Shown here in pieces: positions 1 to 64,000 of a stretch of 64,000 bases of DNA. The notes under the pieces are model-generated. The model worked only from the letters and a program-made list of their open reading frames with translations, had not been told where the DNA came from and ran no database searches. Where the stretch lies: contig NC_134027.1 of NCBI RefSeq assembly GCF_964204645.1, positions 20,076,485 to 20,140,484 on the forward strand, given 5' to 3'. Both the position numbers and the translations under genes were made by a program. Positions within the stretch are counted from its first letter, which is position 1, and the number at the start of each line of letters is the position of its first letter. Origin of the DNA: Tubulanus polymorphus. Its lineage: Eukaryota > Nemertea > Palaeonemertea > Tubulaniformes > Tubulanidae.

Positions 1-1926
1 GCGTGAAATATGAAACGGTGAATAGGAAGAATCAGGTACGAGTACACTCATGTAGCCAGCAGTGAACGCCAGTTAATCACACTACAACTAAACTAATCTT
101 GGCACTCGTAAGTATTCTATCAACAGCGACAACTAACAACAGTAACACAAAGATACAGGGGGGTATAATTTTACAATTACAATGTCGTGTAATATTTTAT
201 CACAGATTTCATCAAATGAAAAAAATAAAAATAAATCAACAACGAGTTTCGAGAATACTTTCGACTGACTTCTCTCACCCATAATATAATAAATGTCACC
301 CTCGATTAACCACAGCTATTGCAACAAATGACTTCTAGGTGGATAACTGAACATCACTTCAATCGATGACGAACTAAATATTTTCTGATCACGGCAATAA
401 CAGGTTTTGAATTTCTTTTTCCAGATAATACCGCAGCCATGCCAGAGAATAACTTAAGATCAAAATAACTCTGGGTCCGCTTTCACAGTCCTTACTTAAA
501 TTTGACTCTAGGGTTGAAATATTGAAAATGAACTTATTCTTACTTTACAGAAGCTTATAGATTATAGACATAAATTTAACCGACAATTGAGGAGGAACCA
601 ACTAGTAATTTCAGCCCTGGATTAACATAACCAGTACCTCGAAGACAGATGGCTTCAACCATTTGGCTTATCAAATAATCATTTCACCAATTGGGAATTC
701 AATGCTATGAACCGTGGATCCATAAAAAAGCAGACCTTTGTACAATTAAGATGAATTCACTGCCAAGTTCAACGGTGTTTCACGCAGAAAGATTTACACA
801 TCCCCAGTTTACGGTAGGTTTTATAAGTTATGTAACAACACAACTTTGAAATTAGCACCTTGGTGACATTAAAGGGTAAGCTTGAAGATATTACATTCAA
901 ACAACATATTGAAAAATAATACATACCTAAGCCTTTGGACCGAAATCTTAATGATCAGATTTTAGTACGAAGTGTGAGGAAAAACATTGGGTTGTATTCA
1001 AAAATATTCGCACTGCCATATTTTGCAATATAGACCCGCTTCAATGAGGGTACAACATGAGACAAATAAGCCCAACATCAAAAAAGGCAGGCATCTGAAC
1101 CCCAGATACACAAAATCTGGCCCTCGTTTCAAGCTATGGTATTGGATTTTCAGCAAACCCTGAAAAATTATTACCGGTATGTGTGGTTTTATAATACCAG
1201 ACCAATCTCTTATAGCTTTACCAAACCAGACTCATATTTCCCATCGATTTGATATACTCTGACATAAAACAGCAAAGTTATTTTTGCCTACCAAATTGCG
1301 TTGAACTTGCTTGTAAAGAGACATATTTTGCAGATTGGTACAAACACGAACTCTGGGCCAGTTGCGCAGCCAAAATGACTTATCCAAAAGTGATCTAAAA
1401 TCATAAACCTGGTCTTAAGTTGTTAGATAGACTTTATATCTAAGATAATCGAACAACATAAGACCAGTTTTAACAACTTCAGACCACTTTTGGACTGTTC
1501 AACTGGGCCCTGGTTTTAATCGTGAATCCAATTAATTTCACTAGTTGTACGTAGTAAGGTGTGACGTCCATATTCAGAATTATCCATCCGGAACAAACCA
1601 TCATAAATTTCCTTTAGGAAACTGGGGCCAGTCAAAGGTTTTTGATTTGTTATTTAGAAGTGCGGCATATTCAGCGATCTCCAGATACGCTGGTATGAAA
1701 TTCATCACCAGTTTGATACCAAAATCCAATCACAATAAATTTCAACAGTAGCACGTTAGCATCCACAGGTTAAAGTTGTCATTAGCAATAACTTTTGGTT
1801 GCAGCTAATATCAAGATCAGAGTACGTACACAGGATCGCGCAGTTGAGCAGAGTGTTCTGAAAATTTGACTTGCAGAAGAATGTTTTTCAGCGAGCAGTG
1901 ACTAGTGTGTGAGAAAGATTCTTCTA
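1..1926. other. Gene-free flank downstream of DNAJB9
   Basis: I see no coding exon with conserved protein content here. All open frames are short and have no recognisable motifs. The stretch includes the 3' flank, and probably the 3' UTR, of the minus-strand DNAJB9 gene, plus a foldback repeat around 1354-1513. Confidence 0.5.
1354..1513. repeat. Foldback (inverted) repeat
   Basis: The arm CTGGTCTTAAGTTGTT at 1409-1424 faces its near-complement at 1452-1467. The similarity extends outward: GGGCCAGTTG and CCAAAAGTG on the left mirror CACTTTTGG and CAACTGGGCCC on the right. It looks like a small non-autonomous inverted-repeat element. The phrase AACTGGGYCC recurs near 17450, 19810 and 22620, so a dispersed family is likely. 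Confidence 0.55.
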
Positions 1927-3860
1927 TCAAGTACACTGGGTCGTTGTGACCACGCGGTTACCGATTCTTTGCGTGATTGTTCGACAGTTCCCTGCAAAAC
2001 ATAGGAAGAAGATAATGATATACCAGTATGCAGCTTATTTCTGAGTATTTCAAACCCTGTTACAATAAACATGTAAGCCTGGTTAACTTTTGGAATAATG
2101 CCTAATGCAAAACTTTCTTAAAATGTTTTTTTTTTCAAATCATCAAGACTAGTCTTAAGTCGTTAGATTGCTATAGAACCAGAACCGGCAGAATGTGTTT
2201 TGACCAGTTAAGATTGGTTATGGAAGACATGTCTTAAGTTGTTATATTGCTATAGAACCAGAACCGGCAGAATGTATTTTGACAAGTGGTTAGATATTGG
2301 TTATGGAACCTAAGTAAACAATGCATGGTTTTGGTTGTATAGCCATTTTTGTGTTGTATTGGCTGTGAATTCTTGATGATTATCGAGAACAACTGCTGAT
2401 ATATCTATTTCAATAAACAGCTGTAACAACGAAATTCCAACTAGGATAAGCCTGCAATAGTTAAACTATTGTTACATACAGCTGTGTTTCATTCAACCTG
2501 TGTTAAACTCCTAAGAGCTGGTGTCATTGAAAATAAATATACATTGTATCCATAAAACGGCTATCATTACTAACTACTGTGATCATAATCTTATTGAATT
2601 TTTGTTGAAGTCATTGAGATTAAGGATTTCATCAGTAACTCATCATTATTGAACAATTCAATGAACATCATGTGTATCATAATTTTACTGAATAATGGGG
2701 TTATTGAGCATGAGTGGGTAATAAAATGGCATCTAATAATAATTTTACTGAATCACTGAAGTCGTCATTTTAATATCATTTAGCACCAAGAGATAATGAA
2801 ATTTGAGTCATCATTTGGACATTTCTCTTTAAACTGGAGCCTGCGTTTTCATGGTTAACGTAGAAAAACTGACTTACTTCCTGAACCAGCTGAGAAGGCT
2901 CCACCGCCACCGCCACCGCCACCGCCAAAGAAGTCCATATCATCTTCAAATGCCCCGCCTCCTCCAAAAAACGAATCGAAACTACCGAAATGATCATGTG
3001 GTTGATTATGATGGTGGTGGTCGCCGTGAAAACCGAAATCGGCGTCATTAAAAAAGTCATCGAACTGAAAGAATTGTTGCTGTTGTTGCCGGGCGTTATC
3101 TTTTTGCCGTGATCCGTGATGGTGGAATGAGTCGAACCCTTCAAATATGTCATCAAAATTGAAATGAAATCCGTGTCCGGCATTTCCAGTATTCCCATCG
3201 AGTCCTTCCTCGCCGAACATATCGTAGCGTTTGCGCTTTTCTTCATCGGTCAAAACTTCATGAGCTGAAATTTAAAAGAAAAGTATTTAAATCTCTAAAT
3301 ATGAATTCCATTGATTCATCCATTTGGTCATTTTCGAATGCACTCTAGTAAATTTTACGTTACACAATTAGCAGACGCCAGAAACTTATGCAATACATCC
3401 ATTATCAATAGAACACCAATAATTCACGGCATCTACTTATCATCTTCACGGATCCTTACTATTTCTAACTGAGTAACCTAGGTGCTTGCTTGAATTTTTT
3501 TTTCAAAATATACAAAATATGGGCCCATGGCAGGCATAAAAGCCTTTACAAGAATAAAAGAAGCCTTTATGCCGCATATCCACTTCAAAACCTCTCAATC
3601 AACCTGCCTCAGTAACCGTTCCACACACCTTTAGCTATTTCGATAAATTTCTTCTCAGCGGCCGGGTCGTCTTTATTCTTGTCCGGGTGATATTTGACGG
3701 CGAGTTTGCGGAAAGCTTTTTTAATCTCACGTTCGCTGGCATTGCGTTTGACTCCGAGGATTTCGTAGTAATCCTTCGATTTAGCGGCCGAGGTGAATGC
3801 GGCGCCGAGAAAACAAGCATTACACACGGCAGATAAGAGAATCAAACGACTCGACAACAT
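1927..3860 (-). CDS. DNAJB9: DnaJ homolog subfamily B member 9 (ERdj4-like ER co-chaperone)
   Basis: Three minus-strand coding exons: 3860-3629, 3264-2878 and 1991-1927, joined by GT-AG introns in matching phase, giving about 227 residues (human DNAJB9 has 223). Residues 1-26 are a hydrophobic signal peptide, so the product should act in the ER lumen. The J domain spans about 28-92 with the HPD motif at 58-60 (YHPDKN), which stimulates Hsp70 (BiP) ATPase. A Phe/Asp/His/Gln-rich middle with NFDDIF and a poly-Gly run follows. The short last exon encodes [11 protein letters not shown], matching the conserved C-terminus of the family. That exon was found by phase and homology; stopping exon 2 in its own frame would give an unnatural tail, and GTAAGT sits at 2877-2872. 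Start chosen at the Met directly before the signal peptide. In vertebrates the gene responds to the unfolded-protein response; I saw no clear ERSE here. Confidence 0.92.
2152..2307. repeat. Direct duplication of a 79-bp unit in DNAJB9 intron 2
   Basis: GTCTTAAGT followed by GTTAKATTGC and AGAACCAGAACCGGCAGAAT occurs twice, starting at 2152 and 2231, ending in GGTTATGGA each time. The two units differ at a few sites. Confidence 0.6.
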
Positions 3861-5446
3861 TCTGAAAAATATAAAAACAACACCACATATTTGATGCCAT
3901 TCTGGTTTTATTGCCACCGCACCCTACACGATTTCTTCACAATTTGTTGGCTATTTTCATGCGACAACTTTGCCGCTGGCAACCTTTTGTTGGCCGAAAA
4001 ATAGTTATCCCCAAGCAAATAAGCTGATCACCAGAATGAATTATTGTAAACCAACCGAAGGATAATAATTTTTTCGCAGAGCCATGGCCATATGATAATG
4101 CCAATTTGGCAAAATATCATATGGATATTTTACCGTATAGCCTACGGCTGAGTATTTATTTCCACTATTTTACCTGATTTTAGCTGATTTACACCGCACA
4201 TGCGCGACTGAGAAAATTCAAGGAAAGTGTGGAGAACAGAGTTAGAGAAAATAGAGCGGATAGAGTGAGACTCGAACCCGGGATAGTTAATTACTAGCCC
4301 AGCGTTATACCACTAGACCACCGAGCTCGCTGAAAAGCACTCGAATGTTTTAACTATCTATAGTACCTCACCTTACCCTAATCCTATCCCTAGGGTAAAA
4401 CGGAACCCTCTTCTCACCCTCTCGACACTAACCCTATCGAAACCCCAACCCTTAACCCAATATAATGATTTTATTCTTACTTTTATTAGTTAATACTAAA
4501 TACTATATATATAGTAATAATGTACGGTAAAATAGCGGAAGTAAATACTAAATACCTTGCTGTATTACGGTTAAATATCCACTTCGTAAAACAAAAGGTC
4601 AAGAAAACCACAATCAAACTTACTTGTTTTAATGTCACACTTCCACTTATTATAGGCCTACTACACAACAGTCACACACCACTTCCACAATTCCAGTTTA
4701 ACTTGAAGTCTTCCTTCTTCTCTCTTTTATTTAGTGCTTAAAAAAGGCAAGCTGCACACGGTTTTAGTTTCATAAACTACGGCTGCTAATTATTTCTCTT
4801 CTCTTCTTTGACTTTTGTATTAGAACCTTGATCCACTACCTAACTGATAACTGATGAAAATGAGAAACAGTCCAATAACTCCTCGCCACAGAAGAATAGC
4901 GCTTATAATCTGTCAAATGACTATTAGAGGGCAAGGGCTTCCCCGAAAAGCCACGACAAGCAAATTCATTGGTCCAGCACATCATGACGTCATTCCATTT
5001 CCACTGAGTGACCAAATTTGAAATTCAAATTTAACTTTATTTTTCAATTGGAGTAGGCTGACAGATTAATTAGATATGCCCATGGAATAAGATTTGATTA
5101 GAAAATCTTAGAAGGCACTTAAGACGTCTTTCCACTAGGACATTGAATTTGATTTGATTGAAAGTTCATCATTTCAATTCAATTCAATAAAACATTTATT
5201 GCTTCCATGAACGAAACAAAATTATCATGGGAAGAGCCAAGGGTACGCAAGCGAAGCCTCAGAGACACGAATTCAGGGCCACATATTGAGATTAAAGAAA
5301 GAAGAACATTTTAAGAAAATTTCACAAATATTCATCACTTTCGCAAACTGCTTAGAAAATCTGAAAATTGACGCAACATGGCTTCAAAATGGAGTCGCGG
5401 TTCATTCTTTTCGATCTTCGCAAAATCCGCGCATTATTTCATTTAG
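3861..5446. other. Intergenic region upstream of DNAJB9
   Basis: This should hold the DNAJB9 promoter and 5' UTR (minus strand). No protein-coding segment is recognisable. It contains a tRNA-like segment (4262-4332) and low-complexity AT-rich sequence. CCCTAACCC-like blocks occur at about 4375-4460, too degenerate to call interstitial telomere repeats. Confidence 0.4.
4262..4332 (-). repeat. tRNA-like segment, probably a tRNA-derived SINE head or tRNA pseudogene
   Basis: On the minus strand a good A box (TGGTCTAGTGG, 4320-4310) and B box (GGTTCGAGTCT, 4278-4268) are spaced as in a tRNA. The anticodon arm and the acceptor stem pair poorly, so I do not call a functional tRNA. Confidence 0.55.
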
Positions 5447-5483
5447 GTCTGTCTGCAGAGTTTCCAGAACCTGTCATGTCAGG
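5447..5483 (+). repeat. Left 37-bp terminal inverted repeat of the satellite-bearing unit
   Basis: Identical to the reverse complement of 12006-12042. It is followed inward at 5509-5526 by GACCTCAGGTGACAGGTC, which closely resembles the hairpin GACCTGTGGTGACAGGTC found in every satellite monomer. Confidence 0.85.
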
Positions 5484-5740
5484 GCCCAAGACCTGACATG
5501 ACAGGTGGGACCTCAGGTGACAGGTCGATTTGCTAAAATGAAAATCGTAATGACTGAACCGATGATAGACGATTAGAAGATATGATAGGCGCGGATTTAA
5601 AACAAATGATAGCCGATAAGAAACAAAAAGAACATATCTTAGTGCTTTCTGAATATATTATTCAAAAACAAAAAACAAACTATGATGTGTTATGAATTCA
5701 TTTAAGAATTTATGTTTGCCTTGTAAAGATGCAATGATTG

Positions 5741-8700
5741 TGAATTATTTGATTTCAATAATTTTGAAGCGAGACCTCACACGGCAGCTCGCGCCATTTT
5801 GCAGAGCTTCTCGGGACCTGTGGTGACAGGTCTGCACTAAAACTGATGAAATTGAAAAAACTTTACTTTTTATAACCTTTATATAGTAAAGAGTATAATA
5901 TAAATTGCTAACCATAGATAGAGTTAATCTTAAGTTACTATAAAACAATAATTTTGAAGCGAGACCTGACACGGCAGCTCGCGCCATTTTGCAGAGCTTC
6001 TCGAGACCTGTGGTGACAGGTCTGCATTAAAACTGATGAAATGAAGGAAAACATTAATTTTTATGGTCTCTTTATAGTAAAGAGTATAATATAAATTGCT
6101 AACCATGGATAGAATTAATCTTAAGTTACTATAAAACAATAATTATGAAGCGAGACCTGACACGGCAGCTCGCGCCATTTTGCAGAGCTTCTCGGGACCT
6201 GTGGTGACAGGTCTGCTTGAAAACTGATGAAATGGAAAAAACTTTACTTTTTATGGTATCTTTATAGTAATGAATATAAAATAGATTGCTAACCATGGAT
6301 ATAGTTAATCTTAAGTTACTATAAAACATTAATTATGAAGCGAGACCTCACACGGCAGCTCGCGCCATTTTGCAGAGCTTCTCGAGACCTGTGGTGACAG
6401 GTCTGCTTGAAAACTTACTTTTTATGGTATCTTTATAGTAATGAATATAATATAGATTGCTAACCATGGATATAGTTAATCTTAAGTTACTACAAAACAA
6501 TAATTTTGAAGCGAGACCTCACACGGCAGCTCGCGCCATTTTGCAGAGCTTCTCGAGACCTGTGGTGACAGGTCTGCTTGAAAACTGATGAAATGGAAAA
6601 AACTTTACTTTCTATAACCTTTATATAGTTATAAGTATAATATAAATTGCTAACCATAGATAGAGTTAATCTTAAGTTACTATAAAACAATAATTTTGAA
6701 GCGAGACCTGACACGGCAGCTCGCGCCATTTTGCAGAGCTTCTCGAGACCTGTGGTGACAGGTCTGCATTAAAACTGATGAAATGAAGGAAAACATTAAT
6801 TTTTATGGTCTCTTTATAGTAAAGAGTATAATATAAATTGCTAACCATGGATAGAATTAATCTTAAGTTACTATAAAACAATAATTATGAAGCGAGACCT
6901 GACACGGCAGCTCGCGCCATTTTGCAGAGCTTCTCGGGACCTGTGGTGACAGGTCTGCTTGAAAACTGATGAAATGGAAAAAACTTTACTTTTTATGGTA
7001 TCTTTATAGTAATGAATATAAAATAGATTGCTAACCATGGATATAGTTAATCTTAAGTTACTATAAAACATTAATTATGAAGCGAGACCTCACACGGCAG
7101 CTCGCGCCATTTTGCAGAGCTTCTCGAGACCTGTGGTGACAGGTCTGCTTGAAAACTTACTTTTTATGGTATCTTTATAGTAATGAATATAATATAGATT
7201 GCTAACCATGGATATAGTTAATCTTAAGTTACTACAAAACAATAATTTTGAAGCGAGACCTCACACGGCAGCTCGCGCCATTTTGCAGAGCTTCTCGAGA
7301 CCTGTGGTGACAGGTCTGCTTGAAAACTGATGAAATGGAAAAAACTTTACTTTTTATAACCTTTATACAGTTATAAGTATAAAATAGATTGCTAACCATG
7401 GATATAGTTAATCTTAAGTTACTATAAAACATTAATTATGAAGCGAGACCTCACACGGCAGCTCGCGCCATTTTGCAGAGCTTCTCGAGACCTGTGGTGA
7501 CAGGTCTGCTTGAAAACTTACTTTTTATGGTATCTTTATAGTAATGAATATAATATAGATTGCTAACCATGGATATAGTTAATCTTAAGTTACTACAAAA
7601 CAATAATTTTGAAGCGAGACCTCACACGGCAGCTCGCGCCATTTTGCAGAGCTTCTCGAGACCTGTGGTGACAGGTCTGCTTGAAAACTGATGAAATGGA
7701 AAAAACTTTACTTTCTATAACCTTTATATAGTTATAAGTATAATATAAATTGCTAACCATAGATAGAGTTAATCTTAAGTTACTATAAAACAATAATTTT
7801 GAAGCGAGACCTGACACGGCAGCTCGCGCCATTTTGCAGAGCTTCTCGAGACCTGTGGTGACAGGTCTGCATTAAAACTGATGAAATGAAGGAAAACATT
7901 AATTTTTATGGTCTCTTTATAGTAAAGAGTATAATATAAATTGCTAACCATGGATAGAATTAATCTTAAGTTACTATAAAACAATAATTATGAAGCGAGA
8001 CCTGACACGGCAGCTCGCGCCATTTTGCAGAGCTTCTCGGGACCTGTGGTGACAGGTCTGCTTGAAAACTGATGAAATGGAAAAAACTTTACTTTTTATG
8101 GTATCTTTATAGTAATGAATATAAAATAGATTGCTAACCATGGATATAGTTAATCTTAAGTTACTATAAAACATTAATTATGAAGCGAGACCTCACACGG
8201 CAGCTCGCGCCATTTTGCAGAGCTTCTCGAGACCTGTGGTGACAGGTCTGCTTGAAAACTTACTTTTTATGGTATCTTTATAGTAATGAATATAATATAG
8301 ATTGCTAACCATGGATATAGTTAATCTTAAGTTACTACAAAACAATAATTTTGAAGCGAGACCTCACACGGCAGCTCGCGCCATTTTGCAGAGCTTCTCG
8401 AGACCTGTGGTGACAGGTCTGCTTGAAAACTGATGAAATGGAAAAAACTTTACTTTCTATAACCTTTATATAGTTATAAGTATAATATAAATTGCTAACC
8501 ATAGATAGAGTTAATCTTAAGTTACTATAAAACAATAATTTTGAAGCGAGACCTGACACGGCAGCTCGCGCCATTTTGCAGAGCTTCTCGAGACCTGTGG
8601 TGACAGGTCTGCATTAAAACTGATGAAATGAAGGAAAACATTAATTTTTATGGTCTCTTTATAGTAAAGAGTATAATATAAATTGCTAACCATGGATAGA

Positions 8701-11440
8701 ATTAATCTTAAGTTACTATAAAACAATAATTATGAAGCGAGACCTGACACGGCAGCTCGCGCCATTTTGCAGAGCTTCTCGGGACCTGTGGTGACAGGTC
8801 TGCTTGAAAACTGATGAAATGGAAAAAACTTTACTTTTTATGGTATCTTTATAGTAATGAATATAAAATAGATTGCTAACCATGGATATAGTTAATCTTA
8901 AGTTACTATAAAACATTAATTATGAAGCGAGACCTCACACGGCAGCTCGCGCCATTTTGCAGAGCTTCTCGAGACCTGTGGTGACAGGTCTGCTTGAAAA
9001 CTTACTTTTTATGGTATCTTTATAGTAATGAATATAATATAGATTGCTAACCATGGATATAGTTAATCTTAAGTTACTACAAAACAATAATTTTGAAGCG
9101 AGACCTCACACGGCAGCTCGCGCCATTTTGCAGAGCTTCTCGAGACCTGTGGTGACAGGTCTGCTTGAAAACTGATGAAATGGAAAAAACTTTACTTTTT
9201 ATAACCTTTATACAGTTATAAGTATAAAATAGATTGCTAACCATGGATATAGTTAATCTTAAGTTACTATAAAACATTAATTATGAAGCGAGACCTCACA
9301 CGGCAGCTCGCGCCATTTTGCAGAGCTTCTCGAGACCTGTGGTGACAGGTCTGCTTGAAAACTTACTTTTTATGGTATCTTTATAGTAATGAATATAATA
9401 TAGATTGCTAACCATGGATATAGTTAATCTTAAGTTACTACAAAACAATAATTTTGAAGCGAGACCTCACACGGCAGCTCGCGCCATTTTGCAGAGCTTC
9501 TCGAGACCTGTGGTGACAGGTCTGCTTGAAAACTGATGAAATGGAAAAAACTTTACTTTCTATAACCTTTATATAGTTATAAGTATAATATAAATTGCTA
9601 ACCATAGATAGAGTTAATCTTAAGTTACTATAAAACAATAATTTTGAAGCGAGACCTGACACGGCAGCTCGCGCCATTTTGCAGAGCTTCTCGAGACCTG
9701 TGGTGACAGGTCTGCATTAAAACTGATGAAATGAAGGAAAACATTAATTTTTATGGTCTCTTTATAGTAAAGAGTATAATATAAATTGCTAACCATGGAT
9801 AGAATTAATCTTAAGTTACTATAAAACAATAATTATGAAGCGAGACCTGACACGGCAGCTCGCGCCATTTTGCAGAGCTTCTCGGGACCTGTGGTGACAG
9901 GTCTGCTTGAAAACTGATGAAATGGAAAAAACTTTACTTTTTATGGTATCTTTATAGTAATGAATATAAAATAGATTGCTAACCATGGATATAGTTAATC
10001 TTAAGTTACTATAAAACATTAATTATGAAGCGAGACCTCACACGGCAGCTCGCGCCATTTTGCAGAGCTTCTCGAGACCTGTGGTGACAGGTCTGCTTGA
10101 AAACTTACTTTTTATGGTATCTTTATAGTAATGAATATAATATAGATTGCTAACCATGGATATAGTTAATCTTAAGTTACTACAAAACAATAATTTTGAA
10201 GCGAGACCTCACACGGCAGCTCGCGCCATTTTGCAGAGCTTCTCGAGACCTGTGGTGACAGGTCTGCTTGAAAACTGATGAAATGGAAAAAACTTTACTT
10301 TTTATAACCTTTATACAGTTATAAGTATAATATAAATTGCTAACCATAGATAGAGTTAATCTTAAGTTACTATAAAACAATAATTTTGAAGCGAGACCTG
10401 ACACGGCAGCTCGCGCCATTTTGCAGAGCTTCTCGAGACCTGTGGTGACAGGTCTGCATTAAAACTGATGAAATGAAGGAAAACATTAATTTTTATGGTC
10501 TCTTTATAGTAAAGAGTATAATATAAATTGCTAACCATGGATAGAATTAATCTTAAGTTACTATAAAACAATAATTATGAAGCGAGACCTCACACGGCAA
10601 CGCGCGCCATTTTGCAGAGCTTCTCGAGACCTGTGGTGACAGGTCTGCTTGAAAACTGATGAAATGGAAAAAACTTTACTTTTTATGGTATCTTTATAGT
10701 AATGAATATAAAATAGATTGCTAACCATGGATATAGTTAATCTTAAGTTACTAAAAAACATTAATTATGAAGCGAGACCTCACACGGCAGCTCGCGCCAT
10801 TTTGCCGAGCTTCTCGAGACCTGTGGTGACAGGTCTGCATTAAAACTGATAAAATGAAGGAAAACATTGATTTTTATGGTCTCTTTATAGTAAAGAGTAT
10901 AATATAAATTGCTAACCATAGATAGAATTAATCTTAAGTTACTATAAAACAATAATTTTGAAGCGAGACCTGACACGGCAGCTCGCGCCATTTTGCAGAG
11001 CTTCTCGGGACCTGTGGTGACAGGTCTGCACTAAAACTGATGAAATTGAAAAAACTTTACTTTTTATAACCTTTATATAGTAAAGAGTATAATATAAATT
11101 GCTAACCATGGATATAGTTAATCTTAAGTTACTATAAAACAATAATTTTGAAGCGAGACCTGACACGGCAACGCGCGCCATTTTGCAGAGCTTCGGGACC
11201 TGTGGTGACAGGTCTGCACTAAAACTGATGAAATTGAAAAAACTTTACTTTTTATAACCTTTATATAGTAAAGAGTATAATATAAATTGCTAACCATAGA
11301 TAGAGTTAATCTTAAGTTACTATAAAACAATAATTTTGAAGCGAGACCTGACACGGCAGCTCGCGCCATTTTGCAGAGCTTCTCGAGACCTGTGGTGACA
11401 GGTCTGCTTGAAAACTGATGAAATGGAAAAAACTTCATGC
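5741..11440. repeat. Satellite array, about 31 monomers of 171-191 bp with higher-order structure
   Basis: GAAGCGAGACCT recurs at 5766, 5956, 6147, 6337, 6508, 6698, 6889, 7079, 7250, 7440, 7611 and onward to 11338. Spacings are 190, 191, 190 and 171. From 6508 the blocks are tetramers of 742 bp (190+191+190+171) and dimers of 361 bp (190+171) in the order 742, 361, 742, 742, 361, 742. Corresponding monomers in different blocks look almost identical, while neighbours within a block differ, which is the mark of higher-order repeat amplification. Each monomer has a GC-rich half (GGCAGCTCGCGCCATTTTGC then a hairpin AGACCTGT-GGTG-ACAGGTCT) and an AT-rich half. The edges (5766-6337 and 10769-11338) are more diverged. 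No gene is encoded. Confidence 0.95.
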
Positions 11441-12005
11441 TTTAAATTGATGAGTTGATTTAAAATCAGTCTCAATAAAATCAGTCTCTATATTGCATTC
11501 GGCTCTTTTACATGTACATCATAAAGACAATGAATATATATAGTGAGACTTCAGGACTTCAGGACAGTGAGGAGTGTTGCCGAACTGTGATAGTGAGCAG
11601 ATAATTTTCAGTGTCTTATTGCGGAAACGAAATATCAAGACCTCGATTCATCTAGCGAAAATATTCTCTTATAATGTGCTCTTATTTCTACATTAATTAA
11701 TTCATCTTTGCCTGAAACTTATTTTTTACCTTTAATACAGAAATAAGTCATAGTTTACACATAAATATTTTCTTCTTATAAATCAACCTTTCAAATGAAT
11801 TATTTGTCAGAACATTTTCCTTATCGTTATTGTTGAATCATTTTCGATATTAACGACGGGTCAGAATATTCATTCAACTCAAAATGTTCTTCCATTCGTC
11901 TAACACATGCCTAGATATTTCGCCGTTCCGTCAAATATTGTCATGAGTTTGGGTTTTTTCGGGACCTGACATGACAGGTCAGACCTGTCATGTCAGGTCT
12001 TAAGA

Positions 12006-12042
12006 CCTGACATGACAGGTTCTGGAAACTCTGCAGACAGAC
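12006..12042 (-). repeat. Right 37-bp terminal inverted repeat of the satellite-bearing unit
   Basis: Perfect inverted match to 5447-5483. Directly inside it are two further inverted copies of CCTGTCATGTCAGG-type sequence (11963-12005). Confidence 0.85.
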
Positions 12043-12158
12043 ATCAATCCATTATTTTCATAAATAATTCATCGTCGAACATGTTCCAGTTCCGTAAATA
12101 ATCGCCACTCGTTAGCAGCGATGTTCTAGAACCCGCTTAGGAGGAAAACGAACGGATA

Positions 12159-15100
12159 ATGAATACGGGTCACCTGGCGTACAGCCGTAAAGTGCTGCAA
12201 GTTGGAATCGCTCAGATTTGTCAGCAGCTCGGCTGGAATTCAATACAATCATCAGCTCTCGAGCTGATGACAGATATCATCGAACGGTACCTGACCGAAA
12301 TAGGAAAATCTACTCATCGATATTGCGAACAGTGTAAGAATTAGTTTAATTGTTGATTGCACAGGATGCCCTGAGGCCGAGTGTATTGTTATTGGACCAA
12401 ATTGGTGCCTGATAAAAGTACAGACCTGTACCTCGATTGACGCAATCGAATTACAAATCAATGGCTTAGATCCAGGAATGTCTATCCAATGCTGTGATTT
12501 ATTTTAGGCAGGTGATATTTTGCTTGCCGGGCGATTACTCTACCACTTGAGCTATCGGGGGTGACTTGGAGATCCTCCTTATTACCGAGATGACATGAAA
12601 TATAGCACATTTATTTATTCCTTATCGATTTTAACATTTGAAATCATGTTATATCAGTAATAAATACCTTCTAGAGTCATATTTTACATGTTTTTCCGGA
12701 TATTTAGTAAAAGAATTTTGACTTCAAATACATCATCTCGGTTAGCAATAAAATTTCATTGAATTTGATAGATCAACGATCTCATCTCGTTACAGCTAAC
12801 AGTTATTTTTCTACAAGAATATTCGCAGAAATATGTAAAATGTGACTCCAGCAGGCATTTATTACTGATATAATATGATTTCAAGTGTTAAAATCGATAA
12901 GGAATAAATAAATATGTTATATTTCATGTTATCTCGGTTCATCTCAGTAAATTACGTCATCTCGGTAATAAGGAGGACGGCAGGCTAGTGTTAGGATCGC
13001 AGATAGAGGTTTTGGGGCTTCCCTTACATCTTTACATTTATCGATCCATTGGCTATAATCGTCACGCTTAAGCCAAGAATCCTGAAATCTACATTATCAA
13101 GGCTTTCTCATAATAAGTAGATTTTAAGAGCTATAACAGCGAACTTGTAACTTTGACCTGCAGATGATAACTAATGACTGATCTAGTAAAAGCCATTTGA
13201 AAATTTGTCTTGCAGCAATAATTGGTATGTAATCATAGTAGAACATAGAACACATCAGAATTAACTGTAATTGATTAACACTAGATACAGTCAGCCTAAT
13301 AGTAGTTTGTCACCACTGCTTATTTCAAATGAATAATAAATTGAAAACATCAGAAGAGTCAAGAGAACAAAAGCAGGCCACTCTTATGGATCATGCTTAT
13401 TGTTTTCCCTATAGAAAATTACATCAATTAGAATATAAATTAGACATTAGCCGCATTCACACTAGATTCAGCGTGTACAGGTGTACAGGAGTACCATACA
13501 TCGCTGGTGCCGAATTCATCAAAATACGGCGCTTACACCCATTTACGTTCACACGTAGAGTCGCCAATTTGGCGCTTAGTAAGCCCAGAATAGTAGTCAC
13601 CCAGTGTGCCAATAGAGGGGAGTGTAATAAGTGTTTAGTGTTTTGTACTTTGAGGATATAAATACGCGGCTAGCTCAGCGCCGAATCTGCGTTCACTCCT
13701 TTCTCCATCTTTCTTTTATTATTCTTTTAATTGTTTCTTACTTTGGAACTAACTTCAGCAATCGTCAGCAGTGCTCGTCTGTCTCCACTGCGGGTGTAAA
13801 CCAAGGTGGAATCCATTTACTTTTGGAAGTTTAGAAGACACTTCGGATGGATTGTCTCGATATTTGGTTTATTTATGTAGTTTATATAAGCCCTAGACAC
13901 AAAACTGCAGCCCAAAAACTGGGCCCGTCAGATTCAAGATGGTTTACTAGCAGCCATTGTTATCGACAAAAATCAGCACTCTTCACATTATTGAAGTTTT
14001 CACGCAAAATTTCGATAACCCCTTGGTCTTGAGGTTTCAATCCCTCACGACCATGGTCCCAACGATGACATTATAGCTAACTTCTACCTTTTTGTTGCAG
14101 TTGGACGTACCGAGCCGAATTTAGACGACGTCGCTTTAGCGTTTCAGTATATCGGTATACCGCTGTCCGAACTGGAAGAATATGCAAAGAACTTCGCCGA
14201 AAACGTGCCTTACCCGAAAGACGTCGTTAAGTTCCCGAAACGCAAACGCAATCAGATGCATTTCCCGAAAGCGGGATCGAAAGAACTCGAGTCCCGCGAT
14301 GAAAATGTCCACGATCATCTGCCCGTTATGCACCGAGAATGGGGAGGTAGGATTCGATTAGTTTTTCTGTTATGATCAGTCCAAAAGTTGTGAGTTTAAC
14401 ATGTTCATTTGATAGTTCGAATTGCATTTAGACTTTCAAACACTTTCCTCACTTTATTTGAATCTCTTGCGCTTTCACACTTTGATGAGACTTAACGGTT
14501 TTAACGAAATACTATTTTTTTCTCTTTTTTGTTGAAATTTTTGCATATATATTAAATATGAAATATGAAACAGAACCAGGTAATTTCAATCAAGTTTTAT
14601 GCGTGTGTTTTGCATGGATTCATCATACGTAGCAATCACTCATTCCAGTTACACCTACTCGAAGATTAGGCACAAAAATATCTCATCCCTCACTGTTCAA
14701 TAAAACTCGTGATCAAACCAAAACAAATGTTTTATGAAAATTTATTTACATGTTTTGTAATTTTTCAAGCTGTGTTGTTGGTGATGGGTTATCATCAAAA
14801 TCTGCTACAGTAGATCTTGCTTATGTTACTCGAACGCATTACCGAATTATTTGAAATGCAAGAAATCTTGCATTTAGTAAGTGAATGGCAATGCTACGGC
14901 AATGCGATGATCCACTATGTGGCAATGGAGTATTCCAATTGTCTCAAGTGATAATCCACCAGGTGTGCTACTAGTGTGCATCAACTTCTGTGGCAATTTG
15001 TTGACCTATCCAAATGACGACTGACGTACACTTCGTAAATTGAAATATGAATTAGGACTCGTAAACGAATGACTTAACTGAGTTCAACTGTACGAATATT

Positions 15101-18100
15101 TCAAACATGGGTTTGTACGTAAGCAAGATGAACTGTAATTTCATATCTAAAATTCCTGCTGTTGGTGAAGGGTTTGTTTCATTCATATTGTACAAAACTA
15201 TTATTTCCTCATTGTTTTAGAAAATGGGCTTCGATATTTTAACTTGTTTTGATTCATTAGGTCGGTCATGCTACCTGAGTAGACCCTGCTTAATCCAGGT
15301 CATTCAGAACTAATGAAACTAATCCAGTTCGTGAGAAATCTGAATTAAAGACCTTTTTTAGCCAACTTTGGGCATAAGGCTAGTGTTTTCTTCCCATAAG
15401 GCTAGTATTTCTTCCCATCAGTCCTTGTTCATAGACCGAAGGTTTTTTTTTGATGTTCATAGACCGAAGGTTTTTTTTTGAGGGAAATATCAACAGGTTT
15501 TTAACGTACCGTATATGACTGACTTAGTCTTGGTATTGAGTACTGCCATAGGACATATATTGGTACTGTGCATATATCTTACAGGCCAATCCACAATTAA
15601 GGGGTCATTCATTGAAAAATTCAAATTTTATGCGTGTTTGTAATAAATGAGTGATCCCCAATTGCAGTTCTGATAACATGCTCTCTGATTGTGGCGAGTC
15701 TCAAGGTTATTGGTATCTGTAATATTCTCCGGGGTGTTGAATAATGGAATAATACAGATATCTACATATCCTTCCATCCATATTGGTACCTACGGTCTGG
15801 GACTTGTACTCCTAGTTTATTTAATATGATTTATGAGCTGTTATATACTGGAACCGTAGTAATGTGTCGTGTGGATAAGATACAAATGCTTGACTCTAAG
15901 ACCATATGTGGCCTAATATCTTAAAGGCTTATCTGGCTGGGAGTTGTACTAAGTTTCACAAAGGGGTTAACTCATTTAAATTGGTTTGATTTCTTCATGC
16001 ACGTAGGGCCTATCCTGGTGATTCGACTTTTGTGAAACTGGCTCCGAAAATCCCTGTACCAACAACTTAGTGGTTAAAGGTGTTCATGAGTTGTGCCTAT
16101 TTGAATTCTTAACTATGAAATTTTGTTCATTAATTTTTCCGTTGTAGATTTGCCAGTGGATTCAACGTCTCGGGCTACTCCGGACACTCGGGCTCCAGAA
16201 GTACCATTAGATGAGACTCCAGTTGATAAACATACAATCGGCAGTCCTGATACCCCTCCGCCAGCAAAAAGACAGAGGTATAAGAGCATTTCCTTAATAT
16301 TTTATCAATGAACCTTTCTTCTACATATGTTTATCACCAGACTACAGAGGCTTCAGCCACATGTTGAGTTAACAGGTCGATTAAAATACGTAGATTTATG
16401 TATCTATTTAAATTTACGTATTTTACGTAATTTTACGTAGGTCAAAGCATAACCTATACCCCCTTCTTTAGGCCGGTGGTACACCCTGTTTAAAACGGCA
16501 CATCTGATTGGCTTTCACTCCATAATATAACCAAGTTCTTTTAGAAAAAGTTTGGCATTTCTATCTTAATTGTGTTAATAGGGGTGACAGGTTGAAGTAA
16601 GCCAGTGGTTGTATTTTACCCATCACTGCCATATTTGGAGGCTGCTGCGAAAGTGATCTTGTGGTCAGGGAACACAGTTAGTGTTTAAAGGGGTGGAGGG
16701 CTAAGTTCTGCTGATTTCTACTGTGGCATTTGATGATCTACCGTGGCGTTTTGTCAGCATAAATTTTTTAACACGACATTGGAGAACTATGGTCACTAAT
16801 TTGATGCGTAGTCAGAAGTACTTATTCACGAAAAAGCTTCAGACTTTAAAGTGAATATTTAAAATACAAATAAAAAACAAAACTCCAGTATAAAACAAAA
16901 TTTATCATTGCATCTTCAAATTTATTGACTTGCCATATTTCACTCGTTTTTGTCAATTGGAAACCTGTGAAAACTCTTAAGAAGCAAAAAATTTCAAAAT
17001 TGAGTGGAATTTTTTATCAATACGACTGTTAAATGAAGATATTCTTCACCCTGTTGTCGAAAATGATATTGAAACCTAGTTTTCCCCGCAAAAACACAAA
17101 GCCAGCTGGTGTTGCCACCCTTATAATTTCACCATTTTTCATGCCAATCTAACGATCTTTAATGCCAGTTGCAGCCGGAATGTATAGTCCCTGAATGTTC
17201 TTCTATTTTTTCCTTAGTTATTATCACTCAGGAATAACTTTAAATGCAATGGAGTTGAGATAAAACAACAAAATCAAAGAGCGTGTATAACGGTGAAAAC
17301 TTGCAAACTTTCTTAATAGCTAAATATGTAAATTTACGTACGCGGTCCAGTTACACAGTTCCGAGTTAAGATTTAACTCTGAGTTAACTCATTGAAAATG
17401 AACTAACTTTAACTCTGAGTTAAATCTAACTCACAACTGTGGAGCTGGGTCCAGTATTTTAATCGACCTGGTTAAACTAAGATTGTTTGCGGCTGTTTTT
17501 AATACAATACATGTATATCCGTTAATTCACAATTAGTCAAAGCATGGTAGTACCATTCGAGGGCGGGTGCAGGAAAACCCTGTTAGTACAAACCATGGTT
17601 AGTAAACTGGTTAGGCGTATTGGGCGCAGTAAAACGATGTTAGCTAACCATTGTCTTCATGTGGCCTTTTTATTTTAAGCTGGTTAGCTTAACTACAGAT
17701 AAGCCACTAACCAAGGTTAGGCTTAAGAGGTTTTCCTGCGCCTGCCTCAACTTAGTACCATTACCCTGGTAGTATGATGATTCATGAATTCTTGGCCAAA
17801 GTGGAATCGAAATATAACGTCAAAATTTTATATTTAAGGATTCTTCCGGAAGAAGCCGGCCATTCGCAATACGAGATGATGAGCGTGGTTCTATCGTCGA
17901 ACGGATTGTTAACGCCGAACAAAGAGACTGGAAAATTGCCTGACGCGCGCACACCACCTCAAACCAGTCGTCAGTTAGGCATACGTATGCCCGACAAACC
18001 AAGTACGTTCAAAGGCCGCGAAAAAACAGACTCTAAATTGCCGCAAATCGGCGTGCTCGAACGCGAACGCGTCGAGAAAACCGGCCGTGTCATACGTGTC

Positions 18101-21100
18101 ATGAAACCGGCGACCAAAGTACGACCGAAAAAATTTGCATCGTCCGGAATCCGTGTGCTCGCTGTCGGTAATAAGGAACAGGTCAAGGCCGAACAGGCGC
18201 GAATCGAGAAAGCGCTCGTCGAGAAGGAACGACTGGTGAACGTGGAGCGCGAGAAACTGAAGAAAAAGGAGTCTGAATATCATCATCAGAAGAAGGATCG
18301 GTCGAAATTCGGAAAAGAAGACGAGGACTATCGACCTCCAGCGCCGTCTAGAGGTCGTTCACCGCGCGGACGATCGCCGGGTCGTGGTCGTAAATCTCCC
18401 GGAAGGTCGCCTGGCCGATCGCCGGTCAATCGATCACCCGGTCGCGGTCGTAGTCCGAAAGGTGGTGGTAAAATTCACGCCAAGCCAGCCGTCGTTGTAG
18501 AATCAAGAACTAAGTCTCCCGAACAATCGTCGCCGGAGCGACCGTCGAAATCGCCGGACAAAACGAACATTCGAACAATCTCATCTTCTGACGAGGACGA
18601 CGACGAAAATGCGAGTTTAGTCATAACTGACGACGGGAAGCCTTCAAATGACGCCAGTAAAAAGGCGCGTTTAGCCGCCATTGATGACACTTTCAATTCG
18701 GTCTTGAGTATGGAAGTATCCGATTCAAAACGCGGTAAAAACAAAAAGGAAGAAAGCTCAATGTCGGCAAAATTAAAATCACCCACGCCAGATCGGTTGG
18801 TCGCCGCCGAAGTTGTAGCTGCGTCGAGTCCGAAATTGGCGCCGCCGCCAAAAGCGGGTGGTAGTCCGCGTAAAAAACATCGCGCTGGTAAAAAAGGTGC
18901 AAAAGCTTCGAAGGCTACGCTCGTCCCTACTGTCCCCGTATCGTCAAAAGTTACCTTGGAAATGGAGGCAACTACAACGAGTATTGTTGCGACCGATGAC
19001 GAACGTAAAGAATTGGTCAGCGACCGGCAGACTGACAACCGACAAACAGTGACTGGATCACCGGCGAAGCAGATCATCGATGAATCGCCCGAACAAAGAA
19101 TCGTAGCACCATTGAAAATGAGAATTATGGATGATGGATCGACAGTGATTAAAGGCAAAGTGAGTGTCAGTTATGATGATTGAAATATCTTTTTTGAGGT
19201 CTGGACCTCTGAGCGTTGAAATTTTTTTCTTTTTCAATAGTAACTGAACAACTAAACCAAAAATTTGTTACTTCACTCCAAAATTTGATTATTTTAACCT
19301 TAAAATCACCCTTATCCCGGTTTCATGAAAAAGTTTATCAGAATCTTAAGCATGAACATAAAATCTTTGTTCCCAAGGTGTTGACTGTTTCATGAAATCT
19401 TTAATCCAAATTCCACAGTTATAGATAAATACAGTGGGTAATTAGAGTTACATTGCTGGAGTCAAATTTGGTTAATTTTAAACGTTTAACTAAATTTGAT
19501 TTCCTTATTAATCAGTATCAAGAAAGGACTACACTAGGTTTCAATTGGGTGTGGCTGATTCTGGAATAATCATCTTCGGCTTTCATTTCAATTGTTACTT
19601 GAGGTACTACTCTGTTCTGCTGGGCAATTTTTAATAAGGGTTTAGCCACTGTCTGCAGTGTCAGAACTCTGGAAGCTACGTAGTAATCAACGTTGTATCT
19701 ACGGTTAGATAACTCATTCCGGAAAAATGCACCTTCCATGACAGGTTATCTCATCACTCATTTTATCACTCACTTAAGCCAGGATACATTCAATCGAAAC
19801 TTTTTGTGAAACTGGGCCCAGAGTTGAATATCTGTTGATCTGGGTCCTAACAATACTTTTTGAAAAGGGTTCTTAAGCTTTGAATCTTTCCGGTCTTCTT
19901 TTCATTCCAAGAAATTTTTCTTCTCAATCAATATGGGTTGAAAAAAGTAATATGAATGATTAAGATGCACCACTGTGAAATGCTTCAGGATAAAAAGAAA
20001 AAGAGGGATAAAGAAAAGAAAAAGAAGAATAAGGACAAAGATAAAGAAAAGATCAGAGAGAAGAAAAAGAAAAAACACAAGGACAAGGTTAGAATTTCTT
20101 TTATATGATGGACTCTCAAAAAATTCATTGTTGATGGATGTTTGTTTTGAGGAGGCAGTCCATCAATGTAATCGCAGGGATCCCAATTTTCCGACTTTAA
20201 TCGAAATTCCGACTTTTAAAAAATTTTATGGTCTCTGAGATCGATCAAGATTTGATGTTAAAACAAAGGGGGTAGGGGGTTATGAGCGGTTATGCCACTT
20301 GGTTTCACGAGTCACGCTAGATTCCGGTCCCGAGAACTTCTCAGATGCCCCGAAATTGCCTCAAATTTAAAAAATTTTCTTGGGGGCAGGACTCCCAAAT
20401 CCCCCGTATAAATGGCTTTGCGCCTATGGCGCTCACGAGGACAGAACAAGGTCAAATTGATTTCCGATTTTTTTTGGTAACTACTGTTGGGATCCCTGAA
20501 TCGTCAGAGGTATGCACCTTCAAATTGAGGACATAGAATAATGTCCTTTAAGTTTTCACAAGGATATATCACAGTATCATTGGTTCAATTGTCTTCAAAG
20601 TAATCATAGCATTGATTTGGTAGCCATGTTTTGGGGTTGATGCATTTATATAAAAGTGATGATTCAGAGAAGATATCAAAATCACACATTTGGAGTGAAA
20701 GATAGAGGAGCCTCGGGTTTCCATGATGGAGCTCGGTTTTTGCTCTGATTACAATTTTTGTGAATGTATATTTTCAGAAGGGAGATACCGATGGTGGAAA
20801 GTCTGTACCGAGGATAACTCTGAAATTCGGAAGTTTAGGTGGCTCGAGTCCTGTGACTGTAGTCACTGACTCGAAAACATCAAAACCATCATTTCCGAAA
20901 TTGTAAGTCATTCTTATGATGTTCTACTATTGTTTTTACTAATTGAGTTATCTTCTTGTTCGCAATACAGCGAATAAATAATTAACTTATAATTAAGAAT
21001 TGATAACTAATGGCATTGGAAATTTCTCATTTTACTGATTAACGAAATATCTAATAATTTGAATGATGGGGTACACCTCAAATCCCCTGCAGTTAGTTTT

Positions 21101-24100
21101 ATTGACACGATTTATCTTCACGATTTATCTATCAGCATGGGGTTATATAATTAGTTCATAGTCAATGGAGGCAAGCCCTTGCTTTCAATTCAAAACTGGT
21201 CAATAAAACTGGCTATAAGCCTTGTTCCACACTTAACACATGCCACCAGTATTCAAAATATACTAATTTAGCTCAAGAGTCGTAAATCTAACTCAGAATT
21301 ACCCCAGGAGTTAACTCTGATACTATCTCAAGGGTTCAAGTAAACCTAGCCTTTGAAAACCAAGGTGTTAGATCCATATATGTATTTGCTTTAAAATCTA
21401 TTTGCTTAGAAATTAACCCAATAACTGTTGTTGAGAATTTGTGGAGGGCTCCAAGGCAATGTCTTGTCAAAAATTCTGGAAAAGGGTTTTTCCAGTCAAA
21501 AGGGCACTGTGAAAATTTGAGACCCTCAGTTCTCACCCCTGGATTTGCTCCTTTAACCCTAAAGTTAAAGGGAAAATTAGTTAATGAAACCAATCCTGGA
21601 GGTACAAGATAAATCAGTAGAGCAACAAATGTGTTAAACAGGAATTTTCCTTCATATTTTTAAAGAAAAGTTCCTTCTTCTGTTGATCGTTTATTTTTGT
21701 TCTTGCACAGGGTCATCAAAACGATGCCTCCGTCGGATGAGGAGACCAAGCAGAAAGAGGAAGAACGACGTCGTGAGGAGGAACGTAAGAAAAAGGAGCA
21801 GCAGAAAAGAGAAGAGGAAGAAAGAAAGAGGAGAGAAGAAGAGGAAAGACGCGAAGCCGAGGAGAGGAGAAAGGAGGCGGAACGGCGAAAGGAAGAGGAA
21901 CGAAAACGGAAAGAAGAGGAGAAAAGGCTAGTGGAAGAACAACGCAAGGAGGAGGAAAGAGAGGAGCAAAGGAGACGTGAGGAGGAGAAGAAAAGAGCCG
22001 CTGAGAGACGGCGAATTGAACAATCGTCCAAACGAAGTCCGTCCCCGTCGGACTCGTCTAGTATTAACCTATCCCCGAATTCATCGCCCGAACTGCAAAA
22101 ATCTCCGTACAAATCACCAACACCTTCTCCGAATCCAGTCAATTCTCCTTCACCTTCATCGTCCTCTTCCGATGATGGCTCTGATGATGAGGATGACGAC
22201 GACGAGAGCCCCGCTCCGGCGCCGGTGAAAGCGCGAACGCCAACTCCCCCGCCACCACCCCCGGTAAAACGACCCCCGCCAAAAACGAAAGCAGCAATGA
22301 AAGCATTACCTCCGCCACGAGCAGCGACGCGCCGCGATCCGTCGCCATCCGAGTCGGCGTCTATTGACGAAGCAGATTTATCGGCGGACGACGATTCGAT
22401 GTCTTCCTCGCCTCCGCCGCCACCGACGCCGAAACGAGGGTCGCCAAAGAAGAAAGCAGCATCCGCAATACCGCCGATGCCGCCATCGAAGTATAGTAAA
22501 AATGCGGTGGGCACTGGTGCAGCGGTACCAGCTGGGAAAGGGGTACAGAGAACCGTAATCACGGAAACAGTTGGGACTATCATCGTAAGTTAAACCTAAC
22601 TTTGCAAGACAACTGTAGAACTGGGTCCACATTCTGAATCTGAATTTGTACCCTGATTATAACATATGTTTTGTAGGATGAAAGCGGTCAAACTATATGG
22701 ATTTGTCCAACATGCAAAGTACCGGATGACGGAAGTCCAATGATTGGTTGTGACATTTGTGACGATTGGTACCATTGGTGAGTAGGCTAACACTTTTTGA
22801 GGCAGCATGGGGAGAGGTTCTAAATCAGTTGGAGTGACTTATATTTGATACTGTGCAGTCACTTGTATTTTATTCTGATGGATGACCTAGAAGTATAAGA
22901 TATCTCCATGTACAGTAGAGTAGGCATAGGTCAGATACGCATAACTCGGATGTACGTACGTCAGTGAATTTCTTCAGTCCCAGTCGATTAGGGAATCTAC
23001 AAAGATAGAACAAAATATACAATTAGTGCACACACTCCTTTATCCAACTTATGCGTACTCTACTGTAGTGGCAATGATGTCAGACCCAGAAATGTTGAGA
23101 TATCTTATAGTGGCAATGGCAGCAGGTTCAGAAGTACTGTCCACTCCGCTTTATTCAAAGCTGTCTCTTAGTTTGTCTAGTGGGAGCCATTTTAGCCCAC
23201 TTGGGACTTAAGTCCCAGCAGGCTATTGCGTTTACTTTTCGTTCGTCGTCTGTTCGTCCGTCCGTAGACAGAATCCAGTTGTTTTGGAAAGTTTTGAAGA
23301 CGCTTTAATGTAATGTCTTGATATTTGGGTTACACATGTATCTACCCTAGACACATCTTCAGCCCAAAAATTTGCCCTGTCAGATTCATGATGGCCGACT
23401 GGCAGCCATTGTTGTTCGCCAAAATCTGCACTTTTTACACATTTCTGAACTTTTTGAGGGAAATTTTGAAAACGGTTTGATCAATTACCTTGATTTTTCG
23501 TATATATTTGAACCCCCAAGAGCCCATCAGCATAACAAAAATTGGGTTGATCGGACTCAAGATGGCCGTCCTATGACCTTTTTAGTGCCCAAAAGTCAAT
23601 TTTGGTCCTAATTCTGAGTCTCATAGCTTCCTACTGGTTTGCCACTTCTCATTGCAATTTATGATGGGTATTCTTTGGAAAGAGATGTTTTATACCTGAG
23701 ACAGGTATTTTTGATCAGCCAATTATGAAGCAATAAGTGGCCATCTTGTGTCATGCGGAAAAAAGTTTTTCAACATTATATTGATACCTAAGCATATTTT
23801 GTTACCACAATGAATTAGAGAGTTGTAGCTCATAACATGTTCTATGATTTTGGCGAGTTTTAAGGACATTGGTTTTTGAAAATGGCCACCAGGGTGCGTT
23901 GAATGATACAATAACTTAGTATTTCTATATTATATTTGTAGCTATGCATATTTTGTTACCACAATCAATTGCTAAGTTGTAGCTCATGACCATCAATCAG
24001 GGGGTATTGAATATTGAAATTGTTAAGATTGTTGAGCATTTGAAACCACTTCCCGAGTGGGCATGGTGTCCCAGGACCCCTAGTTAGTGTGTTTTCTTCA

Positions 24101-24622
24101 GCTTCTTTGCGGCGGAATCACCATTTCAATTTCATGAATGTCCCTGAACCAAGACAATCAACAAAAGTAGCCATTCTCTGTTTCATGCTTTAAAAGATTT
24201 TGGGGTTTTTCTTGTCAATATTCAATACAGTACATACAATGTGATTTATTACCAACAACTGAGTTTTTAAGTCATAGGCTATTTAGGTTTTATTCTATTT
24301 TAAAGGGAATAACTTTACTGAAAATGGGACCATTTTATTTATACGGAATAAGCACCAATACGGTTTAACCGGAGACGGATTAACCGAGGTTGGCTGTATT
24401 TCTAAAACTGTAGAAACTGAAATCTCATAAGAGATTTTAATCACATTTACGCATGTTATTTGATTTTTTTTCAGGCCTTGCGTTGGTATTAAGGTCGAAC
24501 CAGCTGAAGAAGAACAATGGTACTGTCCCCGATGTCTCGGTAAAAGTGTTACGAACAAAAAGAAGAAAGGTCCTGGCAAACCGCGCGGCAAATCAAAACG
24601 TGGACGAAAAAAAGGAACTTAA
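12159..24622 (+). CDS. TAF3: Transcription initiation factor TFIID subunit 3 (histone fold plus PHD finger)
   Basis: Nine coding exons in consistent phase: 12159-12333, 14101-14346, 16148-16277, 17773-19159, 19989-20087, 20778-20902, 21711-22584, 22677-22777 and 24475-24622, about 1094 residues (human TAF3: 929). Residues 1-80 are the bromo-associated histone fold (SRKVLQVGIAQICQQLGW) that pairs with TAF10 in TFIID. A KRQR basic patch is near 183, SPGR repeats lie at about 374-420, a KDKEK lysine-rich exon follows, then a Glu/Arg coiled coil at about 730-830. The C-terminal PHD finger has all eight zinc ligands (C1022, C1025, C1037, C1040, H1045, C1048, C1063, C1066). The residues matching the human H3K4me3 pocket (W868, D877, M882, W891) are kept as W1020, D1029, M1034 and W1043. 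TFIID is thereby recruited to active promoters. The Met start precedes the histone fold directly. Exon 4's acceptor has a weak pyrimidine tract but is the only one keeping frame. Confidence 0.95.
12527..12562 (-). repeat. tRNA-like A-box fragment (SINE relic) in TAF3 intron 1
   Basis: The minus strand reads GATAGCTCAAGTGGTAGAGT, a standard tRNA D-arm and A box. No B box follows at the right distance, so this is a truncated tRNA-derived repeat, not a tRNA gene. Confidence 0.45.
12574..12976. repeat. Foldback MITE in TAF3 intron 1
   Basis: CCTCCTTATTACCGAGATGA at 12574 is mirrored by TCATCTCGGTAATAAGGAGG at about 12957-12976. The arms stay similar for about 120 bp inward (ATTTATTTATTCCTTATCGA and its complement), with extra sequence in the right arm. 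The central loop is about 130 bp. Confidence 0.75.
13720..14040 (+). repeat. Fragment of dispersed repeat R2 in TAF3 intron 1
   Basis: The segment with CTCGATATTTGG, CCTAGACACA, CAGATTCAAGATGG and GCAGCCATTGTT matches 23270-23470 (same strand) and the reverse complement of about 38290-38470. It contains no intact gene. Confidence 0.65.
14347..16147. other. TAF3 intron 2
   Basis: Non-coding between exons 2 and 3. It contains a short direct repeat (CATAGACCGAAGGTTTTTTT twice near 15432 and 15460) and, at about 15660-15790, a diverged piece of repeat R2 (TGATTGTGGCGAGTCTCAAG). Nothing else is recognisable. Confidence 0.5.
16369..17475. repeat. TTAA-flanked inverted-repeat element in TAF3 intron 3
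   Basis: The left end TTAACAGGTCGATTAAAATA (16369) is matched by the inverted right end TTAACCAGGTCGATTAAAAT (17475 reading back). Both ends lie at TTAA. Next to the right end is an internal hairpin (17343-17455) with arms containing TTTAACTCTGAGTTAA. No transposase frame is present. TTAA targets would fit piggyBac or Kolobok type non-autonomous elements, but TTAA may be part of the repeat. Confidence 0.65.
17773..19159 (+). CDS. TAF3: TAF3 exon 4, long disordered linker exon
   Basis: A single 1387-nt exon opened by TAG/TATG and closed by GTGAGT. It codes for a low-complexity, Lys/Arg/Ser/Pro-rich linker. SPGR/SPRGR repeats around 18340-18470 resemble SPKK-type minor-groove or phospho-sites. 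Later parts have acidic-serine patches (SSSDEDDDEN). Codon usage is more GC-rich than the introns around it, which supports coding. The 227-residue opposite-strand frame here is a shadow. Confidence 0.88.
19160..21710. other. TAF3 introns 4 to 6, apart from exons 5 and 6
   Basis: Outside the two small exons I see only non-coding sequence and a few decayed inverted-repeat fragments carrying AACTGGGCCC-type phrases. No other gene is supported. Confidence 0.4.
21711..22584 (+). CDS. TAF3: TAF3 exon 7, Glu/Arg coiled coil and proline-rich region
   Basis: Begins after TTGCACAG and ends before GTAAGT. About 95 residues of continuous E/R/K heptad-like sequence are followed by Ser-Pro repeats, an acidic stretch and proline-rich runs (TPPPPPPVKR). 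It ends with VITETVGTII, the conserved lead-in to the PHD finger. The 307-residue minus-strand frame over the same bases is an artefact of the repetitive codons. Confidence 0.88.
22677..24622 (+). CDS. TAF3: TAF3 exons 8-9, PHD finger and C-terminus
   Basis: Exon 8 (22677-22777) carries ICPTCKVPDDGSPMIGCDIC and the DDWYHW half. Exon 9 (24475-24622) completes PCVGIK and WYCPRC and ends in a Lys/Arg-rich tail with TAA at 24620-24622. The split falls inside the Trp codon after His. The 1.7 kb intron between them holds a dispersed repeat (23172-24090). Confidence 0.93.
23172..24090 (+). repeat. Dispersed repeat R2, near-complete copy, in TAF3 intron 8
   Basis: Starts around CTAGTGGGAGCCATTTTAGC and ends around GAGTGGGCATGGTGTCCCAG. 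The two ends are imperfect inverted repeats (CCCACT.GGGA). Interior blocks match 13720-14040, 15660-15790 and the reverse complement of 37640-38530. It has no long open frame. Family unknown to me. Confidence 0.6.
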
Positions 24623-26446
24623 ATCGATCTTAGAAATGACTGTGCAATCAATTCTTTTTTCTTGTGGTGCTCTGCCAATTGATAGATGCTTTTTTCTTGT
24701 TTCATATTGATGCAGGTATCAATCTGCTGCCTGATGAACCTGCATGCCCGCATGTTTGATAGTCGCATTTTTTTCGATTATTGATCATTCTGGCTCCACT
24801 TGTGGGCAGGACTTTACTTGGGAGATTTATGATTGAAAATGAACTACTATTACCCAAATTTTATCAGGATACTTTTCAAAAAACTATTTTCATTAGTTGA
24901 AACCTAAAGGGGTTGGTTCCAGAATTATACCTGCACAAAGAAGTGCTTTCGAATGCTTGAATTTACATTGCTGTTTACCTCAAAAAACATGCTTTAATGA
25001 ATTTACCTGTCATACATATGGACTCGTAGTATGCCGATTGATCTTTCTGGAATGTTATATTTTCTAAAATCATTTTTAAATCCTCCTTCACGGGGATTTG
25101 AATAGGACGGACTGTATTCCGAGACTCCCACGTTATTCCGATGCAGGGATTTGAATATCTGCGACGTTGTCATGATACTCTGCCTTAATTCTTTGAGGCT
25201 GGGATTTTAAGTTGATGCAGTTGCAATACAGATTTTAGAACATGTTCATCTCGCTTGCAATATTCATTTCAACTGGTTGAACAGAATTGTAAGTTGTAGT
25301 GAATTTGGCAAAGCTACCCTGAAAGGATGTGTCATTAATTGAATATTAAATCGATTTTGTTTGAGAATTGAGATTAACTCTGTATACATAGTTGGAGATG
25401 TATATTTTCAGTTGCATTTAAAAAGAATATCTTAATGTCTTGTACATATTGTACAATGTAATTGTTGTACATAAATGTCAAAAAGTTAGATGTAAATATA
25501 ACGAAATATATTGACAATTTCATTGTTATGTTCGATTTTACAATATCAAGTCGCTGAATCTGGATCATTTAGGGCATCGAATTTTATCCATATGTCCAGA
25601 TTGAAACTCTCCATGCCCTGCTCAAACCGATAGATATTGACTTGTATGAGAATAAGCTATGTCTACACTTGCTTCTTGTACCCGGGTTATGCGTCGACAC
25701 TACACTCGAAACACTGGTTCAATGCAGACTTTTCCGCAAAACCCTTCTTGTAAAAGAAGGATACACTGCATTGAACCTGCGTTCGCGGACAACTGCATTT
25801 TATGTAGTGTAGATGGTAAACCAGTGTTAAATGCAGCGTTTGGCCGCCACAATTGACCTTAAACTACAGATAGCTGAAACTGTGTTATGTGCAGACACTA
25901 CTTGCTGCGAATGCAGGTTTTAGTCGAACCCGGGTTCAACGAGCTGGTGTAGACATGGTTATTAATTTCAATGCCGGATGTGACTACTTAGTTTATAATG
26001 GACAGATTTTCTGCAGCCATGAAAATCATTGTACAGATCTGGAATCTGGGCTCCTTGGAGCAAAATCTTGAGAATTCCAGTTTCCAATGTAACATAAAAC
26101 TTAAGCAGTTAGAATCATTCTGCTTGAATCCCAACTGGAAGTGACTCAACTCGTTTTCCGCAGTATCATTTTGATAGGGATTAGATGTAATGAGTGATGT
26201 GGTTTTTAAACCACCCCACCACCCTCCTCTTCATACAATCTTATTTAATGACCTTCCATCTGTATGTATATTTTGAGAAGCTCCCATCCACCTAATACAA
26301 TGGATTTATAAAACACTGAACACTTTCACTTTTATTGCCATTGACCTTCTGTATTAGTTTTCTGAACTTCGTTTTCTTGCCTCGTCATAGCGAATCAGGA
26401 ATGAGATGCGCAAGTGTTCTATCCTCTTAGGAAGTAGGACTACGTA
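24623..26446. other. TAF3 3' UTR and flank
   Basis: No coding content. The TAF3 mRNA probably ends in the AT-rich stretch before about 25,560, but I see no clear AATAAA there; an ATTAAA occurs near 25,345. The stretch also contains a MITE-like element (25650-25965). Confidence 0.4.
25650..25965. repeat. Short inverted-repeat (MITE-like) element
   Basis: TATGTCTACAC and TACCCGGGTT on the left are mirrored by AACCCGGGTT and GTGTAGACAT on the right. Inside are mirrored pieces ACACTGGTTCAATGCAG / CTGCATTGAACC and GTAGTGTAGATGGTAAACCAGTGT. It is about 310 bp with no coding capacity. Confidence 0.65.
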
Positions 26447-26448
26447 TA

Positions 26449-26895
26449 CAGTCAACCTCGCTCAATTCGTATCTCTTGGGACCATGGTTTTTTCTACGTA
26501 ATTCGTATTTTTTTTTCGATGAATTGTAAAAATCGTAGAACGATTTATCTATTAATTTGTATGAAATACGAATACAAACCTGCTAAAAATTGTTTTCACT
26601 GGCATTGGAAAAAATGCTGTGTGCCATAGCCATTAATTATTTAGACTTCATCGGCGGGAAAATGTGGCCATGGCACGCTCAGAGGCAATGACTGATGAGT
26701 AATTGCTAAGCTCACCAATCGTATTTTCAATCTTTTTTTTAGAAAAGGGACCGTGGATACGGCTACGATTTACAAAGTGCGAATTATCAATGGCAATTAA
26801 AGGGCATAACGTAGGAAAATAATCGGGACCTTTCATTTTATACGAGTTAGCTAGTTATACGAATTAACCAACGATGAATCAAGTGAGGTTGACTG
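26449..26895. repeat. Tc1/mariner-pogo type MITE with TA target duplication
   Basis: Ends CAGTCAACCTCGCTCAATTC and, inverted, CAGTCAACCTCACTTGATTC, each flanked by TA (26447-26448 and 26896-26897). CAGTYRACCTC-like termini are typical of pogo/Tigger elements. The 447-bp interior has no transposase. Confidence 0.75.
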
Positions 26896-27080
26896 TAGTA
26901 ACCTTTCAGCAGAGTGAAAAATAAGGAAGAAATTCAGATGATAAAAAATTTTTTATTTACATTATAAAGTATTCGAACACAATTATTTAACTATTGCATG
27001 TGGCTTATTATTTAATGCCAAGAAGTTGGTGATAAAAATATTCTCCACAAATTCATCTGAAGTTAACGGTTGTTTTAAGG

Positions 27081-30000
27081 TCATACGACTTGAATGCCGA
27101 TAGTTTGAAGAACTTTTTTCTCGGAGTCATTGTGATAAGCGGCAAATATTTCGTAACACGGTTGACTTGATAAAGCTTTCAAAAACTTGGTCAAATATGC
27201 CTGCAAAAAAATATACACAGTGAAATTATTTGACTAGAAAGTTACCGTGGTGAGTGAGATCCTGCCAGGTTGGCTAGTAGCTGGTTTATCGGCACTTTGA
27301 TTTTAATTCTACATTTTAATTAGAATCAAACCGACTTTTCTCCGAATTACTGATGACAAGTGACAACTGTGGATCCTATAATGACCTCAGATATCCTATA
27401 ATAACTTCAGATCTAACGATTTATCGATTGTTACAAATTCTGTCCAAAATAGGACAATTTTGATCATTATATCACCTTCATTTCTATCATTGATTCGAAA
27501 ATGTCTGATTTTGCAATATAATGGGTTTCATGATCATTTTGGAGACTTGGAAACGTCCATTCTGAGATGTACTCCTATGCGACCGGAGAACCTGGTGGCC
27601 TCCGGTCATACTTTATTACTGATCATGTAACCCATTAGAAGCATCCCAAAACCTCAATTAGGCCTTTGTGGAAAATGGTTGGTTTCACATTTATGAGGGG
27701 TTTGATTGCATGATACACAGGCGCGGATTCAGACGGTAGCGCCCTAGGCACGTGCTACCGTCGCGAAAATCTCGTGCCCTTTTTTTCATGCCCAAAGTAG
27801 AAAAGGGCACATTTTTTACAAGACCAGGTAGATAATTTAAACCAAAATGTACATAATTCTTCATGATTTTGTCTTAACCCTATCACTGCTGAGGCCTGTT
27901 TTTGCCATGTGCTGAGCCCTTTTGTCAAAATTTGACTTTTTGAAAAAATAACTGCAATTGATCTATTTTTCACATCATTTTCCGAAAAAAATCACTAGAA
28001 ATCGAAAATGAAAACCAATAAAATGATTTTGGAGAGATGGCTGCACTGTATGGTAATGGGAGTGATATTATGGAACGAACGACAGAATAAAAAAATTCAA
28101 ATTTTAGTTATTATTTTGTTTTTCCCACTGACACGCATGCGCAATCTACAAGATTTTGATGATTTGAAGATTTTGATTTTTATAAGGTTTTTTTGTAAGG
28201 TGCTGACTATTGCTACCTTCATAAATGGTTACCGTAGTCTAAATACCAAACGATATTCAAGTTATGGCACGCCATTGACGACAAGGGACCATTAATTTTA
28301 TTACATATGCACATGCACGGGGAGGGGGTAAAATGATATGTTGTACATATACTGATACATCTATTGTACGAGTAATTCCTGAGACAAAAAACTACTGATA
28401 CAGTGATGTGACGAAAGGCTCAAAAGCCATAAGCTGAAAACTAATAACTATATTACGATACTCAGTACTACTGATCTAATATCAATATAAAATTCACTGT
28501 GAATTTGTCTGAAATCATATTCTTCTTTGCATTGTTGTCTACTTTTCATCTGCACCTGAAGGTAGGCCTTCATACATAATACATATGTTGAACGCAATTG
28601 ATATGAGACTACACATATGTCCGTGCGCAGGAGTAGCTTTAAACATTATGCTTGCGAACAGGAGGAGGGGATGTAAACAAGAGCCCCAAGGGGCAATATG
28701 GCCAGTCTGTCCAGCTTTTCATAAGATGGCAAATGATGCATTCTGTGGGTTAGATTTGTACAAATACACTCCCAGCTCGATAGACTATAGTCAATCCCAG
28801 GCTAATAATTTACACAATTCAATCGTGCTTTCATAAGTAGCGACTGGAGCTGGTAGGAACAAATACCGCAGATAAATCATTTCCCTTGGTCTTATTGATT
28901 TGAATGCGGAATAGAATTAAATTTTTTGAAATTTGCTCAATCAAACAAAATTGAATTGGATTTGCTTTCCATGAAGAATTATTAATTTCCAAAAAATCTA
29001 CTCTTCTTTCATGGAATTTTTTTTAGGGCCAATTTAGGTCAGCCTAAACATGGCTCATTTCTATCTTTCTAAAATGCATGATGCAACAGCCAAAAAATTG
29101 ACTTAGTTATATAACAAAGTGGTTTAGCTGCCTAGAAAAAAATATTTTTGAAATAATTTATATCTTGGGGGTTATCTGGACCCCCAAATATGGTATTGCG
29201 CAATGTCATTTTTATAAAAAAATACACATTCTGTGATGTTCAGTGACCCCCCGAAAATATAAAAACATCCCAAATGAAGATTTCCTCAATAGAAGATGAT
29301 AAGGGACATAGATACCCATCAGCCAGAAAAATTTTGGCTGACTTGGGGTCCACAAGGGTCCAAGGTCAAAGGTCATCAAAAGGTCATGCAATCGTTGGGT
29401 GAAGAACATGTATACTTGTGCTATTCTGTAACCCAAAATATGATAGGAATAAACTCTGAATCAATCTTTTTATGTTGACAACAGGGAAATGATGCTGCAG
29501 ATGTTGAAATCCAATGGGCCTGTACCATTTTAGACCCCCAGGGGTCGAGAAAGCCCCCAGAAATATAGCTCGCCCAACAAAATAATATGTAAAAATTCAT
29601 ATAGTTTATCCAAATAAACTAAAATTTACAGTCACAGATGTTTGAAATCATGGTTTGTACTATCTAATTGTGTGGAATTGGTTGAAAGAGGTTATAGGAT
29701 GCAGGTGTGGGTTATTTCTGCACGTCTCGCAAAAGTAGGTCGCCTCTCACAGTGCTTTGTGCTATCTCTGTCACTAATTGTAAATGAGGTCAAATCAATA
29801 ATTCGACCGCAGCTGTGCGTTGAAAAGTGTATATCATGTTCAAAAAACATTCATAGTACATACTAAACACTGCCTAGTTGCATCCATCTGCCATCTATTT
29901 GAATAAGGCAGCGATAAAATTTGAGCCGGCACTCTGCAGGGCCCCGACATAAATTGAAAAAAAGTTGACCCAGCACACTGCCGGAATTGACATGGAAAGA

Positions 30001-32680
30001 GCTAAAGTTCAATAAAGTAAAATTGAATTGGATTTGATATTTTTTTGCAAAATAAAATTTGATTGAATTTGCAGTTCGCGCACATGGCTAATTAGGATAT
30101 CAAGGTCATCCATCAGATTTAAGAAAAAGTTATTTTTCCCGGACTTTGCACAATTGTCAATGATATTATCTGTAGTGAAAATAAAAATATTCCTCCCAAA
30201 AACCAAATCCAATAAAGATTTCACAGAAATCAATATTGAAATACAATTTTAGACCTTGGAATAAAACTCGGAAGTGAAACGGTAGATGATCCCGCGGGTT
30301 CTCGTGAACACCTGCTGATCTCTGCGGCTAAGCCAATCGTAGAGGAGTCTTTACCTTCTGATTGACTTTTAAAACAGATATTTTTGCCATCAGATTTTCG
30401 CGAAAAAGCTCATATAAATTTTAACGAGGCCCTTTTTCAAAATTCAGCTTCATAGGGGTTGGAGAATGGATAATGCTCTAATGAATGATTTGTATGAATA
30501 TATGCTCAGTTGCACAGTCAAAGGAGCCTTTACTCTGGAAACCATGTCATTTAAATTCGCTCCATTTGTATAGTAATAGGCTCAGCTTACGGCTGGTCTA
30601 AAAATAGGAATTTTATGCTTATGTAATAAATTAATGGTCCCTTAGGGTACAAGGGCTAAATGCTAAATAGAGAATTGAGTCATGCCCTACCTGAAGGTCA
30701 ACTTCAGAGATCGGATCTTGTAGAGCATCGGGGTCATCTTCGCCATTATCATCGTCATCGTATTCTACAGAAATAAATAGATATGTTGCTAGCGAAACCG
30801 TTCCAGTTAAACAGAGGCCTGCAACAATCATGACCACTAATAATGCAATAGGATCCAATGAGTGATCATTCTAAGGTACATGTCAGCACTGGATACAGAC
30901 TGTATTGGGCAGCACAGAGCAGAGATCGTTATCATGATGAATTGGTTTAAGAAAATTAGTAATTTATCGTGCAGGATGCAAAAATTATTTGAGACAATCG
31001 ACTCTGGGAGAAATGATTAATGCGTTTAAAGGTAGTCTGTACAATCATGACTTTCATACCATCCATTGATCTAAGGAACTTACCATAACCCGCAGCCTCA
31101 GCGTATTGTCGCAGTAAACTTTCTAAACTACATTCTCCATCTTCAGCACCATCTTCATCTTCCCAATCCTTCACAAAAAATACATTGATTGACTTCAAAT
31201 TTTCATTAGCAATACTGGTAGTTACCACACAAACAAAAGAAATAGAAATGCAATTCAAAATGAACTAACTTATAGTCATAGTCAAAGTTTGAGAGTATTT
31301 CTAAGGCCCTAAATGAATAGAAACTACTCAAGATGATTTGAAACTAGAGGACTTACATCATCAGCATCATCTTCATCCACCTCATCATCATCGCCAGCTG
31401 GCTGATTGGTAAATGTATTCTCTAATTGATTCGATAGTTCGTGAATTAAAAGTTTGTACATTTTCACAAGCAGTGGTATTTTTGTCCATTCCTGCGGAGC
31501 TGCAAATATATGAATACTTATTAATAATGTCATTCTCAAATTAGATGTACGTACATTTACTTGCTTTATGCATCCACTGCCCGTAATTACTCATACTGAT
31601 GAAATGTTTTTCAAATTGATTTTTTCATCAAAATTTGCTATTTCCGTCATAATATTCGATCAAATTACAGTCATGTCTCGATACACCACCAGCCTTGCTT
31701 ATCGCCAACAATTTTCAAAATACAGAATACTTGTGTCTCTTACGTATTACAAAAATCCCCATTTATCGCCCTCCACATACCGCTACCGCCAATAAATCTT
31801 CTTAGTACATCATGGAATAACCAAAATCCCATGAAGCTAATGTGAACAAAGTCATTAATGGAATATACACTATCGTCAACTACGTACCCGCACTACAGAC
31901 AAGATTATATTTTTGATATTTACATATCAACTCTTTCATACCACAGGGCCAGAAAATCAAGCTATATGCAATCTTGATGAGAAATGTTGAAACCTAGCAA
32001 CAAGTGGTCAATCGGCAATCGCTTCAGAAAATACTCAAGTATACATCGCAGTTTTTACTTTGTTCAAAAAGCTGTTTATTTTTGAAGGTATTTAGACGCA
32101 AAATAATGGCCAAAAATCTATATACAATTTAAATAACTTCATCAGAACTAATAGTCAATCAGGATAACAATTCCGATGAATCTGAAAAATAGCCATAGTG
32201 ATTGGTAGGATGATAGAAAAAGGTCAGAGGCATCAATTCAAGACAACATTTTTCAGGGTTGCAAATATGCTGATATTTTAGCTGAGAGCCCAAGTTCTGA
32301 GGACACACATTGTCCAGCACCACAGGGTTCACAGGGTTGAATTCTGGAAAATTGGAAATTTAGGACATTAAAAACTTACACGTAGCCGATTTCGACCGGG
32401 TTCGGATTCCTTCGACGCCACAAACAATCGGATCACCATTCACATCTATTCCCTGCATTCTTGAATCGTTTGTGTTGATCGTGTGCTCAAGCAGTTTACC
32501 GAGGGCGACTGTGCTGACTTTTTGCTCGTACGACCCATAAAATAAATGCTGTTTGCTGCACCATTCGTTCAGCACAAATTCCAATGCTGGTCGACCTGTT
32601 GGGTCAGGTACGTTCGTCAAAAAATTTAAAACCGCCTCCATTTGTGTGTGCATCAAATGTGCGAACACGAGCACCAAACT
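27081..32680 (-). CDS. IPO9: Importin-9, C-terminal five exons (5' part not in view)
   Basis: Minus-strand exons 32680-32380, 31499-31357, 31168-31084, 30764-30691 and 27200-27081 join in phase to about 240 residues. They match the end of importin-9 (human 1041 aa): FAHLMHTQ and [12 protein letters not shown], then [30 protein letters not shown], an acidic region ([22 protein letters not shown]) and the C-terminal [14 protein letters not shown] before TGA. Importin-9 is a beta-karyopherin that carries core histones, actin and some ribosomal proteins into the nucleus. The acidic part lies near the histone-binding surface in the family. A TTTATT on the plus strand at about 26951 gives AATAAA for the minus transcript. 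The first exon seen begins in phase 0 after a good CAG acceptor, so more exons must lie upstream; none is recognisable in the remaining 31 kb. The gene ends 2.5 kb from TAF3's stop, converging with it. Confidence 0.9.
27201..28677. other. Importin-9 last intron, 3' part
   Basis: Non-coding. No recognisable repeat end or gene; only short chance frames. Confidence 0.35.
28678..30598 (+). repeat. Dispersed element Y, copy 1, in the last importin-9 intron
   Basis: Starts CAAGAGCCCCAAGGGGCAAT and ends CTCAGCTTACGGCTGGTC, flanked on both sides by TAAA. The start matches 37517 and the 3' 590 bp match 38583-38870 plus 39590-39878. Part of the body (28831-28960) also matches 47795-47945. It has no long open reading frame and no clear terminal inverted repeats. 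Confidence 0.6.
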
Positions 32681-32799
32681 CTGGATGAGAAATGAAAAAA
32701 GAAAAGAAATAAGAACATTTTCTTGTATTCAGAAATAACAAGTCACAATAAAGCACTGCAGCGATAACAAGTTAGTATCCAAAAAGAGGCTTAACAGCA

Positions 32800-35408
32800 T
32801 TAACCCTTATCGTCCCATGTTCGACTATAGTCGAATCCAATTGTTGTCAGTTTAATTTCCATGTTCGACTATAGTCGAATCATGAACACCCGCTACATTG
32901 CCTCGAGATTCTCCGGCATGCGGCGCTGGATCCGCGTTTTAGACAGTGCCTAGTATAGACGGCGTCCCGGTCGATTAGCCGCCGTAAAAATTTTACGAAG
33001 TTGCAATTCAAAGTTTTGGAGTATTTCTACGTGAAAAAATCATGAATGTTAGCCAGGTATTAGATGAAATTTTCGCAGATGATGACTCTGGAGATGACGA
33101 TTTGCCGTCTGATTCTGGATATAGCGAGGAACATGATGAATCCCAGTCAAATGTTTCTGATAATGACGACAATTATGCATCAGATGAGGACAATCCACTG
33201 CCTCCCCCGTCTCCCCCACCTGCCCTAGCCCCTGATTCTGGTAGTGATCATGACAGTGGCAATCAATCTGATAATCAAGATGATCGTGGCAGGCCTAGAG
33301 GTAGAATTATTCCCCCTAATAGATAGAGAAGCAGATCCAGATCTCCTGTTAGGGTTCCCGCTAGGCCTAGAGGCAGGGGAAGGGCTGCTCCAGCTAGAGG
33401 AAGAGGAAGAGGAAGAGGCAGGGGTCGCGGCCGTGCAGTTCCAAATGCGCCATTGCTAGATAACTGGCAGGACCACGACGGGACTATGCCAGATTGGTTG
33501 CAGAATACACCAAATCAAGGAAAGCCTGTAGTTGATACTACAGGGTACACTAAAAAGGATTTTTTGAACCTAACATTATCGCCACATATAGTTGACAAAT
33601 TAGTAATGGAAACAAATCGTTACTTCGACCAGTATGCCGCTGGACAAAATGCAAAAGAATCTGTGGTGAATTCATGGCAGCCCGTTACTCATCAGGAAAT
33701 GAATGCTTTTTTAGCAATTATTATAGTTGCAGCAACGTGCAGAAAAGATCCTTTCAAACATATGTGGAGTACCAACTGGATGATTGAAATGCCTGGTATA
33801 AGGTCGGTTATGTCAAGAAATAGGTTCCAGGATATATTGAGGTTTCTACACACTGTGGACAATACACAGGCTGTACCACAAGGTCAGCCTGGATATCATA
33901 GGTGTTTTAAAATCAAATCTTTCAGTCAAGATTTAGCAACCGCTTGGCAGAAAGCGTATAATCTTGAGAAAAACATATCAATAAATGAATGTATGGTGGC
34001 CTTCAAGGGACGTATTCATTTTATGCAATATATGCCCAAAAAACCCAAGAAATGGGGAATGAAAGCTTGGGTGCTTGCAGGCAGTGGAACTGGATATGAA
34101 TATGACTGGAAGCTATATTCTGGGAAAGATGGTGACCTTGTAGAGAAAGACTTGAGTTCGAAAGTAGTCAAAAATCTTGTGGCCGGACTTCCACATGGTC
34201 ATGTACTGTACACGGACAACTTTTATTCAAATGTAGCATTATTTGAGGATCTAAAAACAATGGGGATAGGTGCATGTGGAACGGTGAAGTCCAACAGAAA
34301 GAGAAACCCTCCCGAAATTCAAAGATTTAACGAAAAGACTAGTGAGCGAATTCTTCGTGAAATTTCCCCTATCTATAAATATAATGGAAACGTTTTAGCC
34401 ATCGGATGGATGGACAAACGCCCAGTTTGTCTGCTTTCAACTATTCATTCATCAGATACTGTAAAAAAGCGTGTTCGTGACAGACGCCAACAAAATGGAT
34501 ATAGAGAAGTTGATAAACCCACCGCGGTAAATGATTACAACTTTTTATGGGAGGAGTTGATCGATCAGATCAAATGAATTCGTACTTCAGTGTTACTCAA
34601 CGTACGGTCAAGTGGTGGAAAAAGGTATTATTTCACCTCATTGTCACTGCGATTACAAATGCTTATCTGCTGTATAAGTCAGCGACAGCTAACCCCAGTG
34701 AACATCATGACTTTTTGTTAGATTTAGCAAAAGAACTTTTGGAGGGATACTTGAGGACCCGTCCGACAGTTGTCCCAGCAGGTGATAATGAGATGCGTCT
34801 GACTGAAAGACATTTCCTCGAAAAAGTTGACCAGAAACCTAACTGCGCTGTATGTACAAAGAGAGATCCAGTGAACCCAAAAAAATACCTTAGACGGAAA
34901 CAGTATACGGCTACGATTTACAGTATACAGGTGTTCCTAAAGTTGGACTATGCGCTGTGCTGTGTTTTGAAATTTTTCATCACAGAAGCACTATGTACGG
35001 TACTATGAACGCCATTTCCTCCAATAAGAAAGGTAATGATATTAATATTTCTCTATTTTTATTGTCACATATGTAATTTAGATCACATTTTGCAGTGCAG
35101 TTAGCATTTATTTCTGATTTTACAGACATTATAAATTTTTCCCACAAAATTCGGCAAATTTCATACATTTTATACAAAAAACGTCGAATTTTATCAAATT
35201 TTCTTTTGTCAAATCTAAAAACATCATATACCATAAGAATCTGCAGAATGTGCTCTAGTAAGTTTTCTTTTACAGCTAAAGGCTAGGAGCAATAGTTTTT
35301 GCACTAGAGGAATTTGAAGTTAGGTACTAATTTTGGTCTATTGTTGCAATGTACAGCCGGGATCCGTGGTAACCAGTGTCAATGTACAGCTGGGTGCGAA
35401 AGGGTTTA
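32800..35408 (+). mobile_element. piggyBac-type DNA transposon, copy 1
   Basis: Left end TTAA (32800-32803) followed by CCCTTATCGTCCCATG. The right end reads inverted CCCTTTCGCACCCAGC next to TTTA (35405-35408), probably a mutated TTAA. Just inside the left end the palindrome TTCGACTATAGTCGAA occurs twice, at 32820-32835 and 32864-32879. The right subterminal region has a direct repeat of TGTACAGCYGGG. The element sits about 120 bp upstream of the first visible importin-9 exon, in opposite orientation. Confidence 0.85.
33042..35008 (+). pseudogene. piggyBac transposase (DDE_Tnp_1_7 family), decayed
   Basis: The N-terminus is acidic, then Arg/Gly-rich (RGRGRGRG), followed by the catalytic region LSPHIVDKLVMETNRYFDQY, MEMPGIRSVMSRNRF-like helix, NFYSNVALFEDL and GGVDRSDQ. 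There is one in-frame TAG at 33324-33326. The frame shifts near 34545, just before the third catalytic Asp, and again in the Cys-rich C-terminus. The first catalytic Asp of the DDD triad is replaced by Asn (SINECMV; codon AAT at 33984-33986). The second (TDNFYSN) and third (GGVDRSD) are present. The enzyme cannot be active as read. Length and motif order fit a full piggyBac transposase of about 600 residues. Confidence 0.88.
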
Positions 35409-35418
35409 GTTCACTTTT

Positions 35419-37069
35419 GGGTCATTCTCCGCTAAATGTGAAAACGCGTGTCCCTGGACATTTAACGTTAGAATAAAAATTGTGAATAATTTTTGATTTT
35501 TTTTTCACCTGTGTATGATCATTTAGATATATGCTTTTAATTCATGTACTTTTTATGACATTCATTTATGAATAAAAATATATTTTTCAATTTAAAAAAC
35601 CCATGGGCATCCATTTTAGCGTGCCCCCAACGAACCCAATCCAGTTTATTAACTATATTTAAAAAACACCAACATATTTGAAGTTCATATTTTATGGTTA
35701 TATCCTAAGATAAATGATTTAGAAAAACAATGAGAAAAGTCAATACCCATTACCAAAGGATTTGAGCCGTTTTTTAGAAAAAAAATTCCTTAAAAAACCT
35801 TTCCCTCATTTTCGTTCATCTCCGTCACGCTGGATCTTAGGCAACTCTAAGCAAGCGAGAAAAACAAAAAAATCGTCAAAGTCATGTGGAACGTACCATA
35901 CGGCGCCATTTTCAAAAATACTGACCACGGTTAGACGTTGAAGGTAAGAATAACAGCATTATATCATGATATTTCATTGGAGACGGCGTGTATGTTAATT
36001 CATCATCATCATCTCCGAACGTAGTAATATGAAGAGACGTGATCGACAGTGGAAAAAGTCACCGGCACACGATAAATAATTGTGTCAATATTGAATAATC
36101 ATTAACCCTTTCATCTCCGTCACATTCATCTCCGTCACATTTCAGTAGTCAATATTTGTGACGGAGATGAAAGGTTTTGTGACGGGGAAGAAAAAAAAAC
36201 GAAACGGCTTGTTTTCATGGATGATTTAATTTATTTTGATAAGAGATAACAAGTAAAAATAATGTCAAACTACTACTGATATAGATCAACTGTTTATCGT
36301 CTCAAAAACATGGTTCTTACCAATGCTGAAAGGGCAAAACGCTACAGAGAAAAGAAAAAGAACAGTGATCCTGCATATGTCGAAAAGGAATCGAAGAGAA
36401 AACGTGAGGCGTATGTGCCCATCGCGGAACGCTCAAATCGAGAAATCCGTCGTACGCGCCGGCACTGGCGGAAATTAAAAGAGGTCATGGAATGTTCATC
36501 TCCGTCACATAAATTCATCTCCGTTACGATGAACAAAAATAGATTTTCTCAAGTAATGGAAATACTTACGTAAACAGAAATTGCATGACAAAATAAAATG
36601 AAATAAACGCATTTCAGTGACAATGGCATGATTAAATTTTTTGTAAACAGACATGTGAAAATAACTCAATATGCTTAAAACGGTTGCTTACTACAAATTA
36701 CCATATTCCTTAACTTTGGCCCCAAAATACTGCACTTATGAAAATCGATATAATATTTGGATTACACCTGAAATATTGTTTTCTTAAAGTACTCTAATGA
36801 AGTAATCTTATTATATGGATAGTTCTCGAGGAATGGATTATAGGCAATATTTATTCAATTATGGATAACCGTGACGGAGATGAATGGGGTCGTGACGCCA
36901 TATGTTATAGTGACGTCATAGAGGTCAGTTAATGGTCATTCAGCACTGCTGAGCAATGTGAAAGAGTTTTATCTTAAATTACAAAAAATAGTATTTGTTC
37001 ATGAAACTCTGAAACAAAAATATTGTGAAGTACTAACTACAAGTTTTCATATTTAGCGGAGAATGACCC
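35419..37069 (+). mobile_element. 1.65-kb DNA element with 27-bp inverted repeats and TTTT duplications
   Basis: Termini GGGTCATTCTCCGCTAAA (35419) and the same sequence inverted at 37069, with one mismatch in 27 bp. TTTT flanks both ends (35415-35418 and 37070-37073). The interior carries many copies of TCATCTCCGTCAC in both orientations (near 35816, 36113, 36127, 36158, 36497, 36513 and 36868). A 4-bp duplication fits Sola-like superfamilies, but the family is not established. It lies 11 bp beyond the end of piggyBac copy 1. Confidence 0.8.
36310..36573 (+). CDS. Small basic protein with AERAKRYREKKK motif, inside the TTTT-flanked element
   Basis: An 87-residue frame. Residues 5-60 are rich in Lys/Arg with the pattern AERAKRYREKKKN and ERSNREIRRTRRHW. 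Similar N-terminal stretches occur in transposon-encoded DNA-binding proteins of invertebrates, but I cannot name a family. The frame soon runs into copies of the TCATCTCCGTCAC motif, so it is probably the first exon or a remnant of a longer protein. Confidence 0.45.
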   Translation: MVLTNAERAKRYREKKKNSDPAYVEKESKRKREAYVPIAERSNREIRRTRRHWRKLKEVMECSSPSHKFISVTMNKNRFSQVMEILT

Positions 37070-37516
37070 TTTTAAATGATGTATCATCTTCGGGATGTGT
37101 ATCTTTCTTTAAAAGAAATCCGTATATTTCTAGACCATTCTACATTGACCCTGTTCTTCCAATACTGAAAAAGCGTATTTGAGTATCAAAAGGAAACTTC
37201 TTTTTATGCCTTAATGAGCTACACCTCCGCTAATGCAGATGTGGAGCTGAATCTGATGTAAATGAGGGCCATCATCAGTCGAAACCGCTAGTGGCATTTA
37301 TGCCTTCTGCTGACCCTTGGGGAATAACGAGTACTGAATCCAGGAAGAAAGCCACTAAATATTTGGATGGATATATGAAAGCTGTGGGTACTGGAGTGTG
37401 TAATGGGTAGTGTAGTGTGATCTGTGTGCATTTGTGGCCAGCACACAGATCACATTGTTCATTGGGGTTTAGTCCAGGACTCGCGAGATTTTCAACAACA
37501 CGGAAGTAACGTGTAA

Positions 37517-39878
37517 CAAGAGCCCCAAGGGGCACAATGGCCAGCCTGTCAGATTTGCTTTTTATAAATGATGTAATCTGTGGGTTATATTTATCAATAT
37601 ACACTCCCTGCTCAATATCATTTACATAGTAAAATCGTGTGTTAACACAGACAGCAGGAACGAATGTAATATAGAAATACTAAGTTATTGTATTGTTCAA
37701 CGCCCCTGGTGGCCATATACAAAAACCAATGAGCTTGAAACTCACCAAGATCATAGACCATGTCATGAGCTACAACTTTCCAATTGATTGTGGTAGCAAA
37801 ATATGCATAGGTACGATTGTAATATAGAAATACTAAGTTAGTGTATTGTTCAACGCCCCCTGGTGGCCATAAACAAAAATCAATGAGCTTGAAACTCACC
37901 TCGATCATAGAACATGTCATGAGCTACAACTTTCCAATTGATTATAGTAGCAAAATATGCTTAAGTATCAATTATGATGTGGAAAAACTTTTTTTCCACC
38001 TACGAATGAGTACTGATGACCCCAAGATGGCCGCCAAGTGCGTCATAATTGCCTGGTCAAAAATACCCTCTCGGATATAAAAGATCCCTTTCCAAAGAAT
38101 ACCCATTACAAATTGCATTGAAACATGGCACACCATTAGAAAGTACAGTACTCAGAATTCAGGCCAAAATTGACATTTTTGGGAACAAAAAAGGTTACAG
38201 TACGGCCATCTTGAGTCCGATCTACCCAATTTTTCTCATGCCGATGGGCCCTCGGGGGATACAAATATATACGAATGATCAAGGTTATTGATAAAAGTGT
38301 CTTCAAAATTTCGTAAAAAGTGCTGATTTTGGCGAACAACAATGGCTGCCAGTCGGCCATCTTGAATCTGACAGGGCCAGTTTTGGGCCTGGAGATGTGT
38401 CTAGGGTAGATACACGTATAAACCAAATATCAAGACATTACCTTGAAGCGTCTTCAAAACTTTGGAACTCTCACGAACTATCTAGATGGTTATCTCTCGA
38501 CCTCAATAGCTTCAAGACCCATCCCAAAACAACTTTGTTCCATGCAGCATACCATTAACTCTCGGAAAGCGAATTGTATTTAACATTTTTTTGGCAGAAT
38601 AAAATTTGATTGAATTTGCAATTCGGGCACATGGCTAATTAGCATATCAAGGTCATACACCCGATTTGGTAAAACCTTTTTTTTCGCGAACCTTGCGCAA
38701 TTGTCAAGGATGAATTTTCTGTAGAGCAAATAAAAATTCCTCCCAAACACCAAATCAACTAAAGATTTCATAGAAATCGATCTTGAAATACAATTTTAAA
38801 TCTTAAAATAAAATCCGGAAGTAAAACAGTAGACGATACCGCGGATTCACGTGAACACCTGATTTCTGTAAACGAAATGTTGGTTGTGACAAAATTGTTC
38901 AGACGGTTTTAGGTGGTAATAAGTACGGAAACGTAACGACCATGGTTGACTTATTCGATGAAATCAGGCCTATGTGATATCCAAATTTTGACTTTTTTAT
39001 TCTCCAGACCTCCCTGATAGAAATAAAAAATTTTGGTGGTACGAAAGTGCAATCACAGTGCCGACGGGGACAGAGCCGTGTCAGAGATCGGTGGAGTGAA
39101 AATTGAGGTGGACGAACACGATGAAGTAGGCTATTGCGCTACTTGAATCACGAAAACTCCCGACGCTTTTCGTTGATTAAGTAATACAAATATCATGCAA
39201 TGGGGTTTTCACAATCTACCGCTGGTATTTACCAGCAATTCAATATCACTCCAAATTCAAAGAAACCTCGAAATATCGAACCGGAACACTTCCGGTAGAT
39301 ATCCGCGGTTGCCCAACCGGGAAACTTATTAGTTTCAATAGATATTGATAGGATCCATCATCTTCACCCGTCAAGGGATTCGAACCCACTAAGCTACAGC
39401 CATGCCAGAATCGGGTCGGGCCAATCACAGCGCTTGTAACAAACCACATTAGGCTTCTGTGGAATTTCCCAGTAAATGGGCCAATCAGCGAACACGTAGC
39501 GAACGCGGAAGTATTGTCGCGTGTTGATACATGAAGTCCATAGTCATGCGCAAAAGCGCCAGTAATGAAATCGCGATAATTCACGTGAACAGCTGCTGAT
39601 ATTTTCAGATAAACCAATTACAGGGAAGACACAACTTCCTGATTGGCTGATAAAATTGAAATTTTCCCGATTTAACTTTCGTGAAAAATGCAGAAAACAT
39701 TTTTATGAGACCCTATTTCAAAATTATGCTCGCTACGATTCCGAGAATGGATTACGCTTAAATACGTGATTTGTTCGAATATGCCCTCACTTGGCAAGCA
39801 AAAGAGCCTTTTGTGTGGAAACCATGTCATTTAAATTCGCTCCATTTGTATAGTAATAGGCTCAGCCTACGCCTGGCC
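37517..39878 (+). repeat. Element Y, copy 2, inserted in element Z
   Basis: Begins CAAGAGCCCCAAGGGGCACA and ends CTCAGCCTACGCCTGGCC, flanked by TAA on both sides. Removing it and one TAA restores the sequence seen uninterrupted at about 61018-61034. It contains a reverse-orientation R2 block (about 37640-38530), a 158-bp tandem duplication (37668-37975) and a 700-bp extra block (about 38873-39585) relative to copy 1. Confidence 0.7.
39365..39425 (-). repeat. tRNA-like fragment with perfect B box
   Basis: The minus strand reads TAGCTTAGTGGGTTCGAATCCC, joining part of an A-box-like arm to a perfect B box. The anticodon arm is missing, so this is a SINE or tRNA relic within element Y copy 2. 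Confidence 0.4.
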
Positions 39879-40370
39879 TAATAAATGATGACTTGAATTG
39901 CATGACTACCTACCACCCCTCATTATTGTTGGAAAAGTAAACGTTCCGCACTGACTAAAGATTAGTAATAATAATTAATAACATTCTAGAAATCGCCAGA
40001 ATTTTAACTTAGGTTCTATCTCATTTTTATTTTACAATTGCGATTGGTATAATTTTTTTTAAACGGCCGTTAAGGCTTCATGTTTCGTCTGCAATTCACT
40101 GCAAATAGTTACGCAACTACGCACATTTCAGTGTTTTTTGCAGCTGTACACTCAATCGGCACCGTTCGTGACTAGCTTCACTGTGGGATTATCATTAATT
40201 AACATCGCCATATCACATCATCAACTTATATTGTGCCTTAAAACCCTAACAGCCGAAATAATTGAAATGCACACACGATTTCTATCATTGAAAATTGAGA
40301 GAGTGGCCGTGTTTGTGTTCTGCTGCTTCGCGTAAATCCCGCGCCGTGGCGCCGATACGTCCAGTAATTC

Positions 40371-41124
40371 CAACCTAACCAATGCTTTATTTTATTTTCT
40401 TTCATTGAAGAAATGTTTTGGTTACTAAAAATTGGTTCCAATTTTGAAACGTAGATAAACTAGTCAGAGAGCTAGCTATGGGTCATTTCACCTCATAAGC
40501 TACAGAAGGTTTGACAGCATAAATCAATCACTTTATTCCTCAGTATTGAAGATGTTGTTGTCAGCTGTGTCAAAGCAGCTACGTCTAGTGCCCAGAGACC
40601 CCCTCTCAAAAAACCTCTTTTGAACTTATCTTCATACCATGGTCCTACATTGTTTAAAACACCATATACTGGTATATGTATATATACATATATATATGTG
40701 TGTGTAATCAATGCTATCTTAGTAAAACTGACAAAATTCTCCGCTGGACATCCCTTGTCAGCCCCCTTAAAAAACAGTCCCCAGAAGAGAATCCCTCACT
40801 CACAGTGCTTTCAGGAAATAAAATCCGGTCTAGTGACAAACCTGCCCTGCAGACTCAGATGTATCAGTGCAAGAGTACCTGTGAGGATATTGATGGGGAT
40901 AAAACCGATATAGACAATTCACTGAGAGGTAGGCCCTTCATGCGCCTCAAAACTTCCCATAATTCATCACGATTTTGGGAACCTAAATACAACGCGCTAT
41001 GATAGTCATAGCTAGGATCATGGATACAGGCAAATGATGCGTTACAATTCTTTTCGGATTAACAGTTCTATTATGATACAGCTTTATGGGACTATATCCA
41101 TGACACACACTATTGCACATAAAA
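40371..41124. other. Gene-free stretch with TA/TG simple repeat
   Basis: Contains a (TA)n/(TG)n microsatellite at about 40672-40705. A frame of about 100 residues follows it but has no recognisable motif. No supported gene. Confidence 0.4.
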
Positions 41125-41544
41125 ACTAGGTGATATTGACCAGAGAGGAAATGAATAGTCATTCTCGCTTGAATATATACTGTCGTTCTTGCTTGTATAT
41201 ATACTGCGTAATGCCATAATTTTAGTCACTCTTGAAAATGGTTTTTAGAATAAAACCGAAAATTTGAGGTTTTAGAAATTTTTAAAAGTTTTTATATTTT
41301 AAAATCTCTTTCGAACTTGTGATTGTAGGACTTATATTTCATTCGTCTCTAGCGATTTATTGTGTAGTTTTATCACGTTATCATGTAACCCACGGATCTA
41401 AATATAGTTTTAAAGTTCTTTATCATCAAATTTCCACATCTCATTGGATTATACCGCAAGTAAGAACGAGCATCTATCGCAGCACACACCAGTAAAGAAA
41501 GGATTATTTTTCTCAAGAACTGCTTTGCCAAAAAATATGTTTTT

Positions 41545-41960
41545 TCATTTTAAAGGAAATTTCTTTCAACAGATTTTTGGATTTGCTATGGCTCTCCTAT
41601 CTTAGCCAACTTATTTTTGGAACATGTTGAAACTGAAATTTAGCCTTTGTATACAGATATCCCTCCCAAAGCGTGGTTTCGTTATGTTGATGATGTTCTT
41701 TGCTTGGTATCCGATAATTTTAACCTTCCCTTATTTTCAGAGTTCTTAAATTCACGTTAACCTAGCCTTAAGTTCACATTTGAATGGGAATCCAATAATG
41801 TGATTCCTTTCCTGGATGTTCTTATACACAATTGTTTTGATCGTCTCCGTTTTTCAGTTTATCGGAAACCTACCCACTCAAATTCATGTTTGCATTTCTT
41901 TTTCCTTCACCAGTTTTAATATCAAGTTGTCTGTAACCCAAGGGTTGTTTCTTTGGGCTC
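41545..41960 (+). pseudogene. Penelope-like reverse transcriptase remnant
   Basis: The sequence encodes FHFKGNFFQQIFGFAM, LANLFLEHVE, then WFRYVDDVLCLVSDNF with the catalytic YVDD, then NNVIPFLDVLIHNCFDRL and SVYRKPTHSNSCLHFF. A frameshift falls in the Met-Gly-Ser-Pro motif and stop codons follow the LEHVE and LNSR segments, so it is not functional. The N-terminal half of the reverse transcriptase is missing. Confidence 0.82.
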
Positions 41961-42245
41961 ACTAGAATTTGTGACCCTGAATTCACTGAATCTGAAATTT
42001 TATATGTACGCAATTGTCTTTACAAATTAGCTTATCCAGATTACGTCTTAGAACTTGCGCTTCGTAAAGCTAAAAGGTCCCTTAAACCTAATTTTATCCG
42101 TGTTGACTCTTACTCTGTTCAACTAAGTCTCGCATTGTTGTCCCTTATGTCCTGTGTTTAGACAAATTGAAACCCACTCTCAAAGCGCTTAACACTATTC
42201 AAGTATGATAATAAAATCTCTAGTCATTTATCCAAAAATAATACT

Positions 42246-42599
42246 TTGTCTAATACTCATGCCAGTGTTTATAAAATCCCTTGCCTAGATCGTGATAAAT
42301 TTTATATAGCTGAAACTGGTCGCTCCCTCAGTATTCGTATTAAAGCACATAAGAAAGATATAATCAATCAAAAACCCCAGAGTGCTGTGGCTACCCATGT
42401 TTGGGATACTAATGGTCATCAATTTGATTTTAATAATTCTCGTATAATTTTTCTGTCTCACATTATTACCCGACGTCACATAGTTCAGTCAGCTTTGATA
42501 AATTCCCATTCAAATTCCTGTGTCAATGGTAACCTTGGTTTCTCCCCCCATAATAAACTTTTGTCCCTATTCATTTCCTCTCTAGTCAATATCACCTAG
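42246..42599 (+). pseudogene. GIY-YIG endonuclease domain of the Penelope-like element
   Basis: An open frame of 117 residues with VYKIPCLDRDKFYIAETGRS, LSIRIKAHKKDI, ATHVWDTNGHQFDF and a C-terminal IVQSALINSHSNSCVNGN segment. In this family the pattern is YKIxC..C..YIGETGR; here the second Cys is Arg and the Gly of YIGETGR is Ala. The endonuclease would cut target DNA to prime reverse transcription. It is separated from the reverse transcriptase remnant by stops. Confidence 0.82.
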
Positions 42600-42650
42600 T
42601 ATTTCCTTCAGGATACATTACGTGGGGCACATATTAGAAGTTACCTTAGC

Positions 42651-43518
42651 TTGGGAACTATACCGCTAAATACTCCGCTTTTTTGGAATACCCAGTTCCT
42701 AAGCGCCGAGGAGGATTTTAAGGCTTTTCAGGCGGAAATACGAAGTCTATTGGAATCGGTAAAGGGCCATCTCGGCCCGTCAGGAACTCGAGCTTCGCGG
42801 CCAACTTTGTCCGAGTCGGAAAACTCCTGTCCTGAGGATGTTCCCCTCACAATCCCTGATCCCAAGGATTTTGACGAGTATTCCTTGGAGGTAGGTCCTG
42901 GCACGCGTTCGGGGTCTAGGGAGGCATCACCTCCGATCCCATCCGGTGTGACCGATCCCCGTTCGTCAGTAATGTTCGACCGACCGCCCAGATCTTCGGG
43001 CTCAGTCGCCACTACTTTTGACAGTTCGGCGCCGGTGGATATGCCTTTTCGCACACTCATACAGGAGGTTTTCCGCAAGCATGGCGCCACCATGCCTAAA
43101 CCTCTTAAGTCCGTGGGTCCGGCAGAGTGTATGGCCTCGTAAGCTGCCCCCGCACAGGACTCTCATGCTCTTCGCGGTCCTCTGCAGTGAAGGCCGAGTG
43201 GACTAGGATCGATAGACACTTGTGGGGTCAGGATCGGCCGACTGGGTTTGCCTATTCTCCGCTGGAGTCCGGGCTCAAGCAGGGAAAGTTTTTCTCAATG
43301 AGCCGATTCCCGGTTTTAGCGCATCCTATTATAGTACGCCCGAGTCGACCGAACGATTGCATGGCTCGGTCGAAGCGGATGTTAGGTCAATTTTGTCCGC
43401 ATCCCCGGTCGTCCCCGTCCTTAACATTCAAATGCCTAAGGCGGGGGTGGTCTCTTCCTTGTCATTCCTGGAGAATATCACAAGAATCAGGAGTTTCCAG
43501 GATATGGCCTTGCTGTGA
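42651..43518 (+). pseudogene. Unrecognised transposon-type frame (possible ORF1/gag remnant)
   Basis: A 163-residue open frame (to 43142) rich in Ser, Pro, Glu and Asp, starting near FLSAEEDFKAFQAEIRSLLE and ending FRTLIQEVFRKHGATMPKP. Two overlapping frames then continue to 43518, suggesting a shifted continuation. Base composition is more GC-rich than its neighbours. The pattern is reminiscent of first open frames of DIRS-type or other retroelements, but I cannot assign it. Confidence 0.35.
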
Positions 43519-43849
43519 TTGTGGTACTTATATTTCACACTATGGAATATCCCTCAACTGATGCAGTGGGACAGGGGCTGCTTGCGATAATTTTGATAGG
43601 TTTGTTGAGACGAAAGGTGGAAGAGATACCCTGCATGACACTGTCGGTATAACTTACCAAATTCTCACTGAAACAGATTATCTGCAGGAGACAAACAGAA
43701 GAAATACAACAGAATAAGTGAAAAGCAGCAAGAAAAGACGTCGACTCCATGAACCAAACGGAAATTGCCCCTTACCGGACCAAGCCAAAATAGAAAGTCT
43801 ATTTCTTAGAATTGAATGACCGGAAGAGGTCACTATTTAAGAATAACAA

Positions 43850-44470
43850 CAATGATGCATGGAAAAAAGACATCCTTTGGATGATGGACATCCACTTCCA
43901 TTATGAAACCCCTATGTGGGTTGGATGGAATGCAAAACTGCTCGTAGATAACAGAGTAAAAAATTAAAATTTGGTACATGCCCCAAATTAACCTGTCGCC
44001 AACCTCAAATTCAGTTGTGATAGAAACGATGGAACGTTCACTAGCACTAGCAAATGTATGTGGCAAAGAATCCATCTCAGTCACATAAGACCTGGCTTCA
44101 GAAAAAGTTGCTATGCAGATCCAGGCTATGGAAACACCGAGAGTTGATAGGATTTTTGTTGCCTTGGGGTCTTTCAATATTGAACAAGCATTCTTCTGTG
44201 CCATTGGAAAGATTATTGCAGAATCTGGTGGAGTGTATGTATTGGTTGAATCTGGAGTACTAGTAACTGGATCAATTAATGGATTCATCAAAGGGAAAAA
44301 ATTACAAAAGATGCAAGAGACTATAGGGCTATAATATCCAATGAACTAGAAGCCATGGAGAAGAAAGGAAAGGAGGAAATATTCAATTTGTCGAAAGAAA
44401 CATGTGAGATATTAATAGAGCATGAATTGTACTATAACACCAAACAACCAGAAACTGATTATAATAATGC
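43850..44470 (+). pseudogene. Fragment of a repeated invertebrate gene family
   Basis: Broken frames encode MMDIHFHYETPMWVGWNAKL, VIETMERSLALA, and RIFVALGSFNIEQAFFCAIGK followed by GSINGFIKGK. I have seen proteins of this pattern as multi-copy uncharacterised genes in marine invertebrates, but no function is known to me. Stops interrupt it near 43970 and 44090. Confidence 0.4.
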
Positions 44471-44896
44471 ACTTTATCTTCAAACCTAACACCATGTAAG
44501 GATGGCACAATTTAGCTTTGCAGTTCCTGATCCAGCAGGCACCCAACTAAACTTGATTAAAAACTTAACAGGACAAATGTGAAAATCCCTAGTGAAAATC
44601 AATGATTGATTTACCTATTAAAATTTTCTTGCATTATTTCATTTATTTGTTCATACCATCTATTCATACCATAATACATAGATTGACTTCAGCAAAATGG
44701 ATGATTTACAAAACAACTGCAAGATTTAGAGTTGCATCATGCCCGAACAATGAAGGATCTTGAAATACGTAAGTACCAAAGTCGTAGTTCCACCACATGA
44801 GAAAATACGATGCTACACTGGGGTGGCAAAAGAGACTGAGACTTGAATAGAAGAAGCTGCAAGTGTCATAAAAACTCGAAAGATTGAACAAGATGA

Positions 44897-45187
44897 GGAA
44901 GTCGACTTTTGAAGAACATATCTAGACGGACCCGCATGTGAGGAGTTGCGTTTTAAAACTGATGTAGTAACAGCCTTGTCATTGTTGGAGGCACTGAGAG
45001 ATGTGTTTGGCGAACGCCATAGTTTGACGACGCTGAAAAGAAATTTTTATGGGAGACAACATAAGGAAGGCGAGTCACTCCAAGCACACTCACATGCACT
45101 GATGGAACTGGCAGGAAAGCTCTATCAAAGAGACTCAGCTGTTAATCGGGTAACTCCTATAATCATATCACAACTTCTGTGACAAAA
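44897..45187 (+). pseudogene. Gypsy/PNMA-type gag capsid remnant
   Basis: The frame encodes DGPACEELRFK, LLEALRDVFGERHSLTTLKR, NFYGRQHKEGESLQAHSHAL and MELAGKLYQRD. This is the layout of a Ty3/Gypsy capsid segment. It ends at a stop with more stops behind it, and no protease or zinc knuckle follows. Confidence 0.6.
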
Positions 45188-45965
45188 GCTTATTGTTTAA
45201 TAATCCGTGACATTTTAATGCTTCTTAGGACAGCAGGACAAAGGATAGAATTCCGTGACCGTCTGGCAAAATGCGGGACAGTTGACAGCTCTGCATATGC
45301 AACAAATTCACGCCCTTCAAAACATTAATATATTTGGACTCCAGTTAATCCCTGATTCGGACCAAAAACTGAGAGAAACTGCTGAAAATTATTGGATTAA
45401 TTACTTTAACACTTTGACACCGAACAGCTTTGTGACAGGTGACAACCACTCACTCAAATGCCATCTATATCACTGTAACAAACAAACACACACAACTCAC
45501 TCGCTATAAAGCTAACACCCGCCCAAACAACGTATCACCTGGCTCGAGCGCAACTGCACCACCACTTAAACACACAGATATGCGCCCGAAACCAGTTGGA
45601 CAAACGGCGGGTCTATCAACATATAAATCATTCTCTAATAAAACCGTGGAAAATAGGCTAATATTTTTTTGTAGCCTGAGCACCAGGGGTGCTTATTCCT
45701 AACCTCTAATCCTAAAACCTAACCCTATGATTCCTGCACTGACACTGACAAAGGCAACACCACTTGCACGCTGCCGCAGACGTCTGGATGGAAATGGTCT
45801 CGACTGAGTTGAGAACACATTATGGGCGCATTACAGGAATGATCCTCAGCCAGCCTGTCTGTCTGCAGAGGATATCGACCTGACATGGGCCCATAAGAAT
45901 TTCGGCTCCCGTTTGAGCCCCGGAATGATCTGGTTTTTTTAAGTTTCAATCAATTTCCGCTTGAA
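45188..45965. other. Unassigned stretch between retroelement fragments
   Basis: Short chance frames only. It may contain further decayed retroelement sequence but I see no motif. Confidence 0.3.
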
Positions 45966-47430
45966 ATTTCGCGGTGAGGCTATGTCAGGAGGTAACCGAG
46001 ATTGCCAAAGATTCGTCCGCCGCCGAGACCAAGATTGGACAGCCCGCGAGGCCGATCGCACCACTCAGCAGTTCGTCGGCGTCTCTCTCTTCTCATTCCA
46101 GGTCTCTGTCTCTATACAGGTCACCAGGGCACCTACTGCCTGCACCAGTGAGAAATCCGACACCAGCATTGAGCCCTATGGCGCCCCAGGAAGTTAACCA
46201 TCATCTCATTTCTAAGCGGAAGACAATTGAGTGGAGTCCGCCTCCAACCCGGTGATCCATTCTCGTGATTGGTGACTCAAACCCGAGTAACATCACATCA
46301 AACCGCAGTCCGGATGACGTCCAGATCGAGAGCTTCCCAGACTGCAAGACGACCCATCTCACCGACCTGATCAACGCTGTACCGGAGCGCTGAGATCGCC
46401 CAGATACCATAATCATCAGCTTTAATCAACATCCGTGACAACAACTTCCAAGGAACCTCCAAGAAGACTACACATCGCCTCGTCAATTCTGCAGTCCGAA
46501 AATGCCAGCATTCGTTCGTCTACTTCGTTCTACTCAACACAACCAGCGGACACCAGCAGTTTGCCAAAAATCAACGAATTTCCTCGAGAATCAGGACAAT
46601 GTCACCGTGATATGACCAATCGATGATCGACATCTCAAGAGTTGTAGGCGATGGGATCCACTGGGACCGTGGTACAGCTTACACCCTGCTGGACCACTGG
46701 CTCAGTGGTTTAAAGTGTTAGTAAAACCAACGGGTCCACTATTGGTGAGGATCGGTATCAACCGAAATTAACTAACGTTTCTCTAATTTCTGCCATTTTC
46801 AGATCCGATGAACAGGCACCAAACCAAGCGCAAAGCGTCCCGGTCACCCCTCTCGGTAGCCCGGTGGAAAACCTCACACGTTCACTCCGTCTAAGTCTTG
46901 CGCAACATCAGTTACTCCGAAAGGGCCTCACCTATTGCCCAACTCAGAGAATCCGTTCTGATGCTGCCGTGACCGAGTGCACCAAGGGAGTGTGCCGATT
47001 CAACTGGCTATTGAAACTCGACCATCACTTCTGAGAGAAACCGTGTTTCCGTCTGTCCAGCAGTTGGGCTCCGGACACCATAGAATCAGTAATCGCCTAG
47101 TTCTGCAAAGACGCGCACAAATTGGCTCAACAAACCAGGAATATGCGTCGCGAAAATGATAACCTCACTGAATAGGAACGCGAAGCCCTCCAGCAGCCGC
47201 GTGACAACACTAATATTATTCATAAAAGCTGCCGATAAGGGTTCCGCTACGGTAACAATGGACCGCGACGACAACATCCACGAAGCCAGCTATCTGATCT
47301 TGAGTATTATCAGCCAATGCCGCTATCACGTCAGAATTCGACTCCAGTCTCGGAACACTTCAACCAGATCAACCACACCTGCCAACACTTTCGGGTGTAC
47401 AGTCTCAAACACCTACCAGGCTTGACAAGA
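45966..47430 (+). pseudogene. Retroelement remnant with SGNH-hydrolase-like domain then reverse transcriptase N-terminal region
   Basis: A Ser/Pro-rich lead (45974-46255) is followed by LVIGDSNP (46262-46285), the first SGNH block, and by DGIHWDRGTAYTLLDHWL (about 46650-46710), which resembles the last block with Asp and His. Further on, LAQHQLLRKGLTYCPT, then NLTE and IIKAADKGSATVTMDRDD (about 46900-47270) match the start of reverse transcriptases in Penelope-related elements. Frames change several times, so this is a decayed copy. SGNH-like domains linked to retroelement proteins are known; the exact family here is inferred. Confidence 0.55.
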
Positions 47431-47769
47431 CCAATGCGCGAAGCAGCCCAACAAGATTGGATACAACGACTCACCACGAACACGCCCGAGACATCAACAT
47501 CTCGTAGGCCGCCTCACTACAACAATCAATTCATACTTTTATTTACAGGGATAACCTGCTGCCGTGCATTAGTGGGGTCTCCAAACCTTCAGTTTGGTCC
47601 CCTTACCTCTATCTCAACACTTAACCCTAAGGCCATATAAAATAAATTACTTGATTCTCATCAGCACCCGCCCCGAATTTAGCGGCCGCCTGGAGTTTTC
47701 ATTAACATTTTATATACAAAATATAAAACTACCACCTCGGATAAAAAATCACACTTACAACATTGTCAA

Positions 47770-47945
47770 TACCAATAATTTACGTAATACAATTGTGTTT
47801 TCATAAGTAGCACAGACAGCGTCTGGAGCTGGCAGGAACAAATACCTCAGATAAATCTTTTCCCTTGGTCTCATTGATTTGAATGCGGAATAGAATTAAA
47901 ATCTCTGAAATTTGCTCAATAAAACAAAATTGAATTGGATTTGAT
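47770..47945 (+). repeat. Fragment of element Y
   Basis: TTTTCATAAGTAGC, CTGGAGCTGGCAGGAACAAA and TTGATTTGAATGCGGAATAG match 28800-28960 inside element Y copy 1. Confidence 0.65.
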
Positions 47946-48199
47946 GCTTTATTTGTGAGACCCTCCACTGTCTGAGAAATTTTCAGGCCCGTACCAATCT
48001 TCGAATATTGGGACTCGAACTTGTGAAGAAACTTGTTTTAATATGACTTGTTGCAGTAAATAGTGTGTTATCGATTTTTAGCGTCTGCTGAACTGAGAGC
48101 AGAGACGTTTAGTTTGTGCACGTGCTATTGATAGATACAAGTCAATGTAGATTTATCTTATTCAAACATAAATGTATCAGAACCACCCACAACAGCCCG

Positions 48200-48550
48200 C
48201 AGCATTTCTGAAGATATTTAGACCCGGTGTCGAATTTTTTTATCAAAGAACACACTATTCTACACGAACCCTATTAATTTCAAAACTGTAGGTACCCTAG
48301 AAATATTTTTTCAAGACCCCTGAATTTGAAAAGAGTTTGAAAATGGTTCGATTTTGGAGTTCTTACCTACCCGCAGCATTTTTGAAGATATTAAGACCCG
48401 GTGTCAAATTTTTCTATATCAAAGAACACACTATTGACCCCTGAATTTGAATATGGCTCGATTTAGGACCTCTAACATACCCTACAATTTTTGAAGATAT
48501 TTAGACCCAGTGTTGAATGTTCTTATCAAAGAACACCTAAATCTACATGT
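48200..48550 (+). repeat. Three diverged direct repeats
   Basis: A segment reading about TTTGAAGATATTTAGACCCGGTG, then TATCAAAGAACAC, occurs at about 48208, 48377 and 48490. Spacing is 169 and 113 bp. No coding content. Confidence 0.6.
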
Positions 48551-48671
48551 ACCCTAGTAATTTCAGGGTCCCGCTAAGTACCCTTAAATATCTTATTCCT
48601 TAGTGACCATAAAACACTATAAGGACAACTCTACGGACTTAGACGAAGACGTTGTCGATATCAAGGCAACC

Positions 48672-48870
48672 CTAGTGGATAAATCAGAACAAAAAGTGGA
48701 TGAATCAAAACAGAAAGTGGATGAATCACAACAAATATCGGATGAATCACAACAAAAAGTGGATGAATCACAATAAATATCGGATGAATCACAATAAAAA
48801 GTGGATGACTCACAATAAATATCGGATACATCACACCTTGTTGATACCAAGGCAAACCTAGCGGATGAAT
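48672..48870 (+). repeat. 21-bp minisatellite
   Basis: Repeats of GTGGATGAATCACAACAAAAA alternate with a TCGGATGAATCACAACAAAT variant, giving a 42-bp double unit. On the plus strand it reads as VDESQQK / SDESQQI heptads, with later copies broken by TAA. It may be a decayed protein repeat or a plain minisatellite. Minus-strand frames of similar length are shadows. Confidence 0.75.
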
Positions 48871-48927
48871 CAAAACAAAAAGTGTTTGATGTTTTGCTTC
48901 ATGCAGAATCACATGATGATGGACTGA

Positions 48928-49600
48928 GTGACATCGTACGTAGTAACAGAAAGAGGACCACGCACACGATTATTAGTACGTAATGCAGGACTGAAGTTTC
49001 TGCAGCCTATTGTCTTATGTTTAGTTTTGATAACAGATGAATTAGTACATTTTAGTACAGATGAATTATTCTCTGACGAAAAAGACTATTCAGATGATAA
49101 TTTGATTCCAAAAGCAAACACTCATTCATCAGATACGTCATCCAACTCCAGTCCCGAGCCGAGAGAGGAGATAAGTTTGTCTGTGAGAAAGAAAAAAAAA
49201 GTTGTGAAGAAACGTACCCCACCACTGCCACACTTTGAAATTCCATCGCGCGAATCCCATGACTGTCCGGTCAGGGACTGCTCTTCTCGAGTGAAGCAAA
49301 TAAGCAGGCACATGAAAACCGTACATAAGTGGTCGTCATACCAGGCCGCAAATTGACTGTTAGTATTCATACAATATGGAAGTTGTATCCTAGACAAACC
49401 AACCCAAACTCGATGTAATTGAATTTTCTTTTAAGGTGAATTTAGCCAACGTACCTGTCGAAACGAATAGATGACAATGGGGCACAAAAGCCTAAATCCT
49501 GCACCTGCCGTTATTGCTGTGTAATGTTTGTGCGGGCAGACCGCCACGAAAAGAAATGTAGATTCGGTCAGTTCATGTGTTCTTTGTTTTTCAGCTAGCT
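48928..49600 (+). pseudogene. Zinc-finger protein fragment
   Basis: The frame ending at 49356 codes for a Ser/Asp-rich part, a basic KKKKVVKKR patch and a C2H2-like finger: CPVRDCSSRVKQISRHMKTVH. About 140 bp on, another frame encodes CRYCCVMFVRADRHEKKC (about 49500-49560), another Cys/His motif. They may be two exons of one transposon-borne or cellular gene. No further domain is visible. Confidence 0.4.
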
Positions 49601-49623
49601 ATTATAATAATATAATCTAATGA

Positions 49624-52360
49624 CAGACCCTCCAACCCTTCCGATTTATCCGGAATCGTTACGTATTTTTGAACCAATATCCGCACTCCGTTTGCCGGTG
49701 GAAAAATTCCGGAAATTTCGTGAGTGAAGATCGACAGGCGATACTGGACCGTAAAAAGCGTCCTGAGCCGTAAAAGCGCTCATTTATAGTATCCCTGCCG
49801 TACATAAAGAAAATTGATTGTCTATCTGAAATCAGCGTCAAAGTTTGTGAAATGCATATTATATACATACAGCACTAGCATCGTATTGATTTTTCCTATC
49901 TAACGGCGCGAGTCTGATGGGAAAAACCCCAGTACCAAGTAGTCTATATTTACCTGAATCAAACATGCTCGCTACAGCGTTTTTTAATTCTCTCGTCCTT
50001 TGCGACTACTTCGCGGAGATTGCGTATTTAAATGAAAATAGCGTTAAATTATCGCATTTAACTATTAGTGACGATACTTGAAAAATTTTGAAAATCAATC
50101 GATTTGCAATGGGCTTACTCGATATCGGTTTCACGCGATCCTCAGTGCGTCCACTTTATGTGTTGTGTACGGCGCCGGACCTACCGCGCCATTTCATTTG
50201 CGTTTCACTCTTATCGTAGCGGCTCTAACTTCTTGGTCAAGGATCTGCATTTTTAATCGTAAGTAAGCAATGTGCCTTGTTTATTAATTAATCAGAGAGT
50301 AAGTTGATCATGCTACATTACGATATCTTCCGCCGATTTTATCGAAGAAATTTTGAACGTTCTCCTGTCACTAGATTTAAACCAATCCAATTAAATAAAA
50401 TTTTATTATATCGTCAATTTATCATGATTAAGTACTTCATTCAACGTGTATGGGTAGAACAATATGTTCAATCATGTGATTTTCACTAATCATTCCCTAC
50501 TGAATTAAATTTGAGATGTCACGTAATAGTTTGAAAAAAGAATATTTATAGCTTGCCAAAGCCTTCGATACAATGTTCCTTTCATAGGGATCCTACAATT
50601 TACAAGCTATTGTTACTCATATATTTTCAGGAAATGGATAACGGGGAGAGCAGTGATTCTGATGTGGAAATCCCGAAGAAAAAAGCAAAGACAACATCAA
50701 GGGCTTATCAAAAATATTTGGTGGAATATAGTGTTCTCTTCCCTGATGTGACGCATTCGAAGACGAAAGATAAACACTTTGCATATTGCAAAGTGTGCAA
50801 AACCGATTTTTCTATCAAGCATGGAGGAAGAGATGACTGTCGCTGTCATTGTCAGTCAGAAAAGTATAAGGACTACAAACGAATATTATCTTCTAACCAT
50901 AATTTATTCGCGACAGGATTCAGCGCTGTGGATACGAATGATAGTGATCTAACTCGCATTGTAAATGCGGAACTTCTGTTTTTATCTTTTTTGATTGAAC
51001 ATAATCTGCCATTTTCGATCATGGACCACGTAAACCATTTAATGAAAAAAATGTTTCCAGACTCAAAGATAGCTAAAAAATTTAGCTGTGGGCACACGAA
51101 AGGACATAATGTTATCGAAGCTATGGCTAAGGACTCTGTGACAAAGGCAATCGATGCTTTGAAAGTGGCGCAAACATTTACCCTCGTCTGGGATGGTAGT
51201 GATGAGGGGGATGATAAATTATATCCAGTTATTTTACGGTTTGTGAATCCGAACGCCTTGGTACGTAGTGTTTTGATATCTATTCCGTGTATAAACGACC
51301 TGAGTTCTGGAGAAAATATCTACAAAATGTTGGACAAAGAACTACAGAAATTTGATCTCGAATGGAAGAACTGTTTAGCTTTTTGTTCAGACAATTGTAA
51401 TGTAATGACTGGAAGCAAGAAAGGCGTAATTGCTTATATACGAAAGCAAAATGAAAACGTTTATTTATCAGGGTGTCCTTGTCACCTGATACATCTGGCT
51501 GCTGAAAAGGGAGCAAAGGCATTTAGTCTTCTCAGTATCGAGGAACTGCTTGTTGACATTTTCTATTATCTTGATAAGAGCACCAAAAGAAAAAATAGCC
51601 TAAATGAATTCCAAAAGATTTGTGGCAAAGAAGAAATGAAGATAATAAAACATGGGGCAACACGGTGGCTTTCTTTGGAGAAAGCTCTCACACGTCTGCT
51701 TGAGCAATGGATACCATTGCGTAAATTTTTTGTAGAAGAATGCAAGGACCACCCAGATGCATCATCAAGGTAATTCGATCATGTTAGACTCTAGGTAGAA
51801 ATCCACATTTTACATAAAAAGATGGATGTGATGAATGAAATAGGTTTTAAAAAAAACTTAATGCAAACTAGGCAAGAGTCTTTTCTTGTGTCTTGTAATA
51901 ATAATTGAAGACTCTTGCATGGTTTGCATTCAGTTTTTTTCAAACTTACTTTAGAAACATCCTTCCCTGATTGACCTAACGTTTCTGACGGAAATTTGAT
52001 ACTTCTATTTTCAGTGATCGGAAAGTACGGGCTAAAAAAAACTGAATTCATCATTAACCCGATTGGTCTGCTATTTCCTTCAAAGTGTGCTTCCAGTTTT
52101 TAATCAGGCTAATGTCTTGCTGCACTCCGAAAAGCCGATAAGCCAACCCTCATGGGTCTATTGCGGAAGTTACTTATCCGGTTTATGAAACCAAGTGCCA
52201 TGTCATCGTGCTCTGAACTCGATGTCAAGTATGCTCTTAGTTATAATATTCTATCCGACAAAGACATAATGATTGGTAGTAGTGCATTGGAGTACATGTC
52301 ACAGTCAAAAGGACTGAGTGATGATGACAAAAAAAAGTTCTATGTAATTGCTGATGTAAG
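49624..52360 (+). mobile_element. hAT-type DNA transposon, degenerate
   Basis: The hAT transposase at 50634-52353 is preceded about 1 kb upstream by CAGACCCTCCAACCCTTCCG (49624), which looks like a hAT terminal repeat. No matching right end or 8-bp duplication was found, so the limits are approximate. Confidence 0.5.
50634..52353 (+). pseudogene. hAT superfamily transposase with BED-like zinc finger
   Basis: Exon 1 (50634-51769) starts at the Met just after the acceptor TTTTCAG at 50630 and ends at AAG/GTAATT. It encodes a basic KKKAKTTSR patch, a BED-like finger (CKVCKTDFSIKHGGRDDCRCH), then the RNase H-like core with TFTLVWDGSDEGDDKLYPV, AFCSDNCNVMTGSKKG, LSGCPCHLIHLAA and GATRWLSLEKALTRLLEQW. 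Exon 2 (from 52086) continues LPVFNQANVLLHSEKP, then the frame shifts to LLRKLLIRFMKPSAM and runs to GTAAGT at 52354. The shift and the missing C-terminal dimerisation region make it a pseudogene. Similar proteins in animals are ZBED-like; exon structure with good splice sites leaves domestication possible but unlikely. Confidence 0.75.
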
Positions 52361-52709
52361 TATAGTGTAAATTAGGTACTGACTTATCCCAGGTCCTTCA
52401 AATGATGAACTATTTTCAGAGCCCCTTAGAATCATTCCAACAGCAGGCCGTTGTGCAACATTTGGAGAAGTCGCTAACCCATTGAAGAAAATTGCTCAAT
52501 AGAACAAAAGAAATCCATATTTTCCGAACTGTACAGCGACTACATGCTTCTTTCATATGAGCCAATGCATCTGGCACCAAGCTCAACTCAATGAACTGGT
52601 GGTTCGCTAGTCCTCTCGGACTGCCCTTGAATTCGCTTACCTCAGAAAAAAATTGAATGATCCCATGCAAAGTTTATTGTATTTCATTGAATTTGAGCTT
52701 GCCTGGTTT

Positions 52710-52910
52710 GAGCTTGCCTGGTTTCCTGGGGATGGTACAATATCTAGGCAAGTTTATGCCAAATAAGTCAGAAATAAATGAACCACTGCGACGATAAACT
52801 GTGATGTGGCATTGGGATCTGTTGCAAGAACAAATGGAGCTCTGGTATTATGTTCGATGACAGCGAACCCGTTGTTATTTCTGTTAATGCACCAGCAAAT
52901 AGGGAGTTGA
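52710..52910 (+). pseudogene. Ty3/Gypsy reverse transcriptase-RNase H junction remnant
   Basis: The frame reads LGMVQYLGKFMPNKSEINEP then MWHWD, the hallmark of the Gypsy reverse transcriptase C-terminus and its link to RNase H. It is broken by stops and followed by a weakly recognisable RNase H start (about 52850-52905). Confidence 0.65.
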
Positions 52911-54146
52911 GCAAACAACCAAGAAACTGCTGGAACTACCTGATCGAGACCTCATAAAGTCCCTTGGCAAGCCTGATAGTGTTGGCTAAGAAAGCAGATA
53001 GGTCACTCTGTTAATGCTGCGATTACTGCCTCCTTAATGTATATACAAACCGTGATACCCATCCACTAAAAAGAAATGACAGTACCCTCAAATCATTGGC
53101 TGGTAGTAGATGGTTCTCAAACCTTCATATGACAAGTGGTTATTGACAAGTTCCAATCAAGGAAGAGGACCAACCCAGAGTATGTGGAATGGATTTTGGC
53201 TGCAAGATGACACCTATGGCTAAGTGATTTTGGAAGACCATCACTCATGTTGTAAATGTGTTCGAATGCTTCATAATATCATCTTGATATCTACGAAAAA
53301 AAATGGATTCCATGATCACGGCAGAAAAATCATTTTTTTCAGTGACAAAATAGAATTATGTGAGATAATGATGATAAGTATCGACTGCAAACCAGGTTAT
53401 ATAGTTTGCGGTAATTCTAAAATGACTACATATTTCGGAAGTGAAACTGATGAAATGCTGCAAGAAAGGTGTCTGTTCAACATGTTACGATAAAAGTGAT
53501 GGACCTAACTTGAATATTTTCAACTGTCCAATGGACGATTGCTCAACTACTCATAAGCTGATGAATGGGATATGAACAACAATGTGCCATAGTTGTAAAG
53601 ATTGGAAGTCGCGAAATGTGCATCAGTCTAGTACTGTCGAAACTTTTTGTGCGGACTGTAAAGATTTTCTCTAAGAAACGACTGATTTCCCGATGTGTAT
53701 CAAGTGTTGATCACATATTTGCTACATCAAATTATGTGTGATATGTATGGAACATTGAAAAAGGAGTTGTGGATGTGTTTATTCACGAAGAAGGGTTTCA
53801 ATAACAAGAATTGGAAATGCATTAAATGTAAAAAAGTATTCTTATAATCCTTGAATTGAGAGGAAGTTCCGCTAATGTGCATTTGCGCATGTTGCTATAC
53901 ATCATTTCCATGAAATTCGTGGATAAATCCTGTCAATATTGCTCTGGAAATTTCCTTTTATGGAGCCATAAATAATGAATAAGTGAAGTCGGCCGCTGAT
54001 TGGCTCATCGGAAAGTACCGACACCCTGAGCATCTTTGTAGATATTCGTGAGTCGCCACTGATTGGCTCTTTTCCCAATATCCGGTTTTTACTTCCAGGT
54101 TTATAATCATCGCGATAAAGATATATTTGCATTACAAAAGCTACAA
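52911..54146. other. Unassigned stretch before the Gmr1-like element
   Basis: The longest frame, 53224-53493, is 89 residues without recognisable domains. Cys-rich scraps (53510-53860) suggest a decayed zinc-binding protein, but not enough for a call. Confidence 0.3.
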
Positions 54147-54151
54147 GTCTT

Positions 54152-54473
54152 TGTTATGTCCATGTATGTGGAATGTATATAATCTCCATGGTATTCTATC
54201 TTGTATATCCATATTTCTCTGTTAAACTGTCTGTATAACTTCTATATATAATGTGTGCTAAGAACCACTGAACTGTACTGTCTGTTCACAGTCACGGTCT
54301 TCAATATAAATATCTGGTTTTGTGAACATGCAGGCAGTTCGAGAGTTACGGCCAGACCAGTACTACGTAAAATAAATTGCTGTTATCTGAAATGTGGAAG
54401 TCGTTGGTCTTTAATACTTGACTTCGAGGAATTCGCAACAAGATTTCCAGAGGATTCTCAATTGGTCGTAACA
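54152..54473 (+). repeat. 5' long terminal repeat
   Basis: 322 bp, starting TGTTA and ending TAACA (inverted 5-mers) and preceded by GTCTT. The spacing to the primer binding site is 3 bp. It includes TATA-like sequence (TGTATATAATC near 54175; TCTATATATAATG near 54241). Confidence 0.85.
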
Positions 54474-54476
54474 AAA

Positions 54477-54489
54477 TGGGGGCTCGTCC
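54477..54489 (+). other. Primer binding site, tRNA-Pro type
   Basis: TGGGGGCTCGTCC is the sequence complementary to the 3' end of tRNA-Pro used by many retroelements. It lies 3 bp after the 5' LTR. Confidence 0.75.
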
Positions 54490-54625
54490 TTACTGAACGT
54501 CGGCAAATATCATTCAGCATACGTAGTACTGGTTCTCGACTCCGGATGAAGTCTTCGTCTTTCTATTAAGGTACCGTGTGAAATTTATTGTTTTGTGCCT
54601 TATTTGACTTCATCCGTTATTCATC

Positions 54626-56773
54626 ATGTCGTCAGTGGAAGAATTTCTGAAGTCACCGTCGAGTGAATATTTGGATAGACTCAGAAAAACTGATCTCATG
54701 TCTGTTGCCGAACATTATGATGTTTCGTGTAAAATGTCAATGAAGAAAGATGAAATTAAACATATTATTGCCAGTTATTTGGTTGCGAAGGGTATATTCA
54801 AAGATTCGGAATGCAAGCCTATTTCAGAAAATACAGAGATTCGTGAATTGGAACTGCAATACGAGACACGCCTGAAACTTCGTTTGAAAGAAATGGAACT
54901 GGAGTACGACCTGCGTCTGAAAGAACTTGAATTTAATAGCAACCGTCATCGAGACACGGACTTCGACGTTACGAAACACATCCGTCTGGTACCTGCATTC
55001 AATGAAATAGATAAGTACTTTTTATTATTCGAAAAAGTCGCGGTAAGCCTTAATTGGCAAAAGCAATTTTGGCCACTCTTATTGCAAAGCGTTTTAGTCG
55101 GTAAAGCTAAAAATGCTTATTCTTCTTTGTCACCGGAAGATAGTGCTAACTATGAAACCGTTAAACAGTCAATTTTGCGTGCGTATGAATTAGTTCCTGA
55201 AGCATATCAGCAAAAATTTCGAAACCGAAAGAAAGATGAAAACGAAACTAACGTTGGGTTTGCACGTGAAAAAGAGGTGCTTTTCGACCGTTGGTGTGAT
55301 TCAAAATCGGTTAATCGTGATCATGAAAGTTTACGTCAAGTTATCTTATTAGAAGAATTCAAACGTTGCATTTTTCCTAGTTTACATACGTATTTAGATG
55401 AACGGAAAATTGATAATCTATCAGAAGCAGCTAAATCATCTGATGAATATTCATTGATTCATAAAGTTAATAAAAATCAACAATTCAAACCTAAAGTTCA
55501 AACGGTTGATAATTCTACAGTTAGAAAGGATGTAAATAAATCCATTGTGTGTCACTACTGTAAAAAGCAAGGTCATATTATGTCTAAGTGCTTTAAGCTA
55601 CAAAACAAACGTGAAAATGAGAAAACTTATAGTACATCTTCACCTCAGTCTGGTTCCGTTCTCACTACAACACTACAATTTCAAAGTAAACCTGAAATGC
55701 ATTCTACTTCGGTTAAGTTGTATGATCCTTTTGTTTCTGACTGTACGGTATCTATTGATTCATCTCCGTCAGTGAGTGTTAAAATGCTTAGAGATACTGG
55801 TTCATCGCAAAGTCTTATTCTAGAAAATACGTTGCCATTGTCTGATAAAACATATACAGGTAGAGATGTCTTAATTAAGGGTGTAGGCAATGAAGTTCTG
55901 AGTATACCATTACATAAAGTTCATTTAAATTCGGCAATAATTAATGGATCTTTCGTTGTTGGGGTCTGTACTTCTATACCGGTAAAAGATATAAAATTCT
56001 TACTTGGTAATGATATTGCTGGAGGAGAGGTTAACTTAAATCCAGTTGTTAGCTTGATCCCAAACTGTGACGAGGCGACAGAGAATTTGAATGAAATAAC
56101 GCCAGGATTATTTCCTGCTTGTGTAATGACTCGTAGTAGGTCTAAATCTTTGGAAACAGAAATCTCTGAATTGTCTGGTGATAGTGCTGAAAATTTAGCA
56201 GTTGATTTAGATAAAACGTTTCTTCAGAAAATATTTGAAAATTCTGCTTGTGATATACCTGACTGTAATTTGTTGTCTAAAGATAATTTGGTTGTTTTAC
56301 AGTCGTCTGATCAGAGTTTGACAAATATCATGAATAGTGCTGTTGATTCAAAAGAACAACTTCTAGATAGTTCTACTGGTTATTTCTATCAGTCCGGTAT
56401 ATTGATGCGTAAGTGGCGACCGCCTACGGCGCCTGCTAATAACGATTGGCAAACAGTTTATCAAATTGTAATACCTGTTGAATATCGTTCTGATATATTA
56501 CATTTTGCGCATGAAACTCCATTAGGAGGTCATCTGGGCGTCAATAAGACGTATAGTAAGATTTTGAGACATTTCTTTTGGCCTGGGTTGAAAAGCTCAG
56601 TAGTGAAATTCTGTCAAACTTGTCATGATTGTCAAGTGAGTGGAAAGGGGAAGTCAGGAATTCCATCTGCTCCTTTAATACCAATTCCGGCCATTGGTGA
56701 ACCATTTTCAGAGATAATTTGTGATTGTGTAGGGCCTTTACCGAAAACGAAATCGGGTAATCAATACTTTTAA
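54626..56773 (+). CDS. Gag-protease-integrase polyprotein of the Gmr1-like element
   Basis: 715 residues. Residues 1-60 form a SAP-like region (EEFLKSP, LRKTDLMSVAEHYDV). About 110-285 is the capsid (KHIRLVPAFNEIDKYFLLFE), of the type from which the vertebrate SCAN domain derives. A CCHC zinc knuckle (CHYCKKQGHIMSKC) is near 309. The aspartic protease active site is LRDTGSSQSLIL near 388. An integrase H2C2 zinc-binding domain (HETPLGGHLG ... CQTCHDC) is at about 628-668, followed by the first catalytic Asp region (IICDCVGPLP). The frame stops at 56771 because an internal deletion has removed the middle of the integrase core. No reverse transcriptase lies between protease and integrase. Gag and protease look open and intact. 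Confidence 0.85.
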   Translation: MSSVEEFLKSPSSEYLDRLRKTDLMSVAEHYDVSCKMSMKKDEIKHIIASYLVAKGIFKDSECKPISENTEIRELELQYETRLKLRLKEMELEYDLRLKELEFNSNRHRDTDFDVTKHIRLVPAFNEIDKYFLLFEKVAVSLNWQKQFWPLLLQSVLVGKAKNAYSSLSPEDSANYETVKQSILRAYELVPEAYQQKFRNRKKDENETNVGFAREKEVLFDRWCDSKSVNRDHESLRQVILLEEFKRCIFPSLHTYLDERKIDNLSEAAKSSDEYSLIHKVNKNQQFKPKVQTVDNSTVRKDVNKSIVCHYCKKQGHIMSKCFKLQNKRENEKTYSTSSPQSGSVLTTTLQFQSKPEMHSTSVKLYDPFVSDCTVSIDSSPSVSVKMLRDTGSSQSLILENTLPLSDKTYTGRDVLIKGVGNEVLSIPLHKVHLNSAIINGSFVVGVCTSIPVKDIKFLLGNDIAGGEVNLNPVVSLIPNCDEATENLNEITPGLFPACVMTRSRSKSLETEISELSGDSAENLAVDLDKTFLQKIFENSACDIPDCNLLSKDNLVVLQSSDQSLTNIMNSAVDSKEQLLDSSTGYFYQSGILMRKWRPPTAPANNDWQTVYQIVIPVEYRSDILHFAHETPLGGHLGVNKTYSKILRHFFWPGLKSSVVKFCQTCHDCQVSGKGKSGIPSAPLIPIPAIGEPFSEIICDCVGPLPKTKSGNQYF

Positions 56774-56786
56774 TCAATCCAATTTT

Positions 56787-57374
56787 ATGTCTGGCATTTT
56801 CCAACAGGTTATGTTTCAGCTAGGTATATCGCAAAGCAAGTCTAGTCCTTATCACCCCGAATCACAAGGAGCTCTTGAGAGATTTCACCAGATTTTAAAG
56901 TCTATGTTAAGAGTATATTGTAATGAGAACGGAAAGGATTGGGATGAAGGGGTGCATTTATTACTTTTTGCGACGAGAGAGTCGGTACAGGAGTCTCTGG
57001 GTTTTTCGCCCTTCGAATTAGTATTTGGACATCAAGTGAGAGGAGTGCTAAAACTTCTTAAAGATCATTGGTTGTCGGATGTAAAGGATATTCCTTTATT
57101 AAAGTATGTATCTGATTTCAAATCTAGACTACATAACGCGTGGAAATGTGCTCGTGAAAATCTTGCAGAAGCACAAATTCAGATGAAACATTGGTATAAG
57201 AAATCTAGAAATCGAAAATTCAACTGTGGTGATAAAGTTTTAGTACTCTTCCCTATTCGGACCGATTCATTGACTGGTAAATTCCACGGTCCGTACATAG
57301 TTCAAAAGCGATTAAATGATGTTGACTATCTAATACAAACTCCTGCCGAAAAGAATTGCAATTGTGTCATATAA
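56787..57374 (+). pseudogene. Integrase C-terminal half of the Gmr1-like element
   Basis: Picks up after the deletion with SNFMSGIFQQVMFQLGI, then the catalytic Glu context YHPESQGALERFHQILK, RESVQESLGFSPFELVFGHQ, and a GPY/F-type tail (GKFHGPYIVQKRLNDVDYLI). The second catalytic Asp segment is missing. A frameshift at about 57350 separates the end of this frame from NMLKPYDEK in the next. Confidence 0.8.
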
Positions 57375-57828
57375 ATATGCTTAAACCGTATGATGAGAAA
57401 GTGGAATCTTGCATGTCTTTAAACCGACCGTTAGTCTCAGAATCGTATTCTAGTGTTCAAACTGTAAATAGTTTAGATGAAATTGATGATGATTGTTGTG
57501 AATTTGATAACTATTTGGACCGTTCTAGTTCGGGTAGTAACAATGTTAAGGAAACTGTAACTAGTGATAATTTTCTTGAAAAGATTAGTTGTCATTTGGA
57601 GCATTTAGAATCTGACGAAAAGGCTCAATTAACTCATTTACTAATTGGGTATAAACATTTGTTCACAGAAAAACCTGGTTTAACTGATCTCCTTAAACAT
57701 GATGTTGATGTTGGTAATTCTCGTCCTGTTAAACAACATCATTACCGTCTAAATCCTGAAAGAGCAGAAATCATGAAGGAAGAAGTGATCGAAATGCTGA
57801 AATTAGGAGTAGCAGAACCTAGCGACAG
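57356..57828 (+). pseudogene. Integrase tail and start of reverse transcriptase
   Basis: Begins CHINMLKPYDEK (integrase end), then an acidic spacer, then HLLIGYKHLFTEKPGL, RPVKQHHYRLNPERAEIMKE and VIEMLKLGVAEPSDS. These are the opening blocks of a Gypsy reverse transcriptase. Directly after SDS the sequence changes to the 3' LTR end, so the polymerase, RNase H and most of the 3' LTR are gone. The open frame runs on to 57976 through LTR and flank sequence by chance. Confidence 0.8.
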
Positions 57829-57849
57829 TCAATTGGTCGTAACAGTCTT

Positions 57850-59065
57850 CAGTTGTAAAGCGATATATTATTTGATCAACATACCAATTGTGAAGAAAAA
57901 TACGAAAGCCACTAGGAATGTCATGGAATTGCATGACGGCAACAGTGAGGCCTGCTCCGGTGGAGAAAAGCGATAAGCGATGTGATAACACAACTAATTA
58001 TAACCACTGTAATATATCCCCACAGTCACAAAATGTTGGCCCCTCAAAATCAACAACCCACCCAACAACAACCAGCAAAAAATTCTTAAAAGATCAAACA
58101 ATACGTTGTGACCAGACATGAACAAACCATTTCTCTTGGCCATAGACGCCAGTGGTTTTGCCTTGGGTTATATTCTGATTCAGAAGACGGAGGGCGGCGG
58201 CAAAAACGGGACACTGCCATCCAAACTTCAAATCATTTGTTGACACTGTACCGGGGTATTGATTCACTTATTCATGGGACACTTTCTAGTGACCTTATTG
58301 AACCTGCTGCTCTTCATTCTGTTTTACAGGAGACCGAGTCATTTCTTAGGGTTTCAGGTTCCCGTATGTTTTTCGTGGGAAAGGATCTTCGCTATTATTA
58401 CCTGGCTTCTACATTCAGTTATTCCTGGATTGGTAAATTCTATTCTAATTAACCTGAAAATTACCGCCGCTGTCGGTTCTTGCTACTCTGTATCGGGTAT
58501 CTGCATTTCCATTAAAGTTACATAAAAAGCTCTCATGTTTCTCGCTAATAAATATACCTTGATACCTGGTAGTTACGACAGGTAGGCAATTTTACTCAGA
58601 GTTGGATTCTGTAGATTTTGATACGTGTTTTCATATACCTGATCGCCAATGTATTCAAAAGCTGTCCCTAGTCTCGGCGAATCATCTTTTCTGTTCTATG
58701 GATAAATATTTAGATTATGCCAAGGTTGCTAATAAATTGTGCAAGTACGATGTTCTGACATATGAGCTACGGACTATCATGAACATTGGAAGAGATAAAC
58801 TGTTACTTTCTAAAATCCATCAATTCATCGTTCATTGTGAAGGGAATTCGGAATCCATTTGATCTTGGGTCCTGTGTTGTTGGCAGGCATTGTGGGTGTA
58901 GTATGGCAGTGGGATATCTCTACGTTGGCCCTCAATTACATAACTGTAGGAATAATAAGGATGCTTTGATCATTCTATATCCCATTAATCTTTCACTTTT
59001 ACAACATTTCTTTCAACCTGATATATCTCTTCATTTATTGGGAAATCAGCTATCAAACAGATCTA
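57850..59065. other. Unassigned stretch with an RNase H scrap
   Basis: At 58119-58190 the frame reads NKPFLLAIDASGFALGYIL, which resembles the start of a retroelement RNase H. A frame at 58602-58862 (87 residues) has no recognisable domain. The rest is unassigned. Confidence 0.4.
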
Positions 59066-59655
59066 TTAACCCTGGGTAGCCCTGTGGGTCACATGTGACC
59101 CACCTCATTTGGATACCCCTGGGAACTTGAGATGTTTATTTTCCATTAATTTTACTATTTTTACTGAACCTACAACCCGATGTTCCACATATGACCCAAT
59201 GGTAGCAAGATTGTGGCGACATCTTGTAACAACTTTGTTCATTACCAATATGGCAGCGCCCATGAATTGAAAATTGGATGGTCAGACCAGTTTGTGTTCG
59301 ACAATTTTTACTCAAATAAGGTATGTAAAGCTTATTTACAAGTGATAATTCGAAAAACTAAATTATAAAGAATGTCTAGCAACAGTGACAGTTCTGATTT
59401 ACACATCCGTGTGTTCAAACAAACCGGTGCTTTTTGGTGGGGTCATATGTGACCCACTGGGATGAAATGTCAACCTTAGTCATGGTGATATGAAAATAAA
59501 AATCTTCATAAATTTATTCAAGATTTTCTTCCAAGGGATTGTATCAATAAATCATCTAACTTAAATGAATTTCAGCATTATCAGAAAACATTTATGATTA
59601 AATTACTGATCTTATTTTTCAGATTCTGACATCCATTGTCATCGACATCAAATAC

Positions 59656-62127
59656 AATGGAAGGTCGGGGTAAATGTATGAGTCTGAACCAAATAATTGA
59701 TGCGGTTACAGCGGATGACAGTGATATTGGGGATGATGAACAGAGTGATGATGATGAATTCCCAGACCCCGATGATTACTACTATGAAGACATGCAACCT
59801 GCTGCTTCACAACAAAGCGATGACGATGAATTTCCAGGTGATGAAAATGAAAGTGATGAAAATGAAAGTGAAGGCTTTGATTTTGATGATGAAAATTCCA
59901 TTGGCTCAGATGGCTGGAGTTGGTCAGGGTATAAATCGGCGGTATATTTGGTCAAAGTCTAATTTTGTTGTACCTGTTGTGAACTTTACTGGGACAAATA
60001 TTGAACCGACAGATCCAACAGGAGTAACTGAAACTCTGTTAGAGTATTTTCGTTGCTTTTTCACTTCAGACATGATAAAATTGATTGTAGACGATATAAA
60101 CTTGTATAGCTCTCAGAAAATAGGAGCTGATAGATGTATCAACACTAATGAGAAGGAAATCAAACTTTTACTTGGGATTTATATGCGTATGGGCTTAGTA
60201 CAAATGAACAGTATCCATATATACTGGCACACCTACATCCGTTATCCCCAAGTATCCATGTTATGCCCAAGAATCGGTTTTTAAATTCAATTGCATATAT
60301 TCACTTTGTAGATAACCATGCCGTGTGCGATGATGATAAGAAGGACAAGCTGTGGAAGCTTCGTCCATTGATAAATATGTTTAGGGATTGTTGCCGCCGT
60401 CTGGTTACTCCTCCCCAGCAGCTATCGATTGATGAGCAAATGGTGCCCTATAAGGGCAAGTTCAGTGGTATGAGGCAATATATCAAAAATAAACCACACC
60501 CTTGGGGGTTTAAAATCTGGTGTAGGTGTGACAACACTGGACGTATCGGCCCCACTCCGCGCGGTTGCGCCACCGCGCGGGATTTACGCGAAGCAGCAAA
60601 CACAAACATGGCCACTCTCTCAATTTTCAATGTTAGAAATCGTGTGTGCATTTCAATTATTTCGGCTGTAAGGGCTTTAAGGCACAATATAAGTTGATGA
60701 TGTGATATGGCGATGTTAATTAATGATAATTCCGCAGTGAAGCTAGTCACGAACGGTGCCGATTGAGTGTACAGCTACCAAAAACACTGAAATGTGCGTA
60801 GTTGCGTAACTATTTGCAGTGAATTGCAGACGAAACATGAAGCCTTAACGGCCGATTAAAAAAAAATTATACCAATCGCAATTGTAAAATAAAAATGAGA
60901 TAGAACCTAAGTTAAAATTCTGGCTATTTCTAAAATGTTATTACTAATTTTTAGTCAGTGCCGAACGTTTAGTTTTCCAACAATAATGAGGGGTGGTAGG
61001 TAGTCATGCAATTCAAGTCATCATTTATTACACGTTACTTCCGTGTTGTTGAAAATCTCGCGAGTCCTGGACCAAACCCCATTGAACAATGTGATCTGTG
61101 TGCTGGCCACAAATGCACACAGATCGCACTACACTACCCATTACACACTCCAGTACCGACAGCTTTCATCCAAATATTTAGAGTGTCTTTCTTCCTGGTT
61201 TCTGCTATGATTTTGAGGTATATCAAGGGAAAGGCACTGAGAAAGGTGATGATTATGATCAGAAACTCGGTATAGCTGGTAACATTGTGATGAAACTGTG
61301 TCAAACCTTGTCAAAAAATTGTGGATGTAAAATTTTTGCAGATAATTTGTTCTCCTCCGTACAACTGGCTACAAAACTCCTGACTTCTGGGTCACACCGG
61401 TACAGCAAGGGCAAATAGACTTGGCAATTGCCCTTTGCCTTCCGAGAAAGAATTGAAAGCGAAGGGGCGTGGAAGTCATAGTTTTCGTGTGGAGAATACC
61501 GAGAAAGTGATGTGTCTAGGCTGGCAAGACACAAAGTCTGTAACATTTATTACAACCTGTTCCAGTATTGAGCCTATTGAGGCAGCTCGTAGGTGGGACA
61601 AAGCCAGGAATGATTTTCGTGATGTCAATAGGCCGTTTCTTGTGAAGGAATATAATTCTTTTATGGGAGGGGTTGATATTTTAGATGCCTATTTAGCACA
61701 CAGTAAATTTAGGTTTCGAACCCGTAGGTGGTATACTATTTTATTCTGGCATTTTGTCAGTGTTGCGGTCATTAATGCCTGGTTACTTTATAAACGTGAC
61801 TCCAGATTGCATAACACACCGGAAAAGTATATTCTCAGGCTTAGGCAGTTTCAAGCAGAAATCGCACATGGCCTAGTTGAAGTTGGAATGCGAAGGAAGC
61901 ATGGTCGGCTATCTACTGCTTCCCCTGTACCTACGAAGATGGTACGCATCGAACCTAGCTTAGATGGAAGATACGATCAATTAGCCCATTGGCCACAGAA
62001 AGCAGAAAAACGGCGTCGCTGCGCTATCTGCAGTGTGAATACCGATACCATATGTGAAATATGTAACATTCCCCTATGCTTCAATGAGCGCAGAAATTGT
62101 TACAAAGAGTATCATGTTCGAATATGA
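59656..62127 (+). pseudogene. piggyBac transposase (PGBD-like), interrupted
   Basis: A start at 59656 gives an acidic N-terminus (DDDEFPDPDD). The frame then changes near 59935 to FFTSDMIKLIVDDINLYSSQ and again near 60260 to MPKNRFLNSIAYIHFVDNHA, LSIDEQMVPYKGKFSGMRQY and WCRCDNTG. After element Z the coding resumes at about 61199 with FCYDFEVYQGKG, IFADNLFSSVQL, then KGRGSHSFRV, EYNSFMGGVDILDAYLAHSK and a Cys-rich C-terminal zinc-binding domain (CAICSVNTDTICEICNIPLC). All three catalytic Asp contexts are present (SIDEQM, FADNLF, GGVDILD), but frameshifts and the insertion inactivate the gene. Confidence 0.87.
60541..61194 (+). mobile_element. Element Z, copy 2, inserted in piggyBac copy 2
   Basis: Starts ACGTATCGGC and ends GTCTTTCTTC, flanked on both sides by CTGG (60537-60540 and 61195-61198). 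Removing it with one CTGG makes the piggyBac reading frame continuous across the insertion point (WCRCDNTG to FCYDFEVYQG), so CTGG is the target duplication. It contains GC-rich palindromic sequence near the left end (CGCGCGG ... CCGCGCG). No transposase. Confidence 0.82.
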
Positions 62128-62233
62128 GTTAGCTGTAATAAAGTGATGATTTATCTAATTTAAGACTTTGGCTTGATTTATATTTTTAAACATTTTATGT
62201 CTTTGTAGCCCACTGGGTCATATATGACCCAGT

Positions 62234-62727
62234 CAGAGGATGCTGGAAAAATCACTTGATTCTGATAGCTGGCATGCTAATGTATTATTCACTAGCTGCA
62301 AATATTTTTCTGACACCTATAAGATGGTTTGGGCTTCCCAAGGGGTTACGAGAAACCATTCTATCATACATATTTTCACAGTCTATGTGCCGAGTACTAT
62401 GGACCTCCCAAAAGTGACGCATGTATAAATCCTGACCAACATGGGTTAAGAGTTCTGTGTACTTATTTCTATTATCGTCATAACCGCCATCTATTTTTCA
62501 TACTGGCCTGTGCCAAATGCCATACCCTACAACCTAGAACTGCTCTGAGAACGATTCTTACACATCCGGTGGAATGTACGTCGAGTGCTCTCACGTATTT
62601 CAAATTGCTGGGCATGGACCCGTGCGTGTCTTCCTTCTCGACAGGCGAGGTTAGAAATCGTCTTACACTTTCCTGGGGTTTTTGTAACAAAAGATTTTTC
62701 CTTAGGTTTTAGTGCAGGGATAACGGG
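62234..62727 (+). other. Right subterminal region of piggyBac copy 2
   Basis: A 127-residue frame (62329-62712) lies between the right palindrome and the right terminus. It has no recognisable motif, and in piggyBac elements this region is normally untranslated. Treated as non-coding. Confidence 0.35.
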
Positions 62728-62731
62728 TTAA

Positions 62732-63108
62732 AATGATACTATCGTAGACATGAATAAGTAACACTCTTGTTGATTATAACCTTAGATTTTATTTGAAAGA
62801 TGGTCACTCGATGAATTGCTTTTGTGTTCCCAATTGCGTTACTCCAGATAGATATTATAACTTATAGGCCGGCCAGCGGAGTCGAGAGCTAAAGACAGGG
62901 ATACAGAGAATAAATATTCACATCACATCAAATCAAAAGTATAGAAGGTACGTTCTTCTCCTCATCTGGATTATTAGAGACGTTCGACACGGGATCGCTT
63001 CTGATAGAAAGTTCAGCTCTCTTTATAGTCTTTATTACATTCACACGGTATCAACGGGTCAACCAGCAGTACTTTTCAGCTATGTGTCCTCAAAAATGGA
63101 AATTTGGC
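62732..63108. other. Spacer between piggyBac copies 2 and 3
   Basis: 377 bp with no recognisable gene or repeat. Confidence 0.35.
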
Positions 63109-64000
63109 TTAACCCTTCGTGAGCGGCTCCCGACTATAGTCGGGAAATCTCGAACCACGGAAACTAAGCGTCTCCCGACTTTAGTCGGAAATTTTGTTTC
63201 CGATTGCTCTAGGAGGTGCTGCCACCCGTGGCTTACCGGAAAACTAATCTGCGTTGTAAATCGATAGCGCACGGTGTACACTAACTGAACAAGTGTCTGT
63301 GACGTACTAATACATGTAGTAATGGCTGCCTCCAGGCCGAAACGAATAACACTTGATGCTGCACTCAGCTATTTTAAAGGAGACTCAGATAGTGATGACT
63401 TATCGGATATTTCAACCAGCAGCGTTGCTTCAAACGGTTTAGTTGTTAGTAACGATGAAAGTAGAGGGTCAGTCGAAGTGAGCAGCGATGAATCGGAAGA
63501 TAGCCAGGACGATGGTGATGGGGGGGTAGGGGATAACGTTGCCCCACCCCAAAATTTGCAGCATCGAATCCTTGACCACGAGGACTGGGAGGATATCACT
63601 GAAGGTGATAGACCGTATTATCCTGTTAGTGAAGAATCTACAGGAAACCCAGGTCCAACGGTGAGTTTTCTTATCTTTTTATGATGAAAATTGTTGTCAG
63701 GGGTGACCTATTGTAAAAAATTTTTTATCCCGACCATAGTCGGGAGCCGCTTTTGACCGTTTTTTTTCCAGTTCTAGGGAACAAACCCAGAATTTTCATT
63801 TCTGTTTCAGAATAATTAGTTTGGTTATAGAACAGTTATTTAGTACACATATATGTTTATATATTTCAGCTTCCAAGAATGGTAGGACATGAGCCGATTG
63901 ACTACTTTCGGCTATTTTGGCCAAATCACGTGCTCGATCGAATTTGTCAAAACACCGACACCATAACCAGAGCGAAAATTGCTGCAACTGACGTGGCTGG
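63109..64000 (+). mobile_element. piggyBac-type DNA transposon, copy 3 (left part, runs off the window)
   Basis: TTAA (63109-63112) then CCCTTCGTGAGCGGCT, followed by the palindrome CCCGACTATAGTCGGG at 63129-63144 and a diverged copy at 63173-63188 (CCCGACTTTAGTCGGA). An inverted variant (CCCGACCATAGTCGGGAGCC) lies at 63729-63748 inside the transposase intron. The right end is outside the window. Confidence 0.8.
63322..64000 (+). CDS. piggyBac transposase, N-terminal part, apparently intact
   Basis: Exon 1 is 63322-63660 (113 codons), ending CCAACG/GTGAGT. Exon 2 starts at 63870 after ATATTTCAG and is still open at the window edge. Phase is kept. The N-terminus is acidic and Ser-rich (GDSDSDDLSDISTSS). 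Exon 2 begins LPRMVGHEPIDYFRLFWPNH and continues VLDRICQNT, the conserved start of the DDE_Tnp_1_7 domain. No stop or frameshift is seen so far, unlike copies 1 and 2. The intron is unusual for a piggyBac element and contains an inverted copy of the terminal palindrome. The start Met at 63322 follows directly after non-coding sequence and is the first in frame. Confidence 0.78.

Follow-up and report, generated by a model that had tools for sequence, protein, structure and literature searches.

A satellite array very probably carried inside a non-autonomous DNA transposon of Tubulanus polymorphus

The window, by which we mean the whole stretch of 64,000 nucleotides of Tubulanus polymorphus DNA that was analysed, contains an element of 6,610 bp (5440-12049) with an 8-bp target duplication, CATTATTT, on either side. 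It belongs to a family of small elements without genes, and most of its interior is a tandem array. Its parts are listed here, together with one feature elsewhere in the window that bears on its mobility.

5432-5439, no strand: left copy of the target duplication, CATTATTT (from the sequence and the table of 36 copies)
5440-5446, + strand: left end, outermost 7 bp, CATTTAG, with no exact mirror at the opposite end
5447-5483, + strand: left 37-bp subterminal inverted repeat
5469-5506, + strand: left hairpin, arms 5469-5483 and 5492-5506, with two palindromic boxes like ACCTGACATGACAGGT
5509-5526, + strand: third box, degenerate, GACCTCAGGTGACAGGTC, the closest relative of the monomer box
5527-5755, + strand: left unique spacer
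5756-11435, + strand: satellite array made up of 31 monomers, each about 190 bp (with 171-bp variants) and with two degenerate boxes
6238-9927, + strand: two higher-order units of 1,845 bp, exact copies of each other (6238-8082; 8083-9927), each of roughly 10 monomers
11436-11960, + strand: right unique region, 525 bp, identical in four copies
11963-12020, - strand: right hairpin, three palindromic boxes matching at 16/16
12006-12042, - strand: right 37-bp subterminal inverted repeat
12043-12049, - strand: right end, outermost 7 bp, ATCAATC on the + strand
12050-12057, no strand: right copy of the target duplication, CATTATTT
38868-39230, - strand: empty counterpart of the site at which another copy, L012 (C2:22698784), is inserted, with one CTGTGATT at the junction

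An initial annotation, made from the letters alone, described identical 37-bp inverted repeats bracketing a tandem array. This is confirmed. The repeats agree at 37/37 bp with 0 mismatches (0 matches in 100 dinucleotide-preserving shuffles of the window), and Tandem Repeats Finder run on the window places the array at 5756-11435, with a 190-bp unit in 30.6 copies and an additional row for a 361-bp dimer. The box GACCTCAGGTGACAGGTC also lies at 5509-5526, where it had been reported. The same annotation took the 37-bp repeats for the termini of an element. They are indeed an inverted pair, but they are subterminal, and the true ends lie 7 bp further outward on each side. For the element group as a whole the end sequences are CATTTAG (array type) or GATTTAG (an older set of relatives) ... 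GTCTGTCTGCAG. The letters CATTTAG are identical in 34 of 36 copies, the exceptions being L014 (ATTTTAG) and L035 (CATTTCG).

These boundaries were read from other copies in the assembly. The 37-bp pattern, with up to 3 mismatches allowed, has 52 + 54 matches there; the reversed control pattern has 0. Copies were defined as end matches paired face to face, among 101 listed of the 106 matches. Pairing gave the window copy, 35 others of 1.1-6.5 kb (measured by the repeats) and one of 17.7 kb. When the flanks are aligned, 7 further bp outside each 37-bp repeat prove to belong to the element, and the 8-bp duplication comes directly after them. The duplication is perfect in 30 of the 36 shorter copies; it is one base off in L004 and departs further in L005, L009, L014, L015 and L025. 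There are three further two-ended copies, namely L045, which has a perfect duplication (GATTAATC), and the 17.7-kb copy and L044, which have none. L046 shows one clear end only and was left out of the count. If the array were part of a mobile element, as the initial annotation suggested, target duplications would be expected at other loci and the 37-bp end would be expected to accompany arrays of differing length. Both are seen. In total, 31/39 array-type two-ended copies examined have a perfect 8-bp duplication and 8/39 do not, and monomer counts, available for 36 copies, range from 1 to 31. Even the copy with a single monomer, L020, has a perfect duplication.

Copy L044 (C3:12916899-12920991) has the left-type terminal 7 bp on both sides, besides lacking a perfect duplication. 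It is perhaps a product of end conversion or recombination.

Is the monomer found without the ends? There are 451 matches to the monomer core in the assembly (up to 3 mismatches; control 0). The first 37 two-ended copies hold 345 of them and all loci examined hold 378; free-standing arrays may exist among the other 73. The monomer-core places among the matches listed, which are all on C1 and C2, are inside copies having at least one end. The ends diverge by 0.6-1.0% and the inside by about 8.5% on average (median 3.6-4.3%), a contrast that overstates constraint because a copy was selected only if its 37-bp end had no more than 3 mismatches.

An empty site gives a further argument for movement. 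Copy L012 resides in repeated sequence, and when its flanks are joined with one duplication they align without a break to positions 38868-39230 of the window (- strand) at 94.4% over 376 aligned bases. The window thus contains a repeat paralogue of this site with a single CTGTGATT. One empty site has therefore been found, as the initial annotation had anticipated for a mobile element, and it is in a paralogous repeat of the same assembly. The search for an empty site of the window's own copy returned only its own two flanks. Inverted ends, a duplication of fixed 8-bp length and an empty site are among the marks of the non-autonomous class of elements with terminal inverted repeats, and these three are present here.

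Two other readings can be judged at this point. Within the window a single array is visible, which could suggest a plain satellite array flanked by inverted repeats through coincidence, or a palindrome made by the assembly. The initial annotation named a larger assembly-made palindrome as what would overturn the element. It is not so: paired ends with duplications recur at many loci, the end pattern has 106 matches against 0 for the control, and the 31/39 perfect duplications and the empty site point the same way, leaving the ordinary array or artefact a negligible chance. Secondly, tandem repeats at the centre, which are seen in bivalve elements, could suggest a Helitron or a Helentron-like element. 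The copies described here have inverted terminal repeats and 8-bp duplications; Helitrons are not known to make a target duplication or to have inverted ends. Hence we give this reading hardly any credence, although central tandem repeats are common in such elements according to the accessible text of PMC12628747. We conclude that 5440-12049 is very probably a non-autonomous DNA transposon of the cut-and-paste type, whose interior consists mostly of a satellite array that travels inside it.

The insertions also show a strong target preference, in half of those scored. The motif ACCCGG^AAGT (ACCCGGAAGT), scored in register, reaches at least 7/10 in 15 of 30 insertions with perfect duplications (mean 6.3), against 0.45% of 20,000 random window positions (mean 3.1); since the motif was read from the same insertions the exact fraction is inflated, though not a hundredfold. 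The 15 motif-fitting insertions are oriented 7 one way and 8 the other way. The remaining 15 scored insertions, including the window's own (5/10), do not fit the motif. Conservation fades a few bases beyond it, and therefore this is not insertion into one repeat family. By eye, the motif can also be seen beside L005, L009 and L046, at the large relative on C3 described below, and at the right end of another large relative at C4:24838591. It resembles what we take to be a site for ETS factors.

Do the arrays themselves move? In the window copy 6238-8082 equals 8083-9927 in 1845/1845 bases, and the longest exact run at a shift of 1,845 bp is 2,565 bp. A third block, from 9928 on, matches ungapped at only 1179/1845 and is therefore a partial unit. 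Across the 36 copies there are 414 monomers with 278 distinct sequences, 47 of which recur across copies. The first four monomers (0, 1, 2 and 3) of the window copy are exactly those of L001 (C1:1424128). Moreover, window monomers 0-3 and 25-29 have counterparts in the same order in L001, and the repeated block of ten monomers sits between them in the window. When monomer order was compared in 465 pairs of copies with at least 5 monomers, 28 pairs beat all of 200 order shuffles, where about 2 are expected. Pairs with common order include window/L001, L004/L005, L012/L023, L008/L019 and L011/L015. A common order of monomers at different loci, each with its own duplication, means that the arrays were transposed, and the proposal of the initial annotation that the element could move whole arrays is supported in this way. 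The window copy then grew after moving, by exact duplication of a 1,845-bp (10-monomer) higher-order unit. Four copies that are identical over the 525-bp right region have 31, 16, 14 and 11 monomers; length therefore changes faster than sequence.

One could suppose instead that only a short transposon moved and that each copy amplified its own array after landing, the arrays being immobile. Such a history would suit the range of 1-31 monomers, the 278 of 414 monomer sequences that are distinct and the 437 of 465 array pairs that fail to beat all shuffles. It cannot yield a monomer order common to unlinked copies and is refuted for the top pairs; as a general account it is very improbable. It may apply to copies with few monomers, and local growth, such as the 1,845-bp duplication in the window, adds to movement. 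Movement of whole arrays thus stays the preferred reading.

The sequence of the monomer may tell something about its origin. Aligned to the inner part of the right end (TGCAGAG.TTC...ACCTGT..TG.CAGGTCT) it scores 31, against a mean of 14.6 and a maximum of 29 in 1000 shuffles; against the left box it scores 30, which 0/1000 shuffles reach. The boxes of the ends match at 15-16/16, plus one of 13/16 at the left. The monomer tested has two boxes, of 12/16 and 14/16, where shuffled sequence gives 0.016 per 250 nt. These similarities support common descent of the box sequences of monomer and ends and the monomer itself contains, in degenerate form, an inner copy of the terminal repeat. Both ends also form folds much more stable than those of their shuffles (z -5.8 and -6.6, 0/200 each). 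The hairpin that the initial annotation drew in every monomer does not stand out as a fold, since 35/200 shuffles of the 79-nt monomer piece fold equally well (z -0.97). Its suggestion that the satellite arose by amplification of a subterminal hairpin fares better in part: the monomer does resemble both ends more closely than any of 1000 shuffles does, and either could have been copied from the other. In favour of such an origin one can count the older large relatives, which have only one to three monomers, adjoining the right end; against it, the 238-bp array of large relatives, which has no similarity to the ends. Amplification from the hairpin is only consistent with the data.

The boxes permit yet another reading, in which the array is kept by selection as a cluster of transposase-binding sites, in the way suggested for Galileo, and is not a passive passenger. 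Two degenerate boxes per monomer, far above the shuffled expectation given above, would agree with this, as would the functional secondary sites in the tandem repeats of Galileo that are described in the accessible part of PMC3688188. However, the monomer sites are degraded, because their boxes match at 12-14/16 and the outer end boxes at 15-16/16; L020, with its one monomer, has a perfect duplication; and the 238-bp array of large relatives is boxless. We consider selection of this kind unlikely.

The older set of relatives has the ends GATTTAG and GAATGAT. Two large ones are two-ended, on C11 (11,386 bp) and C3 (12,190 bp), and perfect 8-bp duplications are found in 2/2. They have about 5 kb in common on the left, at about 92% over the longest stretches. 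Further relatives of this set are scattered through the genome (26 of 1136 candidates scored). The 11-12 kb relatives (L040/L041 and L042/L043) were considered as autonomous partners and rejected, their longest stop-to-stop frame being 142 aa; six-frame translation of two stretches of the C11 relative gave no Pfam family at 0.01. Another large relative, L047 (C8:249000-258900), contains at least 27 tandem copies of a 238-bp unit at its positions 12-6490, so that this transposon lineage has another satellite besides the first. Neither this array nor a 116-bp one, both from large relatives, shows any reportable similarity to the ends or the monomer (criterion at most 5/300 simple shuffles) or any box of at least 12/16. 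Elements of the array type may descend from the large relatives through shortening and amplification of the monomer.

Some copies contain extra sequence. In the 17.7-kb copy (L036, L037; C4:18580088-18598197) a nested stretch of about 15 kb lies within the array, flanked by identical LTR-like 193-bp repeats, and includes a hAT element with the dimerisation domain PF05699. Copy L022 (C4:6888652-6895178) has both ends, a perfect duplication and about 3.4 kb extra on the left, where pieces of a PHD finger (PF00628) and of an OTU-like domain (PF02338, just under the cut-off) lie on the opposite strand; cargo and a nested insertion are both possible.

A transposase gene with these ends was sought in the copies, in the scanned stretches of the relatives and among family matches near the listed ends, and none was found. 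The hAT gene (PF05699) of the 17.7-kb copy is nested and has its own ends, CAGGGCTGCC, and was rejected as the partner; it is the sole hAT gene seen inside a copy, and no hAT transposase belonging to the ends described here was found. At C2:13064751 (L062/L064) a left end is followed by sequence whose right end was not found. Here L062 (C2:13064650-13070150) has at 3269-5501 an OTU-protease gene (PF02338) with a weak herpesvirus-tegument-like peptidase match below the cut-off. Several near-identical copies of this gene exist in the genome, and it probably belongs to another mobile element. As a partner the locus was rejected: the gene is taken as nested because the near-identical copies elsewhere (C8, C44 and others) have no end among the matches listed. 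In L064, at about 2350-2700, a THAP-like reading frame can be seen by eye right after truncated monomers, and Pfam gave no confirmation of it. The left-end fragments L060, L061 and L063 continue into other sequence and offer no partner.

We assign the element to no superfamily. An 8-bp target duplication fits hAT and P, among others; that of Galileo is 7 bp. The hAT terminal motif is CA, purine, N, G. The element agrees with hAT in the length of its duplication, and its ends, CATTTAG and GATTGAT, miss the terminal motif. For the P type (PF21787) there are 20 matches, and for KDZ (PF18758) also 20; in both cases none is within 100 kb of an end among the matches listed. One P element in the assembly begins CAGGGAAGTG. 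The window also has a hAT-like reading frame at 50535-51773, with 33% identity to the nested hAT protein over 288 residues, a PiggyBac-like reading frame at 33327-34577, seen by eye, and a 154-bp unit present twice at 37656-37967, which by eye is like the repeats of L064 at about 2760-3130.

Several suggestions can be made regarding how such an element may have come about. The repeated palindromic box ACCTG(A/T)CATG(A/T)CAGGT would be what a transposase made elsewhere recognises at the ends. Since no transposase with these ends was found, we can only infer mobilisation in trans. The monomer might have started out as a piece of the interior in which the inner terminal repeat was present in degenerate form, and might have been amplified in a line derived from the 11-12 kb elements through loss of the interior. 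Arrays would then lengthen or shorten through unequal exchange, or through gap repair following excision. A bolder scheme, which we think quite unlikely, would join these steps. If the transposase or a host partner directs the satellite carrier to the ETS-like ACCCGG^AAGT, it would place there arrays with as many as about 60 degenerate boxes for the transposase. Array length would tune recognition, higher-order units would come from gap repair after excision, and satellite growth and transposition would be one process.

How short repeat arrays are scattered through euchromatin and become satellites is debated, and the precedents are mostly few or decayed copies. Here one genome has about 40 fresh, clean-ended copies with 1-31 monomers, and in one of them a recent exact higher-order duplication. 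For each copy the movement of whole arrays can be told apart from their subsequent growth. As a further lead, open to direct testing, there is the strong target preference. In the literature searched, where coverage of subscription papers is thin and absence is not proven, the element family of the window was not seen; nor, with the same thin coverage, was a case joining common monomer order, exact higher-order units, an empty site and a target motif.

Other examples of satellites within inverted-repeat elements are known: Tetris, Xstir and miDNA4, as far as the accessible parts of their descriptions go. Tetris, a foldback-like element of Drosophila virilis, is non-autonomous, and its autonomous partner is given as not found in the available part of PMC4079207. 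According to the same part, it resembles the present element in its target duplications of 8-9 bp, in tandem repeats of about 220 bp that also form kb-size arrays, and in a repeat about 80% similar to the terminal domain over 37 bp. It differs in having its repeats inside both terminal repeats and in its few copies, three of them complete. Here there is a single central array, dozens of copies, exact higher-order units and common monomer order, and each terminal repeat measures 37 bp, with short boxes in addition. The Tc1/mariner MITE miDNA4 of Xenopus tropicalis likewise has an internal satellite, which consists either of one monomer or of an array whose length varies (PMC12628747, accessible text); it is Tc1/mariner, whereas our element has 8-bp duplications and other ends. 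In Xenopus laevis, the Xmix/Xstir MITE has MITE-derived tandem repeats riding on it (accessible parts of PMC9659126 and PMC12628747), and is unrelated to the window element as far as descriptions tell. Finally, Galileo, of the P superfamily, has tandem repeats with extra transposase-binding sites, as the accessible part of PMC3688188 reports; these tandem repeats lie within long terminal repeats, Galileo has its own transposase and binding was tested there, while the boxes of our element are known as sequence. The kind of element is thus known, and what is unusually clear here are the steps by which it spreads and lengthens.
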